Shown one piece after another: positions 1 through 64,000 of a DNA stretch of 64,000 nt (the stretch's first letter is position 1; each line of letters begins with the position of its first letter). Location: assembly GCF_024298905.1 (NCBI RefSeq), contig NZ_CP101154.1:1612001-1676000 (forward strand), written 5' to 3'. Source of the stretch: Natronomonas marina (lineage in GTDB: Archaea > Halobacteriota > Halobacteria > Halobacteriales > Haloarculaceae). Below the pieces are notes generated by a model. It saw nothing but the letters and a program-made list of their open reading frames with translations. It made no database searches and was not told the DNA's origin. A program made the position numbers and the translations under genes.

Positions 1-17
1 TCTCTTTCGACCGAGCC

Positions 18-653
18 ATGCCACCATCTCGTCGGTTCAGGGACCGGACGGAGGCGGGCGAGCGACTGGGCGAGGCGCTCCGCGAGCGGGACGTCGCGGT
101 CGACCTCGTGCTGGCGGTTCCCCGGGGCGGTCTCCCGGTCGGGCGGGCCGTCGCCGACGCCGTCGGCGCCCCGCTCGACGTCGTCGTCGCCTCGAAGATC
201 GGCGCGCCGGGCAACCCGGAACTGGCCATCGGCGCCGTCGCCAGCGACGGCAGCGTCTGGCGCAACGAGGCGGCGTTGCGTGGCACCGGCGCCGGCGAGG
301 AGTACTTCGAGCGGGAGCGCGAGCTGGAGGTCGACAACGCCCGTCGGAAGGCCGACCGCTACCGGGGCGACCGCCCGGAACTCGACCTCGCGGGCAAGAC
401 CGTGGTCGTCGTCGACGACGGCGTGGCCACGGGGTCGACCCTCCGGGCCTGCCTCCGGATGCTCGCCGAGAGCGACGCCGACCGCGTCGTGGTGGCGGTC
501 CCCGTCGGCCCGCCCGACACGATAGCCGAGTTGCGAGAGACCGTCGACGAGGTGGTCTGTCTGGAGACGCCCGGTAGTTTCATGGGCGTCGGCCAGTTCT
601 ACGAGCGGTTCGACCAGGTCTCCGACGAGGCGGCGATGGCCTACCTGGAATGA
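18..653 (+). CDS. phosphoribosyltransferase family protein
   Basis: This 211-aa protein is a type I PRTase-fold enzyme. The PRPP-binding loop is seen at residues 129-142 (VVVVDDGVATGSTL): hydrophobic strand, two acidic residues, then G-x-T-G-S-T. A PRGG loop is at 35-38 and a GNPE segment lies near 66-69. The fold either transfers ribose-5-phosphate from PRPP or binds nucleotide as a regulator. The substrate cannot be read from the sequence, and haloarchaea carry several such 'predicted phosphoribosyltransferases'. The gene is followed 43 bp later by a permease on the same strand, so co-transcription is possible. Confidence 0.85.
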   Translation: MPPSRRFRDRTEAGERLGEALRERDVAVDLVLAVPRGGLPVGRAVADAVGAPLDVVVASKIGAPGNPELAIGAVASDGSVWRNEAALRGTGAGEEYFERERELEVDNARRKADRYRGDRPELDLAGKTVVVVDDGVATGSTLRACLRMLAESDADRVVVAVPVGPPDTIAELRETVDEVVCLETPGSFMGVGQFYERFDQVSDEAAMAYLE

Positions 654-696
654 GGGCGACTTTTGGCGGCCTCCCGGGGGCGCTGCGGGACCACTG

Positions 697-1908
697 ATGG
701 CGGAACTCCGCCGCGAACTGGGGCTGTTGGAGGCCGTCGTCTACGGCGTGGGCCTGATTCTCGGGGCCGGCATCTACGCCATCATCGGCGAGGCGACCGG
801 CGTGACCGGTGGCTCGATAGTGGTCTCGTTCCTCCTGGCGGCCCTCGTCGCGTCGCTGACGGGGTTGAGCTACGCCGAACTCGCCTCGCTGTTCCCGAAG
901 GCCGAGGGCGACTACGTCTACGTCCGGGAGGCCTTCGCCCGCGACGTCGTCTCCGACGCGACGGCGCTGGGCCGCCTGGCAATCGGCGTCATCTCCTCGG
1001 CGGCGGTGGCGCTCGCGTTCTCGGGCTACCTGACCGCCTTCGTCGACGTGCCGGCCGTCCCGGTCGCCGTCGTCCTCGTCGTCGCCACGACCGTCGTCAA
1101 CTTCTGGGGTATCGACCTCTCGACCCGGATCAACGTCCTCTTCACCGCCATCGAGGTGGCCGGCCTGCTGATAATCGTCTGGGTCGCGGGCGGCTCCTGG
1201 GGCAACGCCGACGTCCTGCAGGCGTCCAACGGCGCCGTCGGCGTCGTCGAGGCGGCGTTTCTGATCTTCTTCGCCTACCTCGGCTTCGGGTCCGTCGTCA
1301 ACCTCGCCGAGGAGACGGAGGACGCCTCCGTGGCGATACCGCGCGCCATCGTCCTCTCAATCGGCATCACGACGGTACTGTACGTCCTGGTCGGACTCTC
1401 GGCGGTCGCGCTGGTCGACCCGCAGGTGCTCGGCCAATCGGCGTCGCCGCTGGCCGAGGTCGCCCGCGTCGGGTGGGGACCGCTCGGGGCGACGGTGCTG
1501 GCCGTCATCGCGCTGTTCTCGACGACGAACACCGTCCTCATCCTCCAGATTTCGACCTCGCGGCTGCTGTACGGCGTCTCGAAGGCCGAGTACGACGTCT
1601 TCCCGGCGGTGTTCTCCCGGGTTCACGCCGCCCGCCGGACGCCACACTACGCGGTGGCGACCGTCGGACTCCTGACGCTCCCCTTCGTCCTCCTCGGCGA
1701 CATCGGACTCGTGGCCGGGCTCGCCAACCTCGTGCTGTTGGTCGTCTTCGTGCTGGTGAACGCCGCGCTCTTGAAACTCCGGTACGCACGGCCCGGCCTG
1801 GAGCGCGGGTTCCGGGCGCCGCTCAACGTCGGCCGCCTGTCGCTGACCGCGGTCGCGGGCCTCCTCTCGTGTCTCGGGTTGATACTGTTCTACGTGCTGA
1901 CGTGGTAG
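697..1908 (+). CDS. APC-superfamily amino acid permease
   Basis: A 403-aa integral membrane protein with about 11-12 hydrophobic segments and almost no soluble part. The first helix carries the family's GAGIYAIIG motif (residues about 23-31), the unwound helix 1 that binds the amino acid alpha-carboxyl and amino groups in APC transporters. A second conserved stretch, FFAYLGFGSVVNLAEE, corresponds to the helix 6 region. It is slightly shorter than the usual 430-480 aa but complete. The substrate is unknown. Cationic or neutral amino acid uptake across the cytoplasmic membrane is the family expectation. Confidence 0.88.
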   Translation: MAELRRELGLLEAVVYGVGLILGAGIYAIIGEATGVTGGSIVVSFLLAALVASLTGLSYAELASLFPKAEGDYVYVREAFARDVVSDATALGRLAIGVISSAAVALAFSGYLTAFVDVPAVPVAVVLVVATTVVNFWGIDLSTRINVLFTAIEVAGLLIIVWVAGGSWGNADVLQASNGAVGVVEAAFLIFFAYLGFGSVVNLAEETEDASVAIPRAIVLSIGITTVLYVLVGLSAVALVDPQVLGQSASPLAEVARVGWGPLGATVLAVIALFSTTNTVLILQISTSRLLYGVSKAEYDVFPAVFSRVHAARRTPHYAVATVGLLTLPFVLLGDIGLVAGLANLVLLVVFVLVNAALLKLRYARPGLERGFRAPLNVGRLSLTAVAGLLSCLGLILFYVLTW

Positions 1909-1911
1909 CTC

Positions 1912-2631
1912 TCAGCGGTCGGCGCCGTCGCCCAGCAGGCCCGCAAGCGTCCCCAGGAACCGCGCGGCGTCGGCCCCGTCGACGACCCGGTGGTCGAAGG
2001 AGAGGTCGAGCGTCAGGAAGCGTCCGACAGCGAGGTCGCCGTCCTCGACGGCGGGCCGCTCGCGGATGCGGTTGACGCCGAGAATCGCCACCTCCGGCGG
2101 GTTGATGACCGGGGTGAAGGAGTCGCTCCCCAGCGGGCCGAGGTTCGACACGGTGAACGTGCTCCCCCGGAGGTCGCTCATCGAGTACTCGCCCGCCCGC
2201 ACCCGTTCGGTGAGCGGCCGTCGCTCGGCCGCGACCGCCGCCAGCGACTTCCCGCGGAGGTCCTCGAGGACCGGCGTCACCAGTCCCTCCTCGAGGTCGA
2301 CGGCCACCGCGACGTTGTGCTCCTCGTAGACGGTGTGGGTGTCGTCCTCGAAGGTGGCGTTGAACTCCGGGTGTTCGGCCAGCGTCTCCGAGACGGCCAC
2401 GAGAATCACGTCGATCACCGAGACGGGCGTCTCCTGTGACTCGGCGGCGTCGGCCCGCTCGACGATGGGACCGGCGTCCACCTCGCGGCTGACGGTGACG
2501 TGGACGGCCTCGCTGTAACTCTCGTGGAGTCGGTCGGCGATGGAGCGCCGCATCGGCGTGAGCGTGCGCGCTTCCCGCACGGTCCGGGCGACGGGTTCGG
2601 TTCGTTTCGCGGGGGTCGTGTCGTCGGTCAT
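1912..2631 (-). CDS. 2-oxoacid dehydrogenase complex E2 catalytic core (dihydrolipoyl acyltransferase)
   Basis: This 239-aa protein is the acyltransferase core only. The active-site motif DHRVVDGADAARF lies near the C-terminus, with the catalytic His and Asp of the CAT fold. The usual N-terminal lipoyl domain and long linker are absent; the lipoyl domain is the separate gene 46 bp upstream. It should move the acyl group from lipoyl-lysine to CoA in the complex core. It is the last gene of the leftward E1alpha-E1beta-lipoyl-E2 operon. No E3 (dihydrolipoamide dehydrogenase) gene is present in the cluster, so E3 must be supplied from elsewhere. The substrate is not determined. Confidence 0.86.
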   Translation of the reverse strand: MTDDTTPAKRTEPVARTVREARTLTPMRRSIADRLHESYSEAVHVTVSREVDAGPIVERADAAESQETPVSVIDVILVAVSETLAEHPEFNATFEDDTHTVYEEHNVAVAVDLEEGLVTPVLEDLRGKSLAAVAAERRPLTERVRAGEYSMSDLRGSTFTVSNLGPLGSDSFTPVINPPEVAILGVNRIRERPAVEDGDLAVGRFLTLDLSFDHRVVDGADAARFLGTLAGLLGDGADR

Positions 2632-2677
2632 GGGTTTCTCGTGGCGTCGGTCGTTCGCCCGGTCCGAATCCGGGGTC

Positions 2678-2938
2678 TCAGGCCGGTTCTATCCAGGCCA
2701 GCGTGTCGCCGCGGTCGAACTCCGCGTCCTCCCCGAGGGCGACTTCGGCGAGGGTGCCGCCGACGGGCGCGACGACGTCGGCGCTGACCTTCTCGACCTG
2801 TATCTCACAGAGCGTGTCGCCCTCTGCGACGCTGGCGCCTTCGCGGACGAACCAGTTGGTGACGACGCCGGACTCGGACTCGTCGGCGTCGGCGGGCCAG
2901 TACTCGTCGACGGTGACGGCGACGCGCTCGGCGCTCAT
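2678..2938 (-). CDS. stand-alone lipoyl (biotinyl/lipoyl carrier) domain protein
   Basis: This 86-aa protein is a single lipoyl domain. Lys50 sits in the tight turn EIQVEKVSADV and should be lipoylated (E-x-x-K-x-x-x-D/E pattern). Residues 16-24 form a DADESE-type acidic loop. The start codon overlaps the E1beta stop by 4 bp (ATGA), so translational coupling is likely. It carries the acyl intermediate between E1 and the separate E2 core encoded next. A free lipoyl carrier in place of an E2-fused domain is the unusual feature of this operon. Confidence 0.85.
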   Translation of the reverse strand: MSAERVAVTVDEYWPADADESESGVVTNWFVREGASVAEGDTLCEIQVEKVSADVVAPVGGTLAEVALGEDAEFDRGDTLAWIEPA

Positions 2939-3951
2939 TGCACGTCTCGCACGGCCGCCGCGATGTCGTCGGCGCCGGGCAGCACCTCGTTCTCGAGGGG
3001 TCTGCTGTAGGGGATGGGCACGTCGGGCAGCGCCAGCCGTCGGACGGCCTCCAGGTCCGCCAGCGCGTCCTCGGCGGCGGTGGCGACGATTTCGCCCGTC
3101 ACGCCGTAGGAGCGGTAGTCCTCGTCGACGACGACCAGTCGTCCGGTCTTCCGGACCGATTCGAGGACGGTCTCGGTGTCCAGCGGCGTCAGCGTCCGCA
3201 GGTCGATGACCTCGGCGTCGATGCCGTCCTCGGCGAGCGCCTCGGCGGCCTCGAGCGCCCGGTGGACGTGGAGACCCAGCGTCACGACGGTCGCGTCGGC
3301 GCCCTCGCGCTTGACGTCGGCGACCCCGAAGGGGATGGTGTACTCCTCCTCGGGCACGCCGGTCTTCGGGCCGTCGGGGGCCGGCATCCACCCCAGCCCC
3401 ATCAGCCGCTTGTGGAACATGTACACCACCGGGTCGTCGTCCCGGATGGCGTTGTGCATCAGGCCCTTGGCGTCGTAGGCCGTGCTCGGGACGACCACCT
3501 TCATCCCCGGCAGGTGCGCGAAGGTCCCGTACAGCGTCTGGGAGTGCTGGGCGGCGTCGTTGTAGGTGCCGCCCACGGCGGTCGTCAGCACCATCGGCAC
3601 GCTGACGGACCCGCCGGACATGTAGGTGTTCTTCGCCATGTTGTTGTAGATCTGGTCCATGGCGACGCCGAAGAAGTCGACGAACATCAACTCGACAATC
3701 GGGCGCATGCCGGCCTGGGCGGCGCCGACGCCGGCCCCGATGTAACTGGTCTCGGCGATGGGGACGTCCATCACGCGGTCGTAGCCGAACTCCTCGCGGA
3801 GCCCGTCCGTCGAGGAGAAGATGCCACCGTAGTCGGCGACGTCCTCGCCCATGAGGAACACCTCCTCGTTTTCGCGCATCTCGTGGGCGACCGCCTCGAC
3901 CATCGCCCGACTCATCGTCAGTTCCCGCTCGGAGACCTGCGTTTGCGCCAT
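2935..3951 (-). CDS. 2-oxoacid dehydrogenase E1 component, beta subunit
   Basis: A 338-aa transketolase-like beta subunit of the heterotetrameric, thiamine-diphosphate-dependent E1. The N-terminus has the expected MSRAMVEAVAHEM stretch and the GEDVADYGG loop of the Pyr domain (residues about 33-45). The C-terminal transketolase domain contains EVIDLRTLTPLD. It should form the active site with the upstream alpha subunit and decarboxylate a 2-oxoacid (pyruvate, branched-chain or acetoin-type; not resolved). The start overlaps the alpha stop and the stop overlaps the lipoyl gene, giving a tight operon. Confidence 0.9.
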   Translation of the reverse strand: MAQTQVSERELTMSRAMVEAVAHEMRENEEVFLMGEDVADYGGIFSSTDGLREEFGYDRVMDVPIAETSYIGAGVGAAQAGMRPIVELMFVDFFGVAMDQIYNNMAKNTYMSGGSVSVPMVLTTAVGGTYNDAAQHSQTLYGTFAHLPGMKVVVPSTAYDAKGLMHNAIRDDDPVVYMFHKRLMGLGWMPAPDGPKTGVPEEEYTIPFGVADVKREGADATVVTLGLHVHRALEAAEALAEDGIDAEVIDLRTLTPLDTETVLESVRKTGRLVVVDEDYRSYGVTGEIVATAAEDALADLEAVRRLALPDVPIPYSRPLENEVLPGADDIAAAVRDVQ

Positions 3952-4997
3952 CAGTCATCACCTCCGCCGTCGCCGGCGGCGATGGCCGGTTCCTCCTCGG
4001 TGACGCCGTTCGGCGGGTTCGTGAACGCGTCCTCGTGGGCGGCCTCGGGGTCGGGTTCGGGCTGTTCTTTGGCCCACTCGATGGCCTCGTCGACGCGGGT
4101 CTCGGCGTCGGACCGGATCGCCTCGAGGTCGGCCTCGTCGACGCCGTCGCCGCGGAGGTCCGCCGCCAGCCGTTCGATGGAGTCGCGGGCCTGGTGGCGT
4201 TCGACGTCCGCGTCGGGCCGGTAGCCCTCGGCGTCGCCCATGAAGTGACCCATCCGGCGGTGGACCTGTACCTCCAGCAGCGTCGGGCCGTTGCCGTCGC
4301 GGGCGCGGCCGACGGCCTCCTCGGCGGCCTCGTAGACGTCGCAGGCGTCGTCGTGGTCGACGCGGGCGCCGTGCATGTCGAACCCCTCGGCGCGCCTGGA
4401 GCCGTCCTCGACGTCCGTGATGCGCTCCTTGGGCATGCTGATGGCCCAGTCGTTGTCCTCGACGACGAACACGACCGGCAGGTCGTGGACGCTGGCGAAG
4501 TTGAGCGACTCGAGGAACCCGCCCTGGTCGATGGCGCCCTCGCCCAGGAACGCCACCGCGACGCTGTCGGTGTTGCGTTTCTTGGCCGCCAGCGCCGCCC
4601 CGACCGCGGGCGGACAGCCCTGGGCGATGATGCCGCTGCAGGCGAAGTTCACGTCGGGGTCGAAGAGGTGCATGTGGCCGCCCTTGCCCTTCCCGAGGCC
4701 GGTCTCCCGGCCGAATATCTCCGCCGTCATCCGCTTCAGGTCGACACCCTTGGCGATGGCGACGTGGTGGGGTCGGTGCGGCGCCGTGACGGTGTCGTCG
4801 TCCCGGAGGTGGATGCAGACGCCGGCTCCCGACGCCTCGTGGCCGGCCGCCAGGTGGAGTTCGCCCGGAATCGGCCCGGCGGAGATGTCGAAGGCCGGCT
4901 GCTTGCCCTCGAGGTACTCCTCCTGGAGGCGCTCCTCGTAGTACCGCGCGGTGACCATGTCCTCGTACATGGTCCGTTTTGTGTGAACGCTGGGCAT
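3951..4997 (-). CDS. 2-oxoacid dehydrogenase E1 component, alpha subunit
   Basis: A 348-aa alpha subunit and first gene of the four-gene operon. The thiamine-diphosphate/Mg signature is visible as GEGAIDQGG (residues 152-160) through NFAS to the N-D-W-A-I-S segment at 182-187, and the HRPHH and GKGKGGHMH loops are present. The small N-terminal region and the internal GELHLAAGHEA stretch also resemble acetoin dehydrogenase alpha subunits, so acetoin is an alternative to pyruvate or branched-chain oxoacids. The acidic C-terminal tail with a run of Gly and Asp is typical of halophile decoration. Confidence 0.9.
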   Translation of the reverse strand: MPSVHTKRTMYEDMVTARYYEERLQEEYLEGKQPAFDISAGPIPGELHLAAGHEASGAGVCIHLRDDDTVTAPHRPHHVAIAKGVDLKRMTAEIFGRETGLGKGKGGHMHLFDPDVNFACSGIIAQGCPPAVGAALAAKKRNTDSVAVAFLGEGAIDQGGFLESLNFASVHDLPVVFVVEDNDWAISMPKERITDVEDGSRRAEGFDMHGARVDHDDACDVYEAAEEAVGRARDGNGPTLLEVQVHRRMGHFMGDAEGYRPDADVERHQARDSIERLAADLRGDGVDEADLEAIRSDAETRVDEAIEWAKEQPEPDPEAAHEDAFTNPPNGVTEEEPAIAAGDGGGDD

Positions 4998-5117
4998 ACG
5001 AGTGCACAGACGGACCGCGATGCAAGAACTCGGACGGGGATTCTCAACCGCCGAGAACGACAGCGGGGTGAGTTCGGCGGCCGTACAAAGAGCGCCCCCC
5101 GTCGGGAACCGCGACCG

Positions 5118-5747
5118 CTATCGGGAGGCCCCGAGTCCGACGAAGGAGCCGTCACCGTAGCCCTCCCGGACCGGTTCAGGTTCGTCGATGTCGCCGGGCC
5201 ACTCGTAGATGGTCTGGACGAACTCGAACTCCGAGAACCCGGCCGCTTCGAGCGCGTCGACGAGTTCGTCGGTCGAGACGAAGGTGGCCTCCCGATAGAA
5301 GGGGTTCTCCGACTTTTTCTCCTGGTAGACCCGGCCGACAGGACTGTCCCTGTCGACGTAGCCGACGACGAGGGAACCGTCCGGACGCAGAATCCGCCGG
5401 GCTTCGGCCAGGGTCGCGGGAACGTCGTCGACGAAACAGATGGTCGTGACGACGAGTGCGGTGTCGAACGTGTCGTCCTCGAACGGCAGGGACTCGGCGA
5501 CGCCCCTGACGACGTCGAGACCCCGCCGGCGGGACCGGACCAGCATCTCGCGGGCCGGGTCGAGTCCCACCGCCATGCCGAGCGGGTCCGCAAACCGGCC
5601 GGTTCCGACGCCGATCTCGATACCGAACCCCGGTCGCGGTATCAGTCGTTCCAGGGCCGCGAGTTCGGAGCGGTAGGCGGCCTCGTGGGTCTCGAACCAG
5701 GCCTCGTAGCGGTCGGTGTGTCGCTCGAACGGTTCGGACTTCGGCAT
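5118..5747 (-). CDS. class I SAM-dependent methyltransferase
   Basis: A 209-aa methyltransferase of the Methyltransf_11/UbiE type. Motif I is at residues 44-50 (EIGVGTG) following a hydrophobic strand. Motif II/post-II (VGLDPAREML) and a DTALVVTTICFVDD motif IV follow. The substrate is unknown. The gene stands alone between the oxoacid dehydrogenase operon and a CBS-domain gene. It lacks a membrane segment, so it is cytoplasmic. Confidence 0.82.
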   Translation of the reverse strand: MPKSEPFERHTDRYEAWFETHEAAYRSELAALERLIPRPGFGIEIGVGTGRFADPLGMAVGLDPAREMLVRSRRRGLDVVRGVAESLPFEDDTFDTALVVTTICFVDDVPATLAEARRILRPDGSLVVGYVDRDSPVGRVYQEKKSENPFYREATFVSTDELVDALEAAGFSEFEFVQTIYEWPGDIDEPEPVREGYGDGSFVGLGASR

Positions 5748-5796
5748 GGTGGTCGTTCCGGTGGTGGCTCTCCGTCGAGAAACGTGTGTTCCGGGG

Positions 5797-6216
5797 TCAG
5801 TACGACGGTCGCTGGGCCTGGATGACCGCTGCCAGGTGTTCGTGTTCGTCGGCGAGCAGTTCCGTCAGGTCGTCGGCGGTGATGATGCCCACGAGTTCGT
5901 CGCCCTCACAGACCGGCAGTCGACGGACGCCGTTCTCGCTCATCTCCTGGGCGGCCTGGTAGAAGCCGGCGCCCGGGTCGACCGAACACAGGTCCGTCGA
6001 CATGACGTCCTCGGCGGTCAACTCGTCGGCCTCGGCCTCCTCGGCTATCACGCGGGTGGCGAGGTCCCGGTCAGTGACGATACCGGTCGGCTGGTTGTCC
6101 TCCGCGACGACGACGCTCCCGACGCTCTCGTCGCGCATCTGCTGGGCGAGTTCCGCGACCGGCGCGTCCGGGCGGGCACTGACGACGGCTTCACGAGCGA
6201 GGTCTTCGATTGGCAT
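5797..6216 (-). CDS. CBS-pair domain protein
   Basis: This 139-aa protein consists of two CBS domains and nothing else (about residues 5-60 and 70-130). Both have the typical G-S-V/I-V-V, T-D-R-D and G-I-I-T-A-D-D strand-turn patterns. Such paired CBS modules bind adenine nucleotides or other ligands and act as energy or redox sensors; a partner cannot be identified here. It lies beside an alcohol dehydrogenase gene on the same strand, 86 bp apart. Confidence 0.85.
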   Translation of the reverse strand: MPIEDLAREAVVSARPDAPVAELAQQMRDESVGSVVVAEDNQPTGIVTDRDLATRVIAEEAEADELTAEDVMSTDLCSVDPGAGFYQAAQEMSENGVRRLPVCEGDELVGIITADDLTELLADEHEHLAAVIQAQRPSY

Positions 6217-6302
6217 GTTGTTGCCTCCGTTCGAACGATGCTCGACGGCGGCGATATAACGCGAGGGACGTTCTCAGCGGGCTGGAACGTCTTCGTCGAC
6301 GC

Positions 6303-7355
6303 TCACTCGAAGTCGACGAGCGGCTTGATGATGTCGTCCTCCTTGGTCTCCATCAGTCGGAAGGCCTCGTCTATCTCCTCGAAGGGGAACTCGTGGGTCG
6401 TCATGTGCGTCGGGTCGACGCGACCCCGCTCGATGAGCCGCAACAGGCGTTGCAGGCGGAGCCGACCGCCGGGACAGAGCCCGGTGGCGATGTCCTTCTC
6501 GGCCATCCCGACGCCCCACTCGTCGCGCGGGATGTTGACGTACTCGCCTTCGCCGTGGTAGCCGATGTTCGAGATGGTCCCGCCGGCCTTGGTCACCTCG
6601 ACGCACTGCTCGAAGGTTCCGCTCGCGCCGAGCGCCTCGATTGCGGCGTCGACGCCCTCCCCCTCCGTGAGGTCGAGTATCCGCTCGACCGCGTCGACCG
6701 ACTGGAAGTCGACGACGTCGTCGGCGCCGTACGTGCGGGCCAGTTCCTGTCTCGAGGGGACCGACTCGACGGCGATGACGCGGCCGGCCCCCTGGAGACG
6801 CGCCCCCTTCGTCGCCATCAGCCCGACGGGTCCCTGGGCGAACACCGCCACGGTCCCCCCGACCGGGATGTCGGCGTGTTCGGCGCCCATGAACCCCGTG
6901 CTCAGCATGTCCGTGACGTAGACGGCCTCCTCGTCGGTCACGGAGTCGGGGATGTGCGCCATGTTCGCGTCCGCGTCGTTGACGTGGGCGTACTCGGCAA
7001 AGGTGCCGTCTTTGACGTTTGCGAACTTCCAGCCGCCGAGGGCCCCGTTGGACTGTGAGGGGTGGTTCGCCTGGGCGGCCAGCGACCCCCAGTCCGGCGT
7101 GATCGCACCGACGGCGACCCGGTCGCCCGGGTGGAACTCCGAGACGTCGTCGCCGGCCTCCTCGACCACGCCGACGATCTCGTGGCCGAGCGTCAGGTTC
7201 TCCCGCTCGCCGATGGCGCCGTGGACCGTGTGGACGTCCGACGTACAGACGAGTCCTTTCGTCGGTCGCACGATGGCGTCGGTCGGTCCCGCTTCCGGTA
7301 CGTCCTTCTCGGCGAATCCGGTCTCGCCGATCTCCTTCATGACGAATGCGTCCAT
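6303..7355 (-). CDS. zinc-dependent secondary-alcohol dehydrogenase (isopropanol dehydrogenase type)
   Basis: A 350-aa medium-chain dehydrogenase. From the chosen ATG the numbering matches the Thermoanaerobacter-type NADP secondary alcohol dehydrogenase: catalytic zinc ligands Cys37 (VCTSD), His58 (LGHE) and Asp149 (VTDMLSTGF), and a Rossmann G-P-V-G-L at about 175-179. Long stretches such as AIGERENLTLGHE and TPDW also follow that family. An upstream in-frame ATG at 7394 adds 13 residues without family match, so the internal start is preferred. It should interconvert secondary alcohols and ketones with NAD(P). Cofactor choice cannot be fixed by eye. Confidence 0.86.
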   Translation of the reverse strand: MDAFVMKEIGETGFAEKDVPEAGPTDAIVRPTKGLVCTSDVHTVHGAIGERENLTLGHEIVGVVEEAGDDVSEFHPGDRVAVGAITPDWGSLAAQANHPSQSNGALGGWKFANVKDGTFAEYAHVNDADANMAHIPDSVTDEEAVYVTDMLSTGFMGAEHADIPVGGTVAVFAQGPVGLMATKGARLQGAGRVIAVESVPSRQELARTYGADDVVDFQSVDAVERILDLTEGEGVDAAIEALGASGTFEQCVEVTKAGGTISNIGYHGEGEYVNIPRDEWGVGMAEKDIATGLCPGGRLRLQRLLRLIERGRVDPTHMTTHEFPFEEIDEAFRLMETKEDDIIKPLVDFE

Positions 7356-7499
7356 CCTCGTGGCCTCCATCGGAACGACGCGAAGGTCGGACATAATGTA
7401 GCGAGACCGTTCCCAGCCCGTGGTAACACCGTCCGGGCGTCGAGAAATCGACCGCCCCCGGCGCGGACGACCCCCCGTCGACGCCCCATCCTCGGGGGG

Positions 7500-7916
7500 C
7501 TACTCGTCCGCGTCCGTCCCGAACGATTCGACCCGTTCGGCGTCCGCACGGTGAGTCACCTGGAGTCGCATCTCGCCGCATGGGGCGACCGAGACGAGTA
7601 CCTGCTCGACGGTGCGGAAGTACTCGCTGGCGTGCTTGCCGGACGGACAGATTCGGGTCCGTTCGGCGAGCAGGCCGGCGTCGGTGAGTAGGTCGAGCTT
7701 TCGGTAGGTCGTCGAGAGGGGGAGCGAACAGGTGTCGGAAACCTCGTCCGCGGTCAAGATCGCATCGCTCGTCGCGTCCAGAACGTCCCGGCAGTCCGCG
7801 TCCTCGAGTACGTGGAGGAGCCGCTGTATCTCCTCGTCGCCGTCTACCCGACGGACCGTCTCCGAGGCGGAGTCACTGTAGCGGCCGGTTGCCGACACTG
7901 TCGGTGATTGGCTCAT
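7500..7916 (-). CDS. winged-helix transcriptional regulator (ArsR-like, haloarchaeal)
   Basis: A 138-aa protein with a winged-helix core at about residues 35-90: CRDVLDATSD, then a helix-turn-helix with SLPLSTTYRKLDLLTDAGLL as recognition helix and wing start. A small C-terminal domain with CPSGK and APCGE follows. The architecture matches haloarchaeal DUF7342/ArsR-like regulators. It lies 150 bp from a Bat-type regulator on the same strand. The target is unknown. A TATA-like ttataa-type stretch lies in the AT-richer region at about 7970-7976. Confidence 0.78.
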   Translation of the reverse strand: MSQSPTVSATGRYSDSASETVRRVDGDEEIQRLLHVLEDADCRDVLDATSDAILTADEVSDTCSLPLSTTYRKLDLLTDAGLLAERTRICPSGKHASEYFRTVEQVLVSVAPCGEMRLQVTHRADAERVESFGTDADE

Positions 7917-8065
7917 ACCTGAACGTACTATCGGCCAGGGGGAGAAGGCGAACCCACAGTATCCGGGCAGGTTTATACTGGCCGTCAGGGACGCCCCGCT
8001 GGACGGTACCGCCGCTTTCCCGGCGGGCGGCACGGTTCCGCCGGTCAGCGGTGGTCTCGCGCCGG

Positions 8066-8713
8066 TCAGAGCAGGTCGTCGAGAATCTTCGATTCGGCCG
8101 CCACGAGGTGCTCCCGGAAGGTGGAGGGGTTGATGTCGAGTTCGGCGGCGATCTGGGTCGCGTTGGTCCGCCGGGGGCGCTCGAAGTACCCCATGTCGTC
8201 GGCGACCTCCAGCACTTCGAGCTGTCGATTCGTGAGCTTGCCCCGGTCGACGAGCACGCTGTCCTGCGGTTGCTCGCCGTCGGGCGAGCGGACGACCCGT
8301 TCGATGTCCATCCCGGTGAACCGTTCCCGGAGGTCGGCGACGACCGAACGGAGCTGGTCGTAGTCGGCGGCGTGGAACACTATCGTGAGCGAGCCGTCCT
8401 CCGCGACGTACCGGGAGACCGGACAGCCGTGGACCCCGAGTCGCTCGCAGGGACAGTTCGGGTCGCCGCCGTGGGTCAGGCGGTATCGGTGGGTCGACCC
8501 GTGCGAGAAGACCGGCGTGATGTCGACGTCGGGCACCTCGTCGGCGTCCACCGTGAACTCGGTCACGCATTCGGTGCACCCGTCCGAGCAGATGCTCGTC
8601 GCCACCGAGTCGACCCTCGTTTCGGTCGCCGCCGAGAGTTCCGTCACGGGACAGACGCTGGGACCGTCGAAGGTGACCGTCGCTCGAATCCCGGGCGCCA
8701 TGCGAATACGCAT
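8066..8713 (-). CDS. Bat-type HTH_10 transcriptional regulator
   Basis: A 215-aa regulator with the C-terminal bacterio-opsin-activator HTH domain at about residues 155-213 (LTNRQLEVLEVADDMGYFE; then NATQIAAELDINPSTFREHL). The N-terminal half has several Cys residues (CSDGCTEC, CPCERLGVHGC) spaced like a metal or redox sensor, not the PAS/GAF modules of classical Bat. It probably activates or represses a small regulon in response to a small ligand or metal. The adjacent winged-helix gene could be a partner. Confidence 0.82.
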   Translation of the reverse strand: MRIRMAPGIRATVTFDGPSVCPVTELSAATETRVDSVATSICSDGCTECVTEFTVDADEVPDVDITPVFSHGSTHRYRLTHGGDPNCPCERLGVHGCPVSRYVAEDGSLTIVFHAADYDQLRSVVADLRERFTGMDIERVVRSPDGEQPQDSVLVDRGKLTNRQLEVLEVADDMGYFERPRRTNATQIAAELDINPSTFREHLVAAESKILDDLL

Positions 8714-8946
8714 TGGGGTCCCCGGGCAGGCTTCAGTATACGGCTACTAACCCCGAGCGTCGCTTCGCGCCGATCGGCCGGGGATCGTCCGGTGGTTTCT
8801 TGCCGCCCGTGACGGGACCTCGGTTCGTGCCGTGCCGTCGGCGTAAGGATGGCGTTCACGTTCCCACGGCGCCGTTAGGGAGCCGTTGACCGGTGTGGTC
8901 GGCGACCGACCGCGACGTACCGGGAATGTCGTCGAAACGCGAGGGG

Positions 8947-9117
8947 TCAGTGAGAACCGGCAGACGGCATACGCGTGAACGCGTCCGCCGTCACGGTCGC
9001 GCGACAGATCACGCAGCCGTTCTCGATGAGGGCGTCCTTCATCCCGGTGTCGACCGCCAGCGACTCGTCGCAGGCCGGGCAGACGAAAGTGTACTCCTCG
9101 CTCGGTTCGACGCCCAT
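8947..9117 (-). CDS. small zinc-ribbon protein
   Basis: A 56-aa protein too short for normal gene calling. Two Cys pairs are visible: C13-x2-C16 (VCPACDES) and C35-x2-C38 (GCVICRA), enough for one zinc ribbon. The sequence resembles the many haloarchaeal small zinc-finger proteins in which the second pair is followed by a T-V-T strand. It lies between the regulator genes and a metal transporter on the same strand. The function is unknown; small zinc-finger proteins of this size have growth and biofilm phenotypes in Haloferax. Confidence 0.6.
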   Translation of the reverse strand: MGVEPSEEYTFVCPACDESLAVDTGMKDALIENGCVICRATVTADAFTRMPSAGSH

Positions 9118-9188
9118 CGTGCCCACCGATACGGGACTCTCCGATAAATGGGGTTCTCAGGTTCCGAGCGTGTGAGAACGACGACGTT

Positions 9189-9770
9189 TCAGCCCGGCAG
9201 CAGGACGTTGATCCCGGCGACGACCAGTCCGGCGAGCCCCATCCGGGCCGCGGAGACGTACCACCGCTGTCCGGAGATCGAGCCCATGTAGGCACCGAAT
9301 ACTCCCAGCACGCAGACGCCGAGGCCGACCCCGACGAGTGCGGCCTCCGCCATCGTGAGTACGGTCCCCTCGATCAGGAACGGGCTCAGCGGGACGAGAA
9401 TCCCGATGAGCGGGCCGAGCCCGCTCGATACCGCGTGTACGAGCCGTGCGCCGCTCTGCTCGCGCTGGATGCGGGTGTCGTCGAGATTCGTGAGCATCGC
9501 CCGCTCGATGCGCCGTATCTTCGCCCGGGTTTCTGCCCGTTCGATCTCCCAGACGCTCCAGACGGCGGAGGTCCCGAGTCCGACGGCCGCACCCAGCCCG
9601 ATCTTGATGACGGTGAGGCCGTCGGGGATCCCCGAGAGGACGGCGCCGACGACGATGCCGATGCTCGTCAGCGTCCCGTCGAAGCCGTTGGAGATGAAGT
9701 AGCGCCGCGAGATGGCGAGGACGTCCTCCTTGCCGAGGAGTCGCCGGAGGAGTTGCCGGATCGACGACAT
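9189..9770 (-). CDS. VIT1/CCC1-family membrane transporter
   Basis: A 193-aa protein beginning at an ATG that places the family motif SNGFDGTLTSIGIVVG at residues 27-42; the GxxDG core is where the first helix of VIT family iron/manganese transporters begins. About five hydrophobic helices follow, with a charged linker (EIERAETRAKIRRIERA) between helices 2 and 3, which in this family carries metal-binding Glu residues. Export of Fe or Mn, or sequestration, is the family expectation. The start lies 5 bp from the stop of the DUF211 gene, so the two form an operon. Confidence 0.84.
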   Translation of the reverse strand: MSSIRQLLRRLLGKEDVLAISRRYFISNGFDGTLTSIGIVVGAVLSGIPDGLTVIKIGLGAAVGLGTSAVWSVWEIERAETRAKIRRIERAMLTNLDDTRIQREQSGARLVHAVSSGLGPLIGILVPLSPFLIEGTVLTMAEAALVGVGLGVCVLGVFGAYMGSISGQRWYVSAARMGLAGLVVAGINVLLPG

Positions 9771-9775
9771 CGCTC

Positions 9776-10066
9776 TCACCCGTCCTGCAAGGTGGGCCGG
9801 TCGGTGACGACGTACTCGCCACAGGCGACCTGATCGACGGAGTGTATCGACGCACCGAGGCTCTCGACGGTCTCCTCTATCGCCGCGTAATCGACGTCCT
9901 CGCCCTCGACGGTGAGTTTGACGTTCTGGACCTCCTGGTCGAGTTCGATGAGCGACGAGGTGACTCCCTCGACGCTTTCGGTCTCCGCGACCCGGTTCGT
10001 GAACTCCAGCATGGGCGGGTCGTGGGGTTTCAGTACGTCGACGACGAGGCGCCGGACCGGAGCCAT
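9776..10066 (-). CDS. DUF211 domain protein
   Basis: A 96-aa archaeal DUF211 protein with a ferredoxin-like alpha/beta pattern. Features are RRLVVDVLKPHDPPMLEF at the N-terminus and a conserved DYAAIEETVESLGASIHSVDQV stretch at the C-terminal half. DUF211 proteins form oligomeric rings; their role is not known. Here it directly precedes a VIT-type transporter, an association that suggests a regulatory or metal-related role. This is inference only. Confidence 0.88.
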   Translation of the reverse strand: MAPVRRLVVDVLKPHDPPMLEFTNRVAETESVEGVTSSLIELDQEVQNVKLTVEGEDVDYAAIEETVESLGASIHSVDQVACGEYVVTDRPTLQDG

Positions 10067-10223
10067 GGTTCGGGATACGGCCGTCTCCCTCTAAAAGGCG
10101 CGTGTCGGTGTCGACTGACGGGACCACCCTCTCGTCGAACGGACGCCGAGGGCCGAGGGACCTCCTTCCCGACGTGTGGGAACGATAGAGCGTCTTTACC
10201 CCCGTTTCGGCCGTAATCAGGGT

Positions 10224-10913
10224 ATGGCTACCGAACGTTCCCGCCGGCTACCGACCAGCCAGGTTCTCCTGGGACTCCTGGTCGTGCTGGTCGGTGTACT
10301 GCTGTTGCTCGATACGACCGGCGTGATCGGCACCGACGACCTGCTCTCGTTCGTCCCGCTGGCGTTCGTCCTCGTCGGCGTCTGGGCGCTCGTTCAGAGC
10401 CGGTTCCGAAACGTCGTCGGCCCGCTCCTCTTGGTGGCCGTCGCCGGCGCGGCGCAACTGGTCACGCTCGGCTACGCGACCGTCGGGGAGGTCCTCGTCT
10501 ACTGGCCGGTGCTCGTCATCGCACTCGGTCTCTCCATCGCGCTCGGGCAGTACCGCTCGCGGGTCCGCCCGACCGACGACGAGTTCACCTCCGCCTTCGC
10601 GGCCTTCGGCGGCGTCGAGAAGCGAAGCACCTCGAAGGCGTTCACCGGCGCCGATCTCACCGCCATCTTCGGTGGGACGGAACTCGACCTCCGGGACGCG
10701 GCGGTCGCCGACCCGCCGGCCCGGATCAACGCGGTCGCCCTCTTCGGCGGCGTCGATGTCGTCGTCCCGCGGGAGTGGAACGTCCGGCTGGACGTCCTGC
10801 CGATCCTGGCCGGTGCCTCTGACGACCGGCCCCGTCGGGAGAGCGAACACGAGACGGTCGACCTCGTCGTCACCGGCTTCGCCGCCTTCGGGGGCGTCAC
10901 CGTCACCGACTGA
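10224..10913 (+). CDS. LiaF-like membrane protein
   Basis: A 229-aa protein with four hydrophobic segments in the first 110 residues (LiaF transmembrane module). A soluble C-terminal beta-helix-like domain has repeated A-x-F-G-G-V/T patterns (FAAFGGVEKRS, IFGGTELDLRD, LFGGVDVVVP, FAAFGGVTVTD). This is the cell-wall-active antibiotic response/LiaF C-terminal fold. The ATG at 10224 is preferred to one 48 bp upstream, because the upstream extension lacks family character. The role in archaea is unknown; envelope stress sensing is the bacterial analogy. Confidence 0.78.
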   Translation: MATERSRRLPTSQVLLGLLVVLVGVLLLLDTTGVIGTDDLLSFVPLAFVLVGVWALVQSRFRNVVGPLLLVAVAGAAQLVTLGYATVGEVLVYWPVLVIALGLSIALGQYRSRVRPTDDEFTSAFAAFGGVEKRSTSKAFTGADLTAIFGGTELDLRDAAVADPPARINAVALFGGVDVVVPREWNVRLDVLPILAGASDDRPRRESEHETVDLVVTGFAAFGGVTVTD

Positions 10914-10988
10914 CCGCGGCCCGCGACGCCCGACCGACGCCGTGACGACGGCGGCCGTCCCGGCGACGGTTGCGCGCCGACCGCGCGG

Positions 10989-11522
10989 TCACAGCGCCAG
11001 CCCCATCTCGAGGTCCGGCCCCTCGTCGTCGAGCACCGCGAAGCCGAGGTCGTTGTAGAGGTTCACCGCCAGGCGGTTGTCCCGCTCGACGAGGAGCCAG
11101 ACGTGTTCGAGGCCGCGACGTTTGCCGACCGCGAGCGTCGCCGTCAAAAGCGCCGTCCCGATACCGGCACCGTGGTAGTCCTGGTGGAGGAAGATGGCCA
11201 GCTCCGCGCTCCGGGGGCCGTCCTCGACGAGCACCGCCTGGCCGATTGGCCGGCCGTCGTGACACGCCAGCACGCAGACGTCCCCCAGCACGACGTCGAG
11301 CCACCGACGAATCCGATCCTCGCCGATGGGCGGTATCCCGAGCGACCGGTACGCCGGGTCGAAATCGCGGTACATCGCTACCAGCGCCTCGTAGTCGTCC
11401 CCGGCCGGCGCGGACCCGTACTTGCGGATGGTTATCTCCCGGCCCGCGTCGTCGACGAGGTCGAAAGGTGGACACCGCAACTCGGCTTCGTGCCCGAGCG
11501 TCGGGAAGTGACCCTGGTACAC
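10989..11522 (-). CDS. GNAT-family N-acetyltransferase
   Basis: A 177-aa GNAT protein. The acetyl-CoA pyrophosphate loop is at residues 114-122 (QDYHGAGIG, Q-x-x-G-x-G/A pattern), followed by the TALLTATLAVGKRRGLEHVWLLVERDN helix-strand and the NLYNDLGF motif that closes the fold. The N-terminus carries about 60 residues before the core. The substrate is unknown. A small membrane-protein gene lies 6 bp upstream. Confidence 0.85.
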   Translation of the reverse strand: MYQGHFPTLGHEAELRCPPFDLVDDAGREITIRKYGSAPAGDDYEALVAMYRDFDPAYRSLGIPPIGEDRIRRWLDVVLGDVCVLACHDGRPIGQAVLVEDGPRSAELAIFLHQDYHGAGIGTALLTATLAVGKRRGLEHVWLLVERDNRLAVNLYNDLGFAVLDDEGPDLEMGLAL

Positions 11523-11528
11523 GGGCGA

Positions 11529-11885
11529 TCACTCCAGTATCGGCGCCGATCTCCCGCCCTCTTCGCGGAAGAGAAGCAGGAAGAAGACGACGGCCAGCAC
11601 CACCTGGACGAGTTTGTCGAACGCTCTCACGCCGTCGATAGCCGCCCCCTCGAGTATCCAGACCACGAACAGCACGCCGACGAACACCACCCCGACCAGA
11701 TAGAGCACCGGTTCGAAAAGCGCTGTGAAGAAGACGGCGAGGCCGCCGAACAGGATCACACCGAGGACGACGAAGACGACCGGGCCGTCGGTCAGTCCGA
11801 TGTAGACGTGAATCGCGCCGGTCGTGACCGACAGCAGAATCATCAGCCAGTGGAGCGGCGTCAGGGTGAGGTCGGCTCGTATCAT
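11529..11885 (-). CDS. four-helix membrane protein of unknown function
   Basis: A 118-aa protein consisting of four hydrophobic helices (about 10-30, 35-55, 58-75, 88-108) joined by very short loops. Its tail is charged. No motif is recognisable beyond the LHWLMILLSVTTGAIHVYIG opening, which recurs in haloarchaeal DUF7475-like proteins. It stops 6 bp before the acetyltransferase gene, so the two may be co-transcribed. The start at 11885 is preferred over one 36 bp upstream, which would add only basic residues. Confidence 0.65.
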   Translation of the reverse strand: MIRADLTLTPLHWLMILLSVTTGAIHVYIGLTDGPVVFVVLGVILFGGLAVFFTALFEPVLYLVGVVFVGVLFVVWILEGAAIDGVRAFDKLVQVVLAVVFFLLLFREEGGRSAPILE

Positions 11886-11994
11886 TTTCCTCGGGGTATC
11901 GGAGCGTCGCCCGGTGCCCACTTAAACGGTGTATTCGGTGGCGAGCGGGCCGATGCCGCCCCGGCAGGCGGCAGTACCGGCGTACCGGTCGGGA

Positions 11995-12414
11995 TCAACG
12001 GACGACCGTCACCGGGACGGGCGACCGTCGGACGACCGACTCCGCGACGCTGCCGAGCAGCACGCGGGCGAGTCCCGTCCGGCCGTGGCTCCCGACGACG
12101 ACGTGATCGATGTCCTCCGCTTCGACGACGGACACGATGATCCTCGAGGGGCGACCCATCCGAATCCGCGTGTCGATTTCGCGGCCGTACTCCGTGGCGG
12201 CCGTCTCCGCGGCCGTCTCGCAGATCTCCTCGCCGACCTCCCGACGGACCTCCGACATCGCCACGCTGTCGTACTCCTCGTTTCCGAACGTCTCTACCGG
12301 ATCGATGACGTGAAGCGCGAGTATCCGTGCGTCCGGGAACTCCGTCAGTGCGTACTCGAGCGCTCCGGTGGACTGCTCGGAGCCGTCGACACCGACCAGA
12401 ACCGAGCGAGACAT
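11995..12414 (-). CDS. universal stress protein (UspA family)
   Basis: A 139-aa single-domain Usp. It opens with the strand SRSVLVGVDGSEQS and carries the ATP-binding G-x2-G-x9-G-S pattern near the end (GSHGRTGLARVLLGSVAES). ATP-binding Usp proteins are cytoplasmic dimers linked to stress survival. It begins a small cluster of stress-associated genes (DUF2267, Hsp20, carbonic anhydrase), each apparently a separate transcript. Confidence 0.92.
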   Translation of the reverse strand: MSRSVLVGVDGSEQSTGALEYALTEFPDARILALHVIDPVETFGNEEYDSVAMSEVRREVGEEICETAAETAATEYGREIDTRIRMGRPSRIIVSVVEAEDIDHVVVGSHGRTGLARVLLGSVAESVVRRSPVPVTVVR

Positions 12415-12505
12415 ATCCCGACTTCGGTCACGATGGTAATATTCCTACCCCCGATTCCCGGGCGTCGGGAGTGTCTACCGACACCGTTCCGTCGTCGACT
12501 CCCGA

Positions 12506-12949
12506 CTACTCGCCGGTCGAGGCCTCGCCTTCGCGGCTCTCCCACCCGCCCTGGTCGGTGAACTCGAACAGTTTCGCCCAGTTTTCGTCGTCCGCGCTCT
12601 CGGGCAACTGGTCTCTGAGCTGCCGGAAGTCGGAGGCCGGCACCTGCGAGCGGATCAGGTCGACGATCACTCCGGCGTGGTAGGCGGCCTCGGGCGGATC
12701 GACGCCCTCTATCTCGCCGACCCGCCGGACGAACTCCTGCCAGTCGAATCGCTGGCCGTGCTCGTCGACGGCGCCGGTCATGTACCACTTTATCTCCATC
12801 GGCAGCGACGCGGCGAGGTCCTCGGCGTTGCCCGCCGGAATCCGCTGGCCGAGCGTCGTCAGGGTCGCCCGGATGGCCCGAACCGTCTCGCCCGTGCCGG
12901 GCAGTTCGAGCCGGTGCTGCACCGCCCCGCAGAACTCGTCGAAGTTCAT
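12506..12949 (-). CDS. DUF2267 domain protein
   Basis: A 147-aa alpha-helical DUF2267 protein. It opens with MNFDEFCGAVQHRLELPG and carries a LPMEIKWYMTGAVDEHG segment, both typical of the family. The ATG at 12949 fits the family start better than one 30 bp upstream. DUF2267 proteins recur beside Usp and small heat-shock genes, as here. The biochemical role is unknown. Confidence 0.82.
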   Translation of the reverse strand: MNFDEFCGAVQHRLELPGTGETVRAIRATLTTLGQRIPAGNAEDLAASLPMEIKWYMTGAVDEHGQRFDWQEFVRRVGEIEGVDPPEAAYHAGVIVDLIRSQVPASDFRQLRDQLPESADDENWAKLFEFTDQGGWESREGEASTGE

Positions 12950-13056
12950 GCTCGTGTGATGGTCCTCCGGCGCCGTCAAGTGCGGACACCGTTCTCACCG
13001 ACTGGGAAGGGCGCGGCCGTCGCCGAACACGGCGGTTTCGGCGGTCCGCCGGCCGG

Positions 13057-13512
13057 CTACTCGACGGCTATCTGTACCTCGCGTCCCTTCTCGACGACCT
13101 CCTTCGGGAGCGTGATGCGGAGTACGCCGTTCTCCAGGTGTGCCTCGACGTCGTCGGTCGCTATCTCCGCGGGCACCTCGAGCGTCCGGCTCGTCGGCTT
13201 GTGGCGCCGCTCGTGGCGGAGGTACTGGCCCGTCGTTTCCTCCTCGCCCGCCTCCTCGTGGTCGACGTCGATCCGGAGTCTTCGGTCGGTCACCCGGACC
13301 TCGACGTCGTCGCGCTCGAAGCCAGGCACGTCGGCCACCACGACGAGTTCCTCGTCGGTGTCGATGACGTCGACGGGGATCGCCTCGGGCCAGATCGGCA
13401 GGCGGTCGAACGGCTCGGTCGCCTCCAGGTTCCGGGAGGCGTCCTCGAACTGGCGGCTCATCTGGTTGACGAATCCGGCGATCTCGTCGAAGGGGTTTAT
13501 CGATCCGTTCAT
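13057..13512 (-). CDS. Hsp20/alpha-crystallin small heat-shock protein
   Basis: A 151-aa protein with an alpha-crystallin domain at about 48-140. It has VVADVPGFERDDVEVRV near the domain start and the conserved A-x-x-x-N-G-V-L-x-I/L motif at AHLENGVLRITLPK. It also has the ATP-independent chaperone architecture with an acidic N-terminal arm. The short C-terminus ends in REVQIAVE; the IxI tail motif is imperfect. It acts as an oligomeric holdase in the cytoplasm. Confidence 0.92.
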   Translation of the reverse strand: MNGSINPFDEIAGFVNQMSRQFEDASRNLEATEPFDRLPIWPEAIPVDVIDTDEELVVVADVPGFERDDVEVRVTDRRLRIDVDHEEAGEEETTGQYLRHERRHKPTSRTLEVPAEIATDDVEAHLENGVLRITLPKEVVEKGREVQIAVE

Positions 13513-13599
13513 GATGCGACCGTCCGTAGGACGGCGACCGAGAAGTAGCGGACGGGGATTCTTACTGTGCGAGAACCGGGCGACCGGCAGGGCGTCGCC

Positions 13600-14286
13600 T
13601 CACGCGCCCGGGTACTCCCAGAGCCGGTCGACCCGGCTGGCGATTTCGGGGTGGGCCGACCGCAGAGCGTCGACGTCCGTCTCGCCGCCGACGTTGACGA
13701 CGTGGACCTCGCCGCGTCGGCCGCCGTAGACGTCCTGGAAGTCGTAGACGACGCCGTCGACGTCGACGTCGGCGGGGACGTCGTCGGATTCCAGCAGGAA
13801 CTGGACCTGCCGGTCGACGTTGTACTCGACGAGGCGGTTGATGGCGTCGGCCCGTTCGACCCCGTCGGGAAGGGCCTCGACGCCGGCCTCGAGGTGCGGT
13901 TTCAGCAACTCGATGCAGTGCTCGATGCCGGCCGGCTCCGAGATCCCGTCGGTCAGGGCGTCGTACGTCGCAGTGACGGCTCCACAGCCCGTGTGCCCGA
14001 CGACGACGGCCGTCCGCGTCCCAGTGTGGACGAGCGGGTACAGCACGTCCCCGGAGACGACCTCGCCGTCGGCGGTCCGCTGGATAACCCGGTTGCCGAT
14101 GTTGCCGCAGGTGAACAGCCGCCCCGGCTCGTCGTTGCTCCACATCTCGTCCTGCAGGACCCGCGAGTCGGAACAGCAGACGGTGACGGCCTCGGGTCGC
14201 TGGCCGGCCTGAACCTCGTCGAAACGGTCCTCGAAGTCGGCCGCGTGGTCGGCGTTGCCCGACAGCAGGTCGGGGAGCGTACTCAT
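13600..14286 (-). CDS. beta-class carbonic anhydrase
   Basis: A 228-aa protein with all beta-carbonic-anhydrase zinc ligands. Cys38 lies in CSDSR (which also supplies the catalytic Asp-Arg dyad), with His98 and Cys101 in VVGHTGCGA. Reversible CO2 hydration in the cytoplasm is expected. The ATG at 14286 gives the usual MSTLPDLL start; an upstream extension of 19 residues is rich in Gly and Ser and unlikely. A TATA-like tatatg-type run (rc of 14309-14315) lies about 25 bp upstream of this start. Confidence 0.9.
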   Translation of the reverse strand: MSTLPDLLSGNADHAADFEDRFDEVQAGQRPEAVTVCCSDSRVLQDEMWSNDEPGRLFTCGNIGNRVIQRTADGEVVSGDVLYPLVHTGTRTAVVVGHTGCGAVTATYDALTDGISEPAGIEHCIELLKPHLEAGVEALPDGVERADAINRLVEYNVDRQVQFLLESDDVPADVDVDGVVYDFQDVYGGRRGEVHVVNVGGETDVDALRSAHPEIASRVDRLWEYPGA

Positions 14287-14343
14287 AGGCTTGTGCCCGG
14301 GCGAGGAGCGCATATAACCCCCGGTTCCCCCGGTTTCCCCCAT

Positions 14344-15156
14344 TCAGGGCCCTCGGTTGGCCTCGAACCACTCGACGGCGAAGTCAACCAGCGCGGACTG
14401 GTCCAGGAGTTTCGCCGTTCCCGCGCCGACCGGGGCCTCGGTGGCACCGACCTCGCGCTCGAAGTCGGCACCCAGCGCCTCGAAGTCGTCGGTACTGGTG
14501 GCGATGTCCTCGTAGGCGACCATCTCCCGCTCGCCGTCCCGCAGGACAGGCGCCCGGTGCCGGACCGCCTCCATCTCGACGGACGCCCGATACTCGGCCA
14601 GGTGCAGCGAACTGTCGACGTCGTGGCCGACGCCGAGCAACAGCACCCGGCCGCCCCGGTCGTAAATCGACGCCAGCGGCGACCCCTCTCCCAGTCCGTA
14701 GTCGTAGTCGTGGTCGGCGACGACGGCGTCGGCGTCGGCACCCCACGCCGCGAAGGAGGTCTCGGGGTGGCGGCTCCGGACCGCCGCCGGTTCGGTCCGC
14801 AGACACTCCGGCACCGCACCCATCCCCCGGGTCGGCGTGACTGCCGGACGGAAGGTCGGCATCCGTTCGGGCATCCTCTCGACCCACTCGTCGGGCACCG
14901 GCGGGTTCGACCACGCCGACGGGTCGGTGTACTGGCCGGTGAACGTCGGCACGACGAGCGTGCCCGTCTCGGTCACCGCACCCTGCAGCGCCTCGACGAC
15001 CGCCTGGGCGCCGCCGGCGACCCACCCCAGCGACCGCAGCGAGGAGTGAACCAGCAGCGTCTCGCCCTCCCTCACGCCCAGGTCCCGCAGGTCGGCGCGA
15101 AGGGAGTCGACGGTAATCGGCTCCTCGACGGCCTCGACGGCGTCTCGCTCTCCCAT
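14344..15156 (-). CDS. AAC(3)-family aminoglycoside N-acetyltransferase-like protein
   Basis: A 270-aa member of the AAC(3)/YokD family. It has LLVHSSLRSLGWVAGGAQAV near residue 33-52, an LVVPTFTGQYTDPSAW stretch, RHPETSFAAWG and the DYGLGEGSPLASIYDRGG block with the acetyl-CoA/aminoglycoside pocket residues. Archaeal members probably acetylate endogenous amines; antibiotic resistance cannot be inferred. The gene appears monocistronic. Confidence 0.86.
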   Translation of the reverse strand: MGERDAVEAVEEPITVDSLRADLRDLGVREGETLLVHSSLRSLGWVAGGAQAVVEALQGAVTETGTLVVPTFTGQYTDPSAWSNPPVPDEWVERMPERMPTFRPAVTPTRGMGAVPECLRTEPAAVRSRHPETSFAAWGADADAVVADHDYDYGLGEGSPLASIYDRGGRVLLLGVGHDVDSSLHLAEYRASVEMEAVRHRAPVLRDGEREMVAYEDIATSTDDFEALGADFEREVGATEAPVGAGTAKLLDQSALVDFAVEWFEANRGP

Positions 15157-15243
15157 GTCCGGTCGGTCGCGGTCGTGAGAGTAAAGCGTTCCCGCTCCCG
15201 TCGACGGCGCCCTCGTTCCCGTCCCGTTCGGCCGGCGGACCCC

Positions 15244-16020
15244 CTACCCGCCGTAGGTCTCGGCGAGCCCGTCCAGCGCCTCGTGGTGGGTGGTCGTGTG
15301 CGGCGCCGTCAGCGGGGAGACGCTGACCCGACCCTCGACGACGGCCCGGCGGTCGCTCCCCTTCGGGTCCGGGATCTCGCCTTCGGCCATCCGCTCCCAG
15401 ATGCGGTCGCGGATGCGGACGCTGCCGCCGTCGTACTCGGCGTCCATGTCGTAGGCGTGGGAGGGGCGGGTTATCTCCATGGGGGCGTGCCCCGAGTCCG
15501 GCGGCAGGGGGGCGTTGACGTTGAGGTAGTCGGCCTGCTCGAAGACGCCGACGTTCGGCGCGTGGTCGACGAGGTAGCTCACGGCGCGGGTCGCCTCGGC
15601 GAAGTCCGGAAGGTCGGGATCGATTTCGGCGAAGTCCATGTCGCCGACGGGGAAATAGACGGAGGCGGCGACGGCGGGGACGCCGAAGAAGGCGGCCTCG
15701 ACGGCCGCGGAGACGGTCCCCGAGCGGCCGAGGACGTACTCGCCGAGGTTGGCGCCGCGGTTACAGCCCGCGACGACGACGTCGGGATCGAGATCGAGCG
15801 CTTCCAGGCCGGCGACGACGCAGTCCGTCGGCGTCCCCTCGACCGCGTAGCCGAGTTCGTGCTCCCGGAGTTCGACCTCCCGGGAGAGCTGTCGGCCGAC
15901 CGCGCTCTGGTCGTCGGCCGGCGCCACGACGGTCACCTCGTGTCCGTCGAGGAGGGCGTCGTGGAGGGCCCGTATCCCGACGGCGTCGATGCCGTCGTCG
16001 TTGGTGAGAAGCACGTCCAT
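15244..16020 (-). CDS. surE: 5'/3'-nucleotidase SurE
   Basis: A 258-aa SurE phosphatase. The divalent-metal site is clear: Asp8-Asp9 in LLTNDDGI, Ser39 in DDQSAVG, and Asn87 in AGCNRGANLGE. SurE dephosphorylates nucleoside 5'/3'-monophosphates and is a housekeeping or stress survival enzyme. The length is typical. The start is set by the MDVLLTNDDG opening, identical in layout to other SurE proteins. Confidence 0.93.
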   Translation of the reverse strand: MDVLLTNDDGIDAVGIRALHDALLDGHEVTVVAPADDQSAVGRQLSREVELREHELGYAVEGTPTDCVVAGLEALDLDPDVVVAGCNRGANLGEYVLGRSGTVSAAVEAAFFGVPAVAASVYFPVGDMDFAEIDPDLPDFAEATRAVSYLVDHAPNVGVFEQADYLNVNAPLPPDSGHAPMEITRPSHAYDMDAEYDGGSVRIRDRIWERMAEGEIPDPKGSDRRAVVEGRVSVSPLTAPHTTTHHEALDGLAETYGG

Positions 16021-16063
16021 ACCCGTCGTCCGGGGGGCGGGCGCAAAAGGTCACCGCACCGGG

Positions 16064-17488
16064 TCAGGCGAGGCGGTCGACGACCGTCTCGGCGTCGACC
16101 ACGACGTTGTAGGCGGACTCGTCGTCGTTCCACAGCACCAGAGCGTTCTCGAAGGCGAGCAACGAGCCGTACGGCGCCCGGCTCAGGGCCTCGTTCAGCG
16201 CCGACTCCCGCGTCAGAACGGCGTAGTGGTCGACCCGCTCGGAGCCGTCGCTGATCTTGAACAGGGGGTTGCCCTCCTCGGCCAGGTTCGGCGAGAGCTT
16301 CAGCGCCACCAGGTCGATCCGGTCGGTGACGTGGTCCTCCATCCCGGCCATCCTGGCGACCGAGCCGGGGTCGGGCGTGTACTCGACGGTCCGCCGGTCG
16401 TCGGTGCGGACGAGCAGATAGGCGAACTGCACGTCGACGTTGACGTAGGTGCCGTCGCCGTCGGCCGCCTCGTCGAGCCGCCGCTGGAAGGAGGGGACCG
16501 CGATGTCGGACTCCCGGCGGAACGTCCAGCCGTAGTCGTCGGGCGTCTCGTCGGGCCACAGCCGGACGGTCGGCGCGTACACGGTGGCTTCGGGGGCCCG
16601 CTCCAGCAGTTCCCGCTCGACCGCACGGAGGCGGGTGGCGGTCCGCTCTTCGGCCGGCGACAGCGCCACGAGCGTCCCGTCGTGGGCCAGTGCGTCGAGA
16701 CAGTCCGCCGCGACCTCGACCGGGTCGTCGAGTTCCGAGAGCACGTTCCCCAGGAGGACGAGGTCGTAGGCGTCGTCTCGCTCGGCCGCGGATGTCCCGT
16801 CGGCGAGGCCGGCGTGTTCCTGGACGGTCTCGCGGTGGACGGTGACGTCGAACCCCGGCCGAGTCTCGGCGAGCAGGTGCTCCAGGACGTCTGCGGCCGA
16901 GCTCGGCTCGACGGCCTCGTAGTCGACGAGCGTCGTCTCGGGGAGGTAGTCGTGGAGTCCCAGCGCCGGCCCGCCCGTCCCGGCGCCGACGTCGAGCACC
17001 CGCAGTCGCCGCGAGAGCAGCCCGTCGCGGCCGAGTTCGTCGAGGACGTACTGTATCGCCGCGTAGTAGTCCGGCAGGTGGTAGATGCCGTAGGCGAGGG
17101 CGGTCTCGGCGTCGTAGGTGACGCTCTCGTCGGCGAAGTAGGCCGCTTTCAGGTCGTCGATTCGTGCCCGGAGGCGGTCGCCGGCGTCGCCCTCCGGCCA
17201 GCCGGCGCCGTAGCGGTCGACGAGCAGCTCCTCGAACCGCCGCGCGTAGGTCTCCGGGAACCGTTCGACGCCGTCGAAGGTCGGCCGTATCGTCCCCTCC
17301 TCGACGGGCACGAAGGTACCGTCCTCGCGCTCTCGGAGGGCGAGTTCGAAGGCGTGCGCTCTGAGCGTCTCCCGGACGACCGCCGGGTGGGGCTGTCCGT
17401 CGACGTACTCGTAGATCTCCTCGGGATCGATCGGGCGGACGTTCCGCAGGTAGCGGGCGTTCTCGAGGATGGCCTCGGTGTCGGTCAT
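16064..17488 (-). CDS. Rsm22-like SAM-dependent methyltransferase
   Basis: A 474-aa protein with an N-terminal helical region and a class I methyltransferase domain. Motif I is LDVGAGTGGPAL at about 165-176, and motif IV is DLVLLGNVLSEL. The layout and size match archaeal members of the Rsm22 family, which in mitochondria is a putative 12S rRNA methyltransferase and assembly factor. The start codon overlaps the stop of the upstream tyrA-like gene by 4 bp, so the two are co-transcribed. Function as a ribosome-assembly factor is family inference. Confidence 0.72.
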   Translation of the reverse strand: MTDTEAILENARYLRNVRPIDPEEIYEYVDGQPHPAVVRETLRAHAFELALREREDGTFVPVEEGTIRPTFDGVERFPETYARRFEELLVDRYGAGWPEGDAGDRLRARIDDLKAAYFADESVTYDAETALAYGIYHLPDYYAAIQYVLDELGRDGLLSRRLRVLDVGAGTGGPALGLHDYLPETTLVDYEAVEPSSAADVLEHLLAETRPGFDVTVHRETVQEHAGLADGTSAAERDDAYDLVLLGNVLSELDDPVEVAADCLDALAHDGTLVALSPAEERTATRLRAVERELLERAPEATVYAPTVRLWPDETPDDYGWTFRRESDIAVPSFQRRLDEAADGDGTYVNVDVQFAYLLVRTDDRRTVEYTPDPGSVARMAGMEDHVTDRIDLVALKLSPNLAEEGNPLFKISDGSERVDHYAVLTRESALNEALSRAPYGSLLAFENALVLWNDDESAYNVVVDAETVVDRLA

Positions 17489-18213
17489 CGGTCGGCGTCC
17501 TCGTACAGTTCCAGCAGCGTCTCGCGGTCGGCCGCCGCGAGGGACCGGGCGGCCTCGGCGACGGTCTCGGCGCCCTCGAAGCGCTCCTGGATGTCGGCGT
17601 AGACGCCCGGCGTGTTCCCGGTCAGCCCCTCGACGAGTTCGGCCAGCGGTTCCGACAGTGTCGTGTGAAAGCGGGGGTCGACCTCCTCAGCCGCCAGGGC
17701 GTAGGCCAGCACCGCGGTGTGGGCCCGCGCCTGGACGGTCTCCATCGCGCGGTCGTGTTCGGCGGGCGTGGTCTCGAACACCTCGTTGCCGGCGGCCTCC
17801 AGCGCCTCCCGGACCGACGCGACGGTCGGGCCGCCGCTGTCGACGACGACCGGGACGTTGCCGGGGGCGTTCGCCGCGGCGAAGAGCGGGTGGAAACTGG
17901 CCCGCTCCCGGCCCGACGCGTGCTCGCGGAGGGCGGCGACGGAGTCGCGCATCTCCCCGGAGACGTCGACGACCGCCTCCGTCGCCCGGTGGGCGTGCTC
18001 GGCGACGACGTCGGGAACGGCACCCATCGGCACCGCGATACAGACGACCTCGAAGCGACCGTCGCCATCCAGCGGGACGGCCCGACCGCCGACGGCGTCG
18101 GCGGCCGCCCGCGCCACGGCCGGGTCGCGGTCGGCGAAGGCGACGGCGTCGGCACCGCTCGTGCGGGCGAACCACCGCCCCATCTCGCCGGCGCCGACGA
18201 CCAGCAGATCCAT
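17485..18213 (-). CDS. tyrA: prephenate dehydrogenase-like protein (TyrA)
   Basis: A 242-aa NAD(P)-dependent enzyme. The Rossmann fingerprint GAGEMG is at residues 7-12 directly after the N-terminal strand. Also visible are the VVDVSGEM segment, the HPLF motif (FHPLFAAA) and an HDRAMETVQARAHT helix, which is the conserved prephenate dehydrogenase region. It should oxidise prephenate in tyrosine synthesis. It forms a two-gene operon with the Rsm22-like gene through a 4-bp overlap. Confidence 0.85.
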   Translation of the reverse strand: MDLLVVGAGEMGRWFARTSGADAVAFADRDPAVARAAADAVGGRAVPLDGDGRFEVVCIAVPMGAVPDVVAEHAHRATEAVVDVSGEMRDSVAALREHASGRERASFHPLFAAANAPGNVPVVVDSGGPTVASVREALEAAGNEVFETTPAEHDRAMETVQARAHTAVLAYALAAEEVDPRFHTTLSEPLAELVEGLTGNTPGVYADIQERFEGAETVAEAARSLAAADRETLLELYEDADR

Positions 18214-18428
18214 ACGTCCGGTTGCCGGCCGTGGCTGAAAAGCGCTTCTAACGGCGTCGGAGCCGCGGCTGTGGGGTTTCGGAACGGCGGCTCAGAAGTG
18301 GGCGTCGTCACACGGGGCTCGGAGCGGGGGTACGAGCCTCATCATCGCCGCCAGCGGCGGTAGGTGGTCGGGCGGCTTGTAGCTTGCCGACGTGGTCGAC
18401 GGCTCTAACGAGAGCGTACCGCTCAGTA

Positions 18429-18719
18429 CTACCCGACGACGTACCAGATCCAGGCGACGACGCCGACGACGGCCATCGCTACTGTGAACCACACTACTCT
18501 ATCGTCCGGCACGGTCTCGATGGGGTCTGCCGAGACGAATACGTCGTAGACGACCCCCGCAATCATTCCGAGCCCGCCGATCGAGAGAAGCACTGGAACG
18601 AGAGCGGTGCTTCCGGATACGACACTGGAGAGGCCCGTCAATCCGAGAACAGCACCACAGACGGCTATCGAAGCATAATAGAGGCGTGATCTGATCACAG
18701 CCGGAACGATTGCTCCCAT
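18429..18719 (-). CDS. small membrane protein of unknown function
   Basis: A 96-aa protein with three hydrophobic helices (about 14-34, 38-60, 74-95) and a short charged loop (SADPIETVPDDR). No family is recognised. It stands alone. The 215 bp between it and tyrA (18214-18428) show no gene, and the local GC is a little lower than in the neighbours. Confidence 0.6.
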   Translation of the reverse strand: MGAIVPAVIRSRLYYASIAVCGAVLGLTGLSSVVSGSTALVPVLLSIGGLGMIAGVVYDVFVSADPIETVPDDRVVWFTVAMAVVGVVAWIWYVVG

Positions 18720-18747
18720 CGACGTATTCTTTTTCCGGATGGACTCG

Positions 18748-19359
18748 TCACCCCCGGTAGACGTACGCCTCGAGTTTCTCGTCGGCGTTCGACAGCACCG
18801 ACGAGCCGTGGTAGACGAGGCCGGCGTCGAACTCGAAGTCGGTGAGCCGTTCGAGGGACTCCTCGGCGCGGTTCAGGTCGTCGGTGTAGACGCCCGGCGG
18901 CAGGTGGAAGTAGCCTTCGGGCAGGCCGCGCTGGTCGGCGCCGGAGACGGCGTCGGCCAGTACCGCGACGCCGCCCTCTTCGTCGATCAGGGCGTGCTGG
19001 TGGGCGCGGTGGCCGGGGACGTGGACCGCCTCGAAGGGCCCGATCTCGTCGCCGTCGCCGTAGCGGTGATCCGGCTCGTACTCGCTGTCCAGCGACGCGT
19101 CTTCGGGGAGGTACGTCTCGACCCACAGTTCGCGGACGAGGGCGTCGAAGCCGCCGGCGTGGTCGCGGTCGGCGTGCGTGACGACCAGTCGCTTCGGCTC
19201 GATCCCGGTCGCCTCGATACCCTCCAAGAGCGCGTCGGTCGTCGACGGCAGCCCGCAGTCGACGAGCGTCCCGTCTGAAAAGAGGAACGCCCGGATGCGG
19301 CCGGCCTCCGTCTCGGCGCAGGTGATGTCGTAGACGCCGTCGAGGAGTTCGGTCGGCAT
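18748..19359 (-). CDS. MBL-fold metallo-hydrolase
   Basis: A 203-aa metallo-beta-lactamase-fold protein. The metal motif T-H-A-D-R-D-H-A-G-G is at residues 61-70 (HxDxDH variant), with His115 in VPGHRAH and Asp136 in LADAVSG completing two metal sites. The fold hydrolyses thioesters, glyoxalase-II-type substrates or similar; the substrate is unknown. No signal peptide is seen, so it is cytoplasmic. Confidence 0.87.
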   Translation of the reverse strand: MPTELLDGVYDITCAETEAGRIRAFLFSDGTLVDCGLPSTTDALLEGIEATGIEPKRLVVTHADRDHAGGFDALVRELWVETYLPEDASLDSEYEPDHRYGDGDEIGPFEAVHVPGHRAHQHALIDEEGGVAVLADAVSGADQRGLPEGYFHLPPGVYTDDLNRAEESLERLTDFEFDAGLVYHGSSVLSNADEKLEAYVYRG

Positions 19360-19447
19360 ACCGGCTACACGAACGTGGTCACCAAAACGTCTCGCATCGG
19401 CCGTGGTGGCCTACTTATTTAATAGGCTGCTAATAGCTGGTTAATTC

Positions 19448-19462
19448 AACGCTTTTATTGTT
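19448..19462 (+). promoter_or_regulatory. candidate TATA region for the subtilase gene
   Basis: An AT-rich tract (ttcaacgcttttattgtttg) lies about 40-50 bp before the subtilase ATG in an otherwise GC-rich region, preceded by a second AT-rich run (cttatttaatag) at about 19412. The spacing would place the transcript start 10-20 bases before the ATG. Position only; no mapped start is available. Confidence 0.35.
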
Positions 19463-19497
19463 TGTTATTCCTGAGGGTAGGGCTGTGGTGTACCGAT

Positions 19498-20844
19498 ATG
19501 ACAGAGCATGACAGGCGAACGTTCCTGAAGCTGAGTGGGACGGTTCTCGGTGGCATCGCCGTCGGCTCGACCGTGGTGGCCGGCACCCGGACCGACCGAC
19601 ACATCGTGGAGACCAAAGGCCGGCGCACGCCCGAAGGCTTCGAGGTGGTCCACGAGATGCCGGGCGTGAAGTTCTCGGTCGTCCGTGCCGAGGCGTCCGA
19701 ACTGGCGTCGTCGAAGGCCGTCAAGAACCACGCGCCCGACCTCGAAATACGGCTGAACGCACCGGACGTAAACGAGTCGGTGCCGGCGTTCGACGCCGAC
19801 GAGTACGAGGGACAGCCGGGCGACTTCCTCCAGTGGGACAAGGACGACCTGAACGTCCCGGAGGCCCACGAGACGACCGAGGGGGAGGGCACGCGAGTGT
19901 CGGTCATCGACTCCGGGGTGCTCGAGACTCACCCGGATCTGGCGGGACCGCTGAACCTCGACCTGTCGCGGAACTTCACCGACGACGGCGGCGACCACAA
20001 CCCCGTCGGCGGTGACGATCACGGCACCCACGTCGCCGGCATCGTCGCCGCGGACAACGGCGGCGGCGCCGGCGTCAACGGCACGGCCCCGAAGACGGAC
20101 CTCGTCGACTGTCGCGTGTTCTCCGGGGCGCAGGCGTCCTTCGCGGACATCCTCGCGGCCGTCGTCTACAGCGCCAACGTCGACGCCGACGTGGCGAACC
20201 TCTCGCTCGGGGCGTACCCGGTCCCGCGCCAGGGGGAGGGCGACTTCTACGGCAAGGTGCTCAACAGCACGATGACGTACGCCAACAGGGAGGGGACGCT
20301 CCTGGTCGTCGCGGCCGGCAACGACAGTGCGGACCTCCAGCACGACGGCGGCGTCATCAGCCTGCCGAACGAGGGCGCACAGGCGCTTTCGGTGGCCGCG
20401 ACCGGGCCCCGCGGCTACGGCTGGGACGCCGACGGCGACGGCGAGACCACAGACCTCGTCGCACCGCCCGAATCGCCGGCCTTCTACACCAACTACGGGA
20501 CCAACGCGATCACGCTGGCCGCACCGGGCGGCGACGCGGTCCAGAAAGTGATCGGGACTGGCGTCCCGTGGTTCAACGACCTCGTGTTCAACACAGTCTT
20601 CGAGTACGTCGACACCGATGGCGACGGCGAACCCGACACCCGGGTGCCGGGCTACGGCTGGAAGGCCGGCACGTCGATGGCCGCACCGAACGTCGCCGGG
20701 GCCGCCGCCCTCGTCAAGAGTACGAACCCGAACTACAACGCCAACCAGATCGAGAGCGCGCTGAAACGGGCCGCGAGCGTCCCGGACGGCTACGACAAGG
20801 CCTACTACGGCGCCGGCTATCTGGACGTCGTCGACGCGCTCTGA
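19498..20844 (+). CDS. Tat-exported subtilisin-like serine protease (halolysin-type)
   Basis: A 448-aa S8 protease. The start at 19498 gives a twin-arginine signal (DRRTFLKLSG, hydrophobic core to about residue 29), so folded export by Tat is expected. An inhibitor-like propeptide fills about 35-115. The catalytic triad is visible: Asp138 (SVIDSGVLETHPDL), His175 (DDHGTHVAGIVAA) and Ser near 405 (KAGTSMAAPNVAG). Asn of the oxyanion hole is in VAAGNDSADL. There is no C-terminal extension, unlike classical halolysins. It is likely extracellular protein degradation. Confidence 0.9.
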   Translation: MTEHDRRTFLKLSGTVLGGIAVGSTVVAGTRTDRHIVETKGRRTPEGFEVVHEMPGVKFSVVRAEASELASSKAVKNHAPDLEIRLNAPDVNESVPAFDADEYEGQPGDFLQWDKDDLNVPEAHETTEGEGTRVSVIDSGVLETHPDLAGPLNLDLSRNFTDDGGDHNPVGGDDHGTHVAGIVAADNGGGAGVNGTAPKTDLVDCRVFSGAQASFADILAAVVYSANVDADVANLSLGAYPVPRQGEGDFYGKVLNSTMTYANREGTLLVVAAGNDSADLQHDGGVISLPNEGAQALSVAATGPRGYGWDADGDGETTDLVAPPESPAFYTNYGTNAITLAAPGGDAVQKVIGTGVPWFNDLVFNTVFEYVDTDGDGEPDTRVPGYGWKAGTSMAAPNVAGAAALVKSTNPNYNANQIESALKRAASVPDGYDKAYYGAGYLDVVDAL

Positions 20845-20863
20845 GGGGGCCGGGAGTCGGCGT

Positions 20864-21217
20864 TTAGCGGACGTGGCCGACGGTGCGGACGGCGCCCGCG
20901 CCGACGAGGACGGCGAACACCAGTCCGAGCCAGAAGACGCCGCCGAAGAGTAGCGCCGACGGCTGGAGGACGGCGAGTGCGAGCGCCAGGAGACCCAGAC
21001 CGGTCGCAATGCGGAGCGCCAGGTGGTCCAGTCCCGTCCGGACCGCGAGCGTGCCGGCCGCGAGGAGCGCGAGGCCGGCGCCGACGACGAGGACGCCGGT
21101 GGCCAGCGGTTCGGGCGGTGGCGGCGGGAACCCCGGGGCGACGTACTCGGCGATGCCGACGGCGACGAGGGCGACGCCGACGACGGCAGCGGCGACGCCG
21201 GCGAGACGGTCGTCCAT
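20864..21217 (-). CDS. four-helix membrane protein of unknown function
   Basis: A 117-aa protein made of four Ala/Leu/Val-rich helices (about 5-25, 40-58, 66-85, 90-110), with a proline run (FPPPPPEP) in the first loop. No conserved motif was recognised. It is convergent with the subtilase gene and 97 bp from the divergent rqcH start. Confidence 0.6.
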   Translation of the reverse strand: MDDRLAGVAAAVVGVALVAVGIAEYVAPGFPPPPPEPLATGVLVVGAGLALLAAGTLAVRTGLDHLALRIATGLGLLALALAVLQPSALLFGGVFWLGLVFAVLVGAGAVRTVGHVR

Positions 21218-21314
21218 GGACGGCCCTCCGTCGGGCGGTGCCTAAGGGATTGCGACCCGGCCCGACGCGTCCCGACCCGTCAGGCCTTTCTCCGCGCCGC
21301 CGCAGGGTGGGCGT

Positions 21315-23426
21315 ATGGACCGAAAGCGGGCGATGACCAGCGTCGACCTCGCGGCGCTCGTCGGCGAGTTGCGGGAGTACACGGGCGCCGTCGTCGACAA
21401 GGCCTACCTCTACGGCGACGACCTCGTCCGGCTGAAGATGCGGGACTACGAGCGGGGCCGGGTCGAACTCGTCGTCGAGGTGGGCGACCCGAAACGGGCC
21501 CACGTCGCCGCGCCCGAGCACGTCCCCGACGCGCCGGGGCGGCCGCCGAACTTCGCCAAGATGCTGCGGAACCGCATCGCCGGCGCGAACTTCGAGGGCG
21601 TCGATCAGTACGGCTTCGACCGCATTCTCACGTTCCGCTTCGAGCGGGAAGACAGGACGACGCTCGTCGTCGCCGAACTGTTCGGGGACGGCAACGTCGC
21701 CGTCATGAACGAGGACCACGAGGTGATCGACTCGCTCGACACGGTCCGCCTGCGCTCCCGGACGGTCGCGCCCGGCGCCCAGTACGGCTACCCCGACGAG
21801 CGGTTCAGTCCGCTGGACTGCGATTACGACGCCTTCGCCGCGAAGATGGACGACTCCGACACCGACCTCGTGCGGACGCTGGCGACGCAGTTGAACTTCG
21901 GCGGTCTCTACGCCGAGGAACTGTGCACCCGGGCCGGCGTCGAGAAGACCGTCGACATCACCGAGGCGACGGACGACCAGTACGAGGCGCTGTTCGGCGC
22001 CCTCGAGCGTCTCAGGGACCCGCTCCTGGCCGGCGAAACCGACCCCCGACTGTACGAGGACGACGACGGGGCGGTGGTCGACGCGACGCCGCTGCCGCTG
22101 GAGGAACACGCCGCTGCGGGGTACGCCGCGACGGCCTTCGAGCACTTCAACGGCGCCATCGACGAGTACTTCTATCGCCTCCAGCAGGCCGCCGAGGAGT
22201 CGGCGAGCGAACCGGGCACCGAGCGGCCGGACTTCGAGGCCGAAATCGAGAAGTACGAGCGCATCATCGACCAGCAGCGCGGCGCCATCGAGGACTTCGA
22301 ACAGCAGGCCGAGCGCGAACAACAGAAGGCCGAGTCGCTGTACGGCAACTACGACCTCGTCGACGAGATATGCACGACGGTTCGGGAGGCCCGCGAGGAG
22401 GGCGTCCCCTGGACGGATATCGAGGCGACGTTCGCGGAGGGCGCAGAGCAGGGCATCCCGGAGGCGGCGGCCGTCGTCGGCGTCGACGAGGCCGAGGGGA
22501 CGGTCACCATCGACCTCGACGGCACGACCGTCGAGGTGGACCCGACGATGGGCGTCGAGAAGAACGCCGACCGCCTCTACACCGAGGCCAAGCGCATCCG
22601 CGAGAAGAAGGAGGGCGCTCAGGCGGCCATCGAGGACACCCGCGAGGACCTCGAGGACGCGAAGCGGCGGCGCGAGGAGTGGGAGGAGGCCGACGAGGCG
22701 GCCGACGACGACGAGGACGGCGACGGCCCGGAGCGGGACTGGCTGGCGATGGGGTCGGTTCCGGCCCGGTACGACGAGAAGTGGTACGAGCGGTTCCGGT
22801 GGTTCCACACGTCCGACGGCTTCCTCGTGCTGGGCGGCCGCAACGCCGACCAGAACGAGGAACTCGTCAAGAAGTACATGGAACCCTCGGACCGCTTCTT
22901 CCACGCGCAGGCCCACGGCGCGCCGGTGACGGTCCTGAAGGCGACCGACCCCGACGAGGCCGCCCGCGAGGTCGACATCCCCGACTCGAGCCGCGAGCAG
23001 GCCGCGCAGTTCGCCGTCTCGTACTCGTCGGTCTGGAAGGACGGCAAGTTCGAGGGCGACGTCTACGAGGTCGACCCCGAGCAGGTCTCGAAGACGCCCG
23101 AGAGCGGCGAGTACATCGAGAAGGGCAGTTTCGTGATTCGCGGCGACCGCGAGTACTACCGCGACACGCCGGTCGGCGTCGCCGTCGGCATCAAGTGCGA
23201 ACCCGACACCCGGGTCGTCGGCGGACCCCCCTCGGCCGTCGAACCCCGGGCGGAGACGTCGGTCCGTCTCGAACCGGGCCAGTTCGCACAGAACGACATC
23301 GCAAAGCGGGTCTACCGGACCTTCCGGGAGCGCTTCGAGGACACGAGCTTCGTCCGCAAGGTCGCAAGCCCCGACCGGATTCAGGAGTTCTGTCCGGCGG
23401 GCGGCAGCCGGATGGTCGACGAGTGA
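21315..23426 (+). CDS. rqcH: archaeal RqcH / NFACT-family ribosome quality control protein
   Basis: A 703-aa NFACT protein with the full layout. NFACT-N spans about 1-230, a central helix-hairpin/coiled coil about 240-480 (long Glu/Arg/Gln-rich heptads around 310-350 and 420-460), and the NFACT-R (DUF814) domain about 490-620 with GFLVLGGRNADQNEELVKKY. Homologues (Rqc2/RqcH/NEMF) bind the 50S-peptidyl-tRNA complex left after ribosome splitting and recruit tRNA-Ala for C-terminal tailing. A second in-frame Met at residue 7 is a possible alternative start. The ribosome-rescue gene pelA lies just downstream. Confidence 0.9.
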   Translation: MDRKRAMTSVDLAALVGELREYTGAVVDKAYLYGDDLVRLKMRDYERGRVELVVEVGDPKRAHVAAPEHVPDAPGRPPNFAKMLRNRIAGANFEGVDQYGFDRILTFRFEREDRTTLVVAELFGDGNVAVMNEDHEVIDSLDTVRLRSRTVAPGAQYGYPDERFSPLDCDYDAFAAKMDDSDTDLVRTLATQLNFGGLYAEELCTRAGVEKTVDITEATDDQYEALFGALERLRDPLLAGETDPRLYEDDDGAVVDATPLPLEEHAAAGYAATAFEHFNGAIDEYFYRLQQAAEESASEPGTERPDFEAEIEKYERIIDQQRGAIEDFEQQAEREQQKAESLYGNYDLVDEICTTVREAREEGVPWTDIEATFAEGAEQGIPEAAAVVGVDEAEGTVTIDLDGTTVEVDPTMGVEKNADRLYTEAKRIREKKEGAQAAIEDTREDLEDAKRRREEWEEADEAADDDEDGDGPERDWLAMGSVPARYDEKWYERFRWFHTSDGFLVLGGRNADQNEELVKKYMEPSDRFFHAQAHGAPVTVLKATDPDEAAREVDIPDSSREQAAQFAVSYSSVWKDGKFEGDVYEVDPEQVSKTPESGEYIEKGSFVIRGDREYYRDTPVGVAVGIKCEPDTRVVGGPPSAVEPRAETSVRLEPGQFAQNDIAKRVYRTFRERFEDTSFVRKVASPDRIQEFCPAGGSRMVDE

Positions 23427-23530
23427 ACGATGGGCGACCGGGAGTCCGGCCGGACTGACACGGCCGCCGGCGACGGCCCCGCTGCCGTGTAATCCAGGGC
23501 TTATAAGCGCCGCCGGGCCGTCGAACGGGT

Positions 23531-24367
23531 ATGTTCCGCGAGGCGCTGTCGTACCCGACGCGGAAGCCGAACGGCCCCCGGAGCGTCCTGCTCGGGGGCG
23601 GCGTCGTCTTCGTCGCTTCGCTCTTCGGCGCGACGGCGCTTCTGGAGGGGTCGCTGCGCTATCTGGCGGTTCTCGGTGTCGTCCCCTGGCTGTTCCTCCG
23701 GGGGTACTACGTGAGGGTCGTCCGGACGGCAATCGGCCGCGACCGGCCGACGCCGCCGGCCCTCGACGACCCCCGGCGGCTGTTTCGGGACGGCCTGCTG
23801 TCGCTTGTCGTCTCGGCGTGTTACCTGCTGCCGGGCGCCGTCGTCATCGGGCCGCTGGTCTACGCCCGCGCCGTCGACGCCGACCTCGAAACGGTGTACG
23901 CCGACCTGGGGCTACCGACCGCGCTCGCGGAGGCTGCCCTCTCGTTCACGGACTTTCTCGCGCTCGTGGCGGCGATGTACCTGCTCGGCGCGCTGTACGC
24001 GACGCCGGTCGCCGTCGCCAGGTTCGCCCACGCCGACCGGGTCCGGGCGGCCTTCGATGTCCGGCGGGTCGTCGCCGGCGCACTCACCGAGGACTACGCC
24101 GTCGCCTGGGCCGTCTCGCTGCTGCTGCAGGGCCTCGTTTTCCCCTTCGCGTACGCCTTCCGGGTCGTCCTCGTCGGGTTCTTCCTGCACTTCGTCGTCG
24201 CGGTCGGCGTCCGGTACTGCTACGGGCAGGGCGTCGGCGCCGCCCTGGGTCTCGACCCGGTCGTCCCGGACCCTGGCGGGAGCGACCGGGCGGAACCGAC
24301 GCCCGGGGATAGCTTCACGCCCGCTCGCCCCCGGACCGGCGAGGACCCCCTGGACGAGCGCCGGTAG
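23531..24367 (+). CDS. DUF4013 membrane protein
   Basis: A 278-aa multi-span protein with about five or six hydrophobic segments. It opens with [15 protein letters not shown] and has repeated [17 protein letters not shown]-type glycine-rich helices, which fit the haloarchaeal DUF4013 family. The last 50 residues are a polar tail. It sits between rqcH and pelA on the same strand. The function is unknown. Confidence 0.75.
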
Positions 24368-24408
24368 CGAAGGGGAGCGCACTTAGGGCCGCCCGCCCCA
24401 GCACCGAC

Positions 24409-25476
24409 ATGCGCATTGCCCACCGCGAGGACGCCGAGGGCGGCCGCGAGCGGATCACGGTCGTCCCCGAGAGCCTCGACGACCTGTGGCACCTCACCTA
24501 CGTTCTGGAGCCGGGCGATTCGGTCGCCGGCGACACGACCCGACGTATCCAGCGCGACGACGACAAGACCCGCGACACCGGCGGCCAGCGCGAGCCGATG
24601 TGGGTCCGCCTCTCGGTGACCGACGTCGAGTTCGCCAAGTTCTCCAACCGACTGCGGGTCGGCGGCGAAATCGTCGACTGCTCCCGGGAGGACCAGCTCG
24701 GCTTCCACCACACGCTCAACGTCGAGGAGCACGACGAACTCGAGATCGAGAAGGTGTGGCAAGTCGACCAGCTCGAACGGCTCGAAGAGGCCGTCGAGGC
24801 GGCCGAACAGCCCGACGTCGCCGTCGCCACCGTCGAGGAGGGCGCCGCCCACGTCCACACCGTCGCCCAGTACGGCGTCGAGGAACGGGCCTCCATCACC
24901 GGGACGACGGGCAAGGGCGAGTACGCCCGCTCCCGGGAGGAACTGTTCGAGGAGCTGACAGCCATCCTGAAGCGGCTCGACGTCGAGGCCATCATCCTGG
25001 CCGGTCCCGGCTTCACGAAGGGCGACGCCCTTGAGTACGTCGAGAGCGAGGCGCCGGCCGTCGCCGAGCGGATACGGACCGTCGACACCGCGAGCGTCGG
25101 CGACCGCGGCGTCCACGAGGTGCTGAAGCGCGGCGCCGTCGAGCAGGTCCAGACCGAGACCCGCATCGCAAAGGAGGCCGAACTGATCGACGAGTTGATG
25201 GAGCGCATTGGCGAGGGCGCGAAGGTCGCCTACGGAATCGAGGAGGTGGCCAAGGCCGCCGACTACGGCGCCGTCGAGACGCTCCTGGTCCTCGACGAGC
25301 GGCTCCGGGCCGAACGCGCCGGCGAGGGCGACTGGGACCTCGACGTCAACGACGTCGTCGAGTCGGTCGAACAGCAGGGCGGCGACGTAACCGTCTTCTC
25401 CCACGAGTTCGACCCGGGCCAGCAACTCGGCAACCTCGGCGGCATCGCGGCGCTGTTGCGGTACCGGCTCGAGTAG
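24409..25476 (+). CDS. pelA: archaeal pelota, mRNA surveillance/ribosome rescue factor
   Basis: A 355-aa aPelota with three domains resembling eRF1 but lacking GGQ. An Sm-like N domain spans about 1-130, with the basic loop around [20 protein letters not shown] central domain spans about 131-260 and opens with [18 protein letters not shown]-terminal L7Ae-like domain spans about 262-355. With aEF1alpha, and with ABCE1 for splitting, it releases ribosomes stalled on mRNA ends. The position beside rqcH joins the splitting and tailing steps of one pathway. Confidence 0.93.
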
Positions 25477-25497
25477 GTGGCCGCAGAGTGGTCCGGG

Positions 25498-26259
25498 CTA
25501 CTCCCGCTCGGAGACGTCGACCGTCAGGCCGTCGCGTGCGACCCGCACGTCGCCGTCGAACCCCTCTCGGACGGACTCGACCATCGCCTCGTGTTCGCCG
25601 TCGGTGTGCGGGTAGAGGTGCGTCAGGTAGACGCGGCCGACGTCCCGGCCCGCGAGCACCTCGCCCAGTTGTGCGGGCGTCGGGTGGTTGTCGACGTCGA
25701 TGCCGTCGGGGAACGAGCAGTCGTGCGCCAAGAGCACCGACCCGTCGGCCAGGTCGGCGACGGCCTCGGTCGCCTCCGAGTCGCCGGAGAAAGTGAACAC
25801 GGCGTCGTCGGTCTCGAAGCGGTAGGCCAGACAGTACATCGAGTGGACCGTCTCGACGGCCTCGACGTCGTAGCCCGCGACCGAGAACGTGTCCGGTTCG
25901 ACCTCCCGGAAGGAGAGTTCGAAACGGCCCTCCATGTAGTCGTGGACCGCGAGCAGGTCCTCGACTAGCGACTCGGTCCCCGTGGGTCCCACGATTTCGA
26001 GTTCCGTTTCGCCGGCCAGCCACCGCGCCTTCAGAAGCGGCATGAGGTCGGAGACGTGGTCGAGGTGGTGGTGCGTCAGGAGGACGCTGCCGATGCCCTC
26101 GTAGCCGACGTCGGTCGCCGCGAGACCGTGGAGGGCGCCGCTGCCGCAGTCGACGAGTAGCGGGTCGGCGTCGCCGTCGGGGTCCTCGAGGAGGAGCCCG
26201 GTCTGGTAGCGCTCGCCGGTCGGCATCGCCGACCCGGTGCCGAGGAAGGTGACCTGCAT
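25498..26259 (-). CDS. MBL-fold hydrolase, RNase Z/arylsulfatase-like
   Basis: A 253-aa metallo-beta-lactamase protein beginning MQVTFLGTGSAMPTGER, the RNase Z-type opening. The metal site is LTHHHLDH at 61-68, and further ligands fall in the FSGDSEAT and LTHLYPHTDG segments. It is shorter than canonical tRNase Z (about 307 aa) and lacks the long exosite arm, so an RNase Z-like hydrolase or phosphodiesterase is safer than tRNase Z itself. It is convergent with pelA, 21 bp between stops. Confidence 0.82.
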   Translation of the reverse strand: MQVTFLGTGSAMPTGERYQTGLLLEDPDGDADPLLVDCGSGALHGLAATDVGYEGIGSVLLTHHHLDHVSDLMPLLKARWLAGETELEIVGPTGTESLVEDLLAVHDYMEGRFELSFREVEPDTFSVAGYDVEAVETVHSMYCLAYRFETDDAVFTFSGDSEATEAVADLADGSVLLAHDCSFPDGIDVDNHPTPAQLGEVLAGRDVGRVYLTHLYPHTDGEHEAMVESVREGFDGDVRVARDGLTVDVSERE

Positions 26260-26368
26260 ACCCCACCCGTGGGCGGGGGAAGGCAAGTGCGCTGTGGTGG
26301 GCCGCCGCTCGGGGCCGGTCGTCCCGGACAGGTATTTGCCTCCCGAGATACAATCGCCGGCATCGACG

Positions 26369-26749
26369 ATGCCGACGGACGAGGGGACACCGAACTCGCC
26401 CGGCAATTGTGACAGGTGTGGCGGCGCACCGATCCGCAGCGACGACGCCGGCGCACCGGTCTTCGAGTGCGAGGACTGCGGCAACGTCCTCGGACTCGCG
26501 GGTACGGGCCTCGGGGACGACGCCGGGACCGACACGGACGGCGGAACCGCTTCCAGGGCCGCCATCTCGACGGAGGAAGTCACCGCGACGGACGGCAGCC
26601 TCGACCAACTGGTCGGGGTGTTGCGCTCCGAGGGGGGTCCGGAGGGCCGCGTCTCGACGGAACGGCTCCGCTTGGAGACCGGCGAGGCCACGCTCGTGGT
26701 CACGGCCGAGGACGGCACGGTCGTCGTCCGGGAACGCCGGGACGCCTGA
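26369..26749 (+). CDS. zinc-ribbon protein of unknown function
   Basis: A 126-aa protein with an N-terminal zinc ribbon: C14-x2-C17 (NCDRCGGAP) and C34-x2-C37 (ECEDCGNVL). A Gly/Asp/Thr-rich linker and a small beta-rich C-terminal half with ATLVVTAEDGTVVVRER follow. No family name is certain. The ATG at 26369 excludes a basic upstream stretch overlapping the divergent gene. Confidence 0.65.
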   Translation: MPTDEGTPNSPGNCDRCGGAPIRSDDAGAPVFECEDCGNVLGLAGTGLGDDAGTDTDGGTASRAAISTEEVTATDGSLDQLVGVLRSEGGPEGRVSTERLRLETGEATLVVTAEDGTVVVRERRDA

Positions 26750-26808
26750 CGACGGCGGGCGCCGGACCGACGGCTATTTCCTACATCGGCGAGCGATGGT
26801 GAGCATCG

Positions 26809-27393
26809 ATGTCGCACGCGCCCGGCGACGAGCACGGCCCCTTCGCCGGACACCTCCGGGACGGTGAACGCCTGACCGACGAGTTCCGCGTCGGGTCGGC
26901 GACGGTCGGCGTGACCGACCGCCGGCTACTGGTCGCACGCGAGACCGGAACCCCGGCGGTCAGGGCCGTCGACCGGACCAACGTCGGTGCGATCCGCGAG
27001 CGGACGCTGAGCGATCGGGGACTGGTCCTGTCGGCTCTCCTCTGGGCGGGTCTGGGCGCGTTCCTGCTCGCGGCGTGGCGGTTCGCACCGCTTTCGGGGT
27101 TCCTCGCGCCCGTCGACGTACCGCCGGGGACGGGGTTCGACGACCTGTTCGCGGCCGTGAACGCCCTGGTCGGTCTGCTGCAGTACGTCGACGAGGCGTT
27201 CCTCGTCGCCGGTCTACTCGCGCTGGTGTGGGCGGGGTTCCGGGCCGTCGGCTACGTCCGCGAGCGCCGGACGGTGCTCGAGGTGACCGTCGCCGGCGCC
27301 GACCCGGTCAGACTCCCGTCGCCCGACGACCCGACGGCCGTCGACCGGCTTCGCGGAGCCGTCTCGGCTCCGCCGGCCGACGGGTCGGGGTGA
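26809..27393 (+). CDS. membrane protein with N-terminal PH-like domain
   Basis: A 194-aa protein. The first 65 residues read like a bacterial-PH/GRAM-type sheet (HLRDGERLTDEFRVGSATVG, then VTDRRLLVARETG). Two membrane helices follow (about 70-92 and 118-145), then a cytoplasmic basic and polar tail. The V-T-D-R-R-L-L pattern is common in haloarchaeal PH-domain membrane proteins. The function is unknown. Confidence 0.62.
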   Translation: MSHAPGDEHGPFAGHLRDGERLTDEFRVGSATVGVTDRRLLVARETGTPAVRAVDRTNVGAIRERTLSDRGLVLSALLWAGLGAFLLAAWRFAPLSGFLAPVDVPPGTGFDDLFAAVNALVGLLQYVDEAFLVAGLLALVWAGFRAVGYVRERRTVLEVTVAGADPVRLPSPDDPTAVDRLRGAVSAPPADGSG

Positions 27394-27467
27394 TCGCGGC
27401 CGCCTCCCGCCGGGCGGTGGCGTCCCAAAGAGTTGCATGGCAGCGCTGCGAGGATCCCACGACAGGG

Positions 27468-28178
27468 ATGGCTTCGGGGGAGTTCCAACTCGGCGACGTC
27501 TTCACGGGCGAGGAATTCGACGAGGCGGCCGCTAGACGGGAGGCGGGCCGGTTCCTGGAGCGGTGGACGGGCGACGACTTCGCCACCGCCGCCGCCTGGA
27601 CGCGCCGGCTGGCGATACTCGGTAGCGTGGGAATCCCCGTTGCGGCGCTCCTCCCGACGGTCTCGGAACTCACCGACCTGATACTCGAGGTGACCTTCTA
27701 CGCGTTCCTCCTCGGCGCGGGAGCGGCGGCGAGCACGTACTACCTCTTCCGGGACGTCGACCGACCGGCCGATGTCCTCGAGGCCGACCTCGACGCCATC
27801 GAGACGGGCGGGCTGCTGGTGGCCCTCGTTTTCGCGTACTCGGCGACCAACGCACGGGCCGGCCGTCTCGCCTGGCGGTTCGTCTTCAGGTCGGCGACCT
27901 TCGCCCCCGGAGGCCGTCCTCCGCGCCTCGAGGACGACGACTCCGGGGCGTACCTGACCTGGATGCGACCGGATAGCGGGCACGGCAGCCGTCGTCGTCG
28001 CCGCCGACCTGGCGTGGTTCCTCGTCACGCGAACACCCGTCGGGCCCGCCACCTACGGCTACCTGGCCGACGGCGGCCCTGGCGACTGGAGCATCCAGTG
28101 GGGGGGCGGCCCCGTCGACGCTGGAACTGGTCGCGCTGTACGGCGTCGTGTTCCTCCTCGGTATCCTCCTCGCGGTGA
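27468..28178 (+). pseudogene. frameshifted membrane protein gene (or sequencing error)
   Basis: The reading frame from 27468 gives a plausible start (MASGEFQLGDVFTG), two hydrophobic helices and an acidic stretch up to about 27985. After that the frame turns into an Arg-rich, out-of-frame-looking tail. In the +1 frame the DNA from about 27993 encodes a good helix (AAVVVAADLAWFLVTR) and soluble residues up to a run of seven G at 28100-28106. Beyond the run a third frame encodes another helix (LVALYGVVFLLGILLAVTL). Two frameshifts are therefore needed to make one coherent protein. Decay or base-calling error cannot be separated here. Confidence 0.55.
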
Positions 28179-28252
28179 CGCTCTCGGCGCGTCGCCGAGT
28201 GGGTATGAGGGGTCGGTGTGAGTGGACCGCCGGGGCGGGAGCGCCCGCTGCC

Positions 28253-29257
28253 CTACAGCGAGGCGGTGTCGACCCGGGGGTCCAGGACGGCGTGGAGCAG
28301 GTCCTGACAGACGTTGCTGAGGACGCTCAGGGCGACGAACGTCATGGCGCCGCCGAGCAGGATGGGGAGGTCCTGGGTCCAGATGGAGTTGTAGTACAGC
28401 GACCCGATACCGTCGATAGCGAAGGTGGCCTCGATGACGAACACCGACAGCGCGATGAGCGCGAGCGTCTCGGTGAAAAGCAGCGAGACCAGCGGCACCG
28501 CCGCGTTGCGGACCACATGGCGGGCGACGTCCGTGCGGCTGCCGCCCTTCGCCCTGACGAGTTTCGTCAGGTCGTCGGCGTAGTACTGCATCGAGTACGC
28601 CCGGGCGTAGCTGACGACCGCCGCGACGAGCGTCGTCGCGAGCAACAGCACGGGCACCACGTACGAGTAGAGGAACGTCCACTCGGCGACGGCGATCTCC
28701 GGCATCCCCGCCCCGGGCCCGAACGCGTAGATGGGCGTGTAGATGAAGGCCGCTCCGGACGCCAGGGTGAGCAGTAACGCCCCGATCCAGAAGTTCGGCA
28801 CGCCCAGCCCGACGTAGACGAGCCCGCGCAGGCCGGTCTCGCCCCGCGAGCGGCTGTTCATCCCCGTCACGACGCCGATGGCCAGGCCGACGAGCACGGC
28901 CAGCAGGACGGCCGGCACGACGTAGGCCGCGGTCCGGGCGACGCCCTGCAGCACCATCTCGAGTGCCGACCGGCCGTACTCGAAGGAGTTGCCCCACTGG
29001 AACGTGAACGTTCGTGCCATCCACTCGAGGTAGACCTCCCAGAGGTCGCCGTCGAGTCCCCGCTCGGCGAGGTACGCCTGGCGCTGCTGTTCGATCTCCG
29101 CTCGAGTCGTGTCCGGGTTCCGGTTCGCACTGGCCAGTTTGGCGCTCAGATACCAGTCCTCGGTGCCGACGAACAGGAGGAATACCCCCGAGACGGTCGC
29201 CCAGACGGTCGCGAGACCGAGGAGGGCCCGCTTCAGGAGGAGTCGGCCGACACTCAT
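28253..29257 (-). CDS. ABC transporter permease, DppB/OppB type
   Basis: A 334-aa binding-protein-dependent permease with six helices and the long external loop between helices 1 and 2 typical of DppB. The EAA-type cytoplasmic loop is visible as YADDLTKLVRAKGGSRTDVARHVVRNA (about residues 235-261). It should pair with the DppC-type permease to form the pore of a di/oligopeptide or nickel-type importer. Unusually it is transcribed away from dppC, dppD and dppF: a 187-bp intergenic region (29258-29444) separates the divergent starts and must hold both promoters. No solute-binding protein gene is in the window. Confidence 0.87.
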   Translation of the reverse strand: MSVGRLLLKRALLGLATVWATVSGVFLLFVGTEDWYLSAKLASANRNPDTTRAEIEQQRQAYLAERGLDGDLWEVYLEWMARTFTFQWGNSFEYGRSALEMVLQGVARTAAYVVPAVLLAVLVGLAIGVVTGMNSRSRGETGLRGLVYVGLGVPNFWIGALLLTLASGAAFIYTPIYAFGPGAGMPEIAVAEWTFLYSYVVPVLLLATTLVAAVVSYARAYSMQYYADDLTKLVRAKGGSRTDVARHVVRNAAVPLVSLLFTETLALIALSVFVIEATFAIDGIGSLYYNSIWTQDLPILLGGAMTFVALSVLSNVCQDLLHAVLDPRVDTASL

Positions 29258-29444
29258 CCGGACTCACTCCTCTGGAGGGTGACGGTGGAGGGCATACGCC
29301 GTCATCGTCCCGCTGACGCCATTTCAAACTTCCGCCGGGGCCGCCGGGCGTCGCCCCAGCGTTGCATCCACTCGTCGAGCAGTGTAAATTACCATAACGT
29401 TTAATTCTCGACAAGACGGGCTGGCTAGTCGTTCGAGGTCCCCG

Positions 29445-30605
29445 ATGAACGACTCCGCAGAGAACGAGCCCTCCACCAGTCGCTCTGCCGGTCCGGACCG
29501 CGAGGCGGCCTTCGAGCGAATCGACTGGGAGGAGGTCGACGACTCGGGTTCCCTGCTGTCGGCGGAGCGTATCGCCCTCCTGGTCGGACTCCTCGTCGCG
29601 CTGGCCACGTACGTCTACTTCGAGACCCAGCGCCGAACCATCCTGGTTCGTGGCTGGAACATCGGCAACGAGGACTGGCTGCTCCTCCCGGCGGCCGCCA
29701 TCGTCGTCGCCTACGGCGTCGTCCCGCTCGTGGTCGACGGCGACACGCGAACGCGGGTGTTCAGCCGACTCCGGACCCGGATTCCGACGGTCCTGAGTCT
29801 GGCCTTCCTCGTCGCGCTGCTCGCGGTCTCGCTGTGGGCGACCATCGAGGGGTTCCAGCCAAGGGTGTGGTTCCCCGGGGAGGGGACGACCCCGTCCGAT
29901 CTGCCGCCGGTCGGCTTCGGCGAGCGGGCCACCTGGGAACATCCCCTCGGTACCGACACCTTCGGCTACGACATGGTCGACCTGCTCGTGGTCGGGTCCC
30001 GGCCGTTCGCCTACCTGGCGGTCGTGACGCTCGGGCTGATCGTCCCGCTGGCGACGGTCGTCGGCATGGCGGCCGGCTACTACGGCGGCCGAATCGACGA
30101 CTTCCTCATGGGCTACGTCGACGTCCAGTTGAGCGTTCCCGCGATACTCATCTACATGGTCGCCTACATGTTCATCCTCAACTCGATGGCCATGCTTCTG
30201 GTCGCCTTCGGGCTGCTCTCGTGGGGCGGAATCGCCCGCATCGTCCGCAGCGAGACGCTCCAGCGCCGCGAGGAGGGGTACGTCCGCTCGGCGGAGGCAG
30301 TCGGCCTCGAGGACCGGCGCATCCTCCGGCGGCACCTCCTCCCGAACGTCACCAACACGGTCGTCCCGGCGACGTTCCACCTCGTCGCCATCCTGGTGCT
30401 CTCCGAGGCGGGGCTGGCGTTCCTCGGCTTCCTGGCCTCCTACCAGTCGTGGGGGATGACCATCGCCCAGGGCGTCGGCCCCGTCATGCTCCGGCAGTGG
30501 TGGACGTCCGCCTTCCCCGGCGTCATGATCGGCGTGACCGTCGTCGCGCTCAAGGTCGCGGGCGACGGCCTCAGGGACGTCCTCGACCCGCGGGGTGGCC
30601 CATGA
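29445..30605 (+). CDS. ABC transporter permease, DppC/OppC type
   Basis: A 386-aa permease. An N-terminal acidic cytoplasmic arm precedes the first helix, then six helices in total. The EAA loop reads REEGYVRSAEAVGLEDRRIL (followed by RRHLLPN). Its stop overlaps the start of the first ATPase gene by 4 bp. It works with the divergently encoded DppB-type subunit. Substrates of haloarchaeal members include oligopeptides, but also sugars or metals, so specificity is open. Confidence 0.88.
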   Translation: MNDSAENEPSTSRSAGPDREAAFERIDWEEVDDSGSLLSAERIALLVGLLVALATYVYFETQRRTILVRGWNIGNEDWLLLPAAAIVVAYGVVPLVVDGDTRTRVFSRLRTRIPTVLSLAFLVALLAVSLWATIEGFQPRVWFPGEGTTPSDLPPVGFGERATWEHPLGTDTFGYDMVDLLVVGSRPFAYLAVVTLGLIVPLATVVGMAAGYYGGRIDDFLMGYVDVQLSVPAILIYMVAYMFILNSMAMLLVAFGLLSWGGIARIVRSETLQRREEGYVRSAEAVGLEDRRILRRHLLPNVTNTVVPATFHLVAILVLSEAGLAFLGFLASYQSWGMTIAQGVGPVMLRQWWTSAFPGVMIGVTVVALKVAGDGLRDVLDPRGGP

Positions 30606-31624
30606 GCGACGCCCTCCTGACCGTCGAGGACCTCCAGACCCACCTCCCGACGGCCGACGGTCTCGTCAGGGCCGTCGACGGCGTCGACTTCACCGTCGAA
30701 CGCGGCGAGACTGTCTGTCTCGTCGGCGAAAGCGGCAGCGGCAAGACGCTGACCTGTGACTCGATCACCGGACTGGTGGGTCATCCGGACGCCGACATCT
30801 CCGGTCGCGTCGCGTTCGACGAGCGGGATCTCCTCGCTGCGGGGGAGTCGACGATGCGGTCCGTCCGGGGGGACCGCATCGGCTACGTGTTCCAGAACGC
30901 ACAGAGCGCCCTCGACCCCGTCTACACGGTCGGCGAACAGATCGTCGAGGCGATGTCGTTCCACGACACCGTGGACGGGACCGAGGGCCGCGAGCGCGCC
31001 GTCGAGCTGCTGCGCACGGTCGGCATCTCCCGCCCCGAACAGCGGGTCGACCAGTACCCACACGAGTTCTCCGACGGGATGTGCCAGCGGGCCGCCATCG
31101 CCATCGGCCTCGCCGCGGCACCGGATCTCTTGATCGCCGACGAGCCAACCTCCGCCGTGGACGTTACCATCCAGGCCCGCATCATCGACCTCCTGGAGCG
31201 CATCCAGGCCGAGCGGGACCTCTCGCTCCTGCTCGTCACCCACGACCTCCGGGTGGTCTCGGCGCTGGCCGATCGGGTCGTCGTCCTGTACGACGGCCGG
31301 GTCGTCGAGCGCGGGCCGCTTTCGAGCGTCTTCGGGTCGCCGGGCCACCCCTACACCCAGGCGCTGCTGCGGAGTTTCACCGGCGACGGCGAGCGCAGCG
31401 ACGACGCGGCGGACGGACCGGCACCCGACGGCTGTCCGTTCCGCAACGAGTGTCCCCACGCCGTCGACGCCTGTGCTGGCCAGAAGCCGGCGTTCCACGC
31501 CGTCGGCGGCGCGACCGACCACGAGGCCGCCTGCGTCTTCCACGGTCCCGACCGTGACCCCGCGACGGTTATGGCCGAGGCGCCGCGGTTCGGTGACGGC
31601 CCGGGAGGTGCATCTCATGAGTGA
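30602..31624 (+). CDS. ABC transporter ATP-binding protein, DppD/OppD type
   Basis: A 340-aa ATPase. Walker A GESGSGKT is at residues 42-49, the signature is SDGMCQR (degenerate form of SGGQ), and Walker B is LLIADEPT. The C-terminal oligopeptide/dipeptide (oligo_HPY) domain has the four-Cys iron-sulfur-type pattern (CPFRNECPHAVDAC, then AACVFHG). It energises the DppB/DppC pore together with the DppF-type subunit. It overlaps the upstream permease by 4 bp and the downstream ATPase by 8 bp. Confidence 0.92.
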   Translation: MSDALLTVEDLQTHLPTADGLVRAVDGVDFTVERGETVCLVGESGSGKTLTCDSITGLVGHPDADISGRVAFDERDLLAAGESTMRSVRGDRIGYVFQNAQSALDPVYTVGEQIVEAMSFHDTVDGTEGRERAVELLRTVGISRPEQRVDQYPHEFSDGMCQRAAIAIGLAAAPDLLIADEPTSAVDVTIQARIIDLLERIQAERDLSLLLVTHDLRVVSALADRVVVLYDGRVVERGPLSSVFGSPGHPYTQALLRSFTGDGERSDDAADGPAPDGCPFRNECPHAVDACAGQKPAFHAVGGATDHEAACVFHGPDRDPATVMAEAPRFGDGPGGASHE

Positions 31625-32921
31625 GGACCCGCTGCTGGAGGTGCGGGACCTCGAGAAACACTTCCCCATCACCGAGGGGCTGTTCCGCAGGGAGACGGGC
31701 CGGGTGCGTGCCGTCGACGGCGTCAGCTTCGAGGTCGGGCACGGTGAGACGTTCGGGCTGGTCGGCGAGTCCGGCTGTGGGAAGTCGACGACGGCCCTCT
31801 CGCTGCTCCGCCTGGAGGAGCCGACCGGCGGCGAGGTCCGCTTCGACGGCGAGGATGTCTTGGAGTACGACGGCGCCGAGTTGCGGTCGTTCCGCCGCCG
31901 TGTCCAGCTGGTCCTCCAGGACCCCGACTCGGCGTTCAATCCCCGGCGGACCGTCGGCGAGGCCGTCGCGGAGCCGCTGGAGGTACACGGCATCGACGAC
32001 CCAGAGCGACGACGGCGCGTCGTCGAGGACACCCTCGAGCGGGTCGGCCTCTCGGCGTCCGACGCCGACGACTACCCCCACGAGTTCTCCGGCGGCGAGA
32101 AACAGCGTATCGCCATCGCGCGGGCGCTGGTCCTCAACCCGGACCTCATCGTCGCCGACGAGCCGGTGAGCGCGCTCGACGGCCGGACGAAGACGGACGT
32201 GCTCGCGCTCCTTGGCGACCTCCAGCGGGAGTTCGACCTCTCGGTCCTGCTCATCAGCCACGATATCGGCCTGATCCGGCGGTTCTGTGACCGGATCGGT
32301 GTCATGTACCTCGGGTCGCTCGTCGAGACCGGGACCGCCGCCGAGGTCGTCGAGGACCCGAAACACCCCTACACCCGGATGCTCGTCTCGTCGGTCCCGT
32401 CGCTGGACCCCGCCGAGACATCGACGGCGATCGAGACTCCCTCCGAGGAACTCCCGGACGCCGCCGACGTGCCGTCCGGCTGCCGGTTCCATCCGCGGTG
32501 TCCGGCCATCGTCCCGCCGGAGTCCGTCGAGTTGCCGCGAGAGCGGTGGCTCGACGTCGTCGGGTTCCGCTTCCACCTGGACGACGAGTGGGACGACGCC
32601 GCGACGCTCCGCTCGTCGCTATCGTCGGCGGGCGGCGAGGTCACGTCCCCCGAGAGCATCCGCGAGCGGTTCGACCTCGGGGACCCGCTCGGCGACGAGG
32701 CCGTCGAGGCGGCCGTCGCCGACGCGGCCGAGGCGATAGCGAACGACGACCTCGAGCGTGCCCGAACCCGTCTGGAGGCGGCCACGGAAACGGTCTGCGA
32801 GCGACATTCGCCGGACCGGACCGTCGAGAGCGACGGACGAACCGTCGCCTGCCACCGGTACGACCCCGACGAGCCCGGCGAGCCGCTGGCGGACGCCGGC
32901 AGCGGGGCGGGCCTGGAGTGA
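31617..32921 (+). CDS. ABC transporter ATP-binding protein, DppF/OppF type
   Basis: A 434-aa ATPase with Walker A GESGCGKST (about 49-57), signature SGGEKQR, Walker B LIVADEPVSALD and the oligo_HPY tail (CRFHPRCP). After this domain an acidic C-terminal extension of about 100 residues follows, longer than in bacterial DppF but common in haloarchaea. The start ATG at 31617 has a good Shine-Dalgarno (GGAGGTG at 31604-31610), although it overlaps the previous gene by 8 bp, so it can be re-initiated. Confidence 0.92.
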   Translation: MSEDPLLEVRDLEKHFPITEGLFRRETGRVRAVDGVSFEVGHGETFGLVGESGCGKSTTALSLLRLEEPTGGEVRFDGEDVLEYDGAELRSFRRRVQLVLQDPDSAFNPRRTVGEAVAEPLEVHGIDDPERRRRVVEDTLERVGLSASDADDYPHEFSGGEKQRIAIARALVLNPDLIVADEPVSALDGRTKTDVLALLGDLQREFDLSVLLISHDIGLIRRFCDRIGVMYLGSLVETGTAAEVVEDPKHPYTRMLVSSVPSLDPAETSTAIETPSEELPDAADVPSGCRFHPRCPAIVPPESVELPRERWLDVVGFRFHLDDEWDDAATLRSSLSSAGGEVTSPESIRERFDLGDPLGDEAVEAAVADAAEAIANDDLERARTRLEAATETVCERHSPDRTVESDGRTVACHRYDPDEPGEPLADAGSGAGLE

Positions 32922-32924
32922 GCG

Positions 32925-33533
32925 TCACCCCCGCCAGCGGTCGTGCATCCGGGCGCCCCACACGGAGACGTCGGCGATGCCGTACTGGGGTATCTCGGCG
33001 GTGTCGCTGCGTATCTCCTCGGTGAAGTCGATACGGCCGGTCGCGTTCGTGTCCCGGAACAGTAGCCGTATCGTCGGCCCGTCGCTGCGCGGGAAGCCGC
33101 CGTCGTTCGTGAAGACTGCCGTCTTTCCGCCGATCTCCGGCTCCCGGTCGGCCCGCTCCCCGAGCAACTTCGGGGCCCTGTCCACGGCCGCGTCGAACTC
33201 CTCGCTTGCGGCCGCCTCGTCCTCGAACACCTCCGCACAGGACTCGATGACGAACGAGTAGTCCTCGTTACCCCGTCGGAAGGTGTTACAGGTCTTCGTC
33301 GTCTGGACGTCCGTCTCCCGCCAGGCCCCGGCATCGAGGTCCTCGATGGTCAACAGCAGTCGCCCGGCGTCGACCTCGATCGGTCCGTCGCCGCCCCCGC
33401 TTTCGGCGAGCGTCGGCCGTGGGGTCTCCTCGTCGCCTCCGGCAGAATCTCCTCCCGGGTCCTGGCTCCAGCCACAGCCGGCGGCGGCGACCGCACCGAC
33501 CGCCGCCAGTATCGCCCGTCGACGCACGGTCAC
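32925..33533 (-). CDS. secreted lipoprotein of unknown function
   Basis: A 202-aa protein with an N-terminal basic region and a Tat-like pair (VRRRAILAAVG), a short hydrophobic core and a lipobox A-A-A-G-C at about residues 16-20, then an acidic Ser/Gly-rich linker. The mature domain contains two Cys residues (TKTCNTF and ESCAEVF) that could form a disulfide. No family was recognised. It ends 3 bp from the convergent DppF gene but faces it, so it is not part of the operon. Confidence 0.7.
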   Translation of the reverse strand: MTVRRRAILAAVGAVAAAGCGWSQDPGGDSAGGDEETPRPTLAESGGGDGPIEVDAGRLLLTIEDLDAGAWRETDVQTTKTCNTFRRGNEDYSFVIESCAEVFEDEAAASEEFDAAVDRAPKLLGERADREPEIGGKTAVFTNDGGFPRSDGPTIRLLFRDTNATGRIDFTEEIRSDTAEIPQYGIADVSVWGARMHDRWRG

Positions 33534-33969
33534 CCACGCTCCGTCGGAGAGCGCACGCGGTCACCGGGTCGCCTCGGTTCTCGGCGTTCGATTCGGGTTG
33601 GAGGGTGGTCACGTCGGGGACGCATACGTCGGACAATACGTTGCAGCGACATATACGCCTAGGACCGTCCGGGGCTTTCCGTCGGGCAGTAGGTGTGTCG
33701 CGGGCCAGTTCGGGGGCCCGGTCGGGCGGTCCTCGGCGGGCTGGCCCGCCCTCGGTGTGGGTCCGAGTCCGGGCGAGGGAGGCGTGACTGGTCGAATGGG
33801 CGGTCAGCCCGGTCGGCCCGGCGGGCTGCCGACGGAAAGGGCGCGCGCGGATCGGCGTCGGCGAGTTCGATGTCGCCGGGGTGTCGCGGTAGGTGATGAC
33901 GCCGCTGGCGGCCAGTTTCGGCAGTGTACCTGGTGGCGGCTGGTCCGGCGTTCGGCGTGCGTGGCGTCG
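33534..33969. other. 436-bp region without a supported gene
   Basis: No credible reading frame was found here. Open frames on both strands are Arg/Pro/Gly-rich shadows of GC-rich DNA without family character. One AT-richer patch (gacatatacg, about 33648-33657) could be a promoter element for the lipoprotein gene or a relic. The region separates the last ordinary chromosomal gene from a pilin and relic genes next to the element's left end. Confidence 0.4.
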
Positions 33970-34509
33970 TCAACACCAGTTCGGGATGCCGTCGCCGTCG
34001 TCGTCGGAGTCCGACCCCGGCGGGAGGTCGGGGTCGGTCGGGGCCGTCCACTCGTTCACCATGAGCGTCTCGCCCTCGTCGTTCTTGAGGATGATCCAGT
34101 AGGTGTCGCCCTCCTCACAGATCGGGTCGAGCACGCCGTCGCTGGCGAACCCGTCGAGGTGGACGTACTCGCCGGCTCGCACTTGTGGCCCGCCCGTCCA
34201 GACGTCGTTCCACGTGATCGTGTTCCCGGATTCGTCCTTGATCACGATGTTCTCGGCGTCGACCACCCTGCCGACCTGGTGAGTGATCTCGACGTAGGGT
34301 CGGTCGTCGGTGTTGTCCGCGCCGCTCGGCTGGTAGTCCTGATCGAACCCGCCGTTCGGGGCCGGGTCCTGGAGCTTCCCCTGGAAGCCGATCGCCATCG
34401 TCGCGACCAGAGCGGCCAGCACGACGGTTATCGACGCCAGCAGCACGACGCCAATGACTGGCGAGATGCCGCGGGCAGCAGCCCTGGACCGATCGGTGGG
34501 TACTCCCAT
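33970..34509 (-). CDS. archaeal type IV pilin-like protein
   Basis: A 179-aa class III prepilin-type protein. Residues about 14-18 hold the PibD cleavage context RG|ISPVIGV (processing before the ISPVIG stretch), followed by a 20-residue hydrophobic helix and a polar, acidic C-terminal domain. The C-terminal tail is an Asp-rich, calcium-loop-like run ending in PNWC. The ATG at 34509 is chosen because a TATA-like element sits 24-35 bp upstream, giving a leaderless message. It is outside the left attachment repeat and resembles the element's own pilin only in the N-terminal helix and overall plan. Confidence 0.82.
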   Translation of the reverse strand: MGVPTDRSRAAARGISPVIGVVLLASITVVLAALVATMAIGFQGKLQDPAPNGGFDQDYQPSGADNTDDRPYVEITHQVGRVVDAENIVIKDESGNTITWNDVWTGGPQVRAGEYVHLDGFASDGVLDPICEEGDTYWIILKNDEGETLMVNEWTAPTDPDLPPGSDSDDDGDGIPNWC

Positions 34510-34532
34510 GCGCGTCCGAACACGGGACGGCC

Positions 34533-34544
34533 AAAAGAATAAAG
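34533..34544 (-). promoter_or_regulatory. TATA-like promoter for the pilin gene
   Basis: Read on the minus strand this is CTTTATTCTTTT, an A/T block in GC-rich surroundings, 24-35 bases before the pilin ATG. That is the correct distance for a leaderless haloarchaeal transcript. Confidence 0.55.
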
Positions 34545-34758
34545 ACCCATGAGTAGTTTCAGCGTTCGAAAACACCCGGACCGCCGACAGGGTCGACGGT
34601 GCGGCTCGGGGACGTAGCCGCCACGACGGTTGCGGTGCGCGGCGGTGCGGTCGCCGTTCAACCGGGAGTCGTTGACGGACACCCGCGGGTCACCCTCCAG
34701 ACTCGAGTCGTGGTCGTGTCGACGGCGAGGTTGACCGAGATGACACGAAAAGCGTCGG

Positions 34759-34887
34759 TCATGGGCCTCGATCCACCTCCGAGACGCCGGACGGGTCGTC
34801 CTCGCAGACGCGGCGAGGGATACCGTCGGAGGTTTCGGTGGCCATGCGGCCGCCGCACTCGGGGCAGTACCGCCTCGTGGGCGACAC
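34759..34887 (-). CDS. zinc-ribbon microprotein, second gene of a decayed cascade outside the left repeat
   Basis: A 42-aa frame with a GTG start. It has CPECGGRM near the N-terminus and a further Cys in RRVCEDDP, so the second zinc pair is incomplete. It starts inside the end of the partial zinc-ribbon frame at 34878-35009, exactly as the second gene overlaps the first in the intact cascade at 62953-63203. It may be a remnant of a related element. Expression is uncertain. Confidence 0.4.
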   Translation of the reverse strand: MSPTRRYCPECGGRMATETSDGIPRRVCEDDPSGVSEVDRGP

Positions 34888-35009
34888 CACCCGCTGTCGA
34901 GGGCCATGCACTTCTGCGGGAGCGCGGTGATGGTCTCGCCGCAGCATTCACATATCAGTGCTTCGTCAGTTTCCTTAAGGTGAGTATGGGGACGGAGGGA
35001 ATCCAGCAA
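34878..35009 (-). pseudogene. decayed copy of the element's terminal zinc-ribbon gene
   Basis: The frame contains ICECCGETI, then KCMALDSGWCRP. Position by position it resembles the intact gene at 63084-63203 (ICEWCGREI, then DCPALHDGRCQP): all four Cys, the ALxxG and the final C-x-P agree. The N-terminal 12-15 residues and a proper start codon are missing; upstream it runs into the 15-bp repeat at 34986-35000. The frame also lacks the expected stop after C-x-P. This is best read as the stump of a second, related element at the same tRNA site. Confidence 0.5.
34986..35000 (+). repeat. left attachment repeat (attL core)
   Basis: The 15 bases atggggacggaggga are identical to 63269-63283, where they form the 3' end of tRNA-Trp (acceptor strand, discriminator and start of the T arm). 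Identity ends at both sides. The distance to the integrase stop is 60 bp. A short identity block at a tRNA 3' end next to an integrase is the standard sign of tyrosine-recombinase integration. Confidence 0.72.
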
Positions 35010-35060
35010 CTCGGGGTTGGATACTGCCGTCCTGCGATTCTACGAAGCGTGCGTGTAGCG

Positions 35061-36137
35061 TTAGTCATCGTTGTCGTCCTCCTGTGTTTCTGATAGGTCG
35101 AGTGTCTCCGCGACGTTCTGCCGCCGCTCTTCGAACTCCTCGCCCTGGTCAGCGGCGTCGTAGTACCGTCGGATCGTCGACGGTGCGGCGTTTACCCGCG
35201 TGGCGACGGTTTCGATGTCGAGACCCTGGTTCAGTTGCCAGGTGATGCTCCCGGTCCGAATCGCGTGCGGACTCCGGGAGGACGGGCACTTGCTGGCGTG
35301 ACTACGCTCCGTCCACTCACAACTCGGTCGGCGACGGCCGTGGGGACACTCGGTCCAGAGACACGGCTGGGTTGCCTGGTAGCTCCAGGCTCGGAGAGTC
35401 GAGAAGGATTGCCGGCCTTGCCTCCCGGCAAAGAGCGGCTGTCGCCCGTTCTCGTCGCGCTTGTCGGAGCGTTCACGGGCGATGTAGGTGTCTATCGCCT
35501 CGCAGGCGGCCGCTGGGATACCGACCAACCGCTCGCCGCCGGCTTTGTTCTTCAGCGGCGTCCCCGTCGACGGTTGGTGTCTGAAGTGAACGACGCCACT
35601 GTCCGAGTCGTAGTCCTCCAAATCGAGCGCCCGGAGTGATCCCATGCGAGCGCCCGTGTGCCACGCCAGCTCGAGGAAGGCGTGCATCCCAACGCCGAAG
35701 AACTCCCGAGAGTCCCGGAAGAACGACAGCGCGCGCTGGGCGTCGGTGGCCGCCAGCCGTTCGTCGCTGGATTCGGTCTCGGCATCCAGCGACGGCGGCG
35801 AAATCGCGTCCGACAGGCCCTCCTCGACGGCGTCGATCTCCTCGAGATACTGCACGAAGACGCGAATCGTCGATAGGTGGCCCTTGATTGTCGTCGCCGC
35901 CAGGTCGCGGGACCGCAACTGTAAGTCGTACTCGTCGATGTCGTAGGCGCGAAGTTCACCGACAGTCTCGATACCGACGTCCTCGCAGTACTCCACGAAC
36001 GGCGTGAGACGCGAGCGGTAACTCCGGAGCGTCCGGTCGGTCGCATCGGTCTGTCGCTTGCGCATGAACCGCTCCAAAGCATTCCGGACGGACAACTCCC
36101 GAGCGTCTCCGCGACGGTCGTCGCTACTCACGGCCAT
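35061..36137 (-). CDS. int: tyrosine integrase (XerC/phage-type) of the element
   Basis: A 358-aa integrase with an N-terminal SAM-like core-binding domain (about 15-110) and a catalytic domain. Catalytic residues are visible: Arg164 in HTGARMGSLR, His291 and Arg294 in HAIR, and the Tyr pair 325-326 in TIRRYYD. A Cys/His insertion just before box II (Cys259, 264, 273 and 284 in CLWTECPHGRR..PSCEW..KCPSSRSPH) could bind zinc; it is frequent in haloarchaeal integrases. The gene lies at the left end pointing to attL, and should recombine the 3' end of tRNA-Trp with the element's att. Confidence 0.9.
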   Translation of the reverse strand: MAVSSDDRRGDARELSVRNALERFMRKRQTDATDRTLRSYRSRLTPFVEYCEDVGIETVGELRAYDIDEYDLQLRSRDLAATTIKGHLSTIRVFVQYLEEIDAVEEGLSDAISPPSLDAETESSDERLAATDAQRALSFFRDSREFFGVGMHAFLELAWHTGARMGSLRALDLEDYDSDSGVVHFRHQPSTGTPLKNKAGGERLVGIPAAACEAIDTYIARERSDKRDENGRQPLFAGRQGRQSFSTLRAWSYQATQPCLWTECPHGRRRPSCEWTERSHASKCPSSRSPHAIRTGSITWQLNQGLDIETVATRVNAAPSTIRRYYDAADQGEEFEERRQNVAETLDLSETQEDDNDD

Positions 36138-36297
36138 CGCTCCCCTCCGTGAGCCGCTGTTCGAGGCTGTCCAGCAGCCGACGCGCCTCGGTCAGCCGCT
36201 CTTCGTCGCGGTTCTCGGCTATCACTTCGAGCGACCCGCCGAGTCGTCGAACGCGGTCCCACGGGTCGGCGGTCATGTCGTCACTTGCGGCCGACAT
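36124..36297 (-). CDS. small helical protein upstream of the integrase
   Basis: A 57-aa acidic, mostly helical protein (RLGGSLEVIAENRDEE, then ARRLLDSLEQRL). Its end overlaps the integrase start by 14 bp, suggesting coupled translation. The position is that of an excisionase, but no HTH is apparent, so the role is not assigned. Confidence 0.5.
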   Translation of the reverse strand: MSAASDDMTADPWDRVRRLGGSLEVIAENRDEERLTEARRLLDSLEQRLTEGSDGRE

Positions 36298-36298
36298 C

Positions 36299-36490
36299 TC
36301 ACCGCACCTCCCGGAGGTCTCGCAGGGCGGTTTCGTCAACCGAGAGCCAACAGCCAGCTTCGGTGTCGAAGATCGTCGCCGAACCGTCTTCGGTGACGAC
36401 CCGGAGCGGATCGCGGCCGGCCCTGGGTTCAGTTCGGAGGTACGTCCGGTCGCGGCCGACAGTGATAGCGCACCGCGCTTCGGCGCTCAC
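36299..36490 (-). CDS. small protein of unknown function
   Basis: A 63-aa protein starting at a GTG that overlaps the stop of the upstream gene (GTGA). It has alternating beta-type residues (CAITVGRDRTYLRTEP, VVTEDGSATIFDTEAGCW) suggesting a small beta barrel. It is separated by one base from the next gene. No family is recognised. Confidence 0.5.
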   Translation of the reverse strand: MSAEARCAITVGRDRTYLRTEPRAGRDPLRVVTEDGSATIFDTEAGCWLSVDETALRDLREVR

Positions 36491-36837
36491 CGGCGTCCAC
36501 CCCCTGTTTCGGATCGGTCTATTTCCGCGTCTACAGACCACCGTTCCATCAGGTCGAGACAGGATTTACACGTCACCTCTCGCGGTTCGTCGTGCTCCCC
36601 GTCTTCCGACGGGAAGTGAGGCGTGGCGTTCGGGTCGCACAGGTAGGTATCGGCCTCTCGGGACAGTCTACCCTCCGTGAACGCCTCTTTTACGAATAGG
36701 TGGTTCACCGTATCTCGGGCGCGTCCGGTCCCGGTGCTCCCTCGTTTGAGCCCGGAGAGCCGCACCTTTATTGCCGTGGTGTAGTCGAACGGGATTCGGT
36801 AGGTATCGTCCGTGGATTGACCGATCTCCTCGCTCAT
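36487..36837 (-). CDS. zinc-finger-containing protein of unknown function
   Basis: A 116-aa protein. Its C-terminal half contains CDPNATPHFP, then VTCKSCLDLMERW, a C-x2-C pair plus an upstream Cys and His which could hold a metal. The N-terminal half reads IKVRLSGLKRGSTGTG and DTVNHLFVKEAF. It overlaps both neighbours by 4 bp in the same leftward operon. Function is unknown. Confidence 0.55.
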   Translation of the reverse strand: MSEEIGQSTDDTYRIPFDYTTAIKVRLSGLKRGSTGTGRARDTVNHLFVKEAFTEGRLSREADTYLCDPNATPHFPSEDGEHDEPREVTCKSCLDLMERWSVDAEIDRSETGGGRR

Positions 36838-37181
36838 CGCAGATCACCTGCCAGCATCTCTCGGAGTGCATCCCGAACCGCCCTCGAGGGCGAGGGAACG
36901 TTGTGGCGATCGACCACGGCCTCCAGCCGCTCAAGCCGCTCCTGGTCGACGCGCACTGTGACGCGTCGCGTCGAGTCGGCCCGGATGTCGGCGCCGACCG
37001 GCTGCTCGGGGACCGGCCATTCTGACAGCGGAGCCTCCGCGATACAGTACCGCATCGCCGCCCGGAGGCCCTCGCTGGTGGTGTAGAACTCGTCGGTGAG
37101 CTTAGCGGCCGTCCGCGTCGAGACGCGGATGGTGGTGCGCTCCTCGCGGGGGTCGGCCTGGGAGACGATGTCCGTGCTCAT
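36834..37181 (-). CDS. tandem ribbon-helix-helix DNA-binding protein
   Basis: A 115-aa protein in which two ribbon-helix-helix units can be read: RTTIRVSTRTAAKLTDEFYT with a following helix (about 15-48), and RRVTVRVDQERLERLEAVVD with SRAVRDALREML (about 71-111). Two RHH units in one chain would make a pseudo-dimeric (CopG/Arc-like) repressor from one polypeptide. It is probably a regulator of the early genes or of integration. It overlaps both neighbours by 4 bp. Confidence 0.68.
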   Translation of the reverse strand: MSTDIVSQADPREERTTIRVSTRTAAKLTDEFYTTSEGLRAAMRYCIAEAPLSEWPVPEQPVGADIRADSTRRVTVRVDQERLERLEAVVDRHNVPSPSRAVRDALREMLAGDLR

Positions 37182-37624
37182 GGCCCTCGCGCCCCCTGGC
37201 CCATCACGGGCCCGCGATTCTGGACGACGGCCTCGGCGACGAGCCGAGAAAAGCGGGCGTCGCAGTCGTCCGCGGTGCAGGTAAACAGCGAGCCGCGCTT
37301 GACGGTACGCACGCCCGCCGAACAGCCACAGGGCGTCCGGGTGAATCCCTCAATGTGGCTCTCGATCCAGGCAGCCGCACGGGGGTTCGTCTGCCACTCA
37401 TTGACCGCGGACCGCGCATCCCCGCCGGCCCGCGTCCGGCCGACGACGTAGATGATGTCCCGCTCTCGGAACTCTTGGAGCGGGGCCTCACCGAGACCGT
37501 GGTCGCGGGCGACCCAGGTCTCTCCGGCGTCCGGGAGCCGAAGCGCCTGGTTCGGGTGGGCTCGCATGAAACGTTTCGCCGAGCGGTTCAGGGCATCGGC
37601 GGTCCGTGATGCACTCCGGCTCAT
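37178..37624 (-). CDS. zinc-ribbon protein of the element
   Basis: A 148-aa protein. The C-terminal part holds four Cys in two pairs (TPCGCSAGVRT and LFTCTADDCDARF) as in a zinc ribbon. The N-terminal part is helical and basic (SRTADALNRSAKRFMRAHP). It may bind nucleic acid. The ATG at 37624 overlaps the upstream stop by 4 bp; an earlier in-frame start would intrude into that gene. Confidence 0.6.
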   Translation of the reverse strand: MSRSASRTADALNRSAKRFMRAHPNQALRLPDAGETWVARDHGLGEAPLQEFRERDIIYVVGRTRAGGDARSAVNEWQTNPRAAAWIESHIEGFTRTPCGCSAGVRTVKRGSLFTCTADDCDARFSRLVAEAVVQNRGPVMGQGARGP

Positions 37625-38070
37625 TTCTCTGCCTCCCGTTCCTGGTTGGATTCGAGAATGTCCGCACACTCCTCGAGCGTCCGAGCGAGTTCGCGGGCGC
37701 CATCGGCCGTCAGATACGCGTGCGTGGTTGCAGCGGCATCCCCAGCGTCGACACGGACCAGCAGCGGGATCTCGTCTCGGATCTCTTCGATGGTGATCTG
37801 GGCATCCGCGTCGATGGGCGCCTGGAGGACACCGCTCTCGATGTGCGCCGACCCGCCGCTGGCAAACCGCGTCCAGCCGGTCGTCCAGTGGTCCCAGGCT
37901 TCTGTCCGGTACCGTTCTACCGCCTCCTGTCGCGTGATGTCGAAGTCGTCGGCGATGTCCTCCCAGGATGAGCCGTCCCTGTATAGTTCGACGATCTGTT
38001 TATTGATGACCGACTCCCGGGCGTCTTCTGTATCGCACGAACCGCGCCAGGGGAGCACCGAATCGCTCAT
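37621..38070 (-). CDS. HTH-containing protein of unknown function
   Basis: A 149-aa acidic protein. Residues about 22-52 look like a helix-turn-helix (NKQIVELYRDGSSWEDIADD, then FDITRQEAVERYR), as in DUF433- or resolvase-type tri-helices. The C-terminal 60 residues form an alpha/beta region with a helix ARELARTLEECADILE. Overlaps of 4 bp with both neighbours place it in the same operon. Confidence 0.55.
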   Translation of the reverse strand: MSDSVLPWRGSCDTEDARESVINKQIVELYRDGSSWEDIADDFDITRQEAVERYRTEAWDHWTTGWTRFASGGSAHIESGVLQAPIDADAQITIEEIRDEIPLLVRVDAGDAAATTHAYLTADGARELARTLEECADILESNQEREAEK

Positions 38071-38648
38071 CGGTCGGCCACCTCCAGGTCGAACATCTCG
38101 CCGCCTTTCGAGCGGATCATCTCCTCGAAGGTCGCCGCGATCTCCTCGTCGTAGACGTCGCCGACGAGCGCGACGAGTTCGGCGGCCATCGAATCATTCC
38201 CACTCCGGGCAACGCCATCGGCCAGCTCGTCGAGGAACGCGGTGCGAAGCCACGTCTGGATGTCGCCAGCGTACTCCGTCGCGTCTTCGACGGGGTAGCG
38301 GAGCAGTCGACTCTCCGGGTAGGCGTAGGTCTTCGACGGCGGGCTGACCTTTTCGCCGTTGGGTAGGTAGACGCACATGAACACGGGTTCGTCGGCGTCG
38401 GCGCCGAACATCTCGGCCGTCGCGTCCGACCGGGTTTCGCGGTGCTCGCCCACGGACTGGGTCGATTTGCCGACGACCTGGAGGGACTTCCCGCTGGCGA
38501 GGTCGACCACCACATCGCCGGTCGAAATGTCGGTGTCGTTGTATTCCAAGCGCGGGAGGTCCTGGCCGCCGTCGGTGGCGATTGCTTGTGAGTGCTGTGC
38601 CTCGAGGTCGTGGCCGGAATCTTTACCGGGTGCGCGGTCGTCTCTCAT
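38067..38648 (-). CDS. unknown protein, first gene of the leftward early operon
   Basis: A 193-aa acidic protein with a beta-rich centre (ISTGDVVVDLASGKSLQVVG, FMCVYLPNG) and a helical C-terminus. It opens MRDDRAPGKDSGHD, and this opening and its upstream DNA are duplicated at 39402-39475. It starts the operon running to the integrase (eight genes with 4-bp or short overlaps). No family was recognised. A poly-T tract (gctttttctt, 38711-38720) lies 60-70 bp upstream and may mark the promoter. Confidence 0.6.
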   Translation of the reverse strand: MRDDRAPGKDSGHDLEAQHSQAIATDGGQDLPRLEYNDTDISTGDVVVDLASGKSLQVVGKSTQSVGEHRETRSDATAEMFGADADEPVFMCVYLPNGEKVSPPSKTYAYPESRLLRYPVEDATEYAGDIQTWLRTAFLDELADGVARSGNDSMAAELVALVGDVYDEEIAATFEEMIRSKGGEMFDLEVADR

Positions 38649-38680
38649 GTTGGGGTAGACTCCCACGAGCGTCGGCCGGC
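38611..38680 (-). repeat. 5'-end/leader sequence, copy 1 of a duplicated block
   Basis: This copy spans the first 12 codons of the 38067-38648 gene and about 30 bp upstream. The blocks cggaatctttaccgggtgcg, tctcatg and agcgtcggccgg are shared in order with 39402-39475. Confidence 0.7.
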
Positions 38681-38742
38681 CTGCACGCCGGTCTGTTCGA
38701 GCGTACCGATGCTTTTTCTTGCACCCAGGAGACGGGCTGGAT

Positions 38743-38934
38743 ATGAGTGGGCGAAGAGCCCTACGCTGGATACAGGTGCTCACGTCACTCGCCGGGTTAC
38801 TCGCAATCGGATGGGTCAGATTCGGGGGTGGATTCCCGAACGATGAGTGGGCAGTAGTCGGGTTGATTGTGACGACAGGAGTGCTGTTTATATACCTCGA
38901 ACTGACCGGACCGTTCCGGGGGGGAGGCGAGTAA
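38743..38934 (+). CDS. two-helix membrane microprotein
   Basis: A 63-aa protein with two hydrophobic helices (about 8-25 and 37-54) joined by a polar hairpin containing GGGFPNDEW. It begins 62 bp after the divergent start of the early operon. A similar gene follows 4 bp later. Small paired membrane proteins at this place could be a holin-like or superinfection-exclusion pair, but that is speculation. Confidence 0.55.
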   Translation: MSGRRALRWIQVLTSLAGLLAIGWVRFGGGFPNDEWAVVGLIVTTGVLFIYLELTGPFRGGGE

Positions 38935-38938
38935 CAGC

Positions 38939-39127
38939 ATGGCCTGGAGCCGTTGGCCGTGGCGCCCGATTGTGGGAACACTCGGCCTCTATAACGCGCT
39001 ATTGGCAGTCGCCGCCTTCCTCCACGGGTCAGCAGTGTATGGGGGCGTGTTCGGGGCTCTCGCAACGGCGTGTATGGGACTCGTCCAACTCGTCGACATC
39101 TACCGGGAGATCGACGAGGCCTCATAG
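38939..39127 (+). CDS. two-helix membrane microprotein
   Basis: A 62-aa protein with two hydrophobic helices (about 10-28 and 33-52) and a cytosolic tail DIYREIDEAS. It follows the previous microprotein gene by 4 bp. Its end overlaps the stop of the converging gene at 39122. Function is unknown. Confidence 0.55.
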   Translation: MAWSRWPWRPIVGTLGLYNALLAVAAFLHGSAVYGGVFGALATACMGLVQLVDIYREIDEAS

Positions 39128-39346
39128 CCGGCCCCTCATGAACATCAGCGCCAGTTCGTCCTCGCCGTCGACGAACTGAGCGACTCGAGTGGCGATAGAC
39201 ACCGCCAGCCACACGTAGCCGTACGCCGCCAGGATGGTGAACTCCAGCGGCGGCGCGACGGTGTACACTCGCCAGAGCAGGACTGCGAAGCCGACACCGA
39301 CCAGCACACCGTAGCCGACGAGCCAAGCGGGGACTCGCGGGCCCAT
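39122..39346 (-). CDS. two-helix membrane microprotein
   Basis: A 74-aa protein with two hydrophobic helices (about 7-25 and 35-55) and a charged C-terminus. A Shine-Dalgarno-like AGGAGG lies at 39358-39363 about 9 bp upstream. It immediately follows the truncated duplicate frame at 39347-39442, so it may be translated by coupling to that leader. Confidence 0.55.
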   Translation of the reverse strand: MGPRVPAWLVGYGVLVGVGFAVLLWRVYTVAPPLEFTILAAYGYVWLAVSIATRVAQFVDGEDELALMFMRGRL

Positions 39347-39442
39347 TCATCGGAACCTCCTCTGCGTTGTTGTCTGTGGTTGAAACCGATTCGTCAGCCC
39401 GTGCCCGGAATCTTTACCGGGTGCGGAGTCGTTGATTCTCAT
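39347..39442 (-). pseudogene. truncated duplicate of the 38067-38648 gene start (31-codon leader frame)
   Basis: The frame begins MRINDSAPGKDSGHG, matching MRDDRAPGKDSGHD of the gene at 38067-38648, then diverges and stops at the start of the membrane microprotein gene. It includes the Shine-Dalgarno of the next gene within its last codons. It looks like a recombination scar that moved a promoter and start region in front of another gene. Confidence 0.5.
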
Positions 39443-39475
39443 GGGTCGTCACTGACTCCACCAGCGTCGGCCGGA
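39402..39475 (-). repeat. 5'-end/leader sequence, copy 2 of a duplicated block
   Basis: Second copy of the block at 38611-38680, in the same orientation about 790 bp away. Both copies share an identical 20-base core and the downstream agcgtcggccgg. The copy carries the start of a truncated frame. Confidence 0.7.
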
Positions 39476-39639
39476 GCACAGGTCCGGTCGGCGCACGAGA
39501 TTTTCCGCGGCGCCTCTCCGCCCGTGAGAGTCATCACTTCGTGTATTATGTCGACCCTACTTAACCTTTGCTTTCGGTAAATGGTATAGTATCGTCGGCC
39601 TTCCAACCGAATTATTACCAACTAAGAGAAAATACGGGT

Positions 39640-39885
39640 GTGACTCGAGGGCCGGAGCCGGACATCGCGGCGGTTGAAATCCTGTCTTTCATGCAGGAGC
39701 ATACCGATCCGGGCTTTACCGCGAGAGAGGTGGCTGACGAATTCGATAAGACACGACAATGGGCAGATAATCGCCTGAAAACGATGGAGGATGATGGGTT
39801 ACTCCACTCGAAAAATCCTGGCGGACGCGCGAGATTTTATTGGCCCTCACACAAGGGTAAAGAGAAGCTGCGCGATTCAAGATAG
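39640..39885 (+). CDS. winged-helix transcriptional regulator
   Basis: An 81-aa winged-helix protein. The recognition region is AREVADEFDKTRQWADNRLK, followed by a wing (LLHSKNPGGRARFYWPS). A GTG start at 39640 is chosen because an AT-rich box (aattattacc) sits 20-30 bp upstream, as for a leaderless message; a longer frame begins at a TTG near 39568. It is clearly related to the converging gene at 39886-40107. The stop codons of the two genes are adjacent. Confidence 0.68.
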   Translation: MTRGPEPDIAAVEILSFMQEHTDPGFTAREVADEFDKTRQWADNRLKTMEDDGLLHSKNPGGRARFYWPSHKGKEKLRDSR

Positions 39886-40107
39886 CTAATCGACCCACCA
39901 TATCACCGAACGTTTTCCGGCGGCTTTTCGCTGTATTCGGCCCTCATCGGCAAGATTTTGCAATCTATCGTGCGCCCACTGGCGAGTATGATCGAACCTT
40001 TCTGCGACCTCTGCCGCGACTACAAACGGGTCGTCATGACTCTCAATCGCGTTGACGATCTCATCGTCGGATACAGTCTCCTTGCCTTGGGGCATCTCTT
40101 CGTTCAT
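39886..40107 (-). CDS. winged-helix transcriptional regulator, paralogue of its converging neighbour
   Basis: A 73-aa winged-helix protein with AAEVAERFDHTRQWAHDRLQ and a basic wing (IQRKAAGKRSVIWW). It shares the FDxTRQWAxxRL core with the gene at 39640-39885. A TATA-like tract (ataatacttttgc on the minus strand, about 40125-40138) stands about 25 bp before the ATG, so the message is probably leaderless. It may set the lysogeny-type state of the element together with its paralogue. Confidence 0.72.
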   Translation of the reverse strand: MNEEMPQGKETVSDDEIVNAIESHDDPFVVAAEVAERFDHTRQWAHDRLQNLADEGRIQRKAAGKRSVIWWVD

Positions 40108-40251
40108 CTATTCGTTTACCAATAGCAAAAGTATTATGGTCGTTGCGGAACACACTCTATCCACGGACGAACGGCTCACCGGACCGGTTTTGCGGAGAAA
40201 CGAGCCGGCCCGACCCGTTGCACCGGGACGAGCCGTCGTCTCACGGACGAC

Positions 40252-40407
40252 ATGACCGAAAACGAACCCGACCCTAAAGATAGTATCGCCCGCGAGCTGG
40301 GCTGGGAGTCCTTCGAGGACGCCCCGCGAACTGTCCAGCGAACCATCGAGGACCGAAAAATCGAGATTTCGGAGCCGTTCGCGCCGCTCGACCGGGGGAG
40401 CGACTAG
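40252..40407 (+). CDS. small acidic protein
   Basis: A 51-aa protein starting at an ATG 27 bp after an in-frame stop. It contains DSIARELGWESFEDAP, then RTVQRTIEDRKIEISE, reading as one amphipathic helix. Its stop is followed without gap by the ATG of a C2H2 finger gene. No family was recognised. Confidence 0.5.
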   Translation: MTENEPDPKDSIARELGWESFEDAPRTVQRTIEDRKIEISEPFAPLDRGSD

Positions 40408-40575
40408 ATGCCGCTTCGCTGCCTCGCCTGCGACCGAGAGTTCCCCAGCATCGGCGCCTACAAACGCCACGAGTGGCGCACCCACGGCGGCGATCTCGAC
40501 CGCGGCGACTCGGCAACGGAGCCGACGCCCATCTCGTCGCTCGTCGAGAACCCGCCGGACCCGCCGACGCTGTGA
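40408..40575 (+). CDS. C2H2 zinc-finger microprotein
   Basis: A 55-aa protein with one canonical C2H2 finger at residues 5-26: C5-x2-C8, Phe12, then His21-x4-His26 in RCLACDREFPSIGAYKRH (EWRTH follows). The rest is a Pro/Asp/Thr-rich tail. It starts directly after the previous gene's stop and ends 2 bp before the next gene. Small C2H2 proteins of archaeal viruses can regulate transcription; that is family inference only. Confidence 0.68.
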   Translation: MPLRCLACDREFPSIGAYKRHEWRTHGGDLDRGDSATEPTPISSLVENPPDPPTL

Positions 40576-40577
40576 CG

Positions 40578-40736
40578 ATGCCCCGGACGACGAAGACCCT
40601 ACGGTACGGCGACTGCCGGCTCCGCGCGGAGCCGCTCGACGATGGCCGCTGGCGCGTCTTCGAGGAGGCGCGGACGCCCTGCGAGTGGCGCGTCGTCGGC
40701 CACGAGGTCGTCGAGACTGTCGATTTCGATTGCTGA
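40578..40736 (+). CDS. small protein of unknown function
   Basis: A 52-aa protein with two Cys (GDCRLRAEPL and TPCEWRVVGHE) and a third at the C-terminus. The pattern looks like two short beta hairpins. It is the third gene of a rightward trio at 40252-40736. Confidence 0.5.
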   Translation: MPRTTKTLRYGDCRLRAEPLDDGRWRVFEEARTPCEWRVVGHEVVETVDFDC

Positions 40737-40753
40737 CCCCTCCCCGCATCGGT

Positions 40754-41023
40754 CTACTCCTCGATAATTTCGACGGCGCTCCAGGGGATGTCCTTTCCCG
40801 TCCGAGCGTCGTGAATCTCGAAGTGCTCGGGCTCGACGTCGTGGCCGCGCTGGGCGGCGTCGGCGCACCCGTGACACCAGATATGGGAGTTCGTCCGCGT
40901 GAACGAGGCGTGCCCGTTGGGACAGCGGTACCGCATCCGGTCGATTTCGTCGCTGAAGTCGATGGTGACGGTCTGCGGTCGGTCCTCAACACTGCTGCCG
41001 TCGGCTGCCATTCGAGACGACAT
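40754..41023 (-). CDS. small zinc-binding protein
   Basis: An 89-aa protein with a likely metal site: RYRCPNGHASF then HIWCHGCADAA (Cys, His, Cys-x2-Cys). The N-terminus (VTIDFSDEIDRM) and C-terminus (DARTGKDIPWSAVEIIEE) look like beta strands. It converges with the rightward trio, 17 bp between stops. The family is not recognised. Confidence 0.55.
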   Translation of the reverse strand: MSSRMAADGSSVEDRPQTVTIDFSDEIDRMRYRCPNGHASFTRTNSHIWCHGCADAAQRGHDVEPEHFEIHDARTGKDIPWSAVEIIEE

Positions 41024-41139
41024 ATCTGTCCCGGAGAGGCGGGGTGGTAAAAGCCGGAGTTATGAAGTTCGGTGAAAGTGAAACTGATGCGAACCGCCAG
41101 ACGGGAAGACGTCTTGCACAGTTTCGGAAAGCGAAAGTT

Positions 41140-41913
41140 TCAGCCGACGGTCACGGCCGTCGAACCTTCGGCGACCACGCGGCCGTCATACCGAACGACC
41201 ACCTCGACGGTACTCTGCCCCTCGGAGATCGGCGGGAGGGCAGCCTGCTGACTCTCGCTGAAGGTCTTGCTGTTGCCGGGCTGGATGGTGGCCCCACTAC
41301 CCACCTGGATGAACCCGTCGCCCTCCTCGGTCACGATGTCGATGCCCGCCGGATACAGGGGGAAGCCGCCGGGATTCGACAGCGTTACCTTCGCGTTCGT
41401 GACGCGGTAGCCGTCGAAGGCCTCCTGGGGCTCGGTCTCGATCTCTATGGACTCGACGGCGAGCTGCGGCGCGGCGAACGACTTGGAGGCCTCGGCGACG
41501 ACCGCCTGCTCCTGGGTCGACGTTTCGAGGATGACCACCGAATACTCGCCGCCGTCGGGGAACTGCCCGAGTTGCACCGTCACGGTCTCGGACCCGTCAA
41601 CCAGATCGGATTTTCCGATGAAGGCCTCTCCAACCGTGTTGTCCGACGGGTCGCTCACCACCACCTGCAAGGTTCCTTCCTCAATCTCGCCGGACACCGA
41701 GACTCGGAGGAGAACGCCGCGCATTTGGTCGATGCCGGTCGAGAGACTCACGTCGGATACTGGCCCGGAGGTGCTCGAACCTCCGCCGTCACCGCCGCCG
41801 GAAGAATCTGAGCCGTTGTCGGGTTGCGTCGACTGCCCACCCAGCGGGGCGCCAGCACAGCCGGCGATAGCGACGATTCCAACCAGAAGCACCAGGACCC
41901 TGAACTGCGACAT
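41140..41913 (-). CDS. secreted lipoprotein of the element
   Basis: A 257-aa protein with a signal peptide and lipobox (IVAIAGC, Cys at about residue 19), then a Ser/Gly/Asp linker and a beta-sandwich-like mature region (about 60-257). Repeated strands include VLLRVSVSGEI, VTVQLGQFP and TVEVVVRYDGRVV. It should be anchored to the outer face of the membrane. It could serve adsorption, surface exclusion or mating-pair recognition. This is the only gene of the region with an export signal outside the main operon. Confidence 0.68.
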   Translation of the reverse strand: MSQFRVLVLLVGIVAIAGCAGAPLGGQSTQPDNGSDSSGGGDGGGSSTSGPVSDVSLSTGIDQMRGVLLRVSVSGEIEEGTLQVVVSDPSDNTVGEAFIGKSDLVDGSETVTVQLGQFPDGGEYSVVILETSTQEQAVVAEASKSFAAPQLAVESIEIETEPQEAFDGYRVTNAKVTLSNPGGFPLYPAGIDIVTEEGDGFIQVGSGATIQPGNSKTFSESQQAALPPISEGQSTVEVVVRYDGRVVAEGSTAVTVG

Positions 41914-41972
41914 TTCGCCGACTTCTCGCAGCCAGCCCGTATAAATCTCGGGACGAGTGTACCGATTGAAAG

Positions 41973-42422
41973 CTACTCCTCGCCGCCCTCGTCGCGGACC
42001 GCCTCGCGCGCCGACGCCAGCACCTCACCGGGCCGCATCGCGCCCATGACGGCGTGTAGCTCGTTGGTTGGCCAGCCGGCCCGAGCGTACGCCAGCGCGG
42101 TCGCCTCCTCGTCCGTGAGGCCGTGCTCGTCGGCGAGCAGGTCCGCATACGCAGCGTCTGACAGCACCTCACGGCCGCCGTTCGGGAGCGGGTAGTTGGC
42201 GACGATGGTCTCGGGCGGGTACGGCTCGCGGCCGCTCCGCGAGCACGTCACACTCCCGCCCTGCTGGCGGTACGCCTCGAGCGGGATCAGCTCGTCGTCG
42301 ACGGCGGCCGGCCGCTCGATGCCGCAGTACGCCGCGACGGTCTCCCGGTCGGCCTCCTGGGGGTCGCCCGCTCCCTGAGGCGCGAGACCGCCGGCGAGAC
42401 CGCGCAGAAGCGACCGAATCAT
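41973..42422 (-). CDS. unknown protein
   Basis: A 149-aa protein whose start overlaps the upstream HTH gene by 4 bp. The N-terminal part begins MIRSLLRGLAGGLAPQ. A small domain near 60-115 contains PPETIVANYPLPNGG and a Asp/Glu-rich helix. No family was recognised. It is presumably in one operon with the repressor-like gene upstream. Confidence 0.5.
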   Translation of the reverse strand: MIRSLLRGLAGGLAPQGAGDPQEADRETVAAYCGIERPAAVDDELIPLEAYRQQGGSVTCSRSGREPYPPETIVANYPLPNGGREVLSDAAYADLLADEHGLTDEEATALAYARAGWPTNELHAVMGAMRPGEVLASAREAVRDEGGEE

Positions 42423-42673
42423 TTCGATTCCCCCCAGCCCTCGGGTGGGCGATACCACGCGACCGTCTGCCCGTGGAGCTTCTTCTTCCGAATCACGCCC
42501 TCGTCTGCGAGTTTGTTCAGCCGGTAGTTCGCGGTCGACTGCGGGAGGTCCAGCAACTCGGCGATCTCGGTCGTCCCGTAGGGCTCGACGGGTCGCATCA
42601 CGTCGAGTATCTCCTCGGGCTCCGTCTCCGGCTCCCAGGTCCCATTCTCCGCTCGCGGGCGCTCGTTTGCCAT
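42419..42673 (-). CDS. winged-helix regulator, likely autoregulated
   Basis: An 84-aa winged-helix protein: TTEIAELLDLPQSTANYRLN as turn and recognition helix, then a wing with RKKKLHGQTVAWY. Its ATG follows a TATA-like box (rc GCTTATCG) at a leaderless distance. Between box and ATG lies an operator-like palindrome and a CCTAACC motif shared with the 45264 promoter, so both promoters may be controlled by this protein. The next gene is 4-bp overlapped. Confidence 0.72.
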   Translation of the reverse strand: MANERPRAENGTWEPETEPEEILDVMRPVEPYGTTEIAELLDLPQSTANYRLNKLADEGVIRKKKLHGQTVAWYRPPEGWGESK

Positions 42674-42674
42674 A

Positions 42675-42704
42675 CCTAACCCATTGGCTACGTAGCCGAT
42701 AAGC
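42675..42704 (-). promoter_or_regulatory. promoter/operator of the HTH gene
   Basis: Read leftward it has a TATA-like GCTTATCG (42697-42704), a perfect 12-bp palindrome ggctacgtagcc (42686-42697) and a CCTAACCcATTGG motif (42675-42687) abutting the ATG at 42673. The motif resembles the two CCTAACCAAAGG copies at 45271-45322. Confidence 0.55.
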
Positions 42705-42770
42705 ATTGTGTCGTGTCTGACGTGTTGCATTTGAAGGGGACTCCTGCGTTCTCGGAGAAGATACCGGCCG

Positions 42771-43736
42771 TTACCGCTCGAAATCGGATAGTGCGGTCTG
42801 GCCGCCGCCGTCGGCCCGAATCTCGGGCTGTCCACCGCCGGCATCGTCGGGGCGGTCACTACCTCCGCCACCGCCTCCGTCGTGGTCGTCGTTGCTGCCG
42901 CCGTCGCCGCGTGACTGTCGAATCCAGCGGCGAAGCCAGTCGGTATTCTCGCCAGCATATTCGACCGCTTCGGCGCCGTAGCTGTCGGTCTCTTCCACCA
43001 TGACCACCGCACTCGACTCCTCGGCGTCTTCGAGAAGGAGCTGCGTCGGCCCCATCACGTCCTGCGTCCGGACGACGTACTCGGTACCGGCGCGGTCGAC
43101 CGCTTCGGCCCCCGTCGTCGCCATCCGACCGCGGATTCGGGTGAGGAGCACCTCGCCTTTGCCGTCGATAGCGAACACGTCGCCGCGGTCCCAGGTAGAC
43201 ATCTCGAGCGGGTCGGTCGACTCTTCGCCCACCTCGTCGGTCTCCGCCGAATCCTCCGGTTCGTCGCCGTTCTCCTCGCTTTCCTCGAGTGTGTTCCCGC
43301 AGGCTTCACACCGTGGCGAAGCCACGCGGTCGACCTGGAAGGGCGCCGCTTCACTCCCGCAGTTGGGGCACTCCTCGGGGAGATCGTCGGGCTGATCGAC
43401 TCGCGGCCAGTGGGTCGGCTCCGGCAGCTCCGACGGCTCCGAAACGTGGTTCGCGCCGGCCTGCGGACCGGGCGCGTGGTTCGTTTGCTGTCGCTTCTGG
43501 AGTCTCGCCGGCGTGTACAGCTCGTAGGATCGCGTGTCTCTGTATTCCGAGTCGCCGGAGAGGATCGTCTCGGTGTCTAATCGGACCGAGCCGTCGCTGT
43601 GCTTCGACTTCGGCGCGGAAATCGTCTTGCCGGTCCCCGACGTCTCGCCTTCGATCACCTCGGGGCTGTTCATCACTCGCGTTATGCTCGTCACGAGAAG
43701 GACGGTCTCGTTCTCCGGAAGCTCTGACTCCGTCAT
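42771..43736 (-). CDS. 321-aa protein with central zinc ribbon, unknown function
   Basis: A 321-aa protein with a central zinc ribbon (ECPNCGSEA, then SPRCEACGNTL, about residues 122-148). The N-terminus has LLVTSITRVMNSPEVIEG and a Lys/His-rich section. An acidic linker and a beta-rich domain (VFAIDGKGEVLLTRIRGR) follow. The C-terminal 60 residues are Gly/Asp-rich low complexity ending in ALSDFER. It could bind single-stranded DNA or act in replication; this is not assigned. It overlaps the upstream gene by 4 bp. Confidence 0.6.
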   Translation of the reverse strand: MTESELPENETVLLVTSITRVMNSPEVIEGETSGTGKTISAPKSKHSDGSVRLDTETILSGDSEYRDTRSYELYTPARLQKRQQTNHAPGPQAGANHVSEPSELPEPTHWPRVDQPDDLPEECPNCGSEAAPFQVDRVASPRCEACGNTLEESEENGDEPEDSAETDEVGEESTDPLEMSTWDRGDVFAIDGKGEVLLTRIRGRMATTGAEAVDRAGTEYVVRTQDVMGPTQLLLEDAEESSAVVMVEETDSYGAEAVEYAGENTDWLRRWIRQSRGDGGSNDDHDGGGGGGSDRPDDAGGGQPEIRADGGGQTALSDFER

Positions 43737-43927
43737 CGACCACCCTCCGTTTCCAGGGCATGCGTGACTCTCGCCTTAATCCGCGCGTATGCGGCCTTCT
43801 CGTCGGCCGTCTCCGCGGTGTTCTCCTCGGCCATCAACATTCCGTGCACGGTTTGGGCGTCGCCGCGCGGTAGTTCGATGGTCACGGTCTCTTCGCCGGT
43901 CGTCGCCATTCGCTCGCTTTCATTCAT
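43733..43927 (-). CDS. small protein of unknown function
   Basis: A 64-aa acidic protein with a beta strand (EETVTIELPRGDAQTVH) and a long helix (AEENTAETADEKAAYARIKA). An alternative start at 43909 would shorten it by six residues. It lies between the 321-aa gene (4-bp overlap) and the EP-repeat gene. The family is not recognised. Confidence 0.5.
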   Translation of the reverse strand: MNESERMATTGEETVTIELPRGDAQTVHGMLMAEENTAETADEKAAYARIKARVTHALETEGGR

Positions 43928-43990
43928 GGGTTGACACCCAAGTTCCCGCTGGGGAATCGAACCCCGCTCGAACCCCACCAGGGGGACGGG

Positions 43991-44689
43991 TTACGCACCG
44001 CTCGCAGCGTCCGGATTTGCCGCGATAAACGCGGCGGCGCGGCCGACCGTCCGGAATCCCCGGGCGATCTCACGGCCGGCCGCCGCCGCTTCTCGACCGA
44101 CCGCGCGGACGACCAGCTCCGGCGTGGACATCTCGCCGACCGGCTTCGACTCCGCGCCGGTCTCGGTCTCGTCGCTGGCCTCCCGTTCGGCCCGCTCTAT
44201 CGCCTCACGGACCGCTTCGTCGCTGGCGCCCGCCGGTTCGGGCGTGTCCGTTGTCTCGTCGGTCTCGTCGGTCTCGTCGACCGGCTCCGGCTCCGGTTCG
44301 GGCTCCGGCTCCGGTTCGGGCTCCGGCTCCGGTTCGGCGCCGGTCTCGGTCTCGCCCGCCCGCTTTTTCCGTTCGATGTACCGCTCCTCCCGCTCTTCCC
44401 ACACCTTCGCTTCCCGTTCGGCCTCCCGGTCGGTCCGGAGGCCATACTCGTCCTTGATGGCCTCATAGCACCGCTTCGCCTCTTCCTGATAATCGGCGCC
44501 CGGCTCCGGGGTGATGTACTTCTCGGGCGCTTCCTGCATTTTCTCGAAGACGCGATCCGCCCGCGTTTGGTCGTTCCAGGTGGCCTGCATCCACCAGGTC
44601 GAAATTTGATTGAGGATCGCGGCGCGCCGCCGCCCGGTCTCACCCGTCCCGCCGCCGCGTTCGCTCCGGCTGTAGCTCTTCGTCGACAT
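43991..44689 (-). CDS. protein with Glu-Pro repeat linker
   Basis: A 232-aa protein in three parts. A helical N-terminal half (about 1-110) contains TWWMQATWNDQTRADRVFEK and a Glu/Arg-rich coiled stretch. A Glu-Pro repeat of about 20 residues is followed by a Asp/Glu/Thr linker. The C-terminal helical part (about 160-232) is more hydrophobic. The EP linker is encoded by an 18-bp tandem repeat. The architecture suggests two functional ends held apart by a rigid spacer, such as a scaffold or DNA-organising protein. Function is unknown. Confidence 0.58.
   Translation of the reverse strand: MSTKSYSRSERGGGTGETGRRRAAILNQISTWWMQATWNDQTRADRVFEKMQEAPEKYITPEPGADYQEEAKRCYEAIKDEYGLRTDREAEREAKVWEEREERYIERKKRAGETETGAEPEPEPEPEPEPEPEPEPVDETDETDETTDTPEPAGASDEAVREAIERAEREASDETETGAESKPVGEMSTPELVVRAVGREAAAAGREIARGFRTVGRAAAFIAANPDAASGA
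44283..44336 (-). repeat. 18-bp tandem repeat (three units) coding for Glu-Pro dipeptides
   Basis: Three near-identical copies of ggctccggctccggttcg follow each other. On the coding strand they specify alternating Glu and Pro. Variation in copy number would alter linker length without shifting frame. Confidence 0.85.
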
Positions 44690-44692
44690 GGC

Positions 44693-44866
44693 TCAAAACT
44701 CTCCGATGGATAGCTGGCCGCCGGCGCCGAACCGGGCGAGGGTCCGGTCGGCATCGGTCGCTTCTCGCGTGTCGCCGGCTTCGTCGGCGCTTCCGTCGTC
44801 ATCGTCGGCGAACGGGCTTTCGGGATCGTCGGCCGGCTCGAGCGACAGCGTCCCCTGGGTGGTCAT
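44693..44866 (-). CDS. small acidic protein
   Basis: A 57-aa strongly acidic protein (SPFADDDDGSADEAGD) with a conserved-looking start TTQGTLSLEPADD and end FGAGGQLSIGEF. The two hydrophobic ends look like short linear motifs (QxxLxLE at the start, QLSIGEF at the end) of the kind used to bind a sliding clamp; this is suggestive only. It overlaps the upstream gene by 4 bp. Confidence 0.5.
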   Translation of the reverse strand: MTTQGTLSLEPADDPESPFADDDDGSADEAGDTREATDADRTLARFGAGGQLSIGEF

Positions 44867-45264
44867 CGGTCGACACACTCCCCGCAGGTGTAGGTCCGGC
44901 CGTCGCGCCGCGCAAAGTCGGCCGGATCGCGCGCTTCCCCACACTCCGCACACCGGAGGAGCGGCTTCTCGGGCGTGGATAGGAGCTTCACGGTCGAGGT
45001 GAACGACGTACGGCCGTGGACCCACTCGCCGCGGCGCTTCCGCAGCTCGATCTCGTTTCCGTCCCGTTCGGCGATGAGGCTCTTCGACCGCGTTTCCGTC
45101 ACGGTGTAAGCGCGATCTTCCCGGTGGTCGTTGCGGTCGACGAGAATCTTCGCGCCGGCTTCTATCGTCGCGGGATTCTCGAGCCACCGCGGGACAGCAT
45201 TGCTTTCGCTCCGGTCGGCCGTATCCGGCTCAATGTCGCCGAACGTTGCTTGGCTGGTAGCCAT
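44863..45264 (-). CDS. zinc-ribbon protein, first gene of the 45.3-42.8 kb operon
   Basis: A 133-aa protein whose C-terminus is a zinc ribbon (LLRCAECGEARD, then YTCGECVDR). The middle resembles an SH3-like barrel (GAKILVDRNDHREDRAYTV). The ATG at 45264 is chosen because a TATA-like tract lies 27-36 bp upstream with an operator motif between. It heads a five-gene leftward operon to 42771. It may bind DNA. Confidence 0.6.
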   Translation of the reverse strand: MATSQATFGDIEPDTADRSESNAVPRWLENPATIEAGAKILVDRNDHREDRAYTVTETRSKSLIAERDGNEIELRKRRGEWVHGRTSFTSTVKLLSTPEKPLLRCAECGEARDPADFARRDGRTYTCGECVDR

Positions 45265-45270
45265 TGTACA

Positions 45271-45322
45271 CCTAACCAAAGGGAGTGGTGGGTAATAAAT
45301 CCTTTGGCTACCTAACCAAAGG
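45271..45322 (-). promoter_or_regulatory. promoter with repeated operator motif
   Basis: The motif cctaaccaaagg occurs at 45271-45282 and again at 45311-45322. The second copy is part of the inverted repeat cctttgg-ctacctaa-ccaaagg. Between the copies is the TATA-like box (minus strand ATTTATTACC, 45291-45300), about 30 bp before the ATG. The operator thus brackets the box. The same CCTAACC core occurs at 42675. Confidence 0.6.
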
Positions 45323-45411
45323 TATGGGTAATAGATTCAAATAGACCGCACGAGGGCGCGGCCGCGGTCGGTCACTCGCGGGCGCAATACGGCCAGCTCG
45401 CCAGGACCATC

Positions 45412-45487
45412 CACCCCGCCCCCTACACCCCCCACCCGCATGCGGGGGGTGGGGTACCCCCCACACCCCCCACCCCCCACCACCCCC
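45412..45487. repeat. C-rich/G-rich tract with G-quadruplex and hairpin potential
   Basis: The plus strand has at least six runs of four to six C; the minus strand has the matching G runs. A local palindrome is centred on gcatgc (45438-45443). It lies in the 379-bp gap between the end of the long operon (45644) and the promoter at 45271-45322, so transcription termination or a replication or packaging signal are possible roles. No gene is seen in this gap. Confidence 0.6.
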
Positions 45488-45643
45488 TCGCGGTTCTCGA
45501 CGAACGTCGCGGTTTATCGCCGAACACCCGCGCTACGGGTCCCAGCTTGGCAGAAATCGCTGCGAGAACGTTCGAGTACGCGCGCCCGTCGAGACGCGCC
45601 CGCGCCGCCCGTCGAGCGGGCGCGGAGCAGACGCCGCCGCTGC

Positions 45644-47752
45644 TTACGTCAAGCCGCCCGACCGCTGCCGATACACAGCGTAGCCGATGGCGGCCACGGC
45701 CGGGATCGCCGTCAGCCACACCGGGGCGCCGCCGCCGCTGTCGGCCGGCACGATCCCGCCGCCTCCGCCACCGCCGCCGCCACCGAACAGCCCGCCGGCG
45801 TCAGTGTCCGTCGAGCCGTTCGGGTAGACCTGGACGTCGTCACCGGCGCCGGCGCTGCCGTTCCACCAGGAGCCGTTCCCGTACGTCCCGTTGAAGTCGA
45901 TCTCGTAGTCGCCGGGGTCCGTGGAGTTGTTTCCGAGCGTCTTGTTCACGACCCACCGGATGTAGGACTTGTTCCGGTCGAACGAGCGGTTGATCTTGTA
46001 GACCGGGTTGCCGTCGCCGTCCGTGACGTTCGCGTTGATTCGGTCCACTTCGTCGCCGCGGTACTTGATGCAGAGCTTCTCGTTGTTCGGGCCGCATTCG
46101 ACTACTTCGAGTTCGCCGCCGCTGTCGTTCGTCCCGTTCTCGGTCGGCGTTGGACTGCTTCCAGCCTCACCGACCGTGATGTTGTACGGGCCTCTGTCGG
46201 GATCGGCCTCCCAACCGACTTCCGTGTACTCCGAGTCGGCGTCCGTGACCTTCAGGCGGTAGAGGGCACCGTCCTCGAGGGAGTCGACGAAGGCGTTGTC
46301 GTTGTGGTTGAACGAGGTCTCGGCGACTGTGTTCCAATCCTCAGTGTCCTTGGGTGCGATGTACCCGGACTGGTCGTCATCGTTGACTTCCTCCGAGACG
46401 GAAAGTGTCGCGTCGTCGAAGGTGTCGGCGTAGTCGTTCAGATGGAACTCTTGGGTGTAGCCGCTACTGCCGCCACACCCGAGACAGAAGTCGAGAGTTG
46501 TCGCAGATGAAACTGTGACTGTCTCTGTTTTTGAATCGGATGACTTTGAAGCAGTTACGTCATACGTGCCTGACAGGACGCTGACTTCATAGTATCCGGT
46601 GGAATCTGTGGTCGTACTTGCTTTAGTATCTCCTGATGAAGCATCGACGACATCAACTGATGCATCTTCAATGGCGTTAGAGCTACTGTCGTTAACTTGG
46701 CCTGATAATTTAAATTTCGCAGATATATCGCCGCCACCAGAAACGGCAGTCAGGCTACCGGCTTTGGAAGTTTTCCAATTCTCCGAACCTCCCGTATCAA
46801 CGGAGGCAATAGTGCCGTCGCGTGATGCAGAGTAGATAGTATCTCCCGACGGACTGGTCGAAACCTTCTCCACATCGTTGCCCTGCCCCGTGTACGACCA
46901 CTGCTTCGATCCGTCGGAGTCGTCAAGAGCGACCAAATCACCGGTCTGATAGCCGTATGTGGCAACATACGCCCTATCACCGTCAGAATCAATAGCAACG
47001 TCGTTCACGTCTTGGCCGGCGTCGTAGGTCCAATCTGACGAACAGTTCGTCGCGCCGAGCTTGGTCACGATACCCTCATTCGGTGCGCTGTAAAACCATT
47101 CCCCGTCGGGTCCCGCACCGACCCCGTAGACACTGTTCGGGTGGCTGTATCCGCAGACACTTGAACCATTTTCGACGTACCGTGAGTCCAGAGTACCATC
47201 GTTGGAGGAAGTGAAGTAGTAAACAGAATCCGCACCAACGGCAATGTCTGTCACCCTATTCCCGTGCGGGCTTGCAGACCGAATTTCGGAGCCGTCCGAT
47301 GGATCGAGCGCGGCAACGTCACCGTCACCATCTCCCACGAAGATATATTCTCCATTGGGAGAAGCAGCCACCGACCAAAGGTTTCCGAGGCCACTGTACG
47401 ACCACTTTTCGGTCCCGTTTGACGCGTATATCGCTTTCGCCGTCCCGTCGATAGACGCCGAGTAGACAACATCACCATTGGGAGATTGAACAACTCCTTT
47501 CACTGAGTCTGAGTGGCCGCTAAATGTCCACACGTTAGAACCGTTATCTGCGTATATCGCCTCAACGTCGTTGTCTGAACCGCCGATATAAACCACATCT
47601 GAATCGGGCGAAGCAGAAGCCTCCCCACCATGATCGTTGTTGATCATGCCACCGAACGACGCGAACGGGCCGACACCGCTTACGACCAACAGCGCCACGA
47701 CCGCGATGCTCAACGCCTGCCGAACCCGCTTCCATCCATTGGTATCTGTCAT
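45644..47752 (-). CDS. surface-anchored beta-propeller protein, candidate receptor-binding or adhesion protein
   Basis: A 702-aa protein with an N-terminal signal-type helix (about 13-33) and a propeller of repeated GS/D-x-V-x-x-x-A/S blades (about 48-340; for example GDVVYSASIDGTAKAIYAS). A carboxypeptidase-regulatory-like beta sandwich follows (about 350-415), then two further beta domains. The end is a Gly-rich stretch and a C-terminal membrane helix (VWLTAIPAVAAIGYAVYRQR). Many N-x-S/T sequons are present. The part coding the propeller (about 46500-47650) is visibly poorer in GC than the flanks. It is last in the long operon. It may be a spike protein or adhesin of the particle or cell. 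Confidence 0.7.
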   Translation of the reverse strand: MTDTNGWKRVRQALSIAVVALLVVSGVGPFASFGGMINNDHGGEASASPDSDVVYIGGSDNDVEAIYADNGSNVWTFSGHSDSVKGVVQSPNGDVVYSASIDGTAKAIYASNGTEKWSYSGLGNLWSVAASPNGEYIFVGDGDGDVAALDPSDGSEIRSASPHGNRVTDIAVGADSVYYFTSSNDGTLDSRYVENGSSVCGYSHPNSVYGVGAGPDGEWFYSAPNEGIVTKLGATNCSSDWTYDAGQDVNDVAIDSDGDRAYVATYGYQTGDLVALDDSDGSKQWSYTGQGNDVEKVSTSPSGDTIYSASRDGTIASVDTGGSENWKTSKAGSLTAVSGGGDISAKFKLSGQVNDSSSNAIEDASVDVVDASSGDTKASTTTDSTGYYEVSVLSGTYDVTASKSSDSKTETVTVSSATTLDFCLGCGGSSGYTQEFHLNDYADTFDDATLSVSEEVNDDDQSGYIAPKDTEDWNTVAETSFNHNDNAFVDSLEDGALYRLKVTDADSEYTEVGWEADPDRGPYNITVGEAGSSPTPTENGTNDSGGELEVVECGPNNEKLCIKYRGDEVDRINANVTDGDGNPVYKINRSFDRNKSYIRWVVNKTLGNNSTDPGDYEIDFNGTYGNGSWWNGSAGAGDDVQVYPNGSTDTDAGGLFGGGGGGGGGGIVPADSGGGAPVWLTAIPAVAAIGYAVYRQRSGGLT

Positions 47753-48147
47753 AGTGAAATCACTCCCGTATGGACCGCGATTGCCGCGTTGCTCGAGACC
47801 GTGAACAGCCAGAACCCGACGACGAGGCCGCGAACCTGGTGTCCGAGGCCCGCATCGACTCTCCCGACCAATCGAGCGGCGCCGAAGCCGACCGAGACCG
47901 CGACTACCTGCGCCGCGAACAGCGCCGGCCAGCCGCCGAGCGAGAGCCAGCGCACTGCGCCGAGGCCGACCTCGACAGCCGGGCCTTCGACGGCAACGAG
48001 CTGCGTCAGCAGGATGTCGAGCGGGACCAAGACGAGCGCGCACAACTCGGCGACGTAGAGCCGCCTCCGAGTACCGGCCATCTCGAGCGCGCTCACGCCA
48101 TCTCCCTCCTGGTCCGCCAGCAGGAACGGGTCAGGCGTCGGGGCCAT
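47749..48147 (-). CDS. multi-span membrane protein
   Basis: A 132-aa protein with three hydrophobic helices (about 33-50, 64-90 and 107-127). It overlaps the surface-protein gene by 4 bp and the upstream pilin-like gene by 17 bp. A second Met at residue 23 (MAGTRRRLYVAELC) is an alternative start at 48081. Its place between pilin and spike genes suggests a platform or anchor function. Confidence 0.55.
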   Translation of the reverse strand: MAPTPDPFLLADQEGDGVSALEMAGTRRRLYVAELCALVLVPLDILLTQLVAVEGPAVEVGLGAVRWLSLGGWPALFAAQVVAVSVGFGAARLVGRVDAGLGHQVRGLVVGFWLFTVSSNAAIAVHTGVISL

Positions 48148-48610
48148 CCCACTCCGTGAGCGTCGCGGACTCGTCGCCGGACTCGGAGACCCACACCAGC
48201 CGCACCGAGTCGTCGCTGTCCACGTCGACCGCCATCGACGAGCCAGCCGTCACGTCCGCCGTCGTTGCGGCGCACGTCCCATCGTCGCCACCGTCCCACG
48301 GCTTCGAGGCCGACCCGTCGGTGACGTTCAGGTTGACGGGGTCGATGGTCTCGCCGCTCTCGTGCGAGATTTCGAGCTGGCCGTCGCCGCCGAGCGAGCA
48401 GTCGGCGCCGGTCGTCCCAGGCGAGTAGTCGGTTCCGAATCCAGCCTGCGGGCCGGACGACTGCACCTGCTCGCCCAGTCCGAGGACGAACGTCCCGATG
48501 ATGGCTGCCAGGATGACGGTAATCGCAACCATGAGGATCACGCCGATCACCGGCGAGACCGCACGGTCGTCGCTGCTGTCGGTCGATTCGAGCAGTTGTC
48601 GGAGCTGCAT
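48131..48610 (-). CDS. type IV pilin-like protein of the element
   Basis: A 159-aa archaeal prepilin. A short polar leader ends in DDRA|VSPVIGVILMVAITVILAA, the PibD-type processing site and N-terminal helix. The mature domain is small, acidic and contains two Cys. The host's PibD would be needed. ATG 48610 is chosen; an upstream GTG (48616) would add two residues. The presence of a pilin subunit in the operon with an ATPase and membrane proteins is suggestive of surface filament or attachment. Confidence 0.78.
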   Translation of the reverse strand: MQLRQLLESTDSSDDRAVSPVIGVILMVAITVILAAIIGTFVLGLGEQVQSSGPQAGFGTDYSPGTTGADCSLGGDGQLEISHESGETIDPVNLNVTDGSASKPWDGGDDGTCAATTADVTAGSSMAVDVDSDDSVRLVWVSESGDESATLTEWDGPDA

Positions 48611-48661
48611 CGTCACGGCCCGCCCGGGACTCGAACCCGGATCGCAGCACCTGCCGCGGGC

Positions 48662-48763
48662 TCATGGCCGCCCTCCCGACCGCCTGCGCGGGCGGCCGCA
48701 GTTGGGACAGCGCCGACTCTCGTCGCCGCCGAGGCGGCAGCGGACGCAGAGCAGGTCGCTCAC
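48662..48763 (-). CDS. zinc-ribbon microprotein
   Basis: A 33-aa protein with a complete zinc ribbon: LLCVRCRLGG, then RRCPNCGRP, and a basic tail. It starts with a GTG overlapping the upstream stop by 4 bp (GTGA). It is too short for ordinary gene calling, but the spacing and motif are those of a small double-Cys ribbon. The role is unknown. Confidence 0.55.
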   Translation of the reverse strand: MSDLLCVRCRLGGDESRRCPNCGRPRRRSGGRP

Positions 48764-49056
48764 CGCCACGACCGGAACACCTCCCATATCTCGGTCGCCG
48801 CCTCGAGGAGCCACTCGCCGGCCGTCGCCGCGATGCCGGTCGCTCGCTCGACGTCGACGCCGGAAATGACGCCGAGCAACAGCAGGACGCCGACGGCGAC
48901 CGCCGAGAAGGCGACACGGCCGCCCCACGACTGCATGGTCGAGCCGGCCATCGTGAGCTTCCGCCAGTAGAGCGCGACGGCGATCAACCCGACCGCAATC
49001 CCGATCTGACCGGCCGTCGACCCGACCGCCCACTGCAACAGCTCGGAGAGGACCAT
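48760..49056 (-). CDS. two-helix membrane protein
   Basis: A 98-aa protein with helices at about 15-32 and 48-66, and an amphipathic C-terminal helix (GEWLLEAATEIWEVFRSW). Two spans with a small polar loop resemble the layout of TraA/VirB2-type pilins or small capsid-membrane proteins. It is separated by one base from the next upstream gene. Function is not known. Confidence 0.6.
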   Translation of the reverse strand: MVLSELLQWAVGSTAGQIGIAVGLIAVALYWRKLTMAGSTMQSWGGRVAFSAVAVGVLLLLGVISGVDVERATGIAATAGEWLLEAATEIWEVFRSWR

Positions 49057-49057
49057 G

Positions 49058-49342
49058 CTACTCCGATCCCTCCTGGTCGTCGCCGAGCCAGTGGCCGAGC
49101 GTGGTGTTGTCCGGCGCGCGGCGGGCGAGCCGTATCGTCGCCGCAAGCCACGCCAGCAGCAGGATGAGCGAGATGATGAGGTCGAACGCCGCCAGCGTCG
49201 GGAGTGCATCCCGAACGGCAGCCACGAGCGCGTCCATCGGCCCGCCGTGGGACTCGACCAGGAGTGCCTCGACGAACGACCCAGCGAGTAGGGACAGTGC
49301 CGCCGCAGCGACGATGACGATGATGGTGTCCGAGCGGCTCAC
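49058..49342 (-). CDS. two-helix membrane protein
   Basis: A 94-aa protein starting at a GTG that overlaps the upstream stop by 4 bp. It has hydrophobic helices at about 7-25 and 47-67, and the C-terminus is acidic (GDDQEGSE). Together with the genes at 48760 and 49339 it makes a run of three consecutive small membrane proteins between the pilin and ATPase genes. Confidence 0.6.
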   Translation of the reverse strand: MSRSDTIIVIVAAAALSLLAGSFVEALLVESHGGPMDALVAAVRDALPTLAAFDLIISLILLLAWLAATIRLARRAPDNTTLGHWLGDDQEGSE

Positions 49343-49743
49343 GACCCACCACCTCCGCCGCGGCGCCCTCGGACGACGATGGTCTGGTTGTCGTCGCCCC
49401 GCTGCCGGAGCCACCGATACAGCAGGTACAGCGACCCGACGACGAGGATGACGCCGACGTTGCTGTTCAGGATCGACGCGATGACGGGTTCGCCCGTGGC
49501 GGAGAGGGCGATGACCGTCGTGACGGCTCCGATGGCGACAAACGCCGGGAACGAGTAGCTGTCCAGTTCGTGCAGCAGCAGGTACAACGCCAGCAACTCG
49601 AGCGCGACGACGAGCTGGACGCCGGTTCCCTCCGGGACGCCGAGGACGCCGCCGAGGATGAGCGCGACGATGAAGAGCAGCCCGGCGATGAGGATGCCGT
49701 TCGCCGAGATACTCACGTCGCCGACGAACGGAATCTTAGTCAT
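49339..49743 (-). CDS. four-helix membrane protein
   Basis: A 134-aa protein with four hydrophobic helices (about 17-35, 43-58, 65-82 and 93-111) and a short basic and Gly-rich tail. Its start overlaps the ATPase stop by 8 bp, so translation of the two is coupled, which suggests a direct partner of the ATPase. Family not recognised. Confidence 0.6.
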   Translation of the reverse strand: MTKIPFVGDVSISANGILIAGLLFIVALILGGVLGVPEGTGVQLVVALELLALYLLLHELDSYSFPAFVAIGAVTTVIALSATGEPVIASILNSNVGVILVVGSLYLLYRWLRQRGDDNQTIVVRGRRGGGGGS

Positions 49744-50926
49744 CAGCCACCTCCTCGCGGCGGCTGTCCCCGGCGTCCGGGTTCGACTCTGTCCCGCGCG
49801 TGTGTAGTTGGTCGTCGACGAGACTGATCTTCAGCTTCCGGTCGACGTCCTCCTCCCAGTCCGGGATGTCGTCCCAGACGAACCGAGTGAAGTTGTTCGG
49901 CTTCCAGCAGATGCCGAACCCGGCGTCCTTCCGCTTCAGGAAGTTCTTGACCATCGGGATCGAGCTGAAGCCGACCGGCGCTCGGTCGTTCTGCCGCTTA
50001 CAGGGGTTCCCGTCGTCGTCCGGCATCGCCACCCGCCACTGGAACGTCCGCCGAACCTTTTCGTGGACGTTGGTCTCGTCCTGGCCGAATCCGAACAGCG
50101 AGAAGCCGTACTTCCGGGAATCGGCGACGACCTTCCGCATGACTTCGAGCTTCTGGTAGGTCTGTGTCTCGTCGGCACGGGCCGATTGCGGGAGCAGGTC
50201 GGCGATCTCGTCGAAGATGAGGCTGGTCCAGTCGAAGTGCCCGCCGTACCCCTCGACGCGAGCCACCGAGAAGGCGATCCACCAGTGGACGAGCGGCGTG
50301 ACGGCCTCCGGCGACCCGGCAATCTCCTCGGTCTGGTAGGTGATCGGCTGCTGGACGTACTGGGAGTCCTGCATCACGTCGTTGCAGCCGCGGAACTCGG
50401 GGTCGGGGTAGACGACGGCGAACTCGTGCTCGTCGAGCTGCTCCAGCAGGTCGACAACGCCGTGGTACCGCTTCACCTCACGAACGACGTTCTCGAGGTC
50501 GGCCGGCTCGCCGTCGGCGCCGCGATGGGCGTTCTCCGGGCGCCACACCGCCTCGACGGCACAGCCGGCCGGCAGGTACAGCGTCGTCCACCGCTTGAAC
50601 GGGAGCCACTCGCTCCGCGCTTCGGCGCCCCGCCAAACGACCGTCTCGCCGTTCACGTCGAGCAGGTGCGACGCGAGCCACAGCGCCAGCGTCGACTTCC
50701 CCGACCCTTTGCCGCCGATGGCGAGCCAGTTCGTCCCGCCCGGATGTCCCCACTCGCTGCCGTCTCGCGTGTGGATGATGCAGTCCGGGAGTGGGTGTTC
50801 GTAGTCCTCGAACTGCTCTTCCAGCTTCCAGAACGGCGCGATGCCGAACGTCTTCCGGATTTCCTGGCCGTCGGTGTGGGTGTGATGCTCTCGGAGGTCG
50901 TGTTCGGTAACGTAGTCGTCTGTCAT
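49736..50926 (-). CDS. P-loop ATPase (FtsK/HerA/VirB4-like), motor of the element
   Basis: A 396-aa ATPase. Walker A is GGKGSGKST at residues 71-79. Walker B is SLIFDEIADLL at about 235-245, with the acidic pair D-E. A further conserved stretch SLFGFGQDETNVHEKVRRTF reads like the sensor/Arg-finger region. The order and spacing suit the FtsK-HerA superfamily, which includes DNA-packaging ATPases of membrane-containing viruses and the conjugative VirB4/VirD4 ATPases; the subfamily is not settled by eye. It should be a cytoplasmic, membrane-recruited motor for DNA or protein. Confidence 0.78.
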   Translation of the reverse strand: MTDDYVTEHDLREHHTHTDGQEIRKTFGIAPFWKLEEQFEDYEHPLPDCIIHTRDGSEWGHPGGTNWLAIGGKGSGKSTLALWLASHLLDVNGETVVWRGAEARSEWLPFKRWTTLYLPAGCAVEAVWRPENAHRGADGEPADLENVVREVKRYHGVVDLLEQLDEHEFAVVYPDPEFRGCNDVMQDSQYVQQPITYQTEEIAGSPEAVTPLVHWWIAFSVARVEGYGGHFDWTSLIFDEIADLLPQSARADETQTYQKLEVMRKVVADSRKYGFSLFGFGQDETNVHEKVRRTFQWRVAMPDDDGNPCKRQNDRAPVGFSSIPMVKNFLKRKDAGFGICWKPNNFTRFVWDDIPDWEEDVDRKLKISLVDDQLHTRGTESNPDAGDSRREEVADD

Positions 50927-50928
50927 GG

Positions 50929-51744
50929 TCAGTCTCGCACCTCGTTCCAGGGGTTCGGGTCGCGCTTCGACCGCTCCAGGGCGCCGCCTTGCAGGCGCTT
51001 CGCCCGGACGGCGAACGCCGGCAGCAGGACCGCCGCCGCGAACCGTTCGCGCCAGTCGCGGCCGCTCTCGCTCCGGTCGGTCAGCTTCTCGACGGCGGCA
51101 CGGTCCGTGACCAGCCACTCCGTCGGGTCCGTCTCCCCGTCGAGTACCTCGGAGAAGTCGGCCACCGCCGGCAGGCGATGACACCAGTGGACGATCTCGC
51201 CGCGGCTGGCGAAGCCACCCCAAAGCTCGCGGAGGATCGTCGCCTGCCCGGCGTCGAGCCGCGAGAACGCCGGGCGCATGGCGATATGCGTCTGTCTTTC
51301 CGGGTCGATCTGGCGGTAGTCCGACTTCCCGCCGTCCGGGCCTTCGTCCCCCGGCAGCCACTCGTGCGCCCGACCCTCGAGGTCACGATACGCGGCCGTA
51401 CAGGCGGCCATGACGTGCTCGCGGACGCGCTCGCGTTCGTGCTGCTGCCCCGGCGTCGGGTCGTCGGCCGTGAGGGCGTCGACCAGCGCCTTGTCGTACA
51501 GGAGTTGCCGTGCCGGGAAGCGAGTCGATAGGTGGCCGAACGACCGGACACAGGCCGCTTGCCACCAGTTCAACAGGTCCCGTCGGGCGTCGAAGCCGTC
51601 GGTGATGGGGACGATTTCGGGCGTACGGTCGGCGTCCCCATCGAACAACACGCGCCGCTGGTCTCGCTGAAGGACGTCGACCGCGACCCGAGGCTGCCGG
51701 CCGCTCCAATCCGGCGTATCACCGGCCGACGGGTCGCTACTCAT
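50929..51744 (-). CDS. unknown protein upstream of the ATPase
   Basis: A 271-aa mostly helical, Arg/Asp-rich soluble protein without a visible signal or membrane span. Segments such as LLNWWQAACVRSFGHLSTRF and RAAVEKLTDRSESGRDWRER are well conserved-looking but unassigned. The end is 2 bp from the ATPase start and the beginning overlaps the large membrane-protein gene by 8 bp. It is probably a cytoplasmic partner of the ATPase. Confidence 0.58.
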   Translation of the reverse strand: MSSDPSAGDTPDWSGRQPRVAVDVLQRDQRRVLFDGDADRTPEIVPITDGFDARRDLLNWWQAACVRSFGHLSTRFPARQLLYDKALVDALTADDPTPGQQHERERVREHVMAACTAAYRDLEGRAHEWLPGDEGPDGGKSDYRQIDPERQTHIAMRPAFSRLDAGQATILRELWGGFASRGEIVHWCHRLPAVADFSEVLDGETDPTEWLVTDRAAVEKLTDRSESGRDWRERFAAAVLLPAFAVRAKRLQGGALERSKRDPNPWNEVRD

Positions 51745-54058
51745 CGTCGCTGCCCTCCTCCGGCTCCGGTTCGTCGCCCGTTCCGGTTGCCTCGATGCCG
51801 ATGGGCTCGCCGCCAGTGTCGTCGGTCTCGCTGCCGTTCCCGTTCTCGGTCTGGTCGGTGATCTCGAAGCCACCGAGCTGGCCGGGGTCGATACCCGTCT
51901 CGGCTTTCGCCATCTCCTCGGTGACGGACTTGTCCTCGGCCGCCTGGAGTGCGCGAGCCTCTTCCATCGTGCGGGCGCGCTCCGCCCACAGCTTCTCCAG
52001 CGCATCTTGGAGGTTCGTGGCCTCCTCGTAGCTGATCTGGAGCGCCGCGATGGAGGCCCTCGCCGGCCGGTAGTGGACCGGCGCCGGCTTGAACTCCGCC
52101 TCGCCGTCGACGGCGCGGAACGCGACGGCGGCGAAGCCGACCAGCGCCCCGAGGACGGCCCCGACCGTCGCCGCCGAGAACACGAACCCGAAGGCGAGGC
52201 CGGCGAGGGCGGCGCCGGCGGCCGTCCCGCCGATGAGCCGGAGGTTGATGCGCTCGAGCGCACCGCCGACCCGACCACTCCCCTCGGAGGCCGGCAGCAG
52301 GAGTCGCGGGTCGAACTCCCAGCGGGCCGGCTTCCAGGTGAGCGGTTCGTCGCTCGCCGGGTCGGCGATGTACGTCGCGTCGTCGGGGCCTTTCGTGAGC
52401 TTGATGTCGGTCTTCAGGTCCGACGTGTCGACGACCGCCGGGTCGGCGAAGAGGCGTGCGAGGAACGGTCGGATGCCGCGCTTGATGAGCCCGAGACCGT
52501 CCTCACGTTTGACCGTCCGGACGCGCGCCTTCTCGCGCTCGATGTGCGAGCGAACGTCTCCGCCGAAGGCGGTGTTGGCGTCGCCCAGCTCGTCACGAAC
52601 GAACTCGTCGGTGCGAGCCTCCCGACCCATCATCTCCAGCATCGCCACGAACGCGATGGCGACGAGGGCGAGGCCGAACAACTGCGGGACGCGCCGCAAG
52701 AGGACGGCGGTGTAGAAGTACCCGAACGCGGCGATTCCGAAGGCGGCTATCGTCCCGACGATAGCCCACCACATCGCGCCCTTCTCGGGGCCGAGGCCGG
52801 TCTGTCGGATGGTTCCCTTCGCAGCGACCGCCGCGCCGAGCAGTCCGGGCGCGGCGATGAGGCCGACGTTCTTGAATAGCCACCAGAGCAGGTCCCCGAA
52901 GTTGTTGATGGGAACCGTCTGCGAGATCGGGCTCGTGTGATGCGAGAACCGCCAGCGGGCGCCCTCGATCCGCTCCCCATCGACGGACAGCCACATCGTC
53001 ACCTGCCGCGACTCGTTGTAGTTGCTCGGGAGGTCCAGCGGCGTGGCGTCGTAGCCGGTGCCCATCCGAACCGTGTACGTCGAGACCGACTGGTCGGCCG
53101 CGTAGGTCTCGGTCGTCGTGCCATCGTCGGTCTCGACCTGCCGCGTTGCCTGCTGCCAGGTAACGACCGTCAGCGAGAAGTTCTGCGGCTCGATGTCGCC
53201 GAACCGCGTGGAGTAGACCTGGAGTTGGTCGGTATTGATCTCCGTCCCTTGCTCGAGGTAGACGTGGTCGTACTGGAGCGGGCTCGTGGGGATGTACCGG
53301 ATCGCCACCGCGCCCGTCTCGCCGAGATACCGGACACTCGGCGGGGCATCGGCCGGCTGCCGGCCGCCGGTTCGGAGTTCCGACAGCGAGTAGGAACCGG
53401 GCTGTGTCGGCTGGTCGGCCCCTCCGCTCGTTGCCGTCGGCGTCGAGTCTGACGCGGCGGCCGACCCGTTCGGCGTCGGTGTCGGGGTCGGCGTAGCGGT
53501 CGGCGTCGGCGTGGGGGTCGCGGTCTCCGTCCGGGTCGGCGTCGGTGTCGAGTCCGCCGGGATGACGCGAACGCGGCGGGTGTGGGTGTCCTCGGCGTCG
53601 CCGTTCATCTCCGAGACGTAGAGCGTGACGTTGTAATTCGAGGCGTTCGCGTACGTGTGAGTCACGTACTCGCCGGTCTCTTCGTAGGTCCCGTCCCCGT
53701 CGACGTCCCAGAGGTAGCGGTCGATGGGGCCGCTACTCGGTGCTGCATCGAGGACGATCTGCTCGCCAGCACTCGGCGCCTTCGGCGACACCTCGAAGGC
53801 TGCTACTACAGCCGGGGCGTCGTCCTTCGGCGTCGGTGTCGGGGTCGACGTGGGCGTTGGCGTGGGAGTTGGCGTCGGAGTAGCGGTCGGCGTCGGCGTC
53901 GGAGTTGGTGTCGCGGTCGGTGTGGCCGTGGGCGTTGGCGTCGGGGTCGGCGTGGGAGTTGCCGTGCTCCGATTCTGCGCGAGTGCTGGTGCTGCGGGGG
54001 CGAACAGCCCGCCGACGAGGAGGGCGAGCACCGCGATGACGAGGACGGTTCTACGCAT
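51737..54058 (-). CDS. large PKD/Thr-Pro-rich membrane protein
   Basis: A 773-aa protein with a signal peptide (about 1-27) and a long Thr-Pro repeat (about 29-77). A PKD-type domain spans about 82-165 (VVAAFEVSPKAPSAGEQI; LWDVDGDGTYEETGEYVTHTY), followed by a second Thr-Pro linker and an external domain (about 215-385). Helices lie at about 390-465. The soluble, cytoplasmic part (about 465-600) contains DEFVRDELGDANTAFGGDV, a further helical pair spans about 610-660, and the acidic tail has coiled character. The Thr-Pro segments probably carry O-glycans. It is likely to bridge the outside to the cytoplasmic motor. Confidence 0.72.
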   Translation of the reverse strand: MRRTVLVIAVLALLVGGLFAPAAPALAQNRSTATPTPTPTPTPTATPTATPTPTPTPTATPTPTPTPTPTSTPTPTPKDDAPAVVAAFEVSPKAPSAGEQIVLDAAPSSGPIDRYLWDVDGDGTYEETGEYVTHTYANASNYNVTLYVSEMNGDAEDTHTRRVRVIPADSTPTPTRTETATPTPTPTATPTPTPTPNGSAAASDSTPTATSGGADQPTQPGSYSLSELRTGGRQPADAPPSVRYLGETGAVAIRYIPTSPLQYDHVYLEQGTEINTDQLQVYSTRFGDIEPQNFSLTVVTWQQATRQVETDDGTTTETYAADQSVSTYTVRMGTGYDATPLDLPSNYNESRQVTMWLSVDGERIEGARWRFSHHTSPISQTVPINNFGDLLWWLFKNVGLIAAPGLLGAAVAAKGTIRQTGLGPEKGAMWWAIVGTIAAFGIAAFGYFYTAVLLRRVPQLFGLALVAIAFVAMLEMMGREARTDEFVRDELGDANTAFGGDVRSHIEREKARVRTVKREDGLGLIKRGIRPFLARLFADPAVVDTSDLKTDIKLTKGPDDATYIADPASDEPLTWKPARWEFDPRLLLPASEGSGRVGGALERINLRLIGGTAAGAALAGLAFGFVFSAATVGAVLGALVGFAAVAFRAVDGEAEFKPAPVHYRPARASIAALQISYEEATNLQDALEKLWAERARTMEEARALQAAEDKSVTEEMAKAETGIDPGQLGGFEITDQTENGNGSETDDTGGEPIGIEATGTGDEPEPEEGSDDE

Positions 54059-54534
54059 CAGTCTCTCACCTGCTGCGGGCGTTCGGTCGGTTCCGGGTCG
54101 CTCGGTTCAGGCTCCCCGTCGAGGTCTTCCAGCGAGCCGAGATTCGCCCGAGCGCAAACCGCCGTGCAGAAGGTGTGACGCTGGCGGTTTCGGTCGGCGA
54201 TCATCTCGACCGGGCCGACCGTCCGGCGCTCCGGTTCCGCGGCGAACTGGACCGTCACCGCGGCGTCGTTGGAGTCCCGGGCCGGGTCGACGACGACCGC
54301 GCGGCCACACTCCTTGCACTCGCCGCGCACGTCGGGACGGGCGATCTCCCGGACGACGAGGTAGCACATGGCCGCGAACGCCGCGAAGAGGATGATCGTC
54401 GACGCCGAGGCGGCCGCCGCAGTCCACGCCAGTCCCGCGGCGACGGCGGTCGAGGCGACCGCCGCGATGACGAACAGCCATGCCTGTGCGTCGAGGGCGT
54501 GCAGCCGCTCGCGGATGGGTGGTGTCGAGGTCAT
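54058..54534 (-). CDS. membrane protein with cytoplasmic zinc-finger segment
   Basis: A 158-aa protein. Two hydrophobic helices (about 18-36 and 40-60) are followed by a soluble part with C-x2-C (GECKECGRAVV) and a Cys-x3-Cys pair (TFCTAVCARAN), possibly a split zinc site. Its start overlaps the upstream stop by 4 bp, and its stop overlaps the next large gene by 1 bp. Function is unknown. Confidence 0.6.
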   Translation of the reverse strand: MTSTPPIRERLHALDAQAWLFVIAAVASTAVAAGLAWTAAAASASTIILFAAFAAMCYLVVREIARPDVRGECKECGRAVVVDPARDSNDAAVTVQFAAEPERRTVGPVEMIADRNRQRHTFCTAVCARANLGSLEDLDGEPEPSDPEPTERPQQVRD

Positions 54535-54863
54535 GTCGCTGATTCCTGGTACTCGAGCATCGCGTGGTAGGCGACGCCGCCGACGAGCGCCACTGCGATG
54601 AGCGGCGACTCGAGGACGAGCGGCCACGTCATCGCCGCAATCGCAGCGGCGACGAGACCGCTGAAGTACGCCCCCGAGACGAGGAACGACGCCGACCCGA
54701 CGCGGCTACTCGAGAACTTCCGGTAACTCGGGTCTTCGTCGGACCGGAACGTCCGAACGAACAGCGTCCACAGCCAGTACAGCCCGATGCCGAGCGCCAG
54801 GAACGGCGCCAGCTCCATCAGTGTGCGTTCGATCCCGCTCTGGAGTGTGATGGTCCCGATCAT
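54531..54863 (-). CDS. three-helix membrane protein
   Basis: A 110-aa protein with helices at about 18-36, 56-76 and 80-98. A basic/acidic loop (RTFRSDEDPSYRKFSSSR) lies between helices 1 and 2. The gene starts 2 bp after the upstream gene and overlaps the next by 4 bp. Not recognised. Confidence 0.6.
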   Translation of the reverse strand: MIGTITLQSGIERTLMELAPFLALGIGLYWLWTLFVRTFRSDEDPSYRKFSSSRVGSASFLVSGAYFSGLVAAAIAAMTWPLVLESPLIAVALVGGVAYHAMLEYQESAT

Positions 54864-54865
54864 GG

Positions 54866-55618
54866 TCAGTCGAGTGCACTGCTGTATTTCGCGGCGGTGG
54901 CGATCAGGAACAGCGCGACGAGTACGACGAAGAACTCCGTCACCCCGAACTGGCTGATGAGTGGCCAGTCGGTGAAGAACGCGCCGACGTACCCGACGAT
55001 GGCCGTCAGGTAGCTCCCGACGACCGGCGAGTTCGACGCCAGTGTGAACACCTCGCCGAGTACCTCGCCGCCCCGGTTGGCGAAGAGGAAGACCGACGTG
55101 ACGAGGAACCCGCCGACGGCGGCGAATATCTTCGCGTACTGCCTGGTGAGGCTCTCCGCGTTCGTCCGGATGCGGTTCGTGACCGCCGCCGGCCGTTTCC
55201 CGCGACCGAACAGCCGTGCCCGGACGCCCCAGTACAGGATGACGCCCGTCACCGCCAGCACGGCGAAATGTACGCGGTTGATGCCCAGCGACGGCGTGCC
55301 GAACAGCAACTCCGAGACGAACGCGAACGGTCGGGTCGCCCAGCTCGGCAGGAACAACGAGGCCAGCGCGAGCAGGCCCAGCGTCACGAAGATGAAGCCG
55401 GCGTTGATGTCGTCGGTGTAGTAGCCGATGTAGACGACCAGCGCGATGAGGATGACCCAGGCGGCGGCCTGATCGAGACCGCCCCAGAAGCCGGCGATGA
55501 ACGGCACGCCGGCGAAGAAACTGATGACGAAGCCGACGGCCAGGAACGACAGGACGCCGGCCGCCATCGTCTTCAGGCCGGGTATCAGCCGCCCGACGGA
55601 CTGACTGCTGGCGCTCAT
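54866..55618 (-). CDS. polytopic membrane protein (about six helices)
   Basis: A 250-aa protein with hydrophobic helices near 15-35, 38-60, 70-88, 108-128, 160-180 and 200-245. A basic loop (RARLFGRGKRPAAVTNRIRT) sits at about 133-152. The size and the place next to small membrane proteins would suit a CedA/VirB6-type channel or a virion membrane protein. It is the largest purely membrane gene in this operon. Family not recognised. Confidence 0.62.
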   Translation of the reverse strand: MSASSQSVGRLIPGLKTMAAGVLSFLAVGFVISFFAGVPFIAGFWGGLDQAAAWVILIALVVYIGYYTDDINAGFIFVTLGLLALASLFLPSWATRPFAFVSELLFGTPSLGINRVHFAVLAVTGVILYWGVRARLFGRGKRPAAVTNRIRTNAESLTRQYAKIFAAVGGFLVTSVFLFANRGGEVLGEVFTLASNSPVVGSYLTAIVGYVGAFFTDWPLISQFGVTEFFVVLVALFLIATAAKYSSALD

Positions 55619-55665
55619 CGCACGATACCTCCCACGGACCGCTGCTGTCGTGTGCTGTAGCTCAT
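55615..55665 (-). CDS. 16-codon micro-ORF bridging two genes
   Basis: The frame encodes only 16 residues (MSYSTRQQRSVGGIVR). Its ATG overlaps the upstream gene's stop (ATGA), and its stop overlaps the start of the next gene (ATGA). It fits as a translational relay between the genes at 55662 and 54866, whether or not the peptide itself has a function. Confidence 0.4.
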   Translation of the reverse strand: MSYSTRQQRSVGGIVR

Positions 55666-55967
55666 TCTTGAGTCTCCTTGCGGTAGCCCTGGACGATCTT
55701 CCAGCCGCGGTTGGCGACGAACACGAGACCTGCGCCCACCGCGGCCGCCGTCAGGGCGCCCTTCGGTAGCCACGCGAACTGGTCGGCGAGCGTCCCGCGA
55801 CCGACCGACGCGACGGCGAAGAACGCGCCCGCCTGACTCCACACCGTCCCGAGAAGCGGCTCGATGACGCCGGCGAGGCCACCGCCGACGATGGACACGA
55901 CGGCGCCGATGGTCGCTATCGGGTGGGCGACGAACTCTTTCCAGGTGACGTCGTTGGATTTCGGCAT
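55662..55967 (-). CDS. two-helix membrane protein
   Basis: A 101-aa protein with a Gly-rich first helix (about 17-38, IATIGAVVSIVGGGLAGVIE) and a second at about 70-88. The end is a basic tail (KIVQGYRKETQE). Small Gly/Ala-rich two-span proteins are typical of VirB2-like pilins and of some virion membrane proteins. It begins one base before the upstream gene ends. Confidence 0.62.
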   Translation of the reverse strand: MPKSNDVTWKEFVAHPIATIGAVVSIVGGGLAGVIEPLLGTVWSQAGAFFAVASVGRGTLADQFAWLPKGALTAAAVGAGLVFVANRGWKIVQGYRKETQE

Positions 55968-56600
55968 CTAATTCAACCTCCTGAGGATGGCTCGGAACGG
56001 TCCCGTGACGCGGAGAATGATCGCGTCGAGGTCGACCAGCGGCACGTTGATGACCCGGATGATCGACCACGCGATGTACGCCGTGACGGCCAGTTCGAGC
56101 AAGACCAGCGCGCTCACGACGATGGGCGCCGCGATGCCTGCCTCGGCGGCGACGGCGGCGATGGTCTCGTTCACCTGAACGATGGTGGTGATGATCTCCG
56201 TGGCGACCGGCGCCGTCATGTCGATGAACTCGCCCGCGAGGAACAGCGCGAAGTCGGCGAGGCCTGGGGAGCCGCCGATGGCGCGGTCGGGGCCGAACGC
56301 CACCAGCAGTATCGTGTCGATGAAGAGTCCAGCAATCCAGAGGATGGAACCGACGACGGGACGCACGAACGACACGACGAACCAGTCGACCACCGTCGAG
56401 ATGATGAATTCGGACAGCTTCGCAGGGATGGAACCGACGTCCAACTGACCTGTTATAATCATGGCTGCACTGACGCCGGGTATCAACCACGAAATCGCAG
56501 TGGCGGCAGCTCTCTTGATTAGTGGAGTCCGGTCGATGGCGCTGTTGATGGCGATATTTATCGTTTTTTCACCGCCATCGGAACTACTCGACAAGGGCAC
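55968..56600 (-). CDS. multi-span membrane protein
   Basis: A 210-aa protein with about four hydrophobic stretches (about 30-50, 68-100, 110-135 and 155-185). The first start gives 17 bp overlap with the upstream gene; a second ATG at 56462 would remove the N-terminal 46 residues. Amphipathic segments (VDWFVVSFVRPVVGSILWIA) resemble membrane-spanning platform proteins. Function is unknown. Confidence 0.6.
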   Translation of the reverse strand: MPLSSSSDGGEKTINIAINSAIDRTPLIKRAAATAISWLIPGVSAAMIITGQLDVGSIPAKLSEFIISTVVDWFVVSFVRPVVGSILWIAGLFIDTILLVAFGPDRAIGGSPGLADFALFLAGEFIDMTAPVATEIITTIVQVNETIAAVAAEAGIAAPIVVSALVLLELAVTAYIAWSIIRVINVPLVDLDAIILRVTGPFRAILRRLN

Positions 56601-56955
56601 GCACCCCCCACGAGTAAATCAGGACGACGGCACCGGCGACCGCGACTGACAGCGCGAACGCGAAGATGCCGGCCCCCGCGAGGTCGGCGGCCGCGGCCGC
56701 CCACGCAGCGTCCATGATCCCGACGGCCTGGAACAGCGCCTCGATGACGCCGGTTATCCGGGCGGTGCCGGTGTTGAGCACCGCCTCGAGGCCGAGGCCG
56801 ACGCTCCGGATGAAGCCGATGATGGTCTGGAAGAACACCACGACCGTCCCGGAGAGGATGGTGCTACCGAGCGCTACCCACCGGACGTTGAAGCTGAAGC
56901 GCGACGTTTCGATGAACTCGCCCGGACCGAAGGAATCGCCACCGCTACTCGCCAT
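56584..56955 (-). CDS. membrane protein
   Basis: A 123-aa protein with hydrophobic helices at about 24-45 and 85-120, separated by an amphipathic section (GLGLEAVLNTGTARITGVIE). The ATG at 56955 is preferred over a GTG nine bases upstream. The 51 bp before it contain a GC hairpin with gcacccc/ggggtgc arms and a 19-codon frame of doubtful value. Confidence 0.58.
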   Translation of the reverse strand: MASSGGDSFGPGEFIETSRFSFNVRWVALGSTILSGTVVVFFQTIIGFIRSVGLGLEAVLNTGTARITGVIEALFQAVGIMDAAWAAAAADLAGAGIFAFALSVAVAGAVVLIYSWGVRALVE

Positions 56956-57006
56956 GTCGAGCACCCCCGCGGGTCGGAGTCAGTTCGACGGGGTGCCCGA
57001 GCATGG

Positions 57007-57459
57007 TCACTCCGACGGGTCCTCGTCGTCCTCGTCGACGCCGAGGAACGGGATGTCCGTCGCACTGAACGGTATGGTGTCACTCGTCACCTCGCGGCTC
57101 AGTATCCACGTCATCACGAGGATACCAGCGCCAGCGGCCGCGATGCCTTCGGCGAACGTCAGCGGTCCCAGCGCGAAGATCGAGCCCGGCACGAGCGACT
57201 GGACCGTCGTCGCCGCCCCCTGGCCGATGATGGACGCGCCCCCGCCGATGAAGGCCTGAAGGACGCCCGCAAGCAACTCGCCCATCGCCGACAGCGGGAC
57301 GATAATCACGTCAGCGACGGCCGTCCAGAAGTCGATGAACGCCGCGCCGAGCGCGACGATAGCGCCGGTCAGCGACGCGAGGACGGCACTCGACGGACTC
57401 TCGAAGCGTTTGTTGGCGAACGCGATGATTCCGAGGCCGTCGTCACCAGAGGCGGACAT
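57007..57459 (-). CDS. membrane protein
   Basis: A 150-aa protein with hydrophobic helices at about 25-45, 48-62 and 100-122 and a polar acidic tail. Gly/Ala-rich segments (LAGVLQAFIGGGASIIGQG) suggest tight helix packing. It follows the major secreted-protein gene by 6 bp. Related in style, though not clearly in sequence, to the genes at 56584 and 55968. Confidence 0.6.
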   Translation of the reverse strand: MSASGDDGLGIIAFANKRFESPSSAVLASLTGAIVALGAAFIDFWTAVADVIIVPLSAMGELLAGVLQAFIGGGASIIGQGAATTVQSLVPGSIFALGPLTFAEGIAAAGAGILVMTWILSREVTSDTIPFSATDIPFLGVDEDDEDPSE

Positions 57460-57465
57460 CGGTGG

Positions 57466-59016
57466 TCACCCCGAGAGCCGGCTGAGACCGAGCAGTCCCA
57501 GGAGCGCGCCGACGGCCGCCATGATGGTACCCTGGATGGAGCTGAAGATGCCGCCGCCACCTTCGCCCATCGGTGCGCCGCCGCCTGCGCCGGCGCTCAT
57601 CAGGTTCTCCTCCTCGCTCGGCTGGAGCAGGATCGTCGCGTCGACGATGGCGTTCTCGTCGGCGTTGACCGTGGTCAGCGTCACGTAGTCACCGCGAGAC
57701 GTGAAGCTCGACGAGGTCTCCGTGTAGTCAGAGTCCGAGACGTTCCCGAACTCGGTGTCACCAGTGTCCGTCGCGTACCGGACTTCGGCGTAGCGGTCGT
57801 CGACGAGGCCCTGGTGCATCCGCAGTTCGAGCGTGCCGTGCGAGAGGTCGATGGCCGACGGGACGACGAGCCGGACCTGCTTGTCCAGCTTGCGGTCGTA
57901 GCTGTAGTTGTCGGCCGCCTCGAACGAGGCGTTCCAGTCCTCCTCGTCGGCGAGGTCGGACTCGCTGTACCACACGTCGTTGATCTTCAGCTCGTGGACC
58001 GCAGCATCGTCGAACTCCGAGCCCATCGTATCGAGGGCCGTCAGGTTGACGTAGCCCTCGTAGTGGGTGCCGTTGATCTGCGTGACCGTCTCGGTCTCGT
58101 TCTCACCGTCGCCGTCGGTGTCCCGCATCGTCTCGCCGAGCTCGATCTCGCTCTTGCGGGCGACGTCGAGACCAGTGATGGTCACCTCGCCGTTCGCTTC
58201 CTGCACGGACACGCGCACGCTCTGAATCTCGTCCCAGGTGTCGTCACCGGACGAACCCTTGAACGAGAGGTCCGAAAGGCGCTCCTGGTAGACGTAGCCC
58301 TCGCCGGTCGTCGTCGCACCGATGTTCGTCGAGGAGTTCGACGCGCCCGGCGCGATCTCCATGGCCTTGTAGTCGCCGTCGGAGTCGTGGACTTCGATGG
58401 TGATGTTCGACGCGGATTTCAGCGTGTCCACCGCGAAGAACACCGTCAGGAACCGCTTGTCGGCGTCCGACGAGATGTTGATCCCGTTCGAGAGGGTCGC
58501 GTTCGCGGTCTCGGTGCTGGCGACCGAGCCGTCGAAAGAGACCGCGGGCACGCCCGAAGCGGTGTCGCCGTCGTCGTCGGTGACGGTCATCGAGGAACCC
58601 GCGCCGCTCGTGGTCGACCAGTTCGAGGCGTTCAGCCACGTATGCGCGTTCTCGGATTCACCGGAGACGCGCGGGAACTGATGGAGACTGTCCTCGTCCA
58701 CGCGGTCGAAGCGCACCTGGACCGGCTCGTCCTGACTGTCGTTGTAGTGCGCGGGGAGCTGCTCGACGTCGCCGTCGTCGCTCTCGTACTCGATGTTGTC
58801 AGCCGAGAGCGCCATCTCGCCGCGGTCGTACTCGGCGATAGTGAGCGTGTCCTCGTGGATGTACGCCGGCGAGGCGTCACTCGATTCGTAGTTGATGTCC
58901 GGCCCGCTCCCCGCCGCTGCGAGGGCAGGGGCGACCGTGGACATCAGCACTGCGCACGCGATTAGCAGGGCGATGATTCCCTGGCGATACGTCGTGGTCT
59001 GTGAGTCTAGTGTCAT
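57466..59016 (-). CDS. major secreted, C-terminally anchored protein of the long operon
   Basis: A 516-aa protein with a signal peptide (about 1-35, ending PALAAAGSG) and about 450 residues of acidic beta-rich sequence with many Ser, Thr, Asn and Asp and several N-x-S/T sequons. Candidate sites are NASNWST, NATLSNG and NETETVT. A Gly-rich hinge (GAGGGAPMGEGGGG) and a C-terminal hydrophobic helix (GTIMAAVGALLGLLGLSRL) follow. First large gene after the promoter, so it should be abundantly made. A structural surface protein of a particle, or a cell envelope protein, is the best guess. Confidence 0.7.
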   Translation of the reverse strand: MTLDSQTTTYRQGIIALLIACAVLMSTVAPALAAAGSGPDINYESSDASPAYIHEDTLTIAEYDRGEMALSADNIEYESDDGDVEQLPAHYNDSQDEPVQVRFDRVDEDSLHQFPRVSGESENAHTWLNASNWSTTSGAGSSMTVTDDDGDTASGVPAVSFDGSVASTETANATLSNGINISSDADKRFLTVFFAVDTLKSASNITIEVHDSDGDYKAMEIAPGASNSSTNIGATTTGEGYVYQERLSDLSFKGSSGDDTWDEIQSVRVSVQEANGEVTITGLDVARKSEIELGETMRDTDGDGENETETVTQINGTHYEGYVNLTALDTMGSEFDDAAVHELKINDVWYSESDLADEEDWNASFEAADNYSYDRKLDKQVRLVVPSAIDLSHGTLELRMHQGLVDDRYAEVRYATDTGDTEFGNVSDSDYTETSSSFTSRGDYVTLTTVNADENAIVDATILLQPSEEENLMSAGAGGGAPMGEGGGGIFSSIQGTIMAAVGALLGLLGLSRLSG

Positions 59017-59195
59017 GGTCTGAAGGAAAGGTAGTCGACTACGATGCCGCGGGCGTCTCGGTCGTCGAGTGGCCGACTCACACCGGCGAGTTCGAGGCGA
59101 TCCCGTTCGCCGACAGTGTGGTCGGCGGGCCGATGTCGCCGGTCCCGGCGCTGGGCGTCGTGAACGGCCGCGTCGGGTGGCGGCGTCGTACTCAT
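59013..59195 (-). CDS. small acidic/basic protein, first gene of the long operon
   Basis: A 60-aa protein with a Asp/Arg-rich core (RRDRRHRPADHTVGERDR) and a hydrophobic ending (IVVDYLSFRP). Its stop overlaps the start of the secreted-protein gene by 4 bp. It may function as a leader for coupling. No family. Confidence 0.5.
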   Translation of the reverse strand: MSTTPPPDAAVHDAQRRDRRHRPADHTVGERDRLELAGVSRPLDDRDARGIVVDYLSFRP

Positions 59196-59399
59196 GGTGT
59201 GTGGGGCCGCGACCCGTCGCGGGCCGAGGCTTGACCGTAGTATTGTGTTTAGTTCCCTATATATCAACGGAATGTTAAAACAGCATTTGGATAGGTTTAT
59301 CCGTCGGTCAAAACGCGGTTCTAATGGTGTTTAAACGCAGTTTTAACATCGCGTCAGACATGGCGCTGTCTTTTTAGTTATCTAGTACGTTGCTCGCGT
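59196..59399. promoter_or_regulatory. divergent promoter region with inverted repeats
   Basis: The region is AT-rich and contains a leftward TATA-like gatatatagg (59254-59263 on the minus strand) and a rightward tttttagttatc (59370-59382) at leaderless distance from the AbrB-like ATG. An imperfect inverted repeat (atgttaaaacagc at 59272-59284, gcagttttaacat at 59338-59349) brackets the middle, with related aaaacgcgg and tttaaacgc blocks between. It should control both the long operon and the regulator. Confidence 0.6.
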
Positions 59400-59567
59400 A
59401 TGGGCGTTCAGAAGAAAATCGACCACGGGCGAGAAGTAACCCAGATCGGGAACTCCTACATGGTGTCGATCCCGATGGATTCCTGCCGGGAGTTGGGTCT
59501 CGACGAACAGGCGAGTGTCGACGTGGAAGTTGACTACGAAGCCGAGACGGTAACCTACCATCTATAA
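59400..59567 (+). CDS. AbrB/MazE-type swapped-hairpin regulator
   Basis: A 55-aa protein with an AbrB-like core: VTQIGNSYMVSIPMDSCREL, then GLDEQASVDVEVDY. The I-G-N-S-x-x-V-S-I-P motif is the N-terminal barrel arm of this family. The start is leaderless behind a tttttagttatc box. It faces the divergent promoter of the long operon and probably represses it. No toxin-like partner gene was found next to it. Confidence 0.78.
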   Translation: MGVQKKIDHGREVTQIGNSYMVSIPMDSCRELGLDEQASVDVEVDYEAETVTYHL

Positions 59568-59706
59568 ATCGTATCTCGCTATATAATATCCAGCGGCGGC
59601 GGATTATGTCAGCCCTCCGTCTGACTACCTCGAGCGAAGGTGCGAGTAGATACGGTCGATTCTCGTGAGAAGCTCGTCGGCGTGGTGAATAACCCAGACC
59701 CGAGGT

Positions 59707-59731
59707 TTCCGACTTGTATGATAAGTCGGAA
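59707..59731. repeat. perfect 9-bp inverted repeat with 7-base loop
   Basis: The arms ttccgactt (59707-59715) and aagtcggaa (59723-59731) are perfectly complementary with the loop gtatgat. The site lies in the 248-bp gap between the AbrB-like gene and the recombinase, a gap with no other convincing gene. It may serve as a terminator, an operator or a recombination site. Confidence 0.7.
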
Positions 59732-59815
59732 GTGAAGAGCCATATAGGCACCAATTTCGGATATGAGAACAGGTGTGCGGAGTCTTTTTCTGCAATGTTG
59801 TTTTAGAAGTGTGGT

Positions 59816-60421
59816 ATGAGGCTGGAGGCAACTGGTAAACCAGATGAATACAAGGTCTGGATGACCGATCAGGAGCTCGAGGAGCTACGTCGGGCCGCGG
59901 CAAGACACCGCGACGATCTGATTATTCAACTCGGGGGCTACGTCGGCCTCCGAGCCTTCGAGATACCGCAGATCAAACCGAAGCATATCAAGCGGACAGA
60001 AGACGGTGACCATTATCGGCTTCGTGTTCCAGAGGGTAAGGACACCACCGGGAACGGAGGGAAGCCTCGAGACGCATACCTCCCGCAAGACGTCGAGGGC
60101 GACATTCACAGATACCAAAACGCAGAGGCGATCAATCCAGGGCAGCCGCTCGTAGATTTGACTGAACGCGCTGTCAGGGATGTCGTGAAGCGAACAGCGA
60201 TTAGCGCAGCGGAAAAGACTGGGGACGAGGATTTTCGATACGTCAGTAGCCACGATCTCCGTCGACGGTTCGCTCAACGACTGCTCGTGGATCGGCAGAT
60301 GAACCCTCGTGTAGTTATGCAGGTAGGTGGGTGGGACTCGTTCCAGGCGATTGAGCCATACCTGAACGCACCGACCCCGCAGGTCGTCAACGAGGCCTTT
60401 GAGGAGGCTGAGATTTCATGA
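59816..60421 (+). CDS. catalytic-domain-only tyrosine recombinase
   Basis: A 201-aa tyrosine recombinase with no N-terminal core-binding domain. The full active site is visible: Arg46 in GLRAFEI, Lys75 in EGKDT, His146-x2-Arg149 in HDLRRRFA, Trp173 in GGW (the usual second His/Trp) and Tyr182 in IEPYL. Its size matches the small stand-alone recombinases of haloarchaeal elements that carry out inversion or resolution. It is distinct from the 358-aa integrase. The gene is followed 109 bp later by the inverted-repeat segment at 60530-60751. Confidence 0.83.
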   Translation: MRLEATGKPDEYKVWMTDQELEELRRAAARHRDDLIIQLGGYVGLRAFEIPQIKPKHIKRTEDGDHYRLRVPEGKDTTGNGGKPRDAYLPQDVEGDIHRYQNAEAINPGQPLVDLTERAVRDVVKRTAISAAEKTGDEDFRYVSSHDLRRRFAQRLLVDRQMNPRVVMQVGGWDSFQAIEPYLNAPTPQVVNEAFEEAEIS

Positions 60422-60529
60422 TTCAGCGGTCGTCGGGAGAGTAGTCGAAGAGCCGTCCAGAACGAAGTAGCCGGGAGAACCGCACGACGTGACGGTGGTC
60501 CAGAGGAACCTATCAGAACTTCCGAGCAT

Positions 60530-60557
60530 TGAACTTGTTCACCACACCAAACAGCCG
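60530..60557 (+). repeat. left inverted repeat (28 bp) of a candidate invertible segment
   Basis: The sequence reads tgaacttgttcaccacac followed by caaacagccg. Reverse complement of 60724-60751 agrees at 24 of 28 positions; mismatches are in the centre of the tgaac-gttca palindrome and at two later bases. Confidence 0.65.
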
Positions 60558-60572
60558 CGTTGAACCAGCCGA

Positions 60573-60622
60573 AGTGACCGAAATCGCTCCGCTTCGCTCC
60601 GCTACAGCCGATTTAGGTCACT
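60573..60622. repeat. hairpin with 14-bp arms inside the candidate invertible segment
   Basis: Arms agtgaccgaaatcg (60573-60586) and cgatttaggtcact (60609-60622) pair with one mismatch; the loop carries a repeated ctccgct/ttcgctccgct. An AT-rich tract (ttacaaacaag, cgtaattttatcttag) follows at about 60634-60670, unusual for this genome, so an origin or promoter is possible. Confidence 0.6.
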
Positions 60623-60704
60623 CTAACCAACCGTTACAAACAAGACTACTACAACGTAATTTTATCTTAGTTCAAGGGCGGTGGTTTTCCTCGCCGTGGT
60701 TGGG

Positions 60705-61244
60705 TCATGCTGAGGCCTCCTTTCGGCTGGTTCGTGTGGTGAACTTGTTCACAGCCCCCTCGTCCGAGTGAAGGAGTTCAAGGTCGATTATCAGGGCGCG
60801 GTCCTGGCTCTGCTGGTCGATCTCGAGCTCGCCGTACTGGGAGACGTCACTCCGGTCCAGCGCCCACTCGTACTCGTCCGGCAAGCCGTCCATCAGGTCG
60901 TAGGCGTAGCGGCGAGAAACGCCGGTGACGCCCTTCACGTCCGTCGCCTTGAGGGCGACTCGCCCGGTTTTTGGATCGTCAGCCGCGTTCTGTGCGTACT
61001 GGACGACCGCCGCGATCTTCTCTTCCTTCGTGGACTTCTCCTGTCCGAGGTCTTGTATCGAGTCGAGCTGTGACTCAACGGCCGCCAGTTGCGACTCAAG
61101 CTCGTCGACACGGGTGAGGAGGTCGCCTTTCTCCTCGACGATTTCCTCAACTTCGACGACATCTCTATCGCCTCGAATCGCCGTCTCTATATCCGACAGC
61201 TTCCGGCGGATCGCATCAACCAACGGGTGTGGATCGTCGCTCAT
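60705..61244 (-). CDS. coiled-coil and winged-helix regulator, gene end lying inside the invertible segment
   Basis: A 179-aa protein: coiled coil (about 30-70), winged-helix-like domain (about 85-140; ATDVKGVTGVSRRYAYDLMD), then LIIDLELLHSDEGAVNKFTT and a 9-residue tail. It is a common type in haloarchaeal proviruses and plasmids. The last 15 codons lie in the right inverted repeat and the segment. The same VN-x-FTT codons in the left repeat run in frame into a longer alternative tail. It overlaps the methyltransferase gene start region by 4 bp at the other end. Confidence 0.68.
   Translation of the reverse strand: MSDDPHPLVDAIRRKLSDIETAIRGDRDVVEVEEIVEEKGDLLTRVDELESQLAAVESQLDSIQDLGQEKSTKEEKIAAVVQYAQNAADDPKTGRVALKATDVKGVTGVSRRYAYDLMDGLPDEYEWALDRSDVSQYGELEIDQQSQDRALIIDLELLHSDEGAVNKFTTRTSRKEASA
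60724..60751 (-). repeat. right inverted repeat (28 bp) of a candidate invertible segment
   Basis: Reverse complement reads tgaacaagttcaccacac followed by gaaccagccg, the partner of 60530-60557. The repeat encodes VNKFTTRTSR of the regulator gene, so recombination at it would exchange coding sequence. Confidence 0.65.
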
Positions 61245-62029
61245 CGACCCGACTCCTCCCGTTCGTCGGATCGGTCGGTATCCGTGCTACCCGACCGGGT
61301 GTTTCGCTGGTCGTCGGGCTTGTAGAAAACGAACCAACGAGTTTCGACCTGCTTCGACTGTTTCGTTCGCGTACCGAACAGCGGCGGCTCTGGCGCGAGC
61401 TCGAGGACATCCTCGAAGTCCGCAGCCTCGTCGGCGAATTTGAAAACGAGCGTGCCGCCGGGACGGAGAACGCGGAACAGCTCGAGAAAGCCGCGGCGAA
61501 GGTCGTCCTGCCACGTCTCGGCGTGAAGCGCGCCGTATTTTTTCGTTACGTACCCCTTCAGGTCGGCCATGCCGTTCTCGCGGATGGTGTGCGGCGGGTC
61601 GAAGACGACGAGATCGAAGCTCTCGTCACTGTACGGGAGATCACGGAAGTCTTCGACCTCGTCGGGCTGAACCTGATAGTAGCGATTGGGCTGACCGCAG
61701 AAGCCCGGGTCACGTTCGCGTTTGTCGATAAACAGCGTGCGGTCGTTGTCCTTCTGACCGTCACACCAGATTCCCTTCCCCCCGGTCGTTGCGTCGAGTA
61801 TCTCTTCAGGCGGAGATCGATTGTTGCCGTCTTTGACGCGCCCGCCGTCGGTCATCGATGGTCCACGACGGATGCGCTCGGCACACTCCTTACAGAAGTG
61901 CCGAGGGCTTCGACCTCCTCGGCCAGGAACCGCGACCATCTCGTTCACCGACTCGAAACTCTTGTCGCAATTCGGGTTGAAACACTGGGGCCTCAATCGG
62001 TCGGCATCGTCCGCAGTTCTATCGGCCAT
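61241..62029 (-). CDS. DNA methyltransferase-like protein with N-terminal zinc ribbon
   Basis: A 262-aa protein. The N-terminal zinc site is C16-x4-C21 ... C46-x2-C49 (QCFNPNC, HFCKEC). The methyltransferase core has ATTGGKGIW (motif I-like, 81-89) and the catalytic DPPH (144-147, in VVFDPPHTIREN), the N4/N6 amino-methyltransferase motif. A conserved LELFRVLRPGGTLVFKFAD helix-strand follows. It probably methylates adenine or cytosine in DNA (self-protection against restriction is a known role of provirus methylases). Start and the upstream stop overlap (TAATG). Confidence 0.75.
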   Translation of the reverse strand: MADRTADDADRLRPQCFNPNCDKSFESVNEMVAVPGRGGRSPRHFCKECAERIRRGPSMTDGGRVKDGNNRSPPEEILDATTGGKGIWCDGQKDNDRTLFIDKRERDPGFCGQPNRYYQVQPDEVEDFRDLPYSDESFDLVVFDPPHTIRENGMADLKGYVTKKYGALHAETWQDDLRRGFLELFRVLRPGGTLVFKFADEAADFEDVLELAPEPPLFGTRTKQSKQVETRWFVFYKPDDQRNTRSGSTDTDRSDEREESGR

Positions 62030-62550
62030 TACGCATCCCTCCTGGCGAAACGAAGTCCTGGCTGTTTCGAGGGCTCGTCCTCGTGGTCGAGTTGCGGCGT
62101 CGTATCGACCAGCGCGCCGTCCTCGACGGCGGACTGGATAGCCCGCCCCGCGCCGCCGCGGCCGAAGCCGGTGTGGTCGGAGACCTCCAGGGCCAGCTCC
62201 AACTCAGTCCGACTGACGTGCGTCTGGAGCGAGAATTCGTCCCAGATCGTCACCCACTCCACCTCGGTCGGCTCCCAGCCGTCGACGGGCTCGCTGTCCT
62301 CGGTGCCGGTCGTCCGCTGCCGGTCAGGCACCTCGTCGGCGGCCTCGCGGACGGCCTCGCGGAACGCCTCCTCCTCACCGTCGGCGAGCTGCTGGCCGTC
62401 GTCGAGGCGGCCCGCCAGGGACACGTCCTCGAGGCGGAGCGTCCCGTCCGAAACCATCCGAGCCGCTTCGGTCCGGAGCCGCTGGAGTTCGTTCTCGCGG
62501 AACGCCTCCTCGCGAGAGACGGTTTCCGTGCCGGTCTCGTAGGTGCTCAT
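62029..62550 (-). CDS. unknown protein of the right-end operon
   Basis: A 173-aa protein. Helical N-terminal half (REEAFRENELQRLRTEAARM; about 1-80) with many Glu and Arg, and a C-terminal half with WVTIWDEFSLQTHVSRTELE and GGAGRAIQSAVEDGALV that could be a winged-helix. The start overlaps the upstream zinc-ribbon gene by 4 bp. No family recognised. Confidence 0.52.
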   Translation of the reverse strand: MSTYETGTETVSREEAFRENELQRLRTEAARMVSDGTLRLEDVSLAGRLDDGQQLADGEEEAFREAVREAADEVPDRQRTTGTEDSEPVDGWEPTEVEWVTIWDEFSLQTHVSRTELELALEVSDHTGFGRGGAGRAIQSAVEDGALVDTTPQLDHEDEPSKQPGLRFARRDA

Positions 62551-62666
62551 CGGCGACCGACCCCCTCGCCGCGCGCGGTGTCCTGGCTATCCTCGAAGAG
62601 CTTGCCGCACTCCGAGCAGCGCCACGAGTACTCGCTGTCGGCGCCGCAGATCGAGCACTCTGTCAC
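62547..62666 (-). CDS. zinc-ribbon microprotein
   Basis: A 39-aa protein (GTG start): VTECSICGADSEYSWRCSEC has two C-x2-C pairs, giving a complete zinc ribbon, followed by a basic tail. It overlaps the upstream stop by 4 bp (GTGA) and the downstream gene by 4 bp (ATGA). One of four consecutive small zinc-ribbon genes at the element's right end. Confidence 0.62.
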   Translation of the reverse strand: MTECSICGADSEYSWRCSECGKLFEDSQDTARGEGVGRR

Positions 62667-62956
62667 CGTCCGTCACCTCCTGATTGCTGACCGTCGAAAT
62701 CTCTCGGGTCGCCGTACCACCGAATCCGCGAGTATTCGGCGGGGTCGAAGCGGTGTGCTGTGATGTCGCCGCCGCAGCTACACCTGGAGACGGGCGCCGG
62801 CGGGTTGCACCACCGCTTGCCACACTCGAGGCAGGTGAACAGCCAGGTCTTGCAGTCGTTCTCGAGGTCGTGTTCTTTCTCGGGGTTCGGCGGAAGCCCC
62901 TCGCCACCCTCTCGGATGAAAGCGGGATCAGAACGCTGGTGCGACCTGCGGTTCAT
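62663..62956 (-). CDS. zinc-ribbon protein
   Basis: A 97-aa protein with Cys pairs in FTCLECGKRWC and SRCSCGGD (four or five Cys), probably a zinc ribbon, between a basic N-terminus (MNRRSHQRSDPAFIREG) and a Arg/Asp-rich C-terminus. The ATG overlaps the upstream stop by 4 bp. Function unknown. Confidence 0.6.
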   Translation of the reverse strand: MNRRSHQRSDPAFIREGGEGLPPNPEKEHDLENDCKTWLFTCLECGKRWCNPPAPVSRCSCGGDITAHRFDPAEYSRIRWYGDPRDFDGQQSGGDGR

Positions 62957-63087
62957 CCTGAAATCACCTCGCAGCCGCACTCGCCACACTCGTAGACGCA
63001 GTTGTGATGGCCGTTCGCGGTGACGGTCGACCGACGCTCGACGAAGGCGAGCGAGCCGCCGCAGGTCGGACAGTCGTCGAGCGTCAC
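62953..63087 (-). CDS. zinc-ribbon microprotein
   Basis: A 44-aa protein with a GTG start: DDCPTCGGSLAFVERRSTV, then YECGECGCEV, two C-x2-C pairs. The start overlaps the upstream gene by 4 bp (GTGA) and the end overlaps the next gene by 4 bp. A decayed homologue appears at 34759-34887. Confidence 0.62.
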   Translation of the reverse strand: MTLDDCPTCGGSLAFVERRSTVTANGHHNCVYECGECGCEVISG

Positions 63088-63203
63088 GGCTGACACCTCC
63101 CGTCGTGGAGCGCCGGACAGTCCTGAGTGTCGTCCTGAATCTCCCGGCCGCACCACTCGCAGATGTGTGTCAGGAATGTGGTGGTATCGCTCTCAACTGC
63201 CAT
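63084..63203 (-). CDS. zinc-ribbon microprotein, first gene of the right-end operon
   Basis: A 39-aa protein: HICEWCGREIQDDTQDCPAL then DGRCQP, with four Cys spaced 2, 11 and 8 apart. A Shine-Dalgarno-like ggaggtgg lies upstream and a TATA-like tract at 63254-63263. The homologous partial gene at 34878-35009 suggests this gene type sits next to the tRNA junction in related elements too. Confidence 0.62.
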   Translation of the reverse strand: MAVESDTTTFLTHICEWCGREIQDDTQDCPALHDGRCQP

Positions 63204-63253
63204 GCGAACCACCTCCATAACCTGCGGTAAGCGGACGGAAGAAACCCTGAGAA

Positions 63254-63263
63254 AGGTTTATAG
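63254..63263 (-). promoter_or_regulatory. promoter of the right-end zinc-ribbon operon
   Basis: On the minus strand this reads CTATAAACCT, a TATA-like element 50-60 bp before the ATG of the first cascade gene and only 6 bp from the tRNA 3' end. A leader of about 25-30 nt with a Shine-Dalgarno is implied. The promoter lies inside the integrated DNA immediately at the junction. Confidence 0.5.
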
Positions 63264-63268
63264 TCGGA

Positions 63269-63283
63269 ATGGGGACGGAGGGA
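63269..63283 (+). repeat. right attachment repeat (attR core)
   Basis: The same 15 bases as 34986-35000. Here they are the terminal 14 bases of tRNA-Trp (acceptor strand plus part of the T arm) and one base beyond, so integration leaves the tRNA intact. Confidence 0.72.
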
Positions 63284-63449
63284 TTTGAACCCCCGATCTA
63301 CTGATATCTCCGGTGTGCGCCTCGGTCCTCCAGAGGGTCGTCAACGCGGCGCGATGATCAGTCGGCCGCTCGGTATATCAGTCTGGAGTCTCGTCACCGG
63401 GCGCGTGGCCTCTGGAGTCAGCCGCCATGCCTGGCTTGGCCACGTCCCC
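63270..63449 (-). tRNA. trnW: tRNA-Trp (CCA) with intron of about 106 nt
   Basis: The mature tRNA folds well: acceptor GGGGACG with CGTCCCC and discriminator A; D arm GCCA/TGGC; anticodon stem GCTGA/TCAGT with loop C-T-C-C-A-G-A; T arm GGGGG/CCCTC around TTCAAAT. CCA is not encoded. The intron (about 63306-63411) follows the base after the anticodon, the canonical archaeal site. It contains C/D-box-like GTGACGA and CTGA, as in haloarchaeal tRNA-Trp introns known to guide 2'-O-methylation. Confidence 0.93.
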
Positions 63450-63530
63450 GCACCCGTGAGTATTTCCGTTCCCCTCAAAGGGGTTTCGGTTCGCCGGACC
63501 CCACTTGTGTCCGGCGCCCGAAACGGCGGT

Positions 63531-63860
63531 ATGGACGAGGCGATTCCGGTGACGGTTCTGGACGGCGGGACCGAGACGACGCTCCGGGTTTCGGAGGGGG
63601 CCGTCCTCCGGGACGCGCTCCTCGATACGGGATTCGATGTCTACGGACGAGTCTCGCGCCGTGTCAACTGCGGCGGGCGGGGTCTGTGTGGTACCTGTGG
63701 CGTCCGGGTTCGAGAGGGGACGCCGGCGCCCGAGCAGTGGCACGACGCGGCCGCCGAGCGGTGGGGCTACCCGCGGCTGTCGTGTCAGGTCAGAGTGACC
63801 GAACCGATGACCGTGGAGTTGGTCGAGAAGGTGGTCTGGGGCCAGTTGCTGCCGGACTAG
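63531..63860 (+). CDS. 2Fe-2S ferredoxin
   Basis: A 109-aa plant-type ferredoxin. Cluster ligands are visible: Cys in VNCGGRGLCGTCGV (C-x5-C-x2-C pattern) and the distal Cys in RLSCQVRV. The start ATG at 63531 gives the usual beta strand IPVTVLDGG. Electron carrier in the cytoplasm. No partner gene is adjacent. Its stop overlaps that of the next gene on the other strand. Confidence 0.88.
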   Translation: MDEAIPVTVLDGGTETTLRVSEGAVLRDALLDTGFDVYGRVSRRVNCGGRGLCGTCGVRVREGTPAPEQWHDAAAERWGYPRLSCQVRVTEPMTVELVEKVVWGQLLPD

Positions 63861-64000
63861 CGGTCGGTGTCACTCCAGGCGCACTCCTGACACTTGTAGC
63901 CGGTGACGAACTCCGTGACGCTGGGCATGTAACCGACCGAGAGGACGTCCCCGCCGCAGTCCGGACAGTCGCGGTCGGCGTCCTCGATGCCCTCGGTGTC
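63857..64000 (-). CDS. zinc-ribbon protein (DUF5795-like), N-terminus beyond the window
   Basis: Only the last 47 codons are in the window. They show DRDCPDCGGDVLSVGYMPSV and GYKCQECAWSDTDR, two C-x2-C pairs around a beta hairpin, matching the small haloarchaeal DUF5795 proteins. The stop overlaps the convergent ferredoxin stop (ctag). The start and the full length cannot be seen. Confidence 0.7.
   Translation of the reverse strand, partial: DTEGIEDADRDCPDCGGDVLSVGYMPSVTEFVTGYKCQECAWSDTDR

Follow-up and report, generated by a model that had tools for sequence, protein, structure and literature searches.

A small winged-helix protein of 84 residues, encoded within a 28.3-kb integrated element of Natronomonas marina, is likely a repressor of that element resembling Imm of halovirus phiH, and would control both its own gene and a nearby operon through three candidate operators, A, B and C (Table 1). 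The window analysed here is a stretch of 64,000 nucleotides from contig NZ_CP101154.1, and positions are given relative to its first nucleotide unless stated otherwise. Judged from its sequence, the repressor-operator circuit is a credible one that is ordinary in kind, specific in detail and of a known general type.

Table 1. Positions of the candidate operators, promoters, genes, element boundaries and leader RNAs
Feature	Position	Strand	Remarks
Candidate operator B	45301-45322		CCTTTGGCTACCTAACCAAAGG; inverted repeat, 9/11 pairs
Candidate operator A	45261-45282		CCATTGTACACCTAACCAAAGG; 6/11 pairs, one good half-site, over start codon 45262-45264
Candidate operator C	42681-42702		CCATTGGCTACGTAGCCGATAA; 8/11 pairs, centre about -18 from HTH ATG
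CCTAACCCATTGG	42675-42687	+	belongs to overlapping weaker palindrome TACGTAGCCAATGGGTTAGGTA
Predicted TATA-like box of operon	45293-45300	-	ATTTATTA
Predicted TATA-like box of HTH gene	42698-42703	-	CTTATC; about 27 bp from ATG 42673, leaderless layout
84-aa winged-helix protein, proposed repressor (HTH gene)	42419-42673	-	putative recognition helix LPQSTANYRLNKL
149-aa gene	41973-42422	-	4-bp overlap with HTH gene end; relative in L154
Operon first gene, 133 aa	44863-45264	-	CxxC..CxxC at C-terminus
Small acidic ORF of operon	44693-44866	-	4-bp overlap with upstream neighbour
Operon gene, 232 aa	43991-44689	-	
Operon gene, 64 aa	43733-43927	-	
Operon gene, 321 aa	42771-43736	-	weakly zinc-ribbon-like; 43% identical relative in same-genus element L154
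Integrated element, 28.3 kb	34986-63283		bounded by 15-bp direct repeat ATGGGGACGGAGGGA (exact repeat search)
Leader RNA copies in relatives	L015:276-353, L021:1804-1881, L033:1320-1398, L118:727-794 and others		

Both promoters lie within the element. The repeat ATGGGGACGGAGGGA is present at 34986-35000 and 63269-63283, its right copy being the 3' end of a tRNA gene that Rfam matches over 180 bases (63270-63449, minus strand) and for which ARAGORN makes no call; the match is read as an intron-containing tRNA gene. The recurrence of this tRNA 3' end at 34986, beside an integrase gene (35061-36137), thus delimits an element of approximately 28.3 kb. Its other genes encode a type IV pilin, a PKD protein, WD40/PQQ-like proteins, a DNA methyltransferase and an ATPase, relatives of which occur in 31 of the 146 family genomes, its own genome included. 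Among the element proteins examined there was no halovirus match, and plasmid and phage searches gave zero matches for the 133-aa protein, the ATPase and a 516-aa protein. Two more small, mutually similar HTH genes, convergent and abutting, are found at 39568-39885 (plus strand) and 39886-40107 (minus strand). The operon begins with the ATG at 45264 on the minus strand. A search of the other 145 family genomes gave no relative of its first protein, of 133 residues; a related-locus search with this protein returned one viral contig (L004) with 21 matching residues. Upstream of the operon, 45341-45640 is non-coding and contains a long C-rich tract (CCCCACCCGCATGCGGGGGGTGGGGTACCCCCCA...). The 149-aa gene that follows the HTH gene is probably co-transcribed with it.

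The initial annotation had described CCTAACC, together with an inverted CCTTTGG/CCAAAGG, as an operator shared by the two promoters and lying between TATA-like box and start at each. Direct reading of the sequence confirms the motif copies where they were reported. CCTAACCAAAGG is present twice, at 45271-45282 and 45311-45322, with the second copy contained in CCTTTGG-N8-CCAAAGG at 45301-45322, and CCTAACCCATTGG adjoins the CAT at 42671-42673 that is the minus-strand ATG of the HTH gene. The reported placement holds for A, which overlies the operon start codon, and for the CCTAACC at 42675, but not for B, which adjoins the upstream side of the operon TATA-like box. Although both promoters do carry sites, the better palindrome at the HTH gene is C, which overlaps the TATA-like box, is without the GG end, and shares one base with the CCTAACC of the initial annotation and seven with CCTAACCCATTGG. 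A wider search for CCTAACC, which had been proposed as a check, gave a divided answer: the bare motif occurs in the window at chance level (three times, against a shuffle mean of 2.77, with at least three in 51 of 100 shuffles), while CCTTTGGTTAGG has only two exact matches in the 3,993,555-base genome, both at these sites, and one further match, at 2.52 Mb, when one mismatch is allowed. CCTAACC was rejected as the operator unit, being not enriched and off-centre at C. The revised unit suggested by the sequences is a 22-bp inverted repeat with a half-site near CCWTTGGYTAS. What survives of the shared operator is its outline, namely sites common to two promoters with none elsewhere at three mismatches, and not CCTAACC as its unit.

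The rarity of these sites was assessed with two queries. The 22-bp pattern CCWTTGGYTASSTARCCAAWGG, at up to three mismatches, matches the genome at A, B and C only, with zero matches for a reversed-pattern control; since the pattern was derived from A, B and C themselves, the result describes rarity elsewhere and not an independent discovery. The half-site of B alone is a less circular query and, at one mismatch, was found in the whole window, on both strands, at two places, 42681 (the HTH promoter) and 29959, which amounts to a chance of about 0.002 per given 60-bp promoter. Genome-wide, the single half-site shows no excess over background, with eight matches (four at A, B and C) against seven in the control.

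The adjacent gene had been taken to encode a winged-helix protein, and this assignment stood. The 84-aa product matches Pfam HTH_24 (8.5e-7, 28.9 bits, cut-off 21.9) and is kin to phiH Imm, with 34% identity over 68 aa. Its AlphaFold2 single-sequence model (mean pLDDT 71.8) contains the elements H19-26, H34-40, H45-58, E61-66 and E69-74, and a Foldseek search with this model returned mostly winged-helix proteins, with no match at E<=1e-3. At E<=0.001 the protein has matches in 127 of the 146 family genomes, its own included, many of which are longer and other proteins. The related-locus search of the genome and viral contigs returned no relative of it, and its phage matches, among those listed, are short and weak ones to bacterial phages.

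The 84-aa protein would most likely act as a dimer on the 22-bp inverted repeats with their half-site near CCWTTGGYTAS. Bound at C, it would occupy the TATA box and start region of its own gene and thereby repress itself. At the operon running from 45264 to 42771, B and A would lie to either side of the TATA box and extend over the start codon. Given this placement, binding would block the assembly of TBP/TFB and RNA polymerase. The predicted outcome is a two-promoter circuit of the immunity type, in which the operon stays silent for as long as the element is resident. Binding, dimerization and repression, as well as the maintenance role and the 'early' timing, are what we infer.

Several features count against this reading: A is a poor palindrome, the site positions are unlike those of relatives, and the regulator gene is not divergent from its target. 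The weak helix-site correlation, the many relatives below seven pairs and the small share of fresh plasmid loci with repeats in the predicted windows, all given below, count against it as well. A and B are included in a longer direct repeat, CCTAACCAAAGG...TGGGTAATA, with a spacing of 40 bp, so that their identity represents one event and not two independent occurrences. This joint recurrence of CCTAACCAAAGG and TGGGTAATA, 40 bp apart, reflects one duplication, and it favours an account in which A and B arose by duplication of a core promoter, with the 40-bp direct repeat copying the TATA-like box and start region and the inverted repeat being incidental. We consider that account unlikely, for it leaves unexplained both the palindrome of B (9/11) and the half-site CCATTGGCTAC with its palindrome at C, in another promoter. 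Archaeal activators positioned just upstream of the TATA box can recruit TBP/TFB, and B adjoins its TATA-like box on precisely this side; the 84-aa protein might then bind the sites and activate the operon, for example from B. A over the start codon and C over a TATA-like box and start region nevertheless have positions typical of repression, making activation quite improbable.

It is very unlikely that A, B and C are bound by some other regulator, either of the host or from among the small HTH proteins of the element. The products of 39568-39885 and 39886-40107 are indeed both HTH-like, but no outstanding A/B/C-like site is present at their promoters; a host regulator would be unusual in having no site elsewhere in the genome, and C is located in the promoter of the 84-aa gene itself. 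The preferred reading remains an Imm-like repressor acting on its own promoter and that of the operon.

Relatives of the proposed repressor offer a comparison for its sites. These comprise 67 from genomes along with phiH Imm and NVIV1 ORF20, and in many of them the gene is preceded by one 22-bp repeat or, often, by two, clustering near -75 and -41 (for example L008, L010, L016, L021, L030, L058, L070, L074, L078, L079 and L085). In windows of -77..-69 or -43..-39, picked after inspecting the data, repeats with at least 8/11 pairs occur in 17 of 58 de-duplicated relatives, against a mean of 5.2 (maximum 13) for 73 shifted window pairs. With at least seven pairs the corresponding figures are 23 of 58 against 10.9 (maximum 19), and with at least nine pairs 9 of 58 against 1.4 (maximum 7); the remaining 35 of the 58 have fewer than seven pairs in the two windows. 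Among ten fresh plasmid loci, three (L109, L110, L112) have repeats of at least eight pairs exactly in the predicted windows, repeats of 8 or 9 pairs lie elsewhere upstream in L114, L115 and L118, and L111, L113, L116 and L117 have no 8-pair repeat. The NVIV1 ORF20 regulator (L037:1340-1450) has an upstream tandem GATGCAGA..GGATGAATGGG, a different layout of repeated sites. The 22-bp inverted repeat upstream of the regulator's own gene, as we describe it for the relatives, is found in the window as C, with 8/11 pairs. Its sites fall at -47, -7 and -18, as opposed to -75 and -41, and the tandem repeats at these offsets opposite a divergent target gene, which are common but not universal in relatives, are not found there.

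Covariation between recognition helix and site was also considered. Operators could be scored in 29 of 69 proteins, of which 25 were retained after de-duplication, and the three sites of the window were added by hand. The two correlate weakly (r 0.21, Mantel p 0.025), and nothing is left of this after correction for overall relatedness (partial r 0.03, p 0.39); such covariation was dropped as proof of binding, being inseparable from overall relatedness. In the relative L022, a perfect palindrome, CCTTTGGTAGGCCTACCAAAGG, is accompanied by a recognition helix 62% identical to that of the window protein, compared with 27% for the rest. This combination, though suggestive, was noticed afterwards. 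Cousin elements were sought through the ATPase, and one of the ten stretches examined, L154, has a relative of the 321-aa operon gene. There the operon opens with a 288-aa gene, which is followed by a 272-aa gene and then by this relative, of 338 aa. Within this 19.5-kb stretch there is no similar small winged-helix gene, the sole match to a winged-helix-family HMM being a much longer, different protein, and no CCTTTGG-type site was seen by eye at the operon start. The joint absence agrees with, without proving, a pairing of regulator and site, and is one case.

Many of the related regulators are encoded divergently from another gene (annotated as a SWIM zinc finger beside L118), and the leader of that gene carries a conserved three-way-junction RNA. 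From 44 upstream regions screened, 17 leaders were chosen by eye with the help of an automatic search, which marked 18 of the 44 but was wrong about some of these. Folded one at a time, each of the 17 gives the same three-way junction, and their covariation amounts to 63 changes on both sides of stems, versus 26.3 for shuffles and between 5 and 29 for slid versions. The MAFFT alignment A1, in which the outer stem was misaligned, was replaced by A3. A model built from the 17 leaders, R1, was run against 20 further sources, the viral contig L004 counting as one of them, and matched nine at E<=0.001; among the 146 family genomes it matches 69. A family regulator is encoded on the opposite strand in 23 of 30 returned R1 loci, a proportion inflated by the origin of R1 in such loci and by two loci that are near copies. 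In phiH (L119:656-740), the R1 match (19.1 bits, E 0.031) coincides with the annotated start of the early transcript T4, the 5' end of which folds into a three-way junction (z -7.6). The phiCh1 counterpart (L160, about 246-336) is 81% identical to that of phiH with a similar fold, and in our reading of the sequences the changes between the two appear on both sides of stems. Rfam 15 has no match to the leaders in the loci scanned, and a narrow search of open-access literature recognized no description of this RNA. The leader, common but not universal in relatives, has no R1 match in the element of the window; the best R1 match in the window (27800-27870, E 0.21) lies outside the element. One copy is present elsewhere in the same genome, at G000:C1:2247571-2247647.

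To our knowledge, few repressors of archaeal viruses or mobile elements have a known operator. The circuit proposed here, with three candidate operators that occur nowhere else in the genome and all lie within a tRNA-integrated element, is directly testable, and the operator pattern across relatives would provide a rule for predicting the sites of a large and mostly unnamed family of regulators. The leader RNA, in turn, would give the early transcripts of phiH and phiCh1 an RNA-level feature. A wider view, which we put forward as possible though somewhat doubtful, posits a switch widespread among haloarchaeal mobile elements, in which Imm-like winged-helix proteins act on tandem 22-bp operators opposite a gene with a three-way-junction leader; the window would contain a version of it that is rearranged and lacks the RNA. 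This layout, unrecognized as a family within the searched literature, might also underlie the early region of phiH and phiCh1, and the 84-aa protein might set the superinfection immunity of its element.

Among known systems, the SNJ1 ORF4-type regulators of the Simuloviridae likewise consist of a small regulator controlling a temperate halovirus, but ORF4 is described in PMC12642351 as a MazE-superfamily protein, unlike the 84-aa winged-helix protein. In mode of action, the proposed circuit resembles phiH RepR and phiCh1 Rep, virus-encoded repressors that block an early operon according to the review PMC4284463, with repression in phiH and phiCh1 also reported in PMC6210493 and PMC6471424. Those repressors have a divergent layout and experimentally tested operators, whereas the sites of the window are predicted, and no BLASTP alignment between phiH RepR and the 84-aa protein was obtained at E<=100. 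By sequence similarity, the 84-aa protein falls instead in the class of phiH-Imm-like winged-helix regulators. We know of no published DNA site for phiH Imm. In the phiH record, a start on the Imm side is annotated 2 bp ahead of the imm ATG, and the early lytic starts T1-T3 lie about 90 bp off on the opposite strand, with a repeat, CCCTCGACG...CGTCGATGG, between them. Imm (MK002701 38262-38489), the putative immunity protein of phiH, is a homologous small winged-helix protein whose gene, like that of the window, is near-leaderless with an inverted repeat just upstream. The two differ in layout, as Imm is divergent from the early lytic transcripts, whereas the regulator and operon of the window are co-directional and 2.6 kb apart.
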